DNA of 40,189 nucleotides from a virus: the IMG/VR virus record IMGVR_UViG_3300027631_000046, positions 1 to 40,189 of that record; one strand, written 5' to 3'. Position numbers and translations under genes: made by a program. The notes beneath the pieces are model-generated. The model saw only the letters and a list, made by a program, of their open reading frames with translations. It was not told the origin of the DNA and searched no databases. Of the stretch, positions 1 through 40,189 are shown one piece after another; within the stretch, counting starts at the first letter, position 1, and every line of letters begins with the position of its first letter.

Positions 1-37
1 TGGATGTACCTCTCCTTATTTGAAATATAGCTGCCAT
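1..37 (-). CDS. Start of a further fibre/tropism-type protein (cut by the window edge)
   Basis: Only the first 12 codons are inside the window, reading MAAIFQIRRGTS. This matches the opening of the neighbouring fibre genes (MAQIVQLKRSS, MAQKILLKRSG, MAQIIKHKRGS), which is the short start of the module resembling the N-terminal domain of Mtd-type tropism proteins. The ATG lies 30 bases after the stop of the preceding fibre gene. One copy of the recurring ATATTTATA motif sits in that gap, 20 bases before the ATG. The call rests on the shared opening and the position; nothing can be said about the rest of the protein. Confidence 0.6.
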   Translation of the reverse strand, partial: MAAIFQIRRGTS

Positions 38-57
38 TTATTATCTTTTCTGTTTGT

Positions 58-66
58 TATAAATAT
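58..66 (-). promoter_or_regulatory. Recurring intergenic nonamer, copy 1
   Basis: The coding strand reads ATATTTATA, placed directly after the stop of the 271-residue fibre gene and 20 bases before the next ATG. It is one of eight exact copies in the window, seven of them between genes and all in this orientation. The function is inferred only (promoter element or RNA signal). Confidence 0.4.
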
Positions 67-67
67 C

Positions 68-883
68 TTAAATATTAAAATCTAAATCACCTGCGGTGTT
101 TATGTATTTTGCTAAATGCATATAGTTTGAAGTTATACTACCTGTTGTTACCCACATTGCGGATGAACTTACTGATAATCTTGTTATGTTTGATATTTTT
201 ACATCAAAAGAACCAGTTTGTGCCAATGCTAATGTGTTTGAGGTACTATCCGTTATATAGTTTACAGTACCTGCTGCATTTGGGTCTAAATTGAAATCGA
301 ATGTGTTTGGGCCAGGTGCTATTCCGACTTGAGAACCATTTACATAAAAAGAACCCGTTACTTGAACTGACCCTGTAAATTGGTGTGTATCATCTCCGGT
401 ATCTCCAAATTTATTAGAACCCGATGTGTATAATATAGATGATGAAATTATACCAATATTAAATTGTCTTGCATTAACTGCTCCTAATACTGTTATATCA
501 TTATTAAAAGTTTGAGTTCCTACAAAAGTATTTGAACCGGTTGTTGCATATGAACCAGTTAAATTACCTAATGTGGTAGATTTATTATTTTCCGATGCAC
601 TAAATGCATTTAATGAACTTAATATTCCAATTATTTGAGATGAACCCGAAACTACACCATTGGTTGCAGCGATGGATGCTGTAATTGCACCCGTTAAGAA
701 TATTGAACCCGTATTAACTACATTTGTTGTTATTACTTCTTGGACTGTATCTGTCGAACCTGAACGTCTAAGGTATATCTTACCATCGTAAGTATTTATT
801 GCTAATTCTCCTAAATTAAGAGAACCCGTACCAGGTACCTTACCCGATAACGAAGAACGTTTGAGTTGAACAATTTGTGCCAT
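68..883 (-). CDS. Fibre or appendage protein with Mtd-type N-terminal module
   Basis: This 271-residue protein is rich in Ser, Thr, Gly and Asn. Residues 1-50 form a compact module with the pattern LKRSxxxGxxPxxxxLxxGELAxNTxDGKxYxxxSGSTDxV, which is shared almost word for word with the 169-residue protein upstream. The same pattern is known at the start of many phage tail fibre and tropism proteins. The rest carries the short cassette VVSGSSQI and predicted beta-strand stretches such as FTGSVQVTGSFYVNGSQVG. No enzymatic motif is visible. The likely role is an adsorption or baseplate appendage, exposed on the virion. The gene follows a terminator and a Bacteroidota-like promoter box, so it may start its own transcript. 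The exact place in the virion is unknown. Confidence 0.7.
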   Translation of the reverse strand: MAQIVQLKRSSLSGKVPGTGSLNLGELAINTYDGKIYLRRSGSTDTVQEVITTNVVNTGSIFLTGAITASIAATNGVVSGSSQIIGILSSLNAFSASENNKSTTLGNLTGSYATTGSNTFVGTQTFNNDITVLGAVNARQFNIGIISSSILYTSGSNKFGDTGDDTHQFTGSVQVTGSFYVNGSQVGIAPGPNTFDFNLDPNAAGTVNYITDSTSNTLALAQTGSFDVKISNITRLSVSSSAMWVTTGSITSNYMHLAKYINTAGDLDFNI

Positions 884-916
884 TTGGCTTAGTCTTTAAA
901 GTTATCTAACAAAAAT

Positions 917-937
917 GTAGTATATACTACAAACATA
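917..937 (-). promoter_or_regulatory. Candidate promoter box overlapping a 14-base palindrome
   Basis: On the minus strand TATGTTTG (930-937) fits the Bacteroidota -7 consensus TAnnTTTG. It runs straight into the perfect palindrome GTAGTATATACTAC (917-930), where transcription would begin, so the palindrome is placed like an operator. No clear TTG element is seen about 19 bases upstream, which weakens the promoter reading. The site lies 33 bases before the 271-residue fibre gene and after the terminator at 956-977. Confidence 0.4.
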
Positions 938-942
938 AATAT
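934..942 (-). promoter_or_regulatory. Recurring intergenic nonamer, variant copy
   Basis: The coding strand reads ATATTTATG, one mismatch from the ATATTTATA nonamer found in other gaps. It overlaps the TATGTTTG box and lies 50 bases before the start of the 271-residue fibre gene. Confidence 0.3.
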
Positions 943-955
943 ATTATAAAAAGAA

Positions 956-977
956 AAACCCCTACTATGAGGGGTTT
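956..977 (-). terminator. Intrinsic terminator after the 169-residue fibre gene
   Basis: The arms AAACCCCT and AGGGGTTT form a perfect 8-base-pair stem around a 6-base loop. On the minus strand the stem is followed by TTTTTCTTTTT-like sequence. It sits 21 bases beyond the stop of the 169-residue gene and before the next gene's start, as expected for Rho-independent termination of minus-strand transcripts. Confidence 0.88.
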
Positions 978-998
978 AACTATAATTATTTTGAAATA

Positions 999-1508
999 TT
1001 AAAATTCCGTTCCGTTTAATGCCGATTCTATATCTGTCAATCTTGTTGCTACCGAACCACTAAATGCTAATACATCACCAATACCATATAGAGTTGTACT
1101 ACTTGTTGTAAATGTTCCAAATGGAGTATCGTTATATCTTAATTCAACGGAACCAGTTGTAGTTGCTACTTTATAAAGAGAACCGCTAGCTTGTATATAT
1201 CCAATTGTACCCGCAAATGGGTCAGAATTGAAATCAAAATCATCCGGTCTCATCGATGCGGTAACACCCGTTAATCCCTGGCCACTACCGATAAAATTAG
1301 CTGCGGTTACATTTCCAGTTATACTAATTGAACCTGATGTCTGTGAACCCGCAACTACAAATTGTACAACCTCATCCGTAGAACCTGATTTGTGCATAAA
1401 GGCTTTACCATCATAGGTATTCAGTGCTAATTCACCTAAGTCAATCGATGCAGTTGTTGGTATTGAACCCGATACTCCGGAGCGTTTTAAAAGTATTTTT
1501 TGTGCCAT
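999..1508 (-). CDS. Short fibre or appendage protein with Mtd-type N-terminal module
   Basis: This 169-residue protein begins with a module (residues 1-50) nearly identical in layout to that of the 271-residue neighbour: MAQKILLKRSGVSGSIP, then GELALNTYDGKAFMHKSGSTDEV. After that come a phage-fibre beta stretch (SGSISITGNVTAANFIGSGQGLTGV) and a C-terminal part with LAFSGSVATRLTDIESALNGTEF, which looks like the start of a coiled coil. The two genes are probably a duplication that diverged in the C-terminal half. No enzyme motif is visible. It lies 27 bases after the giant fibre gene, probably in the same transcript, and its transcript is closed by the terminator at 956-977. Confidence 0.7.
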   Translation of the reverse strand: MAQKILLKRSGVSGSIPTTASIDLGELALNTYDGKAFMHKSGSTDEVVQFVVAGSQTSGSISITGNVTAANFIGSGQGLTGVTASMRPDDFDFNSDPFAGTIGYIQASGSLYKVATTTGSVELRYNDTPFGTFTTSSTTLYGIGDVLAFSGSVATRLTDIESALNGTEF

Positions 1509-1535
1509 TATTTATTTTTCTTTATATATTTTTTA

Positions 1536-4500
1536 TTAATATGTTCCTCCGTCTATTAATGTTAGTGTAGTTTGAATGTAGTTATCTGTTACCACCGCTT
1601 GTACTCTTGCAGTAGTATGATATAGATTTGTTCCTTCTGCTACATTTGTTGTAGTAAATCCTGTCGTGTTAGCCGATGTTAATAATACTTGTGATGAACC
1701 ACTTACTAATCCTGCAGGTTTTCCACTTATATTTGCCCAAGTTGCTCCTGCTACCGATGCACTTATTGATGTTGCAATTGAACCACTAAATGTTGTATAG
1801 TTGGTTGTTGCGGTGATATCAATTTGAGATGAACCTGATACTAATACTTTAGTTGCACTTGCTCTACCTTCATATGTTGTCGGTGCTGATTGAGTGAATG
1901 CGTTTAAAGATGCAGTTGATTCTTGTATTCTTAAAATTCTAGCGTCAATACTTGCAGTATAAGTTGCTAATGTTGAATCTTTCGTAGCTTGAGATGCTGT
2001 CCATGCATTGATATCAGCAACATGTCCGTTTATACTTGCAGAGAATGTATTCAATGAAGCAGTTGCCGTATTGAATGATGCAGTTACACTTTGAATAGTT
2101 GTAAACTTACTATCAACACTTGCAGTATATAAACTTAATGTGCTAAATTTAGTTTCAAAAGAACCAGTCTTAGTATTAATGTCAGTAATATGACCATTAA
2201 ATGAAGCCGTAGTTAAATTGATACTTGCAGTACTTTCTTCCAATCTAGTCAATCTAGTTGCATTGGATGCAGTTAATGATTGTAAAGTTGTAAATTTACT
2301 ATCAATACTTGCAGTATATAATCCCAATGTAGTATTCTTAGTATCAATACTTGCAGTATATAAACTTAATGTACTATTTTTAGTATCTTGTGAAGAAGTA
2401 TATAAGTTTAGTGATGCAGTACTTTCTTGTAATCTTGCAATTTGAGCTGCATTTGATGCAGTTAAAGTTTGAAGAGTTAAATTCTTAGTGTCTTGTGAAG
2501 AAGTATATAAGTTTAATGAAGCAGTTGATTCTTGTAATCTACTAACTTGTGCGGTCATTGAAGCCGTTAAAGTTTGAAGAGTAGAGAATTTACTATCAAT
2601 ACTTGCAGTATAAGTTTGTAATGTACTATCTTTAACTAATTGAGATGCACTGAATGCGTTTAGTGATGCAGTACTTTCTTCTAATCTATTTAATCTATTA
2701 CCCGTTGTACCACCACCCAATGATTGAGATACTAATGTAATCGTTGCGTTACTTGCACTTATAGAAGTTGCAAGTGAACTACTAAATGTTGTATATCCGT
2801 TTGTTGAATCAATAAATATTTGTGATGAACCACTTACTACACCCATGCCACCTGCTACCAATATTTGTGATTCTGTTCCTAATTTTCCTGCTTTCCAGTA
2901 ATCATTGGTTACATCCCAAAGTAAAGAACCTGAAGTAGTTGAACCACCACTTGCATCTCTTACTTGTATACCACCATCAGATGTTCCTGCTGCATTTAAT
3001 ACTAATATATTATCTGCAATGTTTACCGTTGTAGAGTCAACAACTGTTTGAGTACCTTGTACAAACAAATTACCTTTAATAGTTGTATCACCATTTACTG
3101 TTATATTCACTCCACTTGCAGTTATTGCTGCTCTTAATGATGTGGTATATGAATTTAAACCAGATATTGATGTATTTACACTTGCAGAAGTAGTTTCTAA
3201 GTTTGTTAATCTAAGTCCTGCTGATGCTGTAAATAAGTTTAACGATGATGTACTTTCTTGTAATCTAGTTAAGTTAGCATTTAGACTTGAAGTATAAGTT
3301 GCTAATGTACTATTTTTAGTATCTTGTGAAGAAGTATATGCGTTTAAACTTGCAGTTGATGCTTGGATATTACCAAACTTAGTATCAGCTGATGAAGTAT
3401 ATAAATTTATTGATGCGGTACTTTCTTCAATTCTTGTAAATCTAGTTAAAGCAGATGCACTAAATGTATTTAAACTTGCAGTTGATGCTTGAATATTGCC
3501 AAACTTAGTTTCAACACTTGCAGTATAAGTTGCAAGGGTTGTGTTTTTGGTATCTTGTGAAGAAGTATATAAGTTTAAACTTGCAGTTGATGCTTGAATA
3601 TTACCAAACTTAGTTTCAAATGAACCAGTCTTAGTATTGATATCCGCAATATGACCATTAACTGATGCAGTTGTTAAGTTAATACTTGCAGTTGATTCTT
3701 CCAATCTACTCAATCTTGTATTTTGAGTTGTATTGGTAGTATCATTAGATGAAGTATATGCGTTTAAACTTGCAGTTGATTCTTGTATTCTTAAAATCTT
3801 AGCGTCAACACTTGCAGTATAAGTTCCTAAAGTAGAAAACTTAGTTTCAAATGAACCAGTCTTAGTATTGATGTCTGCAATATGTCCTAATGTACTTGCA
3901 GAGAATGTGTTTAAACTTGCAGTAGCAGTGTTAAATGATGCAGTTACACTTTGTATTATTGTAAATTTAGAATCTACTGACGCAGTGTATAATCCCAATG
4001 TACTATTCTTAGTATCTTGTGATGCCGTGTATAAATTTAAACTTGCAGTCGACTCTTGTATTCTTAAAACTTGTGCTGCCATTGAAGCAGTTAAAGTTTG
4101 AAGAGTAGAGAATTTAGTATCAACACTTGCAGTGTATAATGCTAATGTACCATCTTTGGTTAATTGAGACGCAGTAAATACGTTCATTGAAGATGTATAG
4201 TTTCCAATGATTACATCCTTAGCTTCTTGTGATGCAGTAAATGAATTTACCGATGCAGTTGCTGCACTTAAATGTGCAACTGAACTACCTATCGTTCCAC
4301 TACCAATAGATGAACTTAATGCGGTAATTGAACCTGAAACCGAACTACTAAATGTTACAAAAGTAGAACCTGTAAAGTTATTTAAAGATGATGTACTTTC
4401 TTCTAATCTACTTAATCTTGCATTTTGTGCAGTATTGGCAGTATCGTTGGAAGATGTATAACTATTTAAAGAAGTATTTGCGTTACTTGCAGTGAATAAA

Positions 4501-6638
4501 TTTAAAGATGCAGTACCTTCTTCAATTCTTGTAAAGCGAGTTGTAACTGTTGTATTTGTTGTCGCTTGTGAAGATGTGAATGAGTTTAATGATGCAGTAC
4601 TTTCTTGTATTCTAATCAATCTTGTTTCAAAAGAACCAGTTTTAGTATTGATATCACTAATATGTCCTAATGTACTTGCAGAGAATGCGTTTAATGATGA
4701 TGTACTTTCTTCTAATCTTGTTAATCTTGCATTTTGTGCAGATTGTGCAGAGTCGTTAGATTGAGTATATGCATTTATATTATCAATAGAACCACTAATA
4801 GAACGAGAGTATGCGTTTAAAGATGCAGTTGATTCTTCTAATCTACTCAATCTTACACCATATGCGTTTGTAGTTGTTGTATTACTTTGTGTATATGAGT
4901 TTAAAGAAGTATTTCCGTTACTTGCAGTAAATGAGTTTAATGATGCGGTACTTTCTTCAATTCTTGTAAATCTAACATTTGCAGATGAAGTATATGTTTG
5001 TAAATTATCATTTTTAACATTAAGACTTGCACTTGTAGTTTCTAAATTAGTTAATCTTATAGTTGCAGATGCAGTATATGAATTTAAAGATGATGTACTT
5101 TCTTCTAATCTGCTTAATCTATTTAAATTAGATGCAGTTAGAGATTGTATGGTAGTAAATCTATCTTCAAATGAAGCAGTTCTACTATTAATATTTACAA
5201 CATGTCCGTCAATTGAACCTGTATAAGTTGCTAATGTTACAAACTTAGTATCAATTGATGCAGTATACGTTTGTAATGTACTATCTTTAACTAATTGAGA
5301 TGCACTAAATGTGTTTAATTGAGTTACAGAACTTCCAAGATTACCACTACCTACTGATGCAGATAATGCGTATATTGAAGCGGATACCGAACTACTTAAA
5401 GTTGTCAATGATGCCGCTGATGCAGAGTCGGTTGTTGCTACCGAACTACTAAATGTTGTAAATCCAGTTGTTGATGTAATGGTAATTTGTGAAGAACCAC
5501 TTACTACATCATCTCCTCCTGTTCTTAATATTTTTAATTCAGCTCCTAATGGGCCTGCTTTCCAGTAATCATTTGTAGAATCCCAAAGTAAAGAACCCGA
5601 AACAGTTGCTCCACCGGTTGGGTCTTTAACTAATAAACCACCATTTGCTACCGATGAACCATTTAATTCTATAATATTATCACCAATACTTACTGTCGTA
5701 GATTGGATTGATGTTGTTGTACCCTTTACAGTTAAGTCACCATTGATTGTTATATTTGTACCACTTGCAGTAATTGCTGCTAATAAAGATGATGTAAATA
5801 AATTTAACGATGATGTACTTTCTTCAATTCTAGTTAATCTTGTTGATGTAGATGCACTAAATGTGTTTAATGATGTATTACCATTTGATGCAGTAAAACT
5901 ATTAACCGATGCAGTTCCTGCCGATAATGAGTCTACTCTACTTGATAACGAACCACCACCCGCTCCACCTACTGATGAAGATAATGCTGATATTGATGCT
6001 GATACGTTTGTAATACTATCTGTTAATACTCTACCTTTATATTGGTATCCAGAAATGTATACATATTGTGATGTAGTCGGTGCTACTGTGTTATTAGTAA
6101 ATTGTAAAACACCTGTCTTATAGTCAAATGTATAGTTGTTAGTTGAAACTTGGTCACCTGCTACTACACCAGCTGATGTTGTTGCCGATGATACGAATAC
6201 TTTAACACCATAACCTGGAGTTGCATCTTCAGCGTTTGCGTTTGCTAATGATACTGCACCATATTTTGGAGATATAAAATTTGTTTGTTGATTACCATCA
6301 ATTAACTGAGCACCAATACCTGCTGCAGATGCAGAAGAATTGGATAATAAAAACCAAACCTCACTTTTAGAACTACTTACTAAATCCGAACGAGTTAATC
6401 CTGCTCTGTAATAATATTGCATTACAGATTGGCCGTTTATCGAATATATAGACCCACTCTGCGCACTTCCACTAAAAGGTAATCCAGTAGAAGGTATCAA
6501 TCCTTGGTCAACATATACCTCATTGGCGTTTATATCCAATGTAGATGTAAAAGCTTCCTGAGAATCGGTATAAGCGTCGTGTGTGTATCTTCTACTTTGA
6601 AGGAGCCTATTGGATTTTGATAATTTATCTATTGCCAT
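1536..6638 (-). CDS. Giant heptad-repeat tail fibre protein (1700 aa)
   Basis: The protein has an N-terminal globular part (about residues 1-215), probably for attachment, and long coiled-coil stretches. Two copies of a globular beta module (about 289-400 and 1172-1290) interrupt the coils. The coils repeat a seven-residue pattern TASxxxx (variants TSS, SAS, TGS), with hydrophobic residues at positions 4 and 7 or 1; frequent blocks are RLEESTASLN, ASVDTKFSTL and INTKTGSFETKF. The spacing between TAS marks is nearly always 7, 14 or 21 residues. The globular module contains NGDLTVKGTTTS and GSLLWDxTNDYWKAG, layouts common in fibres of marine T4-like phages. Four copies of VSGSSQ(I/V) also occur. 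An extended, probably trimeric fibre is inferred. The coding DNA is itself repetitive, so copy number may be affected by assembly. Confidence 0.78.
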   Translation of the reverse strand: MAIDKLSKSNRLLQSRRYTHDAYTDSQEAFTSTLDINANEVYVDQGLIPSTGLPFSGSAQSGSIYSINGQSVMQYYYRAGLTRSDLVSSSKSEVWFLLSNSSASAAGIGAQLIDGNQQTNFISPKYGAVSLANANAEDATPGYGVKVFVSSATTSAGVVAGDQVSTNNYTFDYKTGVLQFTNNTVAPTTSQYVYISGYQYKGRVLTDSITNVSASISALSSSVGGAGGGSLSSRVDSLSAGTASVNSFTASNGNTSLNTFSASTSTRLTRIEESTSSLNLFTSSLLAAITASGTNITINGDLTVKGTTTSIQSTTVSIGDNIIELNGSSVANGGLLVKDPTGGATVSGSLLWDSTNDYWKAGPLGAELKILRTGGDDVVSGSSQITITSTTGFTTFSSSVATTDSASAASLTTLSSSVSASIYALSASVGSGNLGSSVTQLNTFSASQLVKDSTLQTYTASIDTKFVTLATYTGSIDGHVVNINSRTASFEDRFTTIQSLTASNLNRLSRLEESTSSLNSYTASATIRLTNLETTSASLNVKNDNLQTYTSSANVRFTRIEESTASLNSFTASNGNTSLNSYTQSNTTTTNAYGVRLSRLEESTASLNAYSRSISGSIDNINAYTQSNDSAQSAQNARLTRLEESTSSLNAFSASTLGHISDINTKTGSFETRLIRIQESTASLNSFTSSQATTNTTVTTRFTRIEEGTASLNLFTASNANTSLNSYTSSNDTANTAQNARLSRLEESTSSLNNFTGSTFVTFSSSVSGSITALSSSIGSGTIGSSVAHLSAATASVNSFTASQEAKDVIIGNYTSSMNVFTASQLTKDGTLALYTASVDTKFSTLQTLTASMAAQVLRIQESTASLNLYTASQDTKNSTLGLYTASVDSKFTIIQSVTASFNTATASLNTFSASTLGHIADINTKTGSFETKFSTLGTYTASVDAKILRIQESTASLNAYTSSNDTTNTTQNTRLSRLEESTASINLTTASVNGHIADINTKTGSFETKFGNIQASTASLNLYTSSQDTKNTTLATYTASVETKFGNIQASTASLNTFSASALTRFTRIEESTASINLYTSSADTKFGNIQASTASLNAYTSSQDTKNSTLATYTSSLNANLTRLQESTSSLNLFTASAGLRLTNLETTSASVNTSISGLNSYTTSLRAAITASGVNITVNGDTTIKGNLFVQGTQTVVDSTTVNIADNILVLNAAGTSDGGIQVRDASGGSTTSGSLLWDVTNDYWKAGKLGTESQILVAGGMGVVSGSSQIFIDSTNGYTTFSSSLATSISASNATITLVSQSLGGGTTGNRLNRLEESTASLNAFSASQLVKDSTLQTYTASIDSKFSTLQTLTASMTAQVSRLQESTASLNLYTSSQDTKNLTLQTLTASNAAQIARLQESTASLNLYTSSQDTKNSTLSLYTASIDTKNTTLGLYTASIDSKFTTLQSLTASNATRLTRLEESTASINLTTASFNGHITDINTKTGSFETKFSTLSLYTASVDSKFTTIQSVTASFNTATASLNTFSASINGHVADINAWTASQATKDSTLATYTASIDARILRIQESTASLNAFTQSAPTTYEGRASATKVLVSGSSQIDITATTNYTTFSGSIATSISASVAGATWANISGKPAGLVSGSSQVLLTSANTTGFTTTNVAEGTNLYHTTARVQAVVTDNYIQTTLTLIDGGTY
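1850..2740 (-). repeat. Heptad-repeat coding block, distal part
   Basis: This block encodes about residues 1300-1600 of the giant fibre: imperfect 21-base-multiple repeats of the TASxxxx heptad, ending in the C-terminal VSGSSQ-containing part. The boundaries are approximate. Confidence 0.7.
2765..3125 (-). repeat. Second copy of the fibre's duplicated globular module
   Basis: This encodes about residues 1172-1290 of the giant fibre, from ITASGVNITVNGD to TTFSSSLATS. It matches the copy at 5435-5774 in order and in most signature words, including SGSLLWDxTNDYWKAGxLG and GxVVSGSSQI. The copies differ enough that the duplication is not recent. Confidence 0.8.
3140..5425 (-). repeat. Heptad-repeat coding block, central part
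   Basis: This encodes about residues 405-1165 of the giant fibre. Words such as TASLN, RLEES, IQAS and INTKTGSFETKF recur in one register, with distances in multiples of seven residues (21 bases), over roughly 2.3 kb. Few breaks are visible; one lies near residues 800-850, where a short Gly/Ser spacer occurs. Confidence 0.75.
5435..5774 (-). repeat. First copy of the fibre's duplicated globular module
   Basis: This encodes about residues 289-402 of the giant fibre, from ITASGTNITINGD to TTFSSSVATT. It is the partner of the copy at 2765-3125. Confidence 0.8.
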
Positions 6639-6664
6639 TTTATATCGTTGTTATTCTTTAATTA

Positions 6665-9154
6665 TTAACTAAATGTTGTTGTAATTGATGTAACTGGTGT
6701 TGGGTCTCCTTTGTATCTTACGATTACATATATGTTTGTATAAGTTGCGTTTAATGCCATACCATCACCATTTCTTAAAGGAATTGTATAAGTTGTTGAC
6801 GATAATGAACCACCTGTATTACCATATAATTGGAATGCAGAACCAAATGGATTTTGTCCGTCTGAATTTGCCGTTTTACTTGCAACAAAGTTTGTCAATA
6901 AATCCGATGGGTCAAACAATCTTGCATTACCTGCTCCGTATACGTTTGTACCAGATGATTCAAATAAAATCAATGCACCTATTGCGTTGTTTGTTGTTGT
7001 ACCCCAGTTTACTAATGCTTGTCCTAAATTCAAAGTCATAGAAGTTTTAGTTCCTGATGTTGTGAATTTACGAACATAGTATTTGAAAGTTTTAGAAGTA
7101 TCGGGGTCACCTAACCAATATCCGTAAGTTCCACCTGGTTTTACTAAATACCCTGGTTTAACTTGTAAGTCGTTTCCACTTAATGTATATAATCCAAATG
7201 TAGTTGTCCATGCGGTTCCACCAAATGCTAACACATTATCTGCTAATTGAATACGATAGTTTTCACCAGTAAATGATTCAATTAATGCCGTAGAAGTATC
7301 CGCTCCTTGCGTTCTTGTATAATATGCTAATGAACCCGAAGATACTGGTTGACCAAATGTACCTGCGGTATGATAATCAAATGTATTTACTTTTGATACA
7401 GATGAACCATTGTTATAGTTTACACCATTCATTGTTGCAGTCCAAGTTAATGGAGTGTTTGATGATTGACCTATATTTGTTATGTTTGCAGAACCAAATG
7501 TATATAATCCGTTTAATCTAACTACATCTGTTTCAAATGGAATTGTAGAAGTAGCTCTAACTGTTGTGTTTGTTGTATCAAAAACACCATTTGCAGTTGA
7601 TATTGTTCCTCCTGATGTTACAACCGAATTTACACCCGATGTTGCGGTTATACCTGTACCACTCAATGCAATCGAACCAACTGTTCCGTTATAGAATAAT
7701 GGATTAAATAGGTTTGTTATTGAAGATGATATTGAATATGTTGAACCACTTAAATAAGGTGCTCCTGATAATGAACGAGAAACTGCGGTTAAATAACTCA
7801 ATGTTGTACTACCTGTTGCTGATGTTTGAACAGGTATGTTTGTTGCTATTTGAGTTAATGGTGCGTAGAATATACCTTCCGTAACTACTATTGGTGTTGT
7901 AAATGCAGATGAACCACTTGCAATTGAAATTGATGCGGTTACATCATAATATCCAGATATATTAATAGTCGATGTTGAACCAGTTACATATATTTTTTGA
8001 GGTAATACCGATGCAAACTTACCATCCTGATATGCTGCAGGGATAACTGCTGAGTTAGCCGTATTTATTTTTGCTAAAGTCACACCATTTGTAGTACCTG
8101 CTCCTGTTTGAGTTGCTAAATTTTGAGATGATGATATTAAAGTATCAGTTTTTGTACTATTATCTTTAAATCTATGTGTAACAGACCCACTAACTTTAAA
8201 ATTTGTAGGTGTACCATTACTCAATAAACCTAATCCAAATAATTGTGCATCTGCAGATGAACTTACTACCGTAGTTCCTGCTGCAGTTGATGTATAACTA
8301 ACTTGATAAGTATCTTGTGTATAAATTGGAGTAATTCCAGTAAATATTGTAGAACCTGCAGTTGCAAATCCTTTACTATTTAAATAAGTAATTGTTGTAT
8401 TTGTAGAACTTTGAGGAATATATCCTGTTAATGCAGTTCCAGTTGTTGTATTTGTTGCTGCATCTGTTACTGTACTATATGTTTTAGTATTTGGGGATGC
8501 ATCCGGTGCTGACGATGATAATAAACCTGCTACAAATCTTAATATTTCAGATACATTTGTTTCAGAAGTAAAGTTATTAAAATAAGAACCACTCAATCCA
8601 CTTTGCCAAGCATTTGAAGATGGAATACCAACCGTTACGTTATCTGGGTCAATTGTTCCACTTACTCTTACACTACCTGTAATTTCTAAAGTATTTTGAG
8701 TTCTATATACTGAACCAGTTACTGTTGCTGCAGAACTAGTTGGAGTAAATATACCCGTATTAGCTGCAATACTTGCACTTAAACTTGTAACCGATGCAGC
8801 TACTGAACCTGAAAAGACTCCAATATTACCTGTTAGGTCAATTGCGGTATTTCTATCACTACCTAAAAGGAATAATGTTTGACTACCACTCGCATAATAA
8901 GGAACACCATCTACCATTCCGTTGTATATAGATGATGAGAATATAGGAGCAACTGAACCAGTTCCTCTCATAATTCTATTAACTGCCTGAACAGAGCCAC
9001 TCTCTACAACCGCAAATACAATTGATGAACCATTTTGTGATGATGATAAGAGAGATGAACCTGATGCTATAATCAATTCACCTTTTTGAAGGGATGATGT
9101 TACTGCTGCTAGGGATTGTAAACTACCCCTTTTGTGTTTAATGATTTGTGCCAT
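6665..9154 (-). CDS. Large beta-rich tail appendage protein
   Basis: This 829-residue protein is rich in Ser, Thr, Gly and Asn and starts with a divergent version of the shared fibre module (MAQIIKHKRGSLQSL, then LQKGELIIASG). The central part is a long run of short beta strands with GSVRVSGTI-like words and no visible catalytic motif. The C-terminal third contains TFKYYVRKFTTSGTKTSMTLNL. It ends with IYVIVRYKGDPTPVTSITTTFS-type sequence, a C-terminus I recognise from structural proteins of marine phages. This suggests a structural appendage, for example a short fibre, baseplate spike or receptor-binding protein. It lies between the 280-residue coiled-coil protein and the giant fibre, 26 bases upstream of the latter. 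The specific virion position is not determinable. Confidence 0.68.
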   Translation of the reverse strand: MAQIIKHKRGSLQSLAAVTSSLQKGELIIASGSSLLSSSQNGSSIVFAVVESGSVQAVNRIMRGTGSVAPIFSSSIYNGMVDGVPYYASGSQTLFLLGSDRNTAIDLTGNIGVFSGSVAASVTSLSASIAANTGIFTPTSSAATVTGSVYRTQNTLEITGSVRVSGTIDPDNVTVGIPSSNAWQSGLSGSYFNNFTSETNVSEILRFVAGLLSSSAPDASPNTKTYSTVTDAATNTTTGTALTGYIPQSSTNTTITYLNSKGFATAGSTIFTGITPIYTQDTYQVSYTSTAAGTTVVSSSADAQLFGLGLLSNGTPTNFKVSGSVTHRFKDNSTKTDTLISSSQNLATQTGAGTTNGVTLAKINTANSAVIPAAYQDGKFASVLPQKIYVTGSTSTINISGYYDVTASISIASGSSAFTTPIVVTEGIFYAPLTQIATNIPVQTSATGSTTLSYLTAVSRSLSGAPYLSGSTYSISSSITNLFNPLFYNGTVGSIALSGTGITATSGVNSVVTSGGTISTANGVFDTTNTTVRATSTIPFETDVVRLNGLYTFGSANITNIGQSSNTPLTWTATMNGVNYNNGSSVSKVNTFDYHTAGTFGQPVSSGSLAYYTRTQGADTSTALIESFTGENYRIQLADNVLAFGGTAWTTTFGLYTLSGNDLQVKPGYLVKPGGTYGYWLGDPDTSKTFKYYVRKFTTSGTKTSMTLNLGQALVNWGTTTNNAIGALILFESSGTNVYGAGNARLFDPSDLLTNFVASKTANSDGQNPFGSAFQLYGNTGGSLSSTTYTIPLRNGDGMALNATYTNIYVIVRYKGDPTPVTSITTTFS

Positions 9155-9196
9155 GTATATTTTTGGTTATTCTACTTAAATTTGTGGTTATTCCCA

Positions 9197-9205
9197 TATA
9201 AATAT
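9197..9205 (-). promoter_or_regulatory. Recurring intergenic nonamer, copy 2
   Basis: ATATTTATA on the coding strand, in the 101-base gap before the 829-residue gene and 42 bases from its ATG. The gap is otherwise only A/T-rich. Confidence 0.4.
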
Positions 9206-9255
9206 AGAATTTATTGTAAATAATTTTTATATTTTATATTTTTTATTTTATAATG

Positions 9256-10098
9256 TTACCATTCACCCTGGTCAATTATCATTGATGAGGTTTGTTGTAA
9301 TTCTAAGTCAGTCGCAAATCCATTATCCAATGACGATGTAAATCCTTCTAATGTGTTAAATTTATCATTAATACTTGCAGAAGTTATCTCTAAATTATTC
9401 AATCTACTATTTGTTGAAGAACTTATTGTTAAATTTGTAGCTACAATTGATGCACTTAAATTATTAATAGATGCAACACTACCACTTAATGTTGTTGCAA
9501 TTGAAGAACTTATTGAAGATGATATCAATGTTTGTGATGCCGACAATGAAGAACTTATTATTGAAACTTCTATATCCGTTGCGATTACTGACAGAGAACT
9601 ACTCAATGATGAACTTACAGTACTGATAATAGATTGAGAAATTGAAGAACTTAATGATGTCAAATTTGAACTTTGAGTTGCAAATGTTCTAGCTACCGAA
9701 GAACTAAAATCTCCAGTCACACTTGCAATTGAAGAACTTATTAAACTTAAACTTGTACTTACTGATGAACTTAAATTATAGTTTGACGAACTTATTGAAG
9801 AACTTATTGTTAAATTTGTAGCTACAATTGATGCACTTACTGCCGAAACTTCTACATCCGTTGCAATTAAAGATAATGCACCACTTAAAGATGAACTTAC
9901 AATATCAGTTATGGATGATGATAAAGATGTATTTATAGATTGTGATACTGCTATATTAATAGATGCGGTTAATACTGACCCAGTTAATGCTGCTGCGACA
10001 ATACTATTTATAGATGAAGTTAACGATGCACCTACTTCTGCCGATGTTTGTAGTGCAGAACCACTCTCTATTTGTTTTAATCTTATTAAGTTTGCCAT
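9256..10098 (-). CDS. Ser-rich coiled-coil fibre protein
   Basis: This 280-residue protein is extremely rich in Ser, Ile, Leu and Ala. It consists almost wholly of SSSISxS/ASIVATNLTISSS-type repeats with hydrophobic residues spaced as in a coiled coil. An internal repeat is visible: IATDVEVSAVSASIVA and IATDIEVSIISSSLSA occur about 90 residues apart, and ASIVATNLTISSS occurs twice. The first residues, MANLIRLKQIESGSALQ, are a reduced version of the opening used by the other fibres. The C-terminus, GFTSSLDNGFATDLELQQ, resembles a registration region. Inferred to be a fibre shaft or trimeric spacer. It follows the 161-residue gene by 16 bases, with a nonamer copy between. Confidence 0.6.
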   Translation of the reverse strand: MANLIRLKQIESGSALQTSAEVGASLTSSINSIVAAALTGSVLTASINIAVSQSINTSLSSSITDIVSSSLSGALSLIATDVEVSAVSASIVATNLTISSSISSSNYNLSSSVSTSLSLISSSIASVTGDFSSSVARTFATQSSNLTSLSSSISQSIISTVSSSLSSSLSVIATDIEVSIISSSLSASQTLISSSISSSIATTLSGSVASINNLSASIVATNLTISSSTNSRLNNLEITSASINDKFNTLEGFTSSLDNGFATDLELQQTSSMIIDQGEW

Positions 10099-10102
10099 AT
10101 CC

Positions 10103-10111
10103 TATAAATAT
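10103..10111 (-). promoter_or_regulatory. Recurring intergenic nonamer, copy 3
   Basis: ATATTTATA on the coding strand in the 16-base gap before the 280-residue gene, only 4 bases from the ATG. This position is too close to act as a -10 box for that ATG unless the message is leaderless. Confidence 0.38.
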
Positions 10112-10114
10112 CTT

Positions 10115-10600
10115 TTATTCTTTTAACTTGCCCATAACATAAATATCATTTATAGTCACATTATCGTAATCTATATATTCTTCATTTAAAGTTATTACTA
10201 CATTATTTCCAACTTCTTCAATTTTATAATTTCCTGGAATATGTAAACCAAATACCAATACTTCAAAATTATTAGGTGATGCTCCTTCGGTTCCGTAATC
10301 CAAACTAACATTGTGTATTGTTAATGTATTTGTATTATTGTCAAACACATCGACATTTCTTTGGACATATCTTGCACTATGTTCTAATATTTCTTGATGA
10401 AAATCTGATATAGTTGTTTTGTTATTTACTAATTTAATTGGATTTGGATTTGAACGGGTTTTGGATTGAAATTTGGTATTAGTTGGAATTTCAATATTTT
10501 GTAAACTTCCGGTCAAATCATTATTAGTAAGATTATTAATATTAACCTTTGGAACAACTTTATTAAGTTTTCTACTATTTGAATTAAATCTATTAAGCAT
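10115..10600 (-). CDS. Small beta-rich tail protein, unassigned
   Basis: I do not recognise this 161-residue protein by name. The first 60 residues are polar and probably disordered, followed by a short helical part (ISDFHQEILEHSARYVQ). The C-terminal 90 residues are beta-rich: NNFEVLVFGLHIPGNYKIEEVGNN, then VVITLNEEYIDYDNVTINDIYVMG. That layout (a named-value strand, G-x-x-I, Y-x-I-E, then D-x-I/V-x-V-x-G) also appears in the 109-residue neighbour, so the two may be related beta modules of a tail substructure. Its start overlaps the end of the 109-residue gene by 8 bases. The context, between gp15 and the fibres, suggests a baseplate or fibre-attachment role; this is inference. Confidence 0.6.
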   Translation of the reverse strand: MLNRFNSNSRKLNKVVPKVNINNLTNNDLTGSLQNIEIPTNTKFQSKTRSNPNPIKLVNNKTTISDFHQEILEHSARYVQRNVDVFDNNTNTLTIHNVSLDYGTEGASPNNFEVLVFGLHIPGNYKIEEVGNNVVITLNEEYIDYDNVTINDIYVMGKLKE

Positions 10601-10922
10601 ATTGTTCTATATCTCCTTTTATTTCAATATAATCATTATTATCCAAATTAAATTCAAAATTTGTTTTTATAAATTTAATTAATAAACCACTTCCACCTTC
10701 TTCAATTATATAATCCGTTCCACTTATTGCCTGTGTGTTAATATAAACTTGTAATCTATCTTGTGTAGTTCTATATTCAATTTCTCTTAATATATCTACA
10801 AATCTCCAACCAGTAGCTTCATAAATCCAATAAGTAGAATTTGTTAAATCTTTTGGAGTTAAAACGGCTTTACCAGGTTTTCTACTGATTTTTTGAGTTA
10901 TATCTAAAAGGCTTCTTTTCAT
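10593..10922 (-). CDS. Small tail-region protein, unassigned
   Basis: A 109-residue protein that I cannot name. The N-terminal 35 residues are basic, then comes WIYEATGWRFVDILREIEYRT. The C-terminal half is beta-rich (LQVYINTQAISGTDYIIEEG, GLLIKFIKTNFEF, DNNDYIEIKGDIEQYA). It resembles the C-terminal half of the 161-residue protein in layout. Its ATG overlaps the stop of the gp15-type gene in a TAATG junction, so it is likely translated by reinitiation after gp15. A structural role at the tail is inferred from position only. Confidence 0.6.
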   Translation of the reverse strand: MKRSLLDITQKISRKPGKAVLTPKDLTNSTYWIYEATGWRFVDILREIEYRTTQDRLQVYINTQAISGTDYIIEEGGSGLLIKFIKTNFEFNLDNNDYIEIKGDIEQYA

Positions 10923-12046
10923 TATGGAAGAATATCAATAAATTTACCTATAATAGTAACTTCATCGGTATTGGTTACACTAAATCCTAAAGAACCTGTT
11001 AAGAATTGTAATGATAATGATGTACTATTTACAGACCCGGTGATGTGGTCATTCCAATAATATCTAACACCATTTATATATGTTTTAACATCATATTGAT
11101 TTCCATTATAAGTTAATCCGGCTGTAACTACCGATGCCAATTGTGGAGGTGCTTGTATTAATTTTACATTATTAAAGGATGCGGAGTTTGGTGTTGCTAT
11201 TGAACCAGTCATACTATTATTTAAAGATAAAAAGTCAATTAAATCTTTGTTGTCATAATATGGTGATGGTGTAGTTAACATACCTTCTAATCTACCATTT
11301 CCAGTTATATCGGTTTCAGTTGATACTACTACTCTTTTTGTAGAAAAACTTCTTTTTGTAGTATCTTCTCCGTCAAATTTTTCTGGAAGTAAATAAGCTT
11401 TAACTGATAAACTAAATTCAATTCTATTGATTCTTTCGGTTCCTTCACCTACTTCATTTACAACATTAAATTCACCAACAGTTGTTCTAAATTTAAACTT
11501 TTCTTTATCTCCCCAATAAGTTCCTGTATATTGTAATTGTTCTATTACTGAATTTAATTGTTCGGTAAAAGATGTCCAACACATACAATCATAACTAACT
11601 TCAACATATTCCGGCATAGTTATTTTATATACTTCATATTTTGGTTTAACACTACCACCCAATGCAGTAAATCTATCGTATCTATTATCTTTTGAATATT
11701 TTGTAACACCTGAATAAGATACATGTCTATTTAACATTGGCATCGTTTCATCTTTTGCAATAGATGTTCTCCTAATCATCATCAGAGGTAATTGTATTTT
11801 ACCATGTGTATCTCTATAAACACCTTGTCTACGAGAACCATTCCATCTTTCTGAATTACCATATATTACCGGAATTTTTATAGATTTACCATTTCCATCT
11901 TCCAATGTAGGTAAAGCCGTATCTTCTAAATAAGACATCATAGCATAATCTATATCAAAAAGACTAATACTTTGTTTTAAATCACTTTTGGTGGATTTAA
12001 TTTGATTTCCTCTATTTAAATTCGGTTTTAGTGGATTTACTGACAT
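10922..12046 (-). CDS. gp15-type tail sheath stabiliser / tail completion protein
   Basis: In T4, gp15 caps the tail tube and sheath and connects the tail to the neck. This 374-residue protein matches the order of T4 gp15 signatures: an early helix with DIDYAMMSYLED, the strand IKIPVIYGNSERW (compare IRVPITYASKEH in T4), and LPLMMIRRTSIAKDETMPMLNR. These are followed by PEYVEVSYDCMCWTSFTEQLNSVIEQLQY and INRIEFSLSVKAYLLPE (compare RRRIEWSLTFEVNGWMYP). It is about 100 residues longer than T4 gp15 because of a C-terminal beta extension (from about residue 255). It follows the gp14-type gene by 2 bases, the classical neck order. A contractile tail is implied. Confidence 0.78.
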   Translation of the reverse strand: MSVNPLKPNLNRGNQIKSTKSDLKQSISLFDIDYAMMSYLEDTALPTLEDGNGKSIKIPVIYGNSERWNGSRRQGVYRDTHGKIQLPLMMIRRTSIAKDETMPMLNRHVSYSGVTKYSKDNRYDRFTALGGSVKPKYEVYKITMPEYVEVSYDCMCWTSFTEQLNSVIEQLQYTGTYWGDKEKFKFRTTVGEFNVVNEVGEGTERINRIEFSLSVKAYLLPEKFDGEDTTKRSFSTKRVVVSTETDITGNGRLEGMLTTPSPYYDNKDLIDFLSLNNSMTGSIATPNSASFNNVKLIQAPPQLASVVTAGLTYNGNQYDVKTYINGVRYYWNDHITGSVNSTSLSLQFLTGSLGFSVTNTDEVTIIGKFIDILP

Positions 12047-12048
12047 AA

Positions 12049-12510
12049 TTATTTTATTCTTTCTTCTATATTAAGATTGGATTTAGATACCATAAATGTT
12101 GAACACGTTATACTCCAATTTCTACCATCATTAGGTAAACCACCTATTAATTGTATTTCATTTGTATTATCAATTTCAAAATATCCTTCATTAAAAAATA
12201 TAATATCACCAATTTCAGGATATGCATTTCTTTCTTCACATAACAATCTATCAAATTTGAAAGTTATATTTTGGTCGGTTTCGGGCCCAAAACCTTCATA
12301 TCTAATAGATTCAGGTTCTTTGTCAATCAATGTATATAATTCAATTCCAGGATGCCATGTTTTATTCATAGATTCACCATAGATATTTACTTTTGTTTCA
12401 TTTAAGTTTATTTTAAACAATACACAAGTATTCTCGATAACTGTATCAACCAGTTCTCTAGCTACATTTCTAAAAAATTCGATATCTCTACCTACTAAGA
12501 ATTTTGGCAT
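12049..12510 (-). CDS. gp14-type neck protein
   Basis: This 153-residue protein lies between gp13- and gp15-type genes, with 1 to 2 bases between the genes. It starts with VGRDIEFFRNVARELVDTVIENTCVLFKINLNET. It then contains YPEIGDIIFFNEGYFEIDN, a layout found in gp14-type neck proteins of marine T4-like phages (a conserved GD-I/V-hydrophobic strand followed by a FEI strand). It is shorter than T4 gp14 (256 residues), so the match is partial. The likely role is closing the head after packaging and joining the tail. The identification relies on order plus this one motif. Confidence 0.6.
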   Translation of the reverse strand: MPKFLVGRDIEFFRNVARELVDTVIENTCVLFKINLNETKVNIYGESMNKTWHPGIELYTLIDKEPESIRYEGFGPETDQNITFKFDRLLCEERNAYPEIGDIIFFNEGYFEIDNTNEIQLIGGLPNDGRNWSITCSTFMVSKSNLNIEERIK

Positions 12511-12511
12511 A

Positions 12512-13729
12512 TTATCCTACATATATTTTTAAAGGAACTTTTCTCAACATATCTTGATGATGGTCAGATTCCTGTGCTTTATTTTCCATCACATTCTTTC
12601 TACTCATCTCTTCCAAATTTTCTCTCAATTGTGTTATCAATGCATCCTTTTCAACTTGTGCTTCTGACCTTAAAGCTGCACCATCTAAATTCACATCACC
12701 ATCTGGAATTGGAACCGAACTATATTTTTCTCTAATTGCTCCTAATAATTCTTTTGTTAATGCAAGAGTATATTTTCTAATCCATTGTTTACCAACCTCA
12801 TTTATATTTGAATACTGAATAAAATTATATGGAATGTCGGAATAGTCAGAAAGTGAATTGGCTTGAATAGTTTGAGAATCTTGTTCAAATTCATCTCTAC
12901 TCATATACTCAAAGTATATTCTAGTTATACCCGTTCCTTTTGGAATAGGAAATATTTCTAATTTATTATCTACTATATTAAATGAAAATGTTGATTTACG
13001 AATTTGGTCATTAAATTCAATTTGTTGCATTCTTAATATATCTTCGTATAAAGGCATCATTAAGAATTGTGCTGCGGGTGAAAAATTACCAAAACCTAAT
13101 TCTGACATTAAATTTAAAGTACCTTGTGCACCTACGGAATATGGGTCAAAGAATCTTGTAATAGCCGGTGTTGCTTCATAAAACACTTTTGTTACATCTA
13201 TTGTAGAACCACTTGTATATAGTGTTGCAAACGATGATGATGTGTTATTATCTATTGCTTGAGTCATTAAATCATATACTTGAACCGATGCAGTTAAGTT
13301 AACATATGCTTTTTTTATTGCAGTGCTACCACCGACACCTGCTTGTGTTCCGTATTGTTGAGACATACGAATTACACTTGGTAAATATGAACCATCTACT
13401 AATGTTTGTGAATAATTACTTTTACCACCAATTGATTCTTTTTTTTGACCTCTTAAAATGTCTAAGTTGTTTCTAAGATTAAATTGATTTACTTGTGCAG
13501 AATATTCGGAAGTTGATTCTTCAAAACATGCCCAAATTTGTTGATTATCCAATTCAATATTAACAATAGGATATCCCAATCTTCTAGCTACCCAAGTTGC
13601 TGTTTTTGGTGCATCGGTTTTAAAATCAGTATCGTTATCGTATATTCCAAATGGTGTTGCGTCGTATGATGCCGATGCTGATAAAAATGCATTGTAGGTT
13701 GAACCCGACCAATATGTGTTTACAGACAT
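12512..13729 (-). CDS. gp13-type neck protein
   Basis: T4 gp13 sits on the portal and completes the head. The key segment here is WVARRLGYPIVNIELDNQQ, then IWACFEESTSEYSAQVNQF (about residues 45-85). Marine gp13 proteins show the same layout: LGxPV(I/V)xI, then a Q-V/I, an E-A/S and a Y in the following helix. The protein has 405 residues, about 100 more than T4 gp13. The extra length includes a low-complexity insert rich in Ser and Thr (about residues 125-190) and a C-terminal charged helix (EKDALITQLRENLEEMSRKN). It starts just after the terminator that closes the gp23 transcript and is first in the neck module. Confidence 0.66.
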   Translation of the reverse strand: MSVNTYWSGSTYNAFLSASASYDATPFGIYDNDTDFKTDAPKTATWVARRLGYPIVNIELDNQQIWACFEESTSEYSAQVNQFNLRNNLDILRGQKKESIGGKSNYSQTLVDGSYLPSVIRMSQQYGTQAGVGGSTAIKKAYVNLTASVQVYDLMTQAIDNNTSSSFATLYTSGSTIDVTKVFYEATPAITRFFDPYSVGAQGTLNLMSELGFGNFSPAAQFLMMPLYEDILRMQQIEFNDQIRKSTFSFNIVDNKLEIFPIPKGTGITRIYFEYMSRDEFEQDSQTIQANSLSDYSDIPYNFIQYSNINEVGKQWIRKYTLALTKELLGAIREKYSSVPIPDGDVNLDGAALRSEAQVEKDALITQLRENLEEMSRKNVMENKAQESDHHQDMLRKVPLKIYVG

Positions 13730-13754
13730 TATTAAAAATTTATAGTTTTACTAC

Positions 13755-13763
13755 TATAAATAT
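13755..13763 (-). promoter_or_regulatory. Recurring intergenic nonamer, copy 4
   Basis: ATATTTATA on the coding strand, in the gap between the gp23 terminator and the gp13-type gene, 25 bases from its ATG. It is placed where a new transcript would be expected to begin. Confidence 0.45.
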
Positions 13764-13779
13764 GAATTATATAAATAAA

Positions 13780-13811
13780 AAAAGGGGAAAGTATTTTTAC
13801 TCTCCCCTTTT
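13780..13811 (-). terminator. Strong intrinsic terminator after the major capsid gene
   Basis: The arms at 13780-13793 and 13798-13811 (AAAAGGGGAAAGTA and TACTCTCCCCTTTT) form a 14-pair stem with a 4-base loop. The one mismatch on the plus strand is a G-U pair in the minus-strand RNA. On that strand the stem runs into a T-rich tail (TTTTTTTATTTATA). It lies 40 bases after the gp23 stop. Confidence 0.92.
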
Positions 13812-13851
13812 CTTTATTGTAAGTCTATTACTTATCTAATCTACTCAAAGA

Positions 13852-15468
13852 TTATAAAGTGTTCAAACCTTCAACGATAACTTTACCATAAAACTCAGGT
13901 CTTACGATTTTCTTAGCGTATCTAGTCATAACACCTCTTCTTGGAGTGAAGTTAGTTGGGTCATAAACCAATGGAGTCATAATCAATGGTACATAAGGTG
14001 CGTAAACTGCTCCTGTTTCGAAGAAGTTAGAACCTTTGAAACCTAATAAGATTACATTCTCAGTCATGTATGGGTTTTTGTAAACGTCATATCTGTTAGA
14101 GATAGAACCGATGTTAGTTACACCTGCAGAGAAAGTTAACGCATCTTTTGATGGGTTAGCAGAGAAACCATTCATTGATTCTAAAATTGTTGCTACGTTT
14201 GGAGATACAACGATAAAGTTTGCACCACCTCTCATAGTCAATTGATGAATCTTGTTAGAAACTTTTTGTAACTTAATACCTAAAGTTTGGTACCAAGTGC
14301 TCTTTGTGTAAGCAGAAGCAGCTGCTGCGTTAGAATCAACTGCGAATCTACCAGTAGCAGAATCGTAATCGTATCCAACTCTAGCTGACCAATAGTCAGT
14401 AGTGAAAGCGTTTTGTTGTAACATTTCTAAGATTTCTAAGTCGATTTCTAAAGAGATGTATTCAGACAACATTTGAGTTAACTCAGCTTCAGCGTCTACA
14501 CTATGGTAAGCGTTTAAATCTTGAGCTAATTCCGGTGTCCAAATTGCTTTTAATTTTCTTGTCTTAGCAACAATTGGTTCAGATTTCAATTCTAATTCGA
14601 TTTCTGGAATTGCTAAATCAGTTCCTCTATCTTCAAAGTCACCTCTTGAAATATCATCAGGTTGTTTAGAGTAAACTAAAGTTTGAGCAGTTAAATCAGT
14701 TGCAACGATTAAAGCTGCAGAAGAAGAAACATAGAAAGAAGCCGAACCATTGTTCAATGTAGTTAATTCTGGGTAGTGAGATACTGCCGTAGAACCTGAA
14801 ATTTTAAATGCTCTTACACCATTGTAATCAGCGTTAGAAGGTAAACCAACAGTTACTTTTCTCCAGTTATTTGGATATGCTGCAAAAGATGCAGATAATG
14901 TTTCATTACCTAAAAAATCAGATGCAGAACCAGAAGATACAACTGCGGTTGCTGCAGCGGTTACGTCATTGATTGTATATCCGAATCTTCCTGCACCATA
15001 TAAACCACCTTCAGTTGCTTGAGTAGAACCCAATTTGTTACCGGTTGGTGATAAATTATCTTTACCAAAAGTACCACCATTACCAAACATAGAAGAACCA
15101 GAAGCTGGTCTATTTGCATCGTTTTGAGTACCATATTTGAAATCCATGTAGAAAATAAGACCTGAAGGTAAGTTCATTGGTTGAACTGAAACGAATTCTT
15201 TAGCTGCGATAGAACCGAAGATTCTTCTTACTAAAGGTAACGCAACACCTGCCCACTCTTCAGAACCTGAAGATGTACCTGTTCTTGTAGCCTCATCTAA
15301 TAATTGTTTAGCTTGGTTTTCTAACATTACTGCCATACCATGTTTAGTTGTTTCAGAACCTACTCCTTCAAGTAAGCCTGTTTTTTCCCATTTGCTTTTC
15401 AAACCTCTTGTTTGTTCAAGCATTACGCTTTGAGGGTTAGCGCCTGTCATTAATTTTTTAATGTCCAT
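13852..15468 (-). CDS. Major capsid protein (gp23-type)
   Basis: This HK97-fold shell protein forms the hexamers of the head. At 538 residues it is close to T4 gp23 (521). Matching segments include LKSKWEKTGLLEG near the start, GMAVMLENQAKQLLDEA (about 44-60) and LPLVRRIFGSIAAKEFVSVQPM. The T4-like GLIFYMDFKYGT follows, corresponding to the GLIFAMRSRYG stretch of T4. The C-terminal domain has the conserved ELEFxL-like and RRGVMTRYAKKI parts. The N-terminal 60-70 residues probably carry the propeptide removed by the gp21 protease; LLE (32-34) and MLE (48-50) fit its general L/I-x-E preference, but the site cannot be fixed. The gene follows the scaffold gene and is closed by a strong terminator. 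Confidence 0.93.
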   Translation of the reverse strand: MDIKKLMTGANPQSVMLEQTRGLKSKWEKTGLLEGVGSETTKHGMAVMLENQAKQLLDEATRTGTSSGSEEWAGVALPLVRRIFGSIAAKEFVSVQPMNLPSGLIFYMDFKYGTQNDANRPASGSSMFGNGGTFGKDNLSPTGNKLGSTQATEGGLYGAGRFGYTINDVTAAATAVVSSGSASDFLGNETLSASFAAYPNNWRKVTVGLPSNADYNGVRAFKISGSTAVSHYPELTTLNNGSASFYVSSSAALIVATDLTAQTLVYSKQPDDISRGDFEDRGTDLAIPEIELELKSEPIVAKTRKLKAIWTPELAQDLNAYHSVDAEAELTQMLSEYISLEIDLEILEMLQQNAFTTDYWSARVGYDYDSATGRFAVDSNAAAASAYTKSTWYQTLGIKLQKVSNKIHQLTMRGGANFIVVSPNVATILESMNGFSANPSKDALTFSAGVTNIGSISNRYDVYKNPYMTENVILLGFKGSNFFETGAVYAPYVPLIMTPLVYDPTNFTPRRGVMTRYAKKIVRPEFYGKVIVEGLNTL

Positions 15469-15488
15469 TGTTTTGTTTTTTAATATTT

Positions 15489-16718
15489 TTATTTAATAAT
15501 ACCTGCTAACTTTTGAAATCTATCAGAGATTTGAGTATTTTCTGCAATTACTTGCTTAGATACTGCCGGTTTAGTAGATTTTGTTACTTTACTAGCAATC
15601 CCTTCAGAAATTGATTTTTTAGTAGATTTGTTAGATGATGAGTATTTGAAATTCTCTGCTAATGTAGAGTAAACCAATTTCACTTCTCTAACTGAATTTG
15701 TTCTATCCAAAGTTTCAATCACTTTAACTTTTTGTTCGTTAGTCATGTTGTGTGCTCTGAATAATTTGTTTGCGAATAATAACTTAGCGTTCAATAAGTT
15801 CACTTCGTTAATAGTTCTTTGTAAAGATTTGATTACTTTGTAAGCTTCGTTAAGTTCTTTTTCCTTTTCTTCTGCTTCTTCAGCTTCGTCAACTTTTTCT
15901 TTGTCGTCTGTCATATCCTTCTCCATTTCTCTTAAGATTTCTTCTAAGTCGATTACATCGTCTTTTTTGTCATCTTCAGCTTCATTTGTTGCTTCTTTTT
16001 CTTTTTCAGTTTCTTCAGCTTCATTTGCAGCTTCTTTTTCATCTTCCTCTTCAGCTTCATACATTGGTTCTTCTTCTTCAGAATCTTCACCTTCTAATTG
16101 AGCTTCCAATTCTCTGATGATTGCTTCTAAGTCCATATCATCTTCTGACTCTTCGTCATCAGAACCCATGTCCATTGAATCGTCACCCATTTCAGAATCC
16201 ATGCCCATGTCATCCATGCCCATTTCATCTTCACCTTCTGCACCTTGTGCAAATGGATTTTTTTCTTCTTCAGAATCTTCACCTTCTAATTCTGCCAATC
16301 TAGCTTTCAATTCTGCAATTTCTGCATCTTTGTCACTTTCTTGGTCAGGGAATGGGTTTTCTTCTTCAGAAATGTCTGCTACTTTCTTATAGTCAGTACC
16401 AGCTTGTTCAGGTTTACCACTATCTTTTTTTACACCAACTGATAAATCAGTCATTGCATCTAAAGTTGGGTTTGCACCTGGAGTCTCAGCATATCCAGCG
16501 TCTACTTTAGACCCGATACCCGTTGAACTCAATTCTTCGTCTACTTTTTCAGCTTCTTTATCTTCAACTTCAGCTTCTGCTCTCATCTTTTGAGATAAGA
16601 TAGATTGTAGTCTTGGAGTAAAGGCTTCTTCAAGAGCGATTTTAGCGTTTGCTAAAGCAGTTTCTTTTACAGCTTTGGCATCAGCGATTGCTTCTTTCAA
16701 TAATTTTGAATTTGCCAT
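15489..16718 (-). CDS. Acidic head scaffold protein (gp22-type)
   Basis: T4 gp22 forms the prohead core and is degraded by the gp21 protease before packaging. This 409-residue protein has a helical N-terminus (LLKEAIADAKAVKETALANA, then KIALEEAFTPRLQSILSQKM). A very acidic middle follows (about 110-290, with runs of D, E and EDSEEE, and a DMGMDSEMGDDSMDMG section). The C-terminal helical domain (about 280-409) contains NEAYKVIKSLQRTINEVNLLNAKLL and ends in FQKLAGIIK. Gene order (directly before gp23, 20 bases apart) and composition support the role. It is longer than T4 gp22 (269), mostly through the acidic insert. An AAGGA stretch 7 bases before the ATG is one of the few recognisable ribosome binding sites here. 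Confidence 0.82.
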   Translation of the reverse strand: MANSKLLKEAIADAKAVKETALANAKIALEEAFTPRLQSILSQKMRAEAEVEDKEAEKVDEELSSTGIGSKVDAGYAETPGANPTLDAMTDLSVGVKKDSGKPEQAGTDYKKVADISEEENPFPDQESDKDAEIAELKARLAELEGEDSEEEKNPFAQGAEGEDEMGMDDMGMDSEMGDDSMDMGSDDEESEDDMDLEAIIRELEAQLEGEDSEEEEPMYEAEEEDEKEAANEAEETEKEKEATNEAEDDKKDDVIDLEEILREMEKDMTDDKEKVDEAEEAEEKEKELNEAYKVIKSLQRTINEVNLLNAKLLFANKLFRAHNMTNEQKVKVIETLDRTNSVREVKLVYSTLAENFKYSSSNKSTKKSISEGIASKVTKSTKPAVSKQVIAENTQISDRFQKLAGIIK

Positions 16719-16903
16719 CTTTTTTCCTTAAATTTTGTTGTGAAGTTATTCTTGTAGGGAACTCCAATGTAATTATGTTGATTGTTCGGTCACACCTTAT
16801 AGAGAAGGGTATTCATTAATCAACGATGTCTTGTAATCTTATAATAAAAAATAAGATATTTGATAATAAGTATGTAAAATTTTTAGAAAACTAAAGAAAT
16901 ATA
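16719..16903 (-). other. 185-base non-coding gap between bS21 and the scaffold gene
   Basis: This is the longest gap without a gene in the window. It contains a 7-base A/T-rich inverted repeat (16836-16842 with 16851-16857), not followed by a T-run on the coding strand, so it is a poor terminator. I see no conserved promoter boxes or further ORF. It may hold the 5' leader and promoter of the highly expressed scaffold-capsid pair. Confidence 0.5.
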
Positions 16904-17080
16904 CTAAAATAGTTTATTTTTTCTTATAGTTTCTTCTCTTTTTAACCTCTTTCTTTTGGAAGGTTTAATAAAATTCTTCCTTTCTCTAAGTTCTTCTATT
17001 TGTTTTATGGACTGAATTCTCTTTTTGTAATCTTTTATTGCCCACTCTATATTTCCACCCTTAACACTTACTACTAACAT
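16904..17080 (-). CDS. rpsU: Phage-encoded ribosomal protein bS21
   Basis: A 58-residue ORF starting with ATG at 17080, 4 bases after the stop of the preceding gene. The sequence opens MLVVSVKGGNIEWAIKDYKK and continues RIQSIKQIEELRERKNFIKP, then SKRKRLKREETIRKNKLF. It has the bS21 layout: a short N-terminal strand, a first helix with a basic face (about 10-33), the hallmark ELRxRxxFxKPSxxxR (29-43, usually Y or F at position 37) and a basic second helix. bS21 binds the 30S platform close to the 16S rRNA 3' end and assists initiation. Phage copies are known in some marine and huge phages. Here it sits among head genes, so it is probably made late. It ends earlier than typical Bacteroidota bS21 and has no Tyr in the C-terminal helix. 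Confidence 0.9.
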   Translation of the reverse strand: MLVVSVKGGNIEWAIKDYKKRIQSIKQIEELRERKNFIKPSKRKRLKREETIRKNKLF

Positions 17081-17084
17081 TCTT

Positions 17085-17456
17085 CTATTGTAAATTTGTC
17101 AACTTGTATTTTGTTGAGTATAATAAAGTTACAATCGTATCTATATCGTTTTGTAACCAACTCATTTGTAATTTTTCGTCTTTTCTTAATTTTGCAACTG
17201 CTGCAATTAGTTTGTCAAAATATGCAATTACATTTTTAATATCATTATTTGTATCTAAACCACTTACCGGTTGTAATTTAATTAATCCGTATTGTCCTTG
17301 ATATGCTTCAATCAATCCATCTACTAAACCTACAATATTAAGATAGTATAATTGTAATGCAGAATGTGCAGAAAATGAACCAACACCTTTAACTCCTAAA
17401 TGGAATGAATGTGTTTGTGTTCTACTATGTAATAATAATGATGCTAATTGCTCCAT
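17085..17456 (-). CDS. Conserved small head-region protein (DUF5856-like)
   Basis: A 123-residue helical protein that resembles, from memory, the phage family DUF5856. It opens with LASLLLHSRTQTHSFHLGVKGVGSFSAHSALQLYY, in which His residues fall in a ferritin/Dps-like helix pattern. It continues VGLVDGLIEAYQGQYGLIKL and ends with two further helices. No function is established. Stop and start codons abut those of the 164-residue gene upstream, and bS21 follows after 4 bases, so these three genes are likely translated together. The metal-binding reading of the His residues is speculation. Confidence 0.65.
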   Translation of the reverse strand: MEQLASLLLHSRTQTHSFHLGVKGVGSFSAHSALQLYYLNIVGLVDGLIEAYQGQYGLIKLQPVSGLDTNNDIKNVIAYFDKLIAAVAKLRKDEKLQMSWLQNDIDTIVTLLYSTKYKLTNLQ

Positions 17457-17951
17457 TTATTTTAATTTTTTTTCTATATCCGCAATTGATTTGTTTTGTA
17501 AATCTTGGTCTTGAAATCCTTTTGAAATTGCGTTTCTTAATTCATTTTGTAATTGAGTTTCATCAAAGGTTTTATCTTTATTTTTTTTCAATTCTTTATC
17601 TATATTTCTTTTAATAATATTACTATCCATATAAATGTTAACCAATGTATTTAAATTTGCACCACTAAAATATGCACTATCTAATTTTGTAGCTAAATTA
17701 TTATCGTTAATTCCTGATTCTACTATACGTCTTAATGCTTTTGATAAATTATAGTCTCTACCATCTAAATAAGATTGAAAATTATATGCAAGATTTCCCA
17801 ACCATGTAAATATAAAATATATTCCTATTGGTTTAAGAATTGCAGTTAATAAGTTTTCTTCCAATTTAGTTTTAGGTAATGAATTTTCTTTACCAACAAT
17901 TGTTTTGTCAGTTTTATATTTTTCATTAACTAAATCAGATAATTTTTGCAT
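17457..17951 (-). CDS. Membrane-segment head-region protein, paralogue of the ORF at 19247
   Basis: A 164-residue protein with a charged N-terminus (about 1-34) and a hydrophobic segment, LLTAILKPIGIYFIFTWLGNLAY (about 35-58), long enough to cross a membrane. A helical domain follows, ending in DETQLQNELRNAISKGFQDQDLQNKSIADIEKKLK. The layout (ENxxxxxILxxx, hydrophobic segment, ~100-residue helical tail, ExQLxxxL, ending IxxxxKKxLK) is shared with the ORF at 19247-19597, including the region upstream of its TTG codon. I infer paralogy. Function unknown. A hydrophobic protein in the prohead gene cluster could be an initiator of head assembly at the membrane or an ejected internal protein. It abuts its neighbours without gaps. 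Confidence 0.65.
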   Translation of the reverse strand: MQKLSDLVNEKYKTDKTIVGKENSLPKTKLEENLLTAILKPIGIYFIFTWLGNLAYNFQSYLDGRDYNLSKALRRIVESGINDNNLATKLDSAYFSGANLNTLVNIYMDSNIIKRNIDKELKKNKDKTFDETQLQNELRNAISKGFQDQDLQNKSIADIEKKLK

Positions 17952-18380
17952 TTATTTGCAAGTTTTGCATTCGTTTAATCCTAATCTTTGTTTCATAACA
18001 TCTTCGGATAAGTCTGCTATTTCAAAGTATCTACCCAATACATGTCCCATATCTTCGTAAAGTGCTTCTAATCTTTCTTGTTGTGCTTTTGCTTCTACTG
18101 CTTCTTTTTCAAATCCTGATTGCAATTTCTTCAACTCACTCATATTTCTTTTAATGGTAACTCTATCAAACCAATCACCACCTTCTCTCAAAGTATATTC
18201 TTGTGCTGCGTCTGCAATTCCACCCAATGTTTCTGCGATTTGCATAATATCAGATTTTCTACTCATTCCTTCTCTATGTTGATTGTATGTTGAAATGATT
18301 TCTAAGAAATGCTTTTTCAATTCAGTTGGAAGTTGTTGAAATTCTTCGGTCTCTCTTAATATATTTTTTAACTTTATCAT
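17952..18380 (-). CDS. Helical head-region protein, unassigned
   Basis: A 142-residue all-helical protein. It starts MIKLKNILRETEEFQQLP, a short amphipathic helix like those that open several neighbours (for example the 104-residue protein, MKHTELKELIRQVV). It contains GGDWFDRVTIKRNMSELKKLQSGFEKEA and ends in CKTCK with two Cys residues. I cannot name the family, but the GGDWFDRVTxKRNM string looks conserved in marine T4-like phages. The short N-terminal helix could be a capsid-targeting sequence cleaved by the gp21-type protease encoded two genes upstream; this is inference. Confidence 0.6.
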   Translation of the reverse strand: MIKLKNILRETEEFQQLPTELKKHFLEIISTYNQHREGMSRKSDIMQIAETLGGIADAAQEYTLREGGDWFDRVTIKRNMSELKKLQSGFEKEAVEAKAQQERLEALYEDMGHVLGRYFEIADLSEDVMKQRLGLNECKTCK

Positions 18381-18386
18381 ATTATT

Positions 18387-18653
18387 TTATTTACGAACTA
18401 TTTTGAATCTTTTTAATCTAGCTACTGCTGATGCCAATTGTGACGGATTCATACCCAATGCGTCAATTAATTTTGCAATTACAAATTGTTCTTTTGCTCT
18501 AGATAAATTATATCTTTTAATTATACCAATAGTTTTATCCAAATATCTATCTAATTGTGATGGTAGATTTACATCCATATCATCCAATTCTTCTTTTATT
18601 GTTGGTTTAGAATTTACTTCTCTACCAGGTATTAAGTTTACTAACTTTGCCAT
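18387..18653 (-). CDS. Small helical head-region protein, unassigned
   Basis: An 88-residue basic, helical protein. I use the ATG at 18653, one base beyond the protease stop, rather than the TTG five codons upstream that would overlap the protease gene. It contains MAKLVNLIPGREVNSKPTIKEE, then LPSQLDRYLDKTIGIIKRYNLSRAKEQFVIAKLIDALGMNPSQLASAVARLKRFK. It could be a DNA- or core-binding helical protein; no family is recognised. It is tightly packed between the protease and the 142-residue gene. Confidence 0.6.
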   Translation of the reverse strand: MAKLVNLIPGREVNSKPTIKEELDDMDVNLPSQLDRYLDKTIGIIKRYNLSRAKEQFVIAKLIDALGMNPSQLASAVARLKRFKIVRK

Positions 18654-18654
18654 A

Positions 18655-19245
18655 TTAATTAAGTTCAATTATAATTTCTCTCATTAAATCTTGTGACTTA
18701 CACCACTTACCACACTCATCAGCTACTTGCTTCCAATGTTTTGATTCATTCATAGGTGCCATAAATGCTCCATGTGTTGATGGGTTAGATACAAAATCCC
18801 AACCTACCAATTCAAAATCTTCTGCTACCATTACAGTACCATCTCTTAATTCTTTTACTGAACCCAATCCTCTAGATGAAATACCTAAACGAATGTTGTT
18901 CTTTAATAATTCTTTTAAGATGTTACCTGATGGTGTTGAAAGTATTTCTACTACTCCACATACATCATCACCTTCCCAATAGATTTCTCTAATGTTATGT
19001 GATACATTCTTTAAATTAATAACAGGAGATTCAGGATGGTCTAATTCACCCAAAGCTCTTCTTTCTTTAATAAGTTGTTGGTATTTTTGACACTCTCTTT
19101 CTAAAATTTCTTTAGGATATCTTCTATTATTTTGATTTGGAGCACCTGCCCTTTGAAGAATCCCCTTAACTAAGTAAGTTCCATTTTCTTCTTGTTGAAG
19201 TTTTGCTTCAAACAAATGCGTTTCTATCAATAATCCTTTATTCAT
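18655..19245 (-). CDS. Prohead maturation protease (gp21-type)
   Basis: T4 gp21 cleaves scaffold and capsid precursors inside the prohead. This 196-residue serine protease (herpesvirus-assemblin-like fold) has GELDHPESP with His70 and LGISSRGLGSV with Ser123 or Ser124, the characteristic pair. Between them come strands HNIREIYWEGDDVCGVVEIL and TPSGNILKELLKNNI. The opening is LLIETHLFEAKLQQEENGTYLVKGILQRAG. Length is close to T4 gp21 (212). It lies among the small prohead genes, upstream of scaffold and capsid as in T4. The third catalytic residue is not assignable by eye. Confidence 0.9.
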   Translation of the reverse strand: MNKGLLIETHLFEAKLQQEENGTYLVKGILQRAGAPNQNNRRYPKEILERECQKYQQLIKERRALGELDHPESPVINLKNVSHNIREIYWEGDDVCGVVEILSTPSGNILKELLKNNIRLGISSRGLGSVKELRDGTVMVAEDFELVGWDFVSNPSTHGAFMAPMNESKHWKQVADECGKWCKSQDLMREIIIELN

Positions 19246-19246
19246 T

Positions 19247-19597
19247 TTATTTCAAATCTTTTTTTACTTTTTCAACTATTTTATCTGATATTGATGCATC
19301 ATTCCAAGATTTTATTAATATTGTCTTTAATTGATTTTCAATTTCAGTTTCAGTTAATTCACCATTTGTACTATCACTCGTTTTTATAATTTGAGTTCTT
19401 ATATAAGGTAAATTTAAAATCTTATCAGCCGTTCCACTATCAATTCCACTTTTTGGGTCAATAAATTTTGAAATATCAGATACCACTTTTTTATTATTTG
19501 ATATTGAATCTAATATTTTTCCAATTTCTTTTTTATGAACTGATTTTCCTGAAAAATAATTCATTCCTTTTTTTACCAATTCATAAATAAAATACAA
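19247..19597 (-). CDS. Helical tail of a membrane-segment protein, possibly expressed by -1 frameshift
   Basis: The ORF from the TTG at 19597 gives 116 residues (ending in ETEIENQLKTILIKSWND and KIVEKVKKDLK). The frame stays open upstream to the poly-A run at 19664-19674 and encodes VNENIAIGILSTLATAILGR, then IILYFIYELV, a clear hydrophobic segment. There is no ATG or GTG start in this extension. The arrangement matches the 164-residue paralogue at 17457-17951. The preceding gene ends within 5 bases of the slippery run. So the real product is either started at TTG, or fused to the upstream protein by -1 slippage (about 242 residues), or the genome has a homopolymer error. Function unknown. 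Confidence 0.6.
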   Translation of the reverse strand: MYFIYELVKKGMNYFSGKSVHKKEIGKILDSISNNKKVVSDISKFIDPKSGIDSGTADKILNLPYIRTQIIKTSDSTNGELTETEIENQLKTILIKSWNDASISDKIVEKVKKDLK

Positions 19598-19659
19598 TAT
19601 AATTCTACCTAATATAGCAGTTGCTAACGTTGATAATATTCCTATTGCAATATTCTCAT

Positions 19660-19974
19660 TTACTTTTTTTTTTTCACCACTTCGTTTTTAGCTCTTAGTG
19701 CTGCTAAATCCGAACCTTCAATCTCACCATCACCATCGGTGTCAATTTTCTTTTGGCCGGCAGTTAATTCGGCTTCATTGTATCCAGTCAATCTACCTTC
19801 CGATTTTGCTTTATTTGCTTTATCAACTGCAGTAAAGAATTTAACCTTTTCTGCATCTGACATATCAGGAATAGATTTACCCGTTTTATCCAACATATGT
19901 TTGAATAATTGTTGATAATCACTTTCTTCTTTAACTACCTGACGGATAAGTTCTTTTAGTTCTGTATGTTTCAT
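19660..19974 (-). CDS. EF-hand-like small head-region protein
   Basis: A 104-residue protein. After a short amphipathic N-terminal helix (MKHTELKELIRQVVKEE) and a conserved-looking MSDAEKVKFFTAVDKANKAKSEG, it has an EF-hand-type loop DTDGDGEIEGSD (78-89). Asp78, Asp80, Asp82, Glu84 and Asp89 occupy the ligand positions, with Asp in place of the usual Glu at position 12. A C-terminal NEVVKKKK follows. Calcium binding is plausible but unproven. The ATG overlaps the previous stop (TAATG). The last codons AAA AAA AAA AAG TAA contain A AAA AAG, the slippery sequence of the dnaX type, and the -1 frame continues into a membrane segment (see the next ORF). Confidence 0.68.
   Translation of the reverse strand: MKHTELKELIRQVVKEESDYQQLFKHMLDKTGKSIPDMSDAEKVKFFTAVDKANKAKSEGRLTGYNEAELTAGQKKIDTDGDGEIEGSDLAALRAKNEVVKKKK
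19664..19674 (-). promoter_or_regulatory. Candidate -1 frameshift site (A11 run)
   Basis: An 11-base poly-A run on the coding strand ends in A AAA AAG followed by the TAA stop, in frame for the EF-hand gene. Slipping back by one base continues into the ORF at 19247-19663 without a stop. No upstream Shine-Dalgarno-like enhancer or clear downstream pseudoknot is visible, so a homopolymer sequencing error must be considered too. Confidence 0.35.
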
Positions 19975-20570
19975 TATTCTGATATTTGTCTAATTTTTTG
20001 GTCTAATTTTAATAATCTCTCTTGTATACTATAAATATGACTATTTGTCCTTTTCCAATAAGATTTATTATCCACACCACTTTCGTTCTTAATCTTACCA
20101 TACCAATTAAGAAATCTTTCCATTTCTTTTAATTGTTTATTGATATTAGATATACCTCTACCAATTTTAGCTTGTGCAGTTGATTCATCTTGTTTTAATG
20201 CCAACCATCTATTTTCGTTAACTGGAGTATATCCTGTTAGGTCTGCTTGTCTTTTAGCTTTTTTCTTTTCACCATCTTTACCACTAAATGCAAATGGAGT
20301 ATTATACCCTTCCACATTACCAGTCGTATTCATCTCATCAATCATTCTTTCTCTTACCATCTTACGAACAATTTCTCTTATTTTATTAAGTTGCTCTGTT
20401 TTTTTATCAGGTAATCCTTTATGTTTGGTTGATGCAAAATCTTTAGTATCTTTATCAGACATTGAATTTGCTGCTTTACTAACTTCTGGAGATGGAGAAT
20501 CCATATCACCCTTTTGAGTGGCATGAACCATACCCATAAATCTTTGTTGTGCTTTTGATACTGATGGCAT
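19974..20570 (-). CDS. Small DUF3008-like protein with helical C-terminal domain
   Basis: A 198-residue protein. Residues 1-55 (MPSVSKAQQRFMGMVHATQK, then SPEVSKAANSMSDKDTKDFASTKHKGLPDK) look like a DUF3008-type module, a short conserved protein in bacteria and phages with no firmly known function. A basic helix follows (LNKIREIVRKMVRERMIDEM), then an ENRWLALKQDESTAQAKIGRGISNINKQLKEMERFLNWYGK helical part. The C-terminus is again helical. The fusion of the small module to a longer C-terminal part seems specific to this phage type. The stop overlaps the next ATG (TAATG). A nonamer copy lies inside its 3' end (20030-20038). Confidence 0.65.
   Translation of the reverse strand: MPSVSKAQQRFMGMVHATQKGDMDSPSPEVSKAANSMSDKDTKDFASTKHKGLPDKKTEQLNKIREIVRKMVRERMIDEMNTTGNVEGYNTPFAFSGKDGEKKKAKRQADLTGYTPVNENRWLALKQDESTAQAKIGRGISNINKQLKEMERFLNWYGKIKNESGVDNKSYWKRTNSHIYSIQERLLKLDQKIRQISE
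20030..20038 (-). promoter_or_regulatory. Recurring nonamer, copy inside a gene
   Basis: ATATTTATA on the coding strand, within the coding region of the 198-residue gene and 55 bases before the EF-hand gene. It is the only exact copy not in a gap, so it may be chance. Confidence 0.2.
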
Positions 20571-20580
20571 TTGTTTTATT

Positions 20581-20838
20581 TTATGATAATATTGAACCGG
20601 TTCCTGCAGATACTCTAATTGCCGTTGGATAACATGGATAAATTTGTCCAGGTACCAATTGGTTTAAATAAATGTCTCCACCACCTTCTAATGATATATT
20701 TCCTTGTACTACCGAACCAGATGGAATCATTACACCCCACACTTTTGTATACAATGATGATGTTGATTGGTTTCCTATTTTAGTCCAAACTGATGATGAT
20801 GTAAAGTAATCTATTTTTGAAATTCTATAATTTGTCAT
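20581..20838 (-). CDS. Small beta-rich protein, possible head decoration
   Basis: An 85-residue protein without a recognised family. It is beta-rich and has few charged residues: ISKIDYFTSSSVWTKIGNQ, LYTKVWGVMIPSGSVVQGNISLEG, and VPGQIYPCYPTAIRVSAGTG. The PSGSVVQGNISLEGGGDIYL stretch looks like a short Gly-rich beta sandwich. A small structural or decoration protein is a guess from size, composition and position between the portal-side helical protein and the prohead genes. Confidence 0.5.
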   Translation of the reverse strand: MTNYRISKIDYFTSSSVWTKIGNQSTSSLYTKVWGVMIPSGSVVQGNISLEGGGDIYLNQLVPGQIYPCYPTAIRVSAGTGSILS

Positions 20839-20841
20839 TTT

Positions 20842-21714
20842 TTATTTTTTTAACGATTGTTTTAATTCACTTAATAATTCATATGTCATCATCATTGCCG
20901 ATAAATGTTGTTCTTTAATCTTTTTAACAGATTTAATTTTTCTAATATTTGCAATTGTTTCTGCTAATTTTATTTTTGTAACTTTGTCAGAAATTTTAGA
21001 ACCCACTTCCTTTAATCCTTCCACTAATTTAGTTACCTCATTTGAAACATATTCATTTAATTTACCAGTATTATTGATATTATTAATATATTCTCTTAAT
21101 AAACCTTTTTGGTCATTTGTAAGATTACTATATTTGTTATTAAATGATTCAACTAATAATTTATAAGAAACTGCTCTTAAATCATCATCTTGTTTTCTAT
21201 ATTCTTCTAAAACTGCATCTTTAAGTTTTATATCTTTATTTTGGATAGAAGAATTGATAATATTTTCTGCAATAGTGAAACGAGATGAAACTACATCCGT
21301 TGGGTCATATTGTTCGTCATTTGTAACTGTTTCAAATATTTTATAAATACTTGCTAATGTTTTATAATTAGAAATTGGAGATTTAATGAATTCATCCAAG
21401 TTATATGTTTGTTTAATTTCTTTTACAAGATTATATTTTTCTCTTGTCAGTTTAGTTTCATCTAATCTTTTACGAGCTTCTAATATTGTATTGATGAATT
21501 GTTCAGCTTTACTTTCTGAATTATATTTTTCATTAATAAGATATTGATATAATTTCAATTCTTTTGATAATTCTTTTTTTGAATTAAAATGTTCTTTTAA
21601 AATTTTTTCAGCTATTGATTTATTAGCAGACATAATTTCCGAAGTAATTTGTCTTACTAGTAATTCAAATATAAATCCAGTATTTTTAAACTTTGAATGT
21701 TTTATTTTTTTCAT
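20842..21714 (-). CDS. Conserved helical portal-side protein, unassigned
   Basis: A 290-residue highly helical, Lys-rich protein starting MKKIKHSKFKNTGFIFELLVRQITSE. I chose the ATG at 21714; a TTG one codon earlier is also in frame. The opening words (KIKHSKxKNTGxxFELLVRQI) look like those of a conserved hypothetical protein next to the portal in marine T4-like phages. It contains NLTNDQKGLLREYINNINN and ends with AMMMTYELLSELKQSLKK. No catalytic motif is visible. It might be a prohead core or portal-assembly helper; this is based on position only. A nonamer copy lies 21 bases before the ATG. Confidence 0.65.
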   Translation of the reverse strand: MKKIKHSKFKNTGFIFELLVRQITSEIMSANKSIAEKILKEHFNSKKELSKELKLYQYLINEKYNSESKAEQFINTILEARKRLDETKLTREKYNLVKEIKQTYNLDEFIKSPISNYKTLASIYKIFETVTNDEQYDPTDVVSSRFTIAENIINSSIQNKDIKLKDAVLEEYRKQDDDLRAVSYKLLVESFNNKYSNLTNDQKGLLREYINNINNTGKLNEYVSNEVTKLVEGLKEVGSKISDKVTKIKLAETIANIRKIKSVKKIKEQHLSAMMMTYELLSELKQSLKK

Positions 21715-21735
21715 CAATTTGTATAATTTGTCAGA

Positions 21736-21744
21736 TATAAATAT
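21736..21744 (-). promoter_or_regulatory. Recurring intergenic nonamer, copy 5
   Basis: ATATTTATA on the coding strand, in the 47-base gap between the portal stop and the 290-residue gene, 21 bases from the ATG. Confidence 0.42.
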
Positions 21745-21761
21745 ATTTTTCTATGAGAATA

Positions 21762-23504
21762 CTACTCTTTATCTAAATTCTCTGTTAAAATCTTTTTTTT
21801 ATTCCCATTCATATCTTTAAATATCTCTAAATATGAATTTTTTGGAACGTATTTTTTAACGGAGCCTTCTTTTGATTTAAGAGTTTTTATTCCCAATGGG
21901 TCTCTGCCGTCTGGATGGTCATCGTGTCCATATCTAACAGGGTCTTTTGGTCTACCTACATTATCTTCTTCTAATTCTGTTTTTAACCTATCCAATTCTT
22001 CTTCTATATTCGTAGGGCCATTGGTACCAGTTTCCTTTGCAGGGTCAACACCTTGTGTTTCTATTGATGTTAAACGGAATTGTTGTTTTGTATCATCTAA
22101 TACTTGTAATGTCAAATCATCTTGCTCATCTTTAGCTAATCCCATAATAGCCTGATACATCCACTCTTTAGAGAACATTTTGGTTTGTTGCATTTGTGTA
22201 ATCAATGCCACCTTTGAAGTATACAATTCAATTTTTTCTTGTTCATATATCTTTGATGGAATAGTCAATTCTAATGTAAAATTGGTCAATCTATCGTCAT
22301 CAATACCTTGTGAATATAAATGTACTATTGCAATTTTTGTAAATTCGGAGATGATGACTCTTTGTATTCTTTCAATTGTTTTTGCAAATCTAACATCTAT
22401 TGCTGCAAGAGTTGCTTTACCATTAGTATCTTCTTCGTATCCTAAATATGCTTTTGGAATTTGCAATGCTGCCATCAACTTACCTTTTAAGTAGTTAAGG
22501 TCATCGGTCATATTATATTCTAATCCTTTCAAAGTATCAATTGAAGTACCATTATCACTACCACGTACTGGCATATAATAATCTTCAATTAAATTTTGCA
22601 TATTGTATTTCAAATTGTACTCACCTGTTCTTTCATCTATAAATGGAACTTTTTTAGAACCATTTATAATTTTTTGCATGTAGTTATCTACTTCATTTGG
22701 TGGAATATTACCAACATCTACTTTAAAGATTCTCTTTTCAGGAGCTCTCATTACTCTATGAATTAACATTGCATCTTCCATCAACATTAATTGTTTCCAA
22801 ACTCTTCTACCACCTTCTAACATAGATTTACCATAAGGTAAAAAGTTAGAATCGTTATTTAAACGGAAGTGAGCAATTTCATAGTTCTCATATTCTTTCT
22901 TTGCCGTTTGTCCTACTGCATTGTAAGGGTTTTGATATGGTGCGTATACAAATTTAACTCTTTGTGGATTTTCTTGGTCAAATCCTTCAATTCTACTCAT
23001 TTCATAGGTAGACATTGGAAGTACATTAACAATACCAATATTTTCCGCCATTTCTAATTGTAAATAAAAATCACCATATTTAACCAAGTTTCTTGTCCAA
23101 GGCCATAAGTTGAATTCTACATTAAGAATATCGTAAAATAAGTTTTCTAAAATTTGTTTGATGTTATCATCTTCGTGATGAATTTTTAATACATTACCCA
23201 TTTCATTTCTAGCCGAAGTTTCATCTGCGTATGTATTTAATGCGGAATGTAGAATCGGGTCCATGTCCATTGAATCGTAATCTCTAAACAAGTCAATTCT
23301 AACTTGCTGATATGCCATCGAAGATTCCATTTGTCCTGTACCATAATTGGTAACACGCATTTTCATAAACCTGTCAACGAGGTTAGTAGTCATATTTTGA
23401 TACTCATCGGTATCTACGACTTTAACTCCGTCTTGTGTTTTACGAACAATTGTACTTGTTGAAAATAATTTTTGTAACCTACCGAATATTGTTTTGTCTG
23501 CCAT
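21762..23504 (-). CDS. Portal protein (gp20-type)
   Basis: Twelve portal subunits form the DNA entry channel and head-assembly start point. The protein has 580 residues (T4 gp20 has 524). Diagnostic segments are MLMEDAMLIHRVMRAPEKRIFKVDVGNIPPNEV (compare [29 protein letters not shown] in T4) and YNMQNLIEDYYMPVRGSDNGTSIDTLKG. These are followed by LNYLKGKLMAALQIPKAYLG and RFAKTIERIQRVIISEF. The N-terminus (DLFRDYDSMDMDPILHSALNTYADE) is also typical. The C-terminal 100 residues are polar and include a charged EEELDRLKTELEED helix and a VRYGHDDHPDGRDPLG loop that T4 lacks. Confidence 0.95.
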   Translation of the reverse strand: MADKTIFGRLQKLFSTSTIVRKTQDGVKVVDTDEYQNMTTNLVDRFMKMRVTNYGTGQMESSMAYQQVRIDLFRDYDSMDMDPILHSALNTYADETSARNEMGNVLKIHHEDDNIKQILENLFYDILNVEFNLWPWTRNLVKYGDFYLQLEMAENIGIVNVLPMSTYEMSRIEGFDQENPQRVKFVYAPYQNPYNAVGQTAKKEYENYEIAHFRLNNDSNFLPYGKSMLEGGRRVWKQLMLMEDAMLIHRVMRAPEKRIFKVDVGNIPPNEVDNYMQKIINGSKKVPFIDERTGEYNLKYNMQNLIEDYYMPVRGSDNGTSIDTLKGLEYNMTDDLNYLKGKLMAALQIPKAYLGYEEDTNGKATLAAIDVRFAKTIERIQRVIISEFTKIAIVHLYSQGIDDDRLTNFTLELTIPSKIYEQEKIELYTSKVALITQMQQTKMFSKEWMYQAIMGLAKDEQDDLTLQVLDDTKQQFRLTSIETQGVDPAKETGTNGPTNIEEELDRLKTELEEDNVGRPKDPVRYGHDDHPDGRDPLGIKTLKSKEGSVKKYVPKNSYLEIFKDMNGNKKKILTENLDKE

Positions 23505-23558
23505 TTTAATATAATTCTATTTTTCTAAATATATGGAAAATTTTTTACATTTCCAAAT

Positions 23559-24818
23559 TTACCATTTTCTACAAGACCAATAGTTTGCTTTATGTCTTGG
23601 GCCTGGACTATCACAATTCATTCTTGCTCTAAATGATTTTCTGGCAGCAGGGTTTGATTTTCTAATTTTCATTCCTTTTTGGCCAAAGTTTACTTTAACA
23701 ATATTTCCTGCAGGATTCTTTACATATACTTTAAATTTCTTAACATCACCTTGCATTGGTTTACCCAACTTAACATCTCTACCTTGATACTCTGCTTCAT
23801 AAACACAACCACAATTGGCTTCTGATAATTGTTTACTATAACTTCTCATAAAAGAAATAAAATCTACCATATCCTCATCTTCTACATCGTATTCTTCAGG
23901 TTCAACTAAACCATAATTCACATCATCATCACTATCAATATCTTCACTTATAGGAACACAATTTGGAACCATTTTACCATTTTTCATTTTACCACCAACT
24001 TGTTTATATCCATCCCAACAAGCTTCGTTTAATATACTTTCACCAAACATACCTACAAAATCACCTTGATATTTATTACCAGGTCTTCCTGACATTGCGG
24101 TTGCGAAATCTTTTCTAACTTTTTCTTTTCCTTTAGCTATAAAGTTAAAAAGGTTTTTAGCATTCAAATTAAAATCATCTATGAATTTTTGCACTATACT
24201 ATCACGTGTACCCGTCAATTTAGCAATTTCTTTTGCTTCTCTACCCGTTGCTTCACTTACTACATTTTCACTACATGTTTTCCATCCACCACCTTTAGCT
24301 TTATAATTTTTTGCAGCCCATCCGTTTGCGTATGCAGATGGATATACATCAAATTTAGATTTTGCTGCTGATTTAGATGCAGACCACTTACCTGGGTCAG
24401 TTGGACAATTCTTTTCTAAAAATAAATTTAGTCTTTCTTCTATATTCATATTTTCATTTTTTTTCTTTCCTTGACAATGTGCTTTTTGAGAGAAACCTTT
24501 TGGATTATTACAATCTATACTACTTTTATATTTTTTACTCCAATCTTCATTTTTTGGTTTAGTAGAAACATTTATTGGTTTTTTACCCTGTCCACTACTA
24601 TCTTTACCACCTCTACCTGCATCATTTTGTGCTGCTCTTTTTCTTTGAGTTGCACTTTCCTTTTCTTTTTTACTCATTCCGGCTGCTTTTGCTGCAGGAA
24701 CACATTTTGCATAACCTCTTTTTTCTCCCGAAGTTCCACATGGTGGGTGTTTACCATCGACTTTTTTTCCGATGTTTACCCATTTTTCTTTAAACCACTT
24801 ATTTAAGTCTTCGTTCAT
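23559..24818 (-). CDS. Modular basic Cys-containing protein between terminase and portal
   Basis: A 419-residue basic protein at a place where T4 has the tail sheath and tube genes. It is built from recognisable short modules. An N-terminal KWFKEKWVNIGKK module is followed by PPCGTSGEKRGYAKCVPAAKAAGMSKKEKESATQRKRAAQN (DUF5872-like in appearance). The second is CPTDPGKWSASKSAAKSKFDVYPSAYANGWAAKNYKAKGGGW (about 135-180). A C-terminal module has KKFKVYVKNPAGNIVKVNFG and ends RKSFRARMNCDSPGPRHKANYWSCRKW. Each looks like a small domain found in other marine phage proteins; the Cys pairs may bind zinc. Function unknown; possibly DNA- or virion-associated. The nonamer at 24836 lies 17 bases before its ATG. 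Confidence 0.65.
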   Translation of the reverse strand: MNEDLNKWFKEKWVNIGKKVDGKHPPCGTSGEKRGYAKCVPAAKAAGMSKKEKESATQRKRAAQNDAGRGGKDSSGQGKKPINVSTKPKNEDWSKKYKSSIDCNNPKGFSQKAHCQGKKKNENMNIEERLNLFLEKNCPTDPGKWSASKSAAKSKFDVYPSAYANGWAAKNYKAKGGGWKTCSENVVSEATGREAKEIAKLTGTRDSIVQKFIDDFNLNAKNLFNFIAKGKEKVRKDFATAMSGRPGNKYQGDFVGMFGESILNEACWDGYKQVGGKMKNGKMVPNCVPISEDIDSDDDVNYGLVEPEEYDVEDEDMVDFISFMRSYSKQLSEANCGCVYEAEYQGRDVKLGKPMQGDVKKFKVYVKNPAGNIVKVNFGQKGMKIRKSNPAARKSFRARMNCDSPGPRHKANYWSCRKW

Positions 24819-24835
24819 TTAGAATAGTTTCACTA

Positions 24836-24844
24836 TATAAATAT
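24836..24844 (-). promoter_or_regulatory. Recurring intergenic nonamer, copy 6
   Basis: ATATTTATA on the coding strand, in the 33-base gap between the terminase stop and the next ATG, 17 bases from that ATG. Confidence 0.42.
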
Positions 24845-24851
24845 AAAAAAA

Positions 24852-26459
24852 TTACTTAAGTAACCAAGTTAAGTTTTCAATCTGGCCTTTACCCAAATCC
24901 ATTTCATACGGATTTTGTTTAAGGTGGTTTGTTGTTATCAATCCTTCGTATTTATTTATTTGAGTTGAGTTCAACATATTCTTTGTTAAATCAATACCTT
25001 CTTGCTTTAAACGAAGTGCAGTATTACGAACCCATAGTCCGATTGCCATTGCCATTGTCAAATCATCATTATATCCTTTCATAGCTTCAGCTCTACCATT
25101 ATTCCAAATAAATGTAAATAATTCATCTATAAGTCTTTGTGAACGAATTAATATATCTTTACTTGTCATATAGGTATCTAACGCTGAAATGATAAGTGGT
25201 CTAGTTTTAGTTGTGGTAGAAAATCCTGCAACCATTTGCTTTTCATCTCTATAATATTTGTTAGACATTTGTTTTTCAACATCTATATACTTTAAGTCAT
25301 TACTCATATAGAATAAATTTCCATATCCTCTATCAATAACTGCCTGAATAGTTGCCCAACCAACATTTGAATTCTCCACTACTAAAAGTGCATTATTCCA
25401 TTCGGTTGCAACTGCTACTAAAAAATATCCAAAATCTCTTGTCTCAATTTTTCCTCTATATTCTGCAACTTGTGAACTATCTTCAATATCAATAATTTGA
25501 AATGTAGAATAATCGGCTCCATCACCTCTAGCGACATCGGCAACCACCATATACGCTCTATTATAATTTGGATGTTCCCATTTCCAATAATTGCCGTCAA
25601 ACCCCGCTCTTTCAATCGGGTCCATAACATATGTGTCTTTATACCACGTTAGTAGTGCCGGTTCGATTACCGTATCCCCTGAACCAACAAAGTCACAATC
25701 ACATTCTTGTGATGAACCCTTTACTCCTAAGATACGGGTTTGTTCATCTCTCCATGCCTGATTTCTTTCTGGATGTACTGTCCAATGCAAATTAATACAA
25801 TTAAATCCGTTTGCACCACTTTCACCTTCTACCCACATTTTATGGAACCAGTTACCCACACCATTTGGAGTAGATAATACGATTGCATTACCACCTGTTG
25901 ATAGAGTTGATTGTGCTGATAACCAAATTTCATCAATATCTCTAATAAATGCAGCTTCGTCAACAATTAATAGTGATAAGGCTTCCGAACGACCTGCATC
26001 TGGAGAACTTGCGATTGCTTTTACTTGTGAACCATTTTTTAATTTAAGGGAAAGTTTATTATCTTCTACCGAACTACTACCACCATCTCTTAACCAAACG
26101 GGAAGTAAGTCGTGCATAACTCTTACTTTCTCTACCAGATTCTTCGCTACAGTCACTTTGGTTGCGATTACCAATGCATTATAATCTTGGTTGAATAACA
26201 TCTTCCACAAAATAAACCCTGCAGATAAGGTCGATAGACCCAACTGGCGTGATTTAAGAATAATATTAAAACGATTATCTTTGAAATCGGTTAAGCATTG
26301 TTCCTGAAAAGGATAAAGGTGAAAGGGTATTTTTCCTCTCACCGGGTGTTGTATAATACAATACTTCTTCATAAAGTAAATGGGGTCTAACGCACATTTA
26401 CGATATTCTTCAGCTATTATTTCTTTTAATGTTTTCTTAGGTTGCCCTTGAACTCCCAT
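24852..26459 (-). CDS. Terminase large subunit (gp17-type)
   Basis: The packaging motor and headful nuclease; 535 residues. The ATPase domain has the variant Walker A SRQLGLST (70-77), Walker B LLIVDEAA (163-170; Asp167, Glu168) and the coupling motif STPNG (196-200). The nuclease domain (RNase H fold) has ADVARGDGADYS with Asp308 as first acid, LLVVENSNVGW with Glu362, and NDDLTMAMA with Asp465 or Asp466. All parts are present, so it should be active. It starts on a TAATG overlap with the preceding gene. T4 gp17 is about 75 residues longer. The small subunit (gp16) is not identified in the window. Confidence 0.97.
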   Translation of the reverse strand: MGVQGQPKKTLKEIIAEEYRKCALDPIYFMKKYCIIQHPVRGKIPFHLYPFQEQCLTDFKDNRFNIILKSRQLGLSTLSAGFILWKMLFNQDYNALVIATKVTVAKNLVEKVRVMHDLLPVWLRDGGSSSVEDNKLSLKLKNGSQVKAIASSPDAGRSEALSLLIVDEAAFIRDIDEIWLSAQSTLSTGGNAIVLSTPNGVGNWFHKMWVEGESGANGFNCINLHWTVHPERNQAWRDEQTRILGVKGSSQECDCDFVGSGDTVIEPALLTWYKDTYVMDPIERAGFDGNYWKWEHPNYNRAYMVVADVARGDGADYSTFQIIDIEDSSQVAEYRGKIETRDFGYFLVAVATEWNNALLVVENSNVGWATIQAVIDRGYGNLFYMSNDLKYIDVEKQMSNKYYRDEKQMVAGFSTTTKTRPLIISALDTYMTSKDILIRSQRLIDELFTFIWNNGRAEAMKGYNDDLTMAMAIGLWVRNTALRLKQEGIDLTKNMLNSTQINKYEGLITTNHLKQNPYEMDLGKGQIENLTWLLK

Positions 26460-27103
26460 TATTTTTTAAATTTAATCTTCCAATATACACCACCATTAAT
26501 AAAAGGAGATAATATACCATTGGTTCCATCACTTCCTACTTTATTAACAACTCCTATACCCAATTGATATATTTTATCTTTTTTAGTTTTAATCAATGCA
26601 CCTGCACCAATACTTGAAACCACATCTACTTTATTAAACCCACCTGTAAATCCGTAATATACTTGCGTTTTAGGTAATTCTTTTACAATTGTAGTTTCTT
26701 TAATAACTCTTTGTTTAACACTTGCATTGAAAGTTCTACCCAATATTTTGTTTTGAGTGATAGTATCAATCAAAGATACAGTTCCTAAACTATCTGGTAA
26801 TTGTAATGTATCTTTATAAATGTTCTTTGCAAAGTAGTCTTGTAATAAAGCTTGTGTATCTACGATTGTAGGGATAATTACTTCCTTAATTGTTTCATGA
26901 TAAATATCTTCACCCTTTTTAGTTACTACTTTTGTTTTAACTATTTCGAATGTATCAATTTCATGCTTAATAAGTTCATACTTTTTACCATCTACTTTTA
27001 CAATTTCGCCTGTTTTTGTTTTGTTTCCACCACATTGTTGGAAAACTACTATTACAATTAATAATGCTATTGCAATGTTTTTTAAATTTAATAATTTTTT
27101 CAT
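26459..27103 (-). CDS. Membrane-anchored or lipoprotein-like protein before terminase
   Basis: A 214-residue protein with a positively charged start and a hydrophobic segment (IAIALLIVIVVFQQCGGNK, about 10-28) ending in a Cys. The Cys sits where a lipobox would, but VFQQC is a poor fit, so an uncleaved anchor is equally possible. The middle has KYELIKHEIDTFEIVKTKVVTKKG and a Pro-rich/polar stretch. The last 70 residues are Gly-rich beta hairpins (VYYGFTGGFNKVDVVSSIGAGALI, FINGGVYWKIKFKK), resembling a small outer-membrane-type barrel segment. Envelope interaction (for example lysis or exclusion) is possible but unsupported. It is translationally coupled to the terminase gene. Confidence 0.55.
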   Translation of the reverse strand: MKKLLNLKNIAIALLIVIVVFQQCGGNKTKTGEIVKVDGKKYELIKHEIDTFEIVKTKVVTKKGEDIYHETIKEVIIPTIVDTQALLQDYFAKNIYKDTLQLPDSLGTVSLIDTITQNKILGRTFNASVKQRVIKETTIVKELPKTQVYYGFTGGFNKVDVVSSIGAGALIKTKKDKIYQLGIGVVNKVGSDGTNGILSPFINGGVYWKIKFKK

Positions 27104-27106
27104 ATT

Positions 27107-27775
27107 TTATTTTTTAATCAATTCTGGATGATTTAACTCAACCAATTTTTCTTCTAATAATCTTTTTCTTTCTATTAATAATTCAATGGCCTCATATGCT
27201 CCATCGATGTCTTTTTTCAAATCCGTTTTTACTTTTTCAATATCAATATCCCATGTCCATTTTTCAACTCTACCATCTTCCGTAACTTGTTCTATTTGTT
27301 GTTTAATACCTAACAAAGCTTCTTCATATTGTGCTTTTGTATCTCTAACAAATCCCAATTTATTAAGAGTTATTTTATAATCTTCATAAAATGCGTATGT
27401 GCCATCCTCTTGAAGTTTTCTTTCTTGTTTAGCTAAACAAAGTATGCATAATCCGGTTTTACGAATTAATTTTTTATCTGGATAACTATACTTATCGGTT
27501 TTACAATCTACTCCGTGGCATGTGTTCATTTTTTGTAAAAATTCTCTAACATCATCCATTTGAGTAACTGATGAAACAAATCCTTCTTTTTGTTCCCACT
27601 CTTTACCATCATTGTCAGTCCATCTATCTCCTACTTCTCTTTTTTCTTTTACTTCACCATCATAACCAAATACTCTTTGAGTATTATCTTCTCTTCCAAA
27701 TACCGTATCTATAATTAGTTTACGAGATTTGTGAATGTTTTTGTTTTTCTCATCAAAACTTTTTCTTTTTGCCAT
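27107..27775 (-). CDS. Conserved Cys-motif protein, unassigned
   Basis: A 222-residue basic protein. It opens AKRKSFDEKNKNIHKSRKLIIDTVFGRED, contains VGDRWTDNDGKEWEQKEG and a CHGVDC...GLCILCLAKQ arrangement of four Cys that could bind zinc. It ends in a coiled coil (AIELLIERKRLLEEKLVELNHP). Similar proteins appear in marine T4-like phages as unnamed genes. It lies two genes before the large terminase, close to where gp16 (small subunit) sits in T4, and has a C-terminal coiled coil. The sequence layout does not otherwise match gp16, so I do not assign it. An AAGGAAG stretch lies 8 bases before the ATG. Confidence 0.6.
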   Translation of the reverse strand: MAKRKSFDEKNKNIHKSRKLIIDTVFGREDNTQRVFGYDGEVKEKREVGDRWTDNDGKEWEQKEGFVSSVTQMDDVREFLQKMNTCHGVDCKTDKYSYPDKKLIRKTGLCILCLAKQERKLQEDGTYAFYEDYKITLNKLGFVRDTKAQYEEALLGIKQQIEQVTEDGRVEKWTWDIDIEKVKTDLKKDIDGAYEAIELLIERKRLLEEKLVELNHPELIKK

Positions 27776-27822
27776 ACTAATCTTCCTTTTTGTAACTGTT
27801 TATTATTATAATATATATCAAA

Positions 27823-30800
27823 TTAAGAGTAAAAAATACCAAGTATCTGATTTAGTGGTGCAAATGTACCTGTTAACTTATATGTTTTTCCACCATAAAA
27901 GAAAACAATTCCTTCACTTGCTACAATTTTATCTATTCCACCCAATGAGTTTAATCTTGATAATTCTTGTTTTAATTTAGATATTTTAGATGGGTCACCA
28001 CCACTTCTTACTTGAGATGCAACCGATACAAATTTTTGTTTCATTGCTCTAATTGCTTTTTCAGGGTGAATGGTTAATACACTACCAACAAATTCTAAAA
28101 CATCTGCACCTACACCTAAAAATATTTCTTCAAATGGTTTGATATTGTCTTTTTGTTGTTTTGCAACATTTACTTTATCATTTGTAGTTGCCCATTTTTG
28201 TAATTCTAAATTTAATATTGTATTTAATCTAAATCCTTTATCACCAAATGCCCATCTTCTAATTAATGCTTCTTTTGTAATTTTGTCAACCTTAATAGGT
28301 GCGTTTGATGTAATCCACCAATCCCACCAACTTTGATGGTAGTCTGCAACATTATCCGAATCACTCAATCCAAATTCTGATTGTAGTTTTTTAAGTTTTG
28401 ATAAATACTTACCTTGCTTTGAACTTAAATCGTCCGATTTTGGTATTGATGTTATTGGAGGGCCTTGTATTGTATATTTAGATTGAACATCTGCGTTGAC
28501 TTGCTTAATCATTCCGGCTAAAGTTCCCGCTGCTCCACCATCTGCTCCAATTGCCACACCCTTTTCATCATAACAAGTTGTATTATGAAAAACTAAAAGA
28601 GCTTGACCATAAGGAATAACATTAACTGATGTAGGCCATATAACTTCTAAATTCATAAAACATTTACCTTCGTTGAATATCTTTTTTCTTTGTGCATCGG
28701 ATAATCCACTTATTGCTGCAGATAAATCTTTCATTGCAAAATTGTATGCGTCGGTTAAACCACCTCTACCACCAAACTTTGACGCAACATCTTCTATTCC
28801 CATTGCGTTTGCTCCTGCGTTTGCTAAATTACCTTTGTTTCTAGCTGCAATCAATCTACCATTTTTCCAACTTATTGCTAATGCTTGTCCGTCAGTTTTT
28901 TCTCTAACTACTCCTAAGTCACCATTAAGTGCTTTTGAAATAATATCTTTTAAATCACCAAAAGTTAAATCCATATCATCAAATGGATGTGACATGTGCC
29001 CATATGCTCCACCTTCTAATAACAATGATTCATTCAAATCTGGTTTAATATTTAACTCTTTTTCCATTTGAGTTATTTCATCATATCCCATATTACGAAG
29101 TGCTTTTGCAACTGTGGTTGGATTGGTTTTATTAGGATTACCAAAAAGGTATGCGTTGATTCTTTTTCTGAATGTTGAATCTCTATATAGTTTTATCATA
29201 TTCATAAAATGGACATCCGTAGATTTCATTTCATCTATTTCATCTTTTTTAAATATGTTTTGTCCTTTGTCACCCAATCTAAATGTTGCTGCTTTCTTAC
29301 CATTTATTGTTGGCATTCCGTAGTCATCCTTTCCAATATCTTTTACAACAACTTTTTTATTTTTGAATTTTCCCATCAATACGGTATCACCTTTATCAAC
29401 ATCTATATTGATACTTTCGTTATAAATTTGTTTATTTATTTTACCATAGTTTCTCATTAAGATACCGGCTACTGCATGTGCTTGGTTTTCAATTGGAGAA
29501 CCTGTTGCACCATCTTTAACTTCATCTTTTACTAAACCCAATTCATCTTGTTTTCTATGCACCATCTCATGTGCAATAGTTCTAAGAATATCTGCACCCA
29601 ATCTTCCTTCGATTGCTACATATATTTCTTTTGACATTGGATTATATCCTCCTAAACTGGTTTTTGCTTCAGAATATTCTCTACCTGTTAGTAAAGTTAT
29701 TTTTGGTTGTTCTTTAAGTTTTAATCTTTTAGTTGCATATTCTATAAAATGATTAATAGATTTTTTTTTTGAGTCAGAAATATTTTCTTTCATCAAATCT
29801 GCAACTGCGTTTTTTGGTTTGTCTTTATTGTATCTGTGAATTGTTCTTAACATTTGTTCTTTAGAAAGTTTGTATGTTTCTAATTTTTTCAAAATTGTTT
29901 TGGTGTAGTTTTTTATAAATTTATCTTTGTCGAATTCATTATCTTTATCAGTATTTTCAAATATACCCGTAACACCCAATACAACACCACCTGCAGCTGA
30001 TTGGTTTTCACTCATTCCTAATGATTCAAGTCCTACGTGTTTTATGATATCTTTCATCACATATCCTCCAATATTATTTGCAGCAAATTTATATCCGATT
30101 TTTGCTGCTGCTCCTTTTACCATTGCTGTTATCCCACCTCCTGCTGATGCGGCGGCTCCAGCTCCCAATATTGCACCGGCCGCTGCAACTCCACCAATAA
30201 CGTATGCACTAAATTTAACCAAATTTTTTCCAGCTTTTTTTTGTCTTTTACTTTCTTTCCAAGAAGCTTCAAATAATTCCTTTTCTTCATCGGTAGCTTG
30301 TTCCGATATTTTTGGTTTTTTTTCTTTTTTCTTTTTTCCTGTTGGGTGGCCATGTGAATCTAAAACATCAGTTTCAATTTCTTCATATTCTGCACCTCCA
30401 CCTCTACCAACTGAAGTGAATTCACTCCAATGTCTATTTTTTCCGTCTTTGTCTTTTACACTACCAATTTTACCAGTAGTTGCTATTGATTTTATCATAC
30501 TGCCAACACCACTAATCATTTCCTTATTGTGTTCCCAGACATGCTTTATGGCATTACCTATATGATTTCCAACCTTTTGAATATAATGCATTACACCTTT
30601 TCTTTCAGGAGACTCTGGGTTATTTGCATCGTCTGAATCTTTTTTTTCTTCGTCAGACCATTCTTTTTTGGATATATCTAAAGCTCTTTCTAATTTTTCA
30701 TCTCGTTCAGCAGCTGCTTTTTCATCAGGACTCATTTCAGCTGCATTTTTTAATTCTGCTCCACTTAATTTTTGTTCAGGTGGTGGTGCGTCTGTTTTTT

Positions 30801-31917
30801 CTCCTGGTTTTCCTGTACCTGCTTCTGGTTTTTCTTTATCAACTTTACCTTGTGCAGTTTGGTCTTTTTTGGTTGGTTGGCCTGGTTGAGCCGGTTTATC
30901 AGCTTGGACTTTTGTTTTTCCAGGTTCTTCTTTTTTCTTTGGTTCGTTTGCAGGTGCATCTTCTGGCCCTGCTATTTTTGCAGCTTGGATATGTGCAGGG
31001 TGGTCTTTTGGTAATCTCAATGCATTTCTAGCTTTGATTTTCTTTGGTTGACCGGTACTATCTGTATAAGAAATGTCGACATCCAATGCTTTATTTGCAT
31101 CTTCACCGAAATATTCTGATATAAATTCACTAAATGTCTCTTCGGTAACAACTTTAGTAATTAATTCTCCAATTGGGTCGTATGGTTTATCGGATGGGTG
31201 TTCTGTCTCATGTCTTGTAGGATGTGGTTCAGGTCTCATTTCATAAGAAGGTTTTGTATTATTACTTTCTTTTACTGAACCCGTTGGTGCTCCATTAATG
31301 TATCCTCCTGGTAAATCTAATCCTACACCTATACCACCTGGAAAACCTTCATTTAGTTTTGTTGTTATCATTTTAAAAATATCTTTGTCAAATTTTGGAT
31401 ATGCTTTAAGAAAAAACTTCTTAGCCTTTTCTTTATCGTTACTTCCTAATCCCTTTCTTACATCCGTTCCACTTATTGGATTTGTTTCTGCAGGTATTGG
31501 ATATGTATAACCTATTTCATCATAACCATACCCAGCTTTACCTTTGTATGGTTTAAAATATTTTCCTTGTAATCTAGTCGCGTCTTTGTCACCTACTGCT
31601 GCTATGTATGCAATCGTTTGACCATCGTATTTTTTTAATATTTCTGCAGGTCTATATGGATTACTTACTTTTACAAACTTAGTAGATGGAACACCAAACA
31701 TCTTAGTTGCAATTTCTTTTTTCTCATTAAAAGAAAATGGAGATTTACCAGAAGATGTATCATTTGATGTTGCAATATAAACATTTGCAGGGCCAAACTC
31801 ACTTACCAATCTTTGGTACGCATCATAGTGTCCTTTGTGAAATGGTTGAAAACGTCCTGCGTATACAATTATTTCACCTTGTATTTTTGGTTTATCTTTT
31901 TCTGTCAGTAAATTCAT
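27823..31917 (-). CDS. 1364-residue fusion: nucleotidyltransferase, metallopeptidase-like, ligase-like
   Basis: Residues about 15-185 form a HxGH nucleotidyltransferase (NMN adenylyltransferase/cytidylyltransferase type): GRFQPFHKGH (21-30) and ISGTDVR (148-154). Residues about 320-430 are a Lys/Pro/Glu-rich linker. A hydrophobic Ala/Gly region lies at about 555-610. HEMVH (783-787) with Glu810 in PIENQAHAVAG has the pattern of a zinc metallopeptidase. Residues about 990-1364 carry ligase-superfamily motifs: KTDGQ (Lys1007, motif I), IAARNKG, FMNLEV (Glu1091, motif III), SEGIVFFY (Glu1335, motif IV) and TYKLTGTF (Lys1347, motif V). The long III-IV spacing points to an insert. All three active sites look intact. 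Roles are unknown; an injected enzyme or RNA/NAD-related function is possible. A nonamer lies 3 bases before the ATG. Confidence 0.82.
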   Translation of the reverse strand: MNLLTEKDKPKIQGEIIVYAGRFQPFHKGHYDAYQRLVSEFGPANVYIATSNDTSSGKSPFSFNEKKEIATKMFGVPSTKFVKVSNPYRPAEILKKYDGQTIAYIAAVGDKDATRLQGKYFKPYKGKAGYGYDEIGYTYPIPAETNPISGTDVRKGLGSNDKEKAKKFFLKAYPKFDKDIFKMITTKLNEGFPGGIGVGLDLPGGYINGAPTGSVKESNNTKPSYEMRPEPHPTRHETEHPSDKPYDPIGELITKVVTEETFSEFISEYFGEDANKALDVDISYTDSTGQPKKIKARNALRLPKDHPAHIQAAKIAGPEDAPANEPKKKEEPGKTKVQADKPAQPGQPTKKDQTAQGKVDKEKPEAGTGKPGEKTDAPPPEQKLSGAELKNAAEMSPDEKAAAERDEKLERALDISKKEWSDEEKKDSDDANNPESPERKGVMHYIQKVGNHIGNAIKHVWEHNKEMISGVGSMIKSIATTGKIGSVKDKDGKNRHWSEFTSVGRGGGAEYEEIETDVLDSHGHPTGKKKKEKKPKISEQATDEEKELFEASWKESKRQKKAGKNLVKFSAYVIGGVAAAGAILGAGAAASAGGGITAMVKGAAAKIGYKFAANNIGGYVMKDIIKHVGLESLGMSENQSAAGGVVLGVTGIFENTDKDNEFDKDKFIKNYTKTILKKLETYKLSKEQMLRTIHRYNKDKPKNAVADLMKENISDSKKKSINHFIEYATKRLKLKEQPKITLLTGREYSEAKTSLGGYNPMSKEIYVAIEGRLGADILRTIAHEMVHRKQDELGLVKDEVKDGATGSPIENQAHAVAGILMRNYGKINKQIYNESINIDVDKGDTVLMGKFKNKKVVVKDIGKDDYGMPTINGKKAATFRLGDKGQNIFKKDEIDEMKSTDVHFMNMIKLYRDSTFRKRINAYLFGNPNKTNPTTVAKALRNMGYDEITQMEKELNIKPDLNESLLLEGGAYGHMSHPFDDMDLTFGDLKDIISKALNGDLGVVREKTDGQALAISWKNGRLIAARNKGNLANAGANAMGIEDVASKFGGRGGLTDAYNFAMKDLSAAISGLSDAQRKKIFNEGKCFMNLEVIWPTSVNVIPYGQALLVFHNTTCYDEKGVAIGADGGAAGTLAGMIKQVNADVQSKYTIQGPPITSIPKSDDLSSKQGKYLSKLKKLQSEFGLSDSDNVADYHQSWWDWWITSNAPIKVDKITKEALIRRWAFGDKGFRLNTILNLELQKWATTNDKVNVAKQQKDNIKPFEEIFLGVGADVLEFVGSVLTIHPEKAIRAMKQKFVSVASQVRSGGDPSKISKLKQELSRLNSLGGIDKIVASEGIVFFYGGKTYKLTGTFAPLNQILGIFYS

Positions 31918-31920
31918 GTG

Positions 31921-31929
31921 TATAAATAT
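31921..31929 (-). promoter_or_regulatory. Recurring intergenic nonamer, copy 7
   Basis: ATATTTATA on the coding strand, 3 bases before the ATG of the 1364-residue gene, in a 14-base gap. As with the copy at 10103, the closeness to the ATG argues against a simple -10 box for this start. Confidence 0.38.
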
Positions 31930-31931
31930 TG

Positions 31932-33368
31932 TTAAATCATGCTATTAAAGATTTCTAACTTGCCATCTAATAAAAAATTCAAAATTAATTGCATTTCTTT
32001 ATTATAATATAACACCTCATAACTATTTTTTGCGTATTGTAAAAATAAATTTTGATTATATAGACACACTTCTTTAACGTTATTTAAAAATTCATCCTTT
32101 TCTTCTTTTGATTTATTTGCAAATTTATCAATTTCAATTTGAACCATTTTTAATCTATTGAAATCGTTTTCTTCAATATCATAACTTTCATCTATATACG
32201 GATGAAATGTTTTATATCCAAAACGTTCTCTAATGTGTTCCAAAGATTTTGATGGTGCAACTAATATAAAAGGTTGGCAATGTCCTATTGGTTTCCACAC
32301 CTTTTCACTTAAATAACCACTTGGAAAATCTTCATGTTCTTGGAAAAAAATAGATTCGGTAACGATACTCAAATATGTGTTTAAATATATTTCTTTATTT
32401 TCAAAACCAAAACCTGCAATCTTTGTTAAATCTTGTATGTCTAATAATGAAGATGTTTCAGTAATTAATTTTAAAAATTCTTCGTTGTTGTCATGCATTA
32501 GGAATGAATTTCTATCTAGCTGATAGGAAAATTGTTTATCCCAAGAAACTAAACTTTTTTCAAAACCCAATTTATGTAATTGACTTAATAAAAGTAATCT
32601 ATGCAATTTCCAATGCCTATTTAATAGTAAAAAATCTTTTTTATCTTTTCCTATACTTTCTAAAAAATCCTGTGATGTTGTAACTGAGTTTTTCCTATGT
32701 TCTATTGTACCAAATTGTGGTTCGTATGAACCCTCACCCCAATAACTATAATTAGGATTTGTTAATGTATTATTAAATTCTTGTGCCTTTCCAATCATAT
32801 TGTAACTATAATCCATAACTTTATAGTTTACATTTAATTGTTTAAGATTATCTTTTAATTTAAAATCTGCAAATACAAAATATACTTTTTCATCCGGTAT
32901 ATTATTATCTTTAGTAAATCTTATTATTTTTTCAAAGTTTTTAATTTCAAATGCAGTACCACCATCACATACATAATTAATAAGTAATTTGCCATTACCA
33001 TTAACAATTTCATCCAATGCTACCTTTGAAATATTATTTAAAATAAATTCATTATAAAACTGGTCATTACCAAAAAAGTTTTCTAAACTTGCAAATGGTT
33101 CAACTATATAAAACCAATCGTATTTAATTCCATTTTTTCTATCTTCTTTAATTTGATATAATGATTTTTTTTCAGCATAATTATTGTACATATTACTATT
33201 GTAAAGTGCCCAATTATTATTCCATCTTTTTGCAAAAAACTCAAGAGAATCAGAAAAATAAAAATCCGATGCGGAGTGTATTGTATTTAAAAACTTTGAA
33301 TTTAAACAATTGGGTTGTTCTCCATTGTACGTCATTATATCGTACCCAAGTATTATTTTACTTTTCAT
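31932..33368 (-). CDS. Glycosyltransferase-like protein (paralogue of the one at 38072)
   Basis: A 478-residue protein. The most telling stretch is near residues 335-400: SIVTESIFFQE, then LSEKVWKPIGHCQPFILVAP, then FGYKTFHPYIDESYD. The TE...SEKxxKPI...QPFI layout recalls the C-terminal domain of fucosyltransferase-type (GT10-like, GT-B) enzymes, where a T-E-K segment binds the sugar nucleotide. The same words occur at the same position in the 477-residue protein at 38072-39505, so they are paralogues with strongly diverged N-terminal halves. The gene follows a 42-residue ORF with no gap. The donor and acceptor sugars are unknown, and the GT call is moderate. Confidence 0.5.
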   Translation of the reverse strand: MKSKIILGYDIMTYNGEQPNCLNSKFLNTIHSASDFYFSDSLEFFAKRWNNNWALYNSNMYNNYAEKKSLYQIKEDRKNGIKYDWFYIVEPFASLENFFGNDQFYNEFILNNISKVALDEIVNGNGKLLINYVCDGGTAFEIKNFEKIIRFTKDNNIPDEKVYFVFADFKLKDNLKQLNVNYKVMDYSYNMIGKAQEFNNTLTNPNYSYWGEGSYEPQFGTIEHRKNSVTTSQDFLESIGKDKKDFLLLNRHWKLHRLLLLSQLHKLGFEKSLVSWDKQFSYQLDRNSFLMHDNNEEFLKLITETSSLLDIQDLTKIAGFGFENKEIYLNTYLSIVTESIFFQEHEDFPSGYLSEKVWKPIGHCQPFILVAPSKSLEHIRERFGYKTFHPYIDESYDIEENDFNRLKMVQIEIDKFANKSKEEKDEFLNNVKEVCLYNQNLFLQYAKNSYEVLYYNKEMQLILNFLLDGKLEIFNSMI

Positions 33369-33497
33369 TTAGAAATTTTTATAAATAAACGGGTCTCTTT
33401 TACGAAGTTCTTCTAATTTTTTTTTAAGTTTTTTTTTCATTTTATAATCTTCGTATTTTTTAACGAAAAAAGAAATGATTGGTAATTTTTTCAACAT
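33369..33497 (-). CDS. Small basic protein, 42 residues
   Basis: A short ORF with ATG at 33497 and TAA directly before the ATG of the 478-residue gene. The sequence is Lys-rich and helical: it opens MLKKLPIISFFVKKYEDYKM, and the C-terminal part reads LEELRKRDPFIYKNF. The exact abutment to the next gene and filling of a gap that would otherwise be empty support it as real. I know no function. It may couple translation of the next gene. Confidence 0.5.
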   Translation of the reverse strand: MLKKLPIISFFVKKYEDYKMKKKLKKKLEELRKRDPFIYKNF

Positions 33498-33502
33498 AAT
33501 AG

Positions 33503-34045
33503 TTAATTTTTATTATATAATTCAGGCCATTCAACAATGATATGAACACCACCTTCGTTATATGCATTTGTATACACACTATAAATATCTTCTGAATTTT
33601 TTAATTCATGTACTTTTGTAAATTGTAATATTGATTTAAATTCCTGTGTATAATCGTTTCTATGTTGAATTCCTGGGTCTAATGGGTCTTTACTACCAAC
33701 ACCAACTCTGATAATAATATTAACCTTTTTACTGGTCATATGTTCAAATTTATCAGCATGATTGATTAGTTGGTTAGCTGCCGATACCAAAAAGTCCCAT
33801 CTTGGATAAAATGAAATTATAGTTTTACCTGTCATTGCCATTCCCAAACTCATTCCCATCTGTGTTTCCTCCATAACAGGAACTTCAATCATTTTTTCCT
33901 TTGGTACTTCCGTTAAGGTTGTACTCATTGGATTTCCTGCGTAAACTATTTGTTGTCCTATAAAGATTGTATCTTCTTTTTCAGCAAGAAATGTCATTGC
34001 TTTAGTAAGTTCATCTTTATACGGAGACATTTGTGGTGTATTCAT
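33503..34045 (-). CDS. Stand-alone thiamine-enzyme pyrimidine domain (E1-beta-like)
   Basis: A 180-residue protein corresponding to the Pyr (N-terminal) domain of 2-oxoacid dehydrogenase E1-beta and transketolase-like enzymes. It opens with the family layout (KDELTKAMTFLAEKEDTIFIGQ). IEVPVMEETQMGMSLGMAM (53-71) aligns with the DTPISEMGFAGIAVGAAM segment of PdhB, so Glu59 matches the Glu that activates thiamine diphosphate. FYPRWDFLVSAANQLINHADK and IIIRVGVGSKDPLDPGIQH also fit. The C-terminal transketolase domain is absent, and no partner with the diphosphate-binding (E1-alpha) domain is in the window. It must either pair with a partner from elsewhere or have another use. TAATG overlap with the preceding SDR gene suggests linked function. 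Confidence 0.82.
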   Translation of the reverse strand: MNTPQMSPYKDELTKAMTFLAEKEDTIFIGQQIVYAGNPMSTTLTEVPKEKMIEVPVMEETQMGMSLGMAMTGKTIISFYPRWDFLVSAANQLINHADKFEHMTSKKVNIIIRVGVGSKDPLDPGIQHRNDYTQEFKSILQFTKVHELKNSEDIYSVYTNAYNEGGVHIIVEWPELYNKN

Positions 34046-35037
34046 TATGGTTTAGAATTTGGATTATATAAATGCTTATTTGCTTTATACCACTCAATAG
34101 TTTCTTTTAAAGCCTCTTTTAGATTTCTCTTTGGTTTCCACCCTAAATCGTTAATCTTTTTAGAAGATAATAATCTAATTGGAATCATTGGTGCTTTATT
34201 ATTAACATATTCAATTGGATTTGTATTGTTATCCAACTCTTTAATTGTTGCAAGTGTTTCGTTTACTGTAAACCCTTCACCATAACATACATTAAAAATA
34301 TCGTATGTGTCATTGTTTTCTGCTACAAATATAAAACCATCTGCCATATCTTCGACATGCAATAAATCTCTTACTTCCGTACCATCACCCCAAACTGGGA
34401 TTGGATTTAAACCATCTGCCACTTTACGAATGTTTGCAGGAGTAACGTGACATTTTTCAAAATCAAATTTATCATTAGGGCCAAATGCGTTTGAAGGTCT
34501 AACAATCAAACATTGCATTGGTTCGTGAATCTGATTAGAAAAGAAATCACATAACATTTCACCATATCTTTTCATACCACCAACTGCTTTATAAACAGGC
34601 AACATTGGAGTAGCGTGTACATTTATATCTTCAGTACAAAACTCGGTTCCCATATCAGGGTAAGTTGTATTAGATGATATGAATAAAAACTTTCTAACTT
34701 TGTTTTTCCAACTTTGTTCCATTAAATTTACATTCATTTCCACATTTGGAGTAACATGTAATAATGGATTAAATTTAGTATCTAATGCGTTTGATGTGTT
34801 TGCTGCACAATGAAATACAACATCAACGTCTTTGCTGACTAATTGACAAAACTCTGCATTTTGTAAATCACCTTTGATGTGTTCTACTTCTAATGTTCCT
34901 TCGAAATCATTTCTCAAATCTCTACTGAACGATGTTGAACGTAGGTTTCTATAACCTTTTTCGTGCAATAACCTTAATAAATGTGAACCTATAAATCCAC
35001 TTGCTCCTGTAACTAAAACCTTGTCTGTTTTTTTCAT
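34045..35037 (-). CDS. NAD-dependent epimerase/dehydratase (extended SDR)
   Basis: A 330-residue Rossmann-fold enzyme of nucleotide-sugar type: VLVTGASGFIGSHLL at the start, VDVVFHCAA (about 71-79), FLFISSNTTYPD (about 117-128), then YKAVGGMKRYGEM (149-161) and VRPSNAFGP. The last third has VWGDGTEVRDLLHVEDMADGF, typical for GDP- or UDP-sugar epimerases. Lys156 is in place, but the residue four positions before it is Val152, not Tyr; Tyr149 is seven before. The same deviation occurs in the 332-residue SDR. Substrate unknown. It sits between SGNH-like and E1-beta-like genes in a sugar cassette. Confidence 0.85.
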   Translation of the reverse strand: MKKTDKVLVTGASGFIGSHLLRLLHEKGYRNLRSTSFSRDLRNDFEGTLEVEHIKGDLQNAEFCQLVSKDVDVVFHCAANTSNALDTKFNPLLHVTPNVEMNVNLMEQSWKNKVRKFLFISSNTTYPDMGTEFCTEDINVHATPMLPVYKAVGGMKRYGEMLCDFFSNQIHEPMQCLIVRPSNAFGPNDKFDFEKCHVTPANIRKVADGLNPIPVWGDGTEVRDLLHVEDMADGFIFVAENNDTYDIFNVCYGEGFTVNETLATIKELDNNTNPIEYVNNKAPMIPIRLLSSKKINDLGWKPKRNLKEALKETIEWYKANKHLYNPNSKP

Positions 35038-35042
35038 ATAAT

Positions 35043-36080
35043 TTATTTAAATATTTCCCAATTAAGAACCACATCTTCTACAAATTTTTTCGTTAATATA
35101 GATGATGTGTGACCATACCAACTTCTTTCTAAATACTTTTTTTGTTCATCTAAATCCATGCCGTTCATTTCTCTCCATAATACTTTTGGTAAATCACCTT
35201 CCATATTATAATCAAAGTTTCTAATACTCCATTCAATTATTCCACCATATAAATGTACGAAATTTTCTTCAAAAAACCAAAAGTATTTTTTAAAGTCTAT
35301 TTTGTCTGCGTATGATTTTACATATGAGTTATCAAATTGTAATTCTTTTTGTTCCCAAGTATTACAAACATCTTTATTTTCTATAATACATTCGTATACT
35401 GATTTTTCTTTTGGTGTATGGTAGTATGGTGGGGTTTTTCCTTCGTTTAGATATTTTTTACTAAAATTATTATTCATACAAAAGAATTTTATTTTTGTAA
35501 TTCCATTTATATGAAGAAAATCTAAAAGCATATTCATATATTCAAACCATTCAAAATATCTCTCTGTATAACTCATCAATTTATCCAACCATTCAAACGT
35601 AACTGGGTCTATATTAATTGGATTTTCGGTATGGTTAAATCCACCCGTTAAATGAAAATAACCTTGTTGATATGGTGATTTTTTATCCTTTCCATTAATT
35701 AAATAATCGGTGGTGTGGGCCCAGCTTTCACCATTTTTTTGCCACCTTATTGCCGGATTTGCTGATTGATATTTTTCTGGGCTCACAAAAAATGAATTTC
35801 TTGTTAATGTTGTCCATTGAGCAACTACGGAAATATCATCAGGATTAACTCCTTGTTTTAATAAATCTGTTACTTTATAAATTATAGAACGAACAATGCA
35901 CTTATTATCATGTGTTATAGTTCCATAATTATGAAGAGTATGTGTTTCTTTTTTATAATGTTGTAACCAATGCGCCCAAGTCCAAGCTTCAATTGGGTCA
36001 ATTTCCCATCTTCTTTCATCACCTATGTTAATTCTAAAATTATTTGTGAATGAGCATCCTGATACTACTATGTGTTTCAT
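35043..36080 (-). CDS. SGNH-hydrolase-like protein
   Basis: A 345-residue protein starting IVVSGCSFTNN, a GCSxT form of SGNH block I with Ser10 as the possible nucleophile. It has NYGTITHDNKC (block II-like Gly and Asn) and SVVAQWTTLTRNSFF, matching QWTHFLRKE in the next gene. A clear block V (DxxH) is not visible by eye. Many marine phages carry such proteins next to sugar enzymes, where they may add or remove acyl groups on glycans. It shares several words with the 339-residue neighbour and is probably its paralogue. The hydrolase reading is tentative. Confidence 0.55.
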   Translation of the reverse strand: MKHIVVSGCSFTNNFRINIGDERRWEIDPIEAWTWAHWLQHYKKETHTLHNYGTITHDNKCIVRSIIYKVTDLLKQGVNPDDISVVAQWTTLTRNSFFVSPEKYQSANPAIRWQKNGESWAHTTDYLINGKDKKSPYQQGYFHLTGGFNHTENPINIDPVTFEWLDKLMSYTERYFEWFEYMNMLLDFLHINGITKIKFFCMNNNFSKKYLNEGKTPPYYHTPKEKSVYECIIENKDVCNTWEQKELQFDNSYVKSYADKIDFKKYFWFFEENFVHLYGGIIEWSIRNFDYNMEGDLPKVLWREMNGMDLDEQKKYLERSWYGHTSSILTKKFVEDVVLNWEIFK

Positions 36081-36084
36081 ACCT

Positions 36085-37104
36085 TTATATTAATGTTTTT
36101 GTTTTTTTATTTCTATCTATTTTTTCTTTTAGTTCTTTTTCTATTTTATCCAATTCAGTTTGTTTTACAATTAAATGATTTTCCATTTGTAATTCTTTTT
36201 GAATTCTTATTTTATTAATTTCTTCTTCTAATTCTTTTTCTTTTTGAATTTTTACTATTTTATTTGTTTTATCCATTTCTTTTTGCAATTCTATTTTTAT
36301 TTTTTCCATACGTTCTTTAAATAAATTTGGAATTTCTTCTTCAATTTCTACTTTTAATTTATATAAATTTTTTTGGTAATTATTTATTTCATTTTCAAAT
36401 GGATTTATAAATTTAAATTCTACTAATTTTTCATTTAAAAATTTAGCCCAGTCTTCATGTCCTTTTTTATCAGGATGATGGTTATTTGTTGTATTTGTAT
36501 ATCCACCAAAAGATTCTTTTATAAAATTTGATTTATTATCAAATACAGATTCAATAATACACTTATCCCATCCAAAAAAATGTAAATGTTTATAACCAAA
36601 ATATTCTAAATATGTGTACAATGCATTTATATAATTAATTGTAGTATTTAATTGGTAATCTTCGTCTAAAAACTTTAAACTATAATCTTCTAAATTTTTT
36701 TTGTTTTTAGATTCTATACGTTTTCTTTCGATGTCAGTATCTTCATAAACATATTCATTTTGTACCGAACTAACATTTCCTTTATTAAAGATAACTTTGT
36801 CCGAATATGCATGTAATGAATTGGGTATGGTATGAAACCATTTTTTATCTTTATTTACAAATGGTAATTCTTTTCTTAAAAAATGTGTCCATTGGATTAA
36901 AATTATATCATTTTTAGTTATTGTTTTTGAATTTAATAATTCAAAAATTTTTCTAAATATATAATCATTTGACATACCAGCTGCTCCAAAATTATAATGT
37001 TCTAATTTTAAAATATTGGCCAATACATTTGAATAACATTCAATTGCTTGTTTTTTTAAACCCTGTCCTTCTGTAAATGAACACCCAATAGTAAATAATT
37101 TCAT
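36085..37104 (-). CDS. SGNH-hydrolase-like protein with C-terminal coiled coil
   Basis: A 339-residue protein. Residues 1-230 show SGNH blocks: FTIGCSFTEG (Ser9), YNFGAAGMSNDYI (Gly40, Asn46), ILIQWTHFLRKE, and NNHHPDKKGHEDWA with His210 in the block V position. The Asp usually three residues before that His is Asn207. Residues about 235-335 are a Lys/Glu-rich coiled coil (for example ERMEKIKIELQKEMDKTNK). A coiled-coil tail on such a small hydrolase is unusual and could mediate oligomers or binding to another protein. The role is probably glycan deacylation or acylation, as inferred from the cassette. It starts on a TAATG overlap with the upstream SDR gene. Confidence 0.65.
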   Translation of the reverse strand: MKLFTIGCSFTEGQGLKKQAIECYSNVLANILKLEHYNFGAAGMSNDYIFRKIFELLNSKTITKNDIILIQWTHFLRKELPFVNKDKKWFHTIPNSLHAYSDKVIFNKGNVSSVQNEYVYEDTDIERKRIESKNKKNLEDYSLKFLDEDYQLNTTINYINALYTYLEYFGYKHLHFFGWDKCIIESVFDNKSNFIKESFGGYTNTTNNHHPDKKGHEDWAKFLNEKLVEFKFINPFENEINNYQKNLYKLKVEIEEEIPNLFKERMEKIKIELQKEMDKTNKIVKIQKEKELEEEINKIRIQKELQMENHLIVKQTELDKIEKELKEKIDRNKKTKTLI

Positions 37105-38102
37105 TACAATCTACTTTTATACTCTAATATTGATTTAGTTAATCCTTCTTTTAAACTTGTTTGTGGTAAAATACCATATTGTTTTTGTTTGTCGGCTCCT
37201 AAACATCTTATTGGGTCACCATTTGTTTTTGTAGAATCCCACGTAATAACTTTTGTTTTACCTGTGATTTCTTTATAACATTCAACGATGGTTTCAATTG
37301 TTTCTTTGATGGTTACTGCTTCTGCACAACCAAAATTAATGATATCACTTACTTCTTTTTTAACAACATCAATTGCAGCTTGTGCAACATCATCACCAAA
37401 TACAAAGTCTCTACGTGATGAACCATCTCCCCAACAAACCATTTCCTCTCCTTCTACATTGAATAATTTCCAAATGTTAGAACTAATAACAGTTGCATCT
37501 TGTGCAAAGTTATCATTGATACCATATATGTTTGAAGGTCTAATAACTGTATAGTTTTTCCAACCATACTGAACTCTTAAAGAATCCAATGTTAATTCAC
37601 CCATTCTTTTTGTCCAACCTGGATGCCAATCTAAACGAGACGGAGTTGATGCCCAAGTTTCCTCTTGATTCCATGTATCACCTTCGTTCATTACATCTGC
37701 CGGTTTATAAACACCAACCGATGAAAGATATACAAACCAATCAACTTTTGCGTCAAATGATGCTTTAATCATATTGGTATTGAACATCAACATTGGGAAT
37801 AAATAATCTGCAGGTTGAGTTGACGACCTTGCCGGTGAACCTTTAACACCTGCAATATGTAATACAATATCAATCTTGTCCATTGTAAATAAATTTTCAC
37901 AATGAGAAAGATAAGTTAAATCAGTTTTAACTAATTCTAATTTATCTTGATATTCTCCTTTTAGAAAGTTTAAGTTTTCACTAAATCTAAGGTCTACTGC
38001 ATATACTTTTGCAGCACCTTCTTCTAAACATTTTTTAACTGCTGGTAATCCTACCAAACCATTTGCTCCGGTTATAATAACCTTTTTTCCTGTAAATTCC
38101 AT
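37104..38102 (-). CDS. NAD-dependent epimerase/dehydratase (extended SDR)
   Basis: A 332-residue enzyme of the same broad type as the 330-residue SDR. It has VIITGANGLVG (8-18), DIVLHIAGVKG, FVYLSSVGVYKP (123-134), HPGWTKRMGELTLDSLRVQYGW and VIRPSNIYG. VCWGDGSSRRDFVFGDDVAQA follows. The residue four before Lys165 is Pro161 where Tyr is usual. It looks like a GDP-sugar epimerase or reductase subtype seen in marine genomes with GW(T/A)KRMGE. Its start overlaps the end of the 477-residue gene by 31 bases. Substrate unknown. Confidence 0.85.
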   Translation of the reverse strand: MEFTGKKVIITGANGLVGLPAVKKCLEEGAAKVYAVDLRFSENLNFLKGEYQDKLELVKTDLTYLSHCENLFTMDKIDIVLHIAGVKGSPARSSTQPADYLFPMLMFNTNMIKASFDAKVDWFVYLSSVGVYKPADVMNEGDTWNQEETWASTPSRLDWHPGWTKRMGELTLDSLRVQYGWKNYTVIRPSNIYGINDNFAQDATVISSNIWKLFNVEGEEMVCWGDGSSRRDFVFGDDVAQAAIDVVKKEVSDIINFGCAEAVTIKETIETIVECYKEITGKTKVITWDSTKTNGDPIRCLGADKQKQYGILPQTSLKEGLTKSILEYKSRL

Positions 38103-39505
38103 TCTGTATCGTTTTGTGTTGTATAATCTATTTTAATTTGTTCAAAGATTGTTTCAAAACATTCATATTTTTCAAATGTATATAAATGTTGTTGGTTATA
38201 TAATAAAACATCAATAATAGAATAATACCAATTGTGTATTTCTTCTATTGTTTTGTTTTTTAATTTTACTATTTCAATTTCAATTTTTTCCATTCTTTTG
38301 TATGGGTCAATTTCTTCATCATAACTTTCGTCTATAAATGGTTCAAATGTTTTAAATCCTAATTTTCTTAGTTCGGCTAACATTCTATAATCACCCAAAA
38401 CTATAAATGGTTGTAAATTAGAGATTGGTTTAAATATTTTTTCAGAAAGAAATACATTTGGGCCGAAGAATGTTTCGGTAACTAAATTAACATATGTTTC
38501 CGAATACCAATCTTTCATATTATTTTTTGCACCGAAATTTGTTTTTTGATTTTTATTCAAATGTTCGGTATCAAGTTCAATTGGTAGTTTAGACATTAAT
38601 TTGTCAATACAATTTATATCTGGATTTTTTATTCCTTTATTTATATTTGATATCAATTGTTCTTTTGGCATTTCTTGTATAAATGAAAATTTACCTTCAT
38701 TGAATAAATCATATTTTGCCGCAAAATAAGCTGCACAAGCTCTTTGAACTTTAGACATTGTTTTATTATTACATAAAAATTTATAAGGTCTGATTTTTGA
38801 TTCATCCAAATCTTTTTCTTTAACCAAATCACAGATATATCCCAAATCCCCTTCACATGGAAAATCTTTCATTATATCAACATATCCTTTTATAAACAAA
38901 TGGCCATTGTATATTTTTACTCTACTATCTCCATATTTTTCATAATATTCTACAAATTTACTTCCACCCAAAAATATAATATTAGAACCATCTATGCCCA
39001 ATTTATTCATTTGTATCTCAAATGATTTTATATTATGGTCATCGTATAATGGGTCATGCATTAAACTTATTAATATTTTAACTTTACCGGTTTTTAAATG
39101 TTCTATTATTTCGGTTGGTATAATGTCTTTCAAATACCACTTATATTCTATATTGTTTAATGTAAATCCATTATGATTATTTAGTGCACCTAATGTATCT
39201 TTTATTTCCAATGGATAAATGTAAGTAAAATCATCATCTAATATTTGATTGGATGAAATTACATTTTTTGGAAAATTTCTATTAAAATAGTTTATTAATT
39301 CGGAGTGGTCAAATTTTATCCCTTTTTCTCCTGGACCATATTGTAATATTCTATATGGGTCTATGTTTATATTATTTTTATAAACATGCTGTATAAATTC
39401 TCTAATTACTGGATGTATTGCATTTCCGAAAGGCCTTCTTTCTCCGTGATGAATATACCAATCAGTATAAATTACTTTAAACTTTGAGCCGTGTAGTATT
39501 TCCAT
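38072..39505 (-). CDS. Glycosyltransferase-like protein (paralogue of the one at 31932)
   Basis: A 477-residue protein with NLVTETFFGPNVFLSEKIFKPISNLQPFIVLG and FKTFEPFIDESYDEEIDP near residues 340-410, matching the 478-residue protein in content and position. The rest is poorly conserved between the two: here the N-terminus has YTDWYIHHGERRPFGNAIHPV and the middle KVKILISLMHDPLYDDHN. As in its paralogue, a GT-B-like transferase is suggested by the TE...SEKxxKP segment. It is the second gene of the cassette as seen in this window and lies 6 bases after the truncated gene at the edge. Confidence 0.5.
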   Translation of the reverse strand: MEILHGSKFKVIYTDWYIHHGERRPFGNAIHPVIREFIQHVYKNNINIDPYRILQYGPGEKGIKFDHSELINYFNRNFPKNVISSNQILDDDFTYIYPLEIKDTLGALNNHNGFTLNNIEYKWYLKDIIPTEIIEHLKTGKVKILISLMHDPLYDDHNIKSFEIQMNKLGIDGSNIIFLGGSKFVEYYEKYGDSRVKIYNGHLFIKGYVDIMKDFPCEGDLGYICDLVKEKDLDESKIRPYKFLCNNKTMSKVQRACAAYFAAKYDLFNEGKFSFIQEMPKEQLISNINKGIKNPDINCIDKLMSKLPIELDTEHLNKNQKTNFGAKNNMKDWYSETYVNLVTETFFGPNVFLSEKIFKPISNLQPFIVLGDYRMLAELRKLGFKTFEPFIDESYDEEIDPYKRMEKIEIEIVKLKNKTIEEIHNWYYSIIDVLLYNQQHLYTFEKYECFETIFEQIKIDYTTQNDTEWNLQEKRLL

Positions 39506-39511
39506 AACAAT

Positions 39512-40189
39512 TTATTGTCTAATTATTTTTTTTATATTGTCTCTTACATAATAATTATCGTGGAAAAAAATATCAAACAACTTTTCATTTTTGATATAAT
39601 TTTTTTTACACATTAAATTAAAAATCATATCCGAATACACATATAAAACATCATTTGTGTTAATGTCAAAATTTAACATATCATTTATAAATTGTTTTAC
39701 ACCTTCTATTATTTGAGTTTTTTCATCAAAATATTGTAAAGATTCATTGTATTCTTCATTTACAAATTTACCATTTTTTATGTTAATATAACTTCCAATT
39801 TTATCAATAAAAATGGATTCAAAAAATATTAAGTTTTTTTTCAAATTGGATTCTTCAAAATGATAAAATCCTTTTACATTATCCAAAAATGGATTTCCTT
39901 TATAAATAAAATATCTACCTTTAAATTTTAAACCATATGCTTTTTGAATATTGCGTTGTGTCATTCCCTGAAACCCACTATCTACCATCAATACATCGGT
40001 GGAGTTTCCAATTACACTTTCAATGTATTTTAAATATTCATTTCTTGTATTTTTTGCTTCCAATAAAATGTCATCGATATACTCATCTAAATTTGGTATT
40101 TCTACGGAGGTATCAATAGATTTATCATCTATAATATTTACTTTTAATCCAAATCTATTTTCTAATAAGTTTGAAAGTTTACCTGAGAA
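39512..40189 (-). CDS. C-terminal part of a large gene cut by the window edge
   Basis: The frame is open from the right edge to the stop at 39512: at least 225 residues, with 42 before the TTG codon at 40063. So TTG is not likely to be the start. The visible part begins FSGKLSNLLENRFGLKVNII and includes VLMVDSGFQGMTQRNIQKAYG followed by KGRYFIYKG. The first of these recalls the short VDIGWxGTIQ-like motif seen in HAD-like or glycosyltransferase-associated domains. The rest is helical and acidic/Lys-rich. I infer a cassette member, possibly a glycosyltransferase-linked domain; this is weak. Confidence 0.5.
   Translation of the reverse strand, partial: FSGKLSNLLENRFGLKVNIIDDKSIDTSVEIPNLDEYIDDILLEAKNTRNEYLKYIESVIGNSTDVLMVDSGFQGMTQRNIQKAYGLKFKGRYFIYKGNPFLDNVKGFYHFEESNLKKNLIFFESIFIDKIGSYINIKNGKFVNEEYNESLQYFDEKTQIIEGVKQFINDMLNFDINTNDVLYVYSDMIFNLMCKKNYIKNEKLFDIFFHDNYYVRDNIKKIIRQ

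Follow-up and report, generated by a model that had tools for sequence, protein, structure and literature searches.

A small EF-hand-like gene in the structural cluster of T4-like phages ends in a long run of A residues at which programmed frameshifting into the −1 frame, most likely by the ribosome, probably leads translation into a helical extension and yields a minor fusion protein of about 242 amino acids. The gene was analyzed on the minus strand of a 40,189-nucleotide viral sequence (IMG/VR record IMGVR_UViG_3300027631_000046; hereafter the window) and in its IMG/VR relatives. Judged by sequence comparison, the programmed frameshift is genuine and conserved; its type is known, whereas the gene family and the phage group are both new. 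In the mechanism that we propose, ribosomes translating the small gene would arrive at (N)AA AAA AAA AAG followed directly by a stop codon and, in most relatives, would pause at a hairpin that lies 3' of the heptamer, separated from it by about 8 nt. A fraction of them would move back by a single base within the A-run and read about 138 codons more. Two proteins would result: the short form of 104 aa and, as the minor form, a fusion of about 242 aa that includes a hydrophobic helix and a helical bundle. The frameshift may in this way hand the helical domain an N-terminal leader, allowing it to enter proheads in a low, constant proportion.

The 3' end of the 104-aa ORF reads GTG AAA AAA AAA AAG TAA, with the dnaX-type heptamer A_AAA_AAG abutting the stop codon; the original prediction had described this end of the EF-hand ORF, and a re-reading of the sequence found the description and all of its coordinates correct (Table 1). 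Translation in the −1 frame from GTA (19663..19661) gives VNENIAIGILSTLATAILGR... and proceeds to a stop codon at 19249..19247, so that the fused product has the predicted length of about 242 residues (104 + 138 = 242 aa). In the window sequence, the −1 frame has no start codon ahead of the junction, none at it and none immediately past it. The downstream ORF had been said to possess only a TTG start; indeed, the earliest ATG, GTG or TTG of the frame is a TTG at codon 23, which lies within the hydrophobic helix, and the earliest ATG is codon 34. In a near-identical IMG/VR contig (L001), which carries an identical A11 run, the −1 frame is open for just 9 codons upstream and likewise contains no start codon there. 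The A11 run is the longest A or T homopolymer in the window.

Table 1. Features of the slip site, the extension and the neighboring structural genes, in window coordinates
Feature	Position	Strand	Basis or remark
T4-like major capsid protein (gp23)	13852..15468	−	PF07068, E 2.2e-77
Standalone paralogue of the extension domain, own ATG, LxxLVNE leader	17457..17951	−	hhalign probability 82%, E 1e-5
Prohead protease (T4 gp21 type), next gene downstream	18655..19245	−	PF03420, E 1.6e-29
−1 frame extension, 138 codons plus stop, without its own start codon	19663..19247	−	sequence, relatives
Hydrophobic segment, domain residues 5–29	19577..19651	−	sequence; predicted helix 3–36
Place of the conserved putative stimulatory hairpin, spacer about 8 nt	19599..19656	−	weak or rebuilt here; strong in most relatives
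Zero-frame stop TAA	19660..19662	−	sequence
dnaX-type heptamer A_AAA_AAG, zero frame, abutting the stop	19669..19663	−	sequence
A11 slippery run	19664..19674	−	seen as plus-strand T11; length exactly 11
Zero-frame ORF, 104 aa, upstream half of the fusion	19974..19660	−	sequence; 80 IMG/VR relatives
T4-like portal protein, located upstream within the cluster	21762..23504	−	PF07230, E 1e-67

Relatives were collected by scanning IMG/VR with the EF-hand protein, with a profile of the extension, and with a DNA pattern requiring just six A's. The EF-hand protein scan returned 80 loci of two kinds. Those of the first kind lack the extension: the gene ends in R(N/K)K(K/D), the protease gene follows with TAATG or TAATATG, and A-runs near the gene end do not exceed A7. 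In those of the second kind, a run of at least 10 A's and a stop codon are followed by the extension in the −1 frame. The final set comprised 60 distinct run-bearing sequences (28 clusters at 85% identity), and the extension lies in the −1 phase in 57 of them, is a separate ATG gene in two, and occupies another phase in one (L087). The comparison strongly supports the predicted −1 fusion. The homologous run is A9–A12 in all 58 distinct relatives other than the standalone versions, and flanking codons offset this variation in length so that the phase is unchanged. The original prediction had named conservation of the heptamer among related phages as a check; A_AAA_AAA is universal, and A_AAA_AAG, for which AGG and AAC variants exist, is not.

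The constant phase also bears on an alternative raised at the outset, that the apparent frameshift reflects a homopolymer sequencing or assembly error. A11 runs are generally error-prone; against this, numerous metagenome contigs of independent origin, with A9, A10, A11 or A12, all show a single phase. Because the phase remains constant while the run length varies, with the flanking codons compensating, such an error is excluded for all practical purposes. The one sequence in another phase, L087 (2739–3008 and downstream), has an EF-hand part truncated at DKDGEL and joins the run in a manner that needs +1, not −1. It is alone in calling for +1, against the −1 model, and could be either a true variant that depends on losing a single A or a product of faulty assembly.

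Expression of the downstream ORF as a separate gene, through a non-standard start codon or by re-initiation past the stop, is highly improbable. The domain does exist as a separate ATG gene at four loci representing two distinct relatives (L121, L123–L125), and also as paralogues, but 58 of the 60 distinct relatives lack any in-frame start ahead of the run and have neither ATG, GTG or TTG nor a common near-cognate start at or near the junction. A non-standard start was rejected on this ground. Furthermore, a separate gene would need neither the invariant −1 phase nor the A-run, and the true separate versions have an ordinary ATG and an extra leader. A clean ATG in related phages had been named in advance as an observation that would speak against the frameshift. 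It does occur, in two of the 60 distinct sequences (L121; L123–L125). These have a leader of their own, and their run is rephased and not followed by a strong hairpin; they represent an alternative architecture and do not refute the frameshift.

The extension is real coding sequence, since third codon positions change fastest (substitution at positions 1/2/3 is, e.g., 0.35/0.14/0.42) and the non-coding frames of the domain are full of stops in the relatives. Identity of the extension among relatives falls to about 41–50%. An AlphaFold2 model (pLDDT 88, pTM 0.80) predicts a largely hydrophobic 34-residue helix followed by six helices, and searches of Pfam, PHROGs, PDB sequences and Foldseek revealed no family or fold. 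The prediction had also pointed to a paralogue of the extension elsewhere in the window, a relationship borne out at the profile level (Table 1). A second standalone family is a better match to the extension (L016:2175-2609; hhalign 96%, E 4e-9). This family, with genes at L016:2175-2612 and L047:8337-8774, displays the motif NE[SF]S...ILGGIALFAFF and is encoded downstream of the protease gene, both in genomes that have the frameshift version and in others that lack it.

In the separate-gene versions, the extension (L121:2953-3402, L125:2947-3402) has its own ATG and the leader MIKLKSLLIEVMKKKSVNEN; MIKLKSLLIEV, a leader of the LKxLLxE type, precedes the conserved VNEN. The simplest reading of these sequences is that the extension needs a leader, which it would gain by frameshift fusion in most lineages and would carry itself where it is a separate gene. 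L121 and L125 keep an A10 run, rephased by GT, though runs of A9 or longer are otherwise avoided.

The upstream half is far less constant than the site at its end. In the 104-aa ORF of the window, the N-terminus is of the LKELIRQVVKEE type and a single loop, DTDGDGEIEGSD, resembles an EF-hand; the Pfam EF-hand match, to a loop-like DxDGDGEIE, falls below the curated cut-off (E 0.012, 15.5 bits versus 25.9). The loop is absent in L119 and mostly lost in L087, while in L093 and L235 an insertion of other sequence separates the EF-hand from the slip site. In L105, a 363-aa ORF (about 598–1686) consists of the preceding DUF3008-like gene fused in frame to the EF-hand gene, with the same slip-site end. 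Despite the changes to the upstream ORF in L093, L105, L119 and L235, the slip site and its phase are kept. By this comparison, the EF-hand is dispensable to the frameshift arrangement and the upstream part is very plastic.

The DNA pattern scan, with its minimum of A6, found A10–A12 in 27 of 27 domain-encoding matches and A6–A9 in unrelated matches. Coding sequence of these phages strongly avoids long A-runs, and the junction site keeps them: in 219 non-redundant ORFs, with the junction left out, one run of A9 or longer was observed versus 36 expected from synonymous codon shuffling of the same ORFs. This sole other coding run, an A10 at 29761–29770 in a 1364-aa gene of the window (27823–31917, minus strand), has no counterpart at the equivalent position of 11 relatives. 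It was rejected as a second slip site, being unconserved and with both alternative frames stopping within 3–6 codons. As a conserved signal, the site consists of 9–10 or more A's in a row and, in most lineages, a hairpin on their 3' side.

In the mRNA of most lineages, this putative hairpin has the form AAUCUUGCAAUU...AAUUGGUAAGAUU and begins about 8 nt past the heptamer. Compared with synonymous, protein-preserving recodings, the junction has a mean z of −3.6 (35 loci), versus −0.4 for 114 control windows. The same test yielded −0.2 further downstream in the domain and −0.9 to −2.8 on the standalone paralogues, and the hairpin z of the separate-gene versions (L121/L123/L125) is −1.5 to −1.9. 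With dinucleotide shuffling, the mean z at the junction was −3.2 and other offsets were near zero on average, except −500 (−2.0). Pairing in a fixed register was found in 73.5% of cells, versus 37–55% after sliding; pair 10–57 is CG in 17, UA in 8 and UG in 1, and pair 9–58 is UA in 25, CG in 3 and UG in 1. Pairs changed on both sides showed no excess in the fixed-register count (9 versus 8.5 in shuffles), an Rfam search gave no match, and RNAalifold returned no consensus structure on two alignments. The RNAalifold result is probably explained by a shift of the pairing register between clades, as clades with GCT replacing GGT pair in a register about one base off; given this result, loci were folded individually with the shuffle and synonymous controls. 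The lineage of the window (L001) has a weak hairpin (z −0.8), and the window's copy is therefore not the best example of the signal; the hairpin is weak too in L034 and in the L071 group (z −0.5 to −1.9). An alternative 9-bp hairpin in the window lineage has 9 pairs in L034 (−9.8 kcal/mol) and 8 in L001, where it is weak (−2.3).

The heptamer by itself does not tell slippage of the ribosome from that of RNA polymerase. In E. coli, dnaX naturally has A_AAA_AAG as its site, and nine A's are enough for slippage by bacterial RNA polymerase (PMC5009743); in Citrobacter tssM, an A11 run gives rise to two TssM variants via transcriptional slippage (PMC4256274). Transcriptional slippage alone would require an extra A (or the loss of two) on the A10–12 run, followed by ordinary translation of that subset of the mRNA. 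Such slippage fits a run that is kept at a length of at least 9, and nearly always 10–12, though the heptamer comprises 7 bases, as well as the avoidance of A9+ runs elsewhere; loss of one A would cover L087 as well. Nevertheless, it leaves the conserved 3' hairpin without a role, as this is untranscribed when the polymerase passes the run, and in every case A_AAA_AAA/G stands in the zero-frame register that ribosomes require. We consider it unlikely that polymerase slippage is the whole explanation. Because a 3' structure is not yet transcribed when the polymerase crosses the run, the hairpin would favor the ribosome; in bacterial −1 frameshifting, 3' stimulatory structures generally begin 5–8 nt past the heptamer (PMC4066793). 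Ribosomal frameshifting is ranked first, with a fair chance that polymerase slippage acts too.

A model in which both processes operate at the same site, the run serving polymerase slippage and the hairpin serving ribosomal frameshifting, extends and overlaps the ribosomal explanation and is possible without being the one we favor. Lineages with a weak hairpin, such as that of the window, would then lean more on the run. Most lineages conserve the run together with the hairpin, and the run persists where the hairpin is weak (L001, L034, L076, L100), but a long Lys run could by itself raise ribosomal slippage. More tentatively still, a dual polymerase/ribosome site may set the ratio of a leader-bearing, packaged prohead fusion in these T4-like phages, with lineages switching to a separate ATG gene that has acquired a leader.

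Ribosomal frameshifting, the preferred reading, has several precedents. E. coli dnaX and the IS911/IS3-type elements use the same A_AAA_AAG with a 3' stem-loop 5–8 nt downstream (PMC4066793, PMC5009743), whereas here a run of 9–12 A's replaces the bare heptamer, there is little Shine-Dalgarno use, and it is a protein of the phage structural cluster that would be extended at its C-terminus. T3/T7 gene 10, Lactobacillus A2 and Listeria A118/PSA likewise produce a minor, C-terminally extended virion protein via frameshifting (PMC5009743). The present case differs in that the extension is all-helical and hydrophobic rather than Ig-like, the phages are T4-like, and the extended protein is a small one encoded near the prohead protease, not the major coat protein. 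Transcriptional slippage in Citrobacter rodentium tssM and Thermus dnaX likewise involves an A11 or nine-base homopolymer and two length variants (PMC4256274, PMC5009743), in contrast to the conserved 3' hairpin found here in most lineages and a heptamer that is always in the ribosomal register.

The EF-hand/extension gene is located between the portal and prohead protease genes, with scaffold-like and gp23 genes downstream. In T4, the prohead-core genes sit between the portal and prohead protease genes, with genes 67 and 68 beside gene 21. With the slip site flanked by T4-like genes for the portal and the prohead protease, the fusion probably belongs to the prohead core as a minor component; gene position and a neighbor-like leader suggest, by analogy, that the short protein and the fusion are prohead-core or internal proteins. 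The 104-aa protein begins MKHTELKELIRQVVKEE, a neighbor begins MIKLKNILRE, and the paralogue begins MQKLSDLVNE. The T4 internal proteins and genes 67/68 resemble the present case, again by analogy, in the portal-protease position and in a short N-terminal leader ending in E, while no sequence relation to the present protein was found, and we know of no frameshift in the T4 prohead-core or internal protein genes. If the proposal is correct, T4-type head assembly can likewise fix the ratio of a two-form protein by frameshifting. A short capsid targeting sequence brings internal proteins into the core in T4 (PMC3012670). Unrelated small genes around the protease gene of the window (starts 18380, 17951 and 19974, minus strand) have common L(K/S)xL(L/I/V)xE leaders, which resemble capsid targeting or protease-cleavage leaders.

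A tblastn search of both halves against 50,697 annotated phage records revealed no relative, and the recoding event therefore appears to be undescribed; the T4-like phages that carry it form a widespread, uncultured group. The nearest cultured phages, judged by terminase and protease (about 50–58% identity), are the Flavobacterium immuto phages and Microcystis phage Mel-JY01, in which other genes occupy the equivalent position. A Shine-Dalgarno-like motif was found in 4 of 32 genes, and this limited use is consistent with a Bacteroidota host. Automatic gene callers would miss the extension or begin it within the hydrophobic helix. If the frameshift operates as proposed, the relatives, with runs of A9–A12, with or without the hairpin, and with separate-gene versions, would provide a natural set of sites for telling ribosomal from polymerase slippage. 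Elsewhere in the window, positions 1536–9154 contain large repetitive genes of 1700 and 829 aa, the first with many TASLN/SSLNxFT-like repeats, which are probably of the tail-fibre type.
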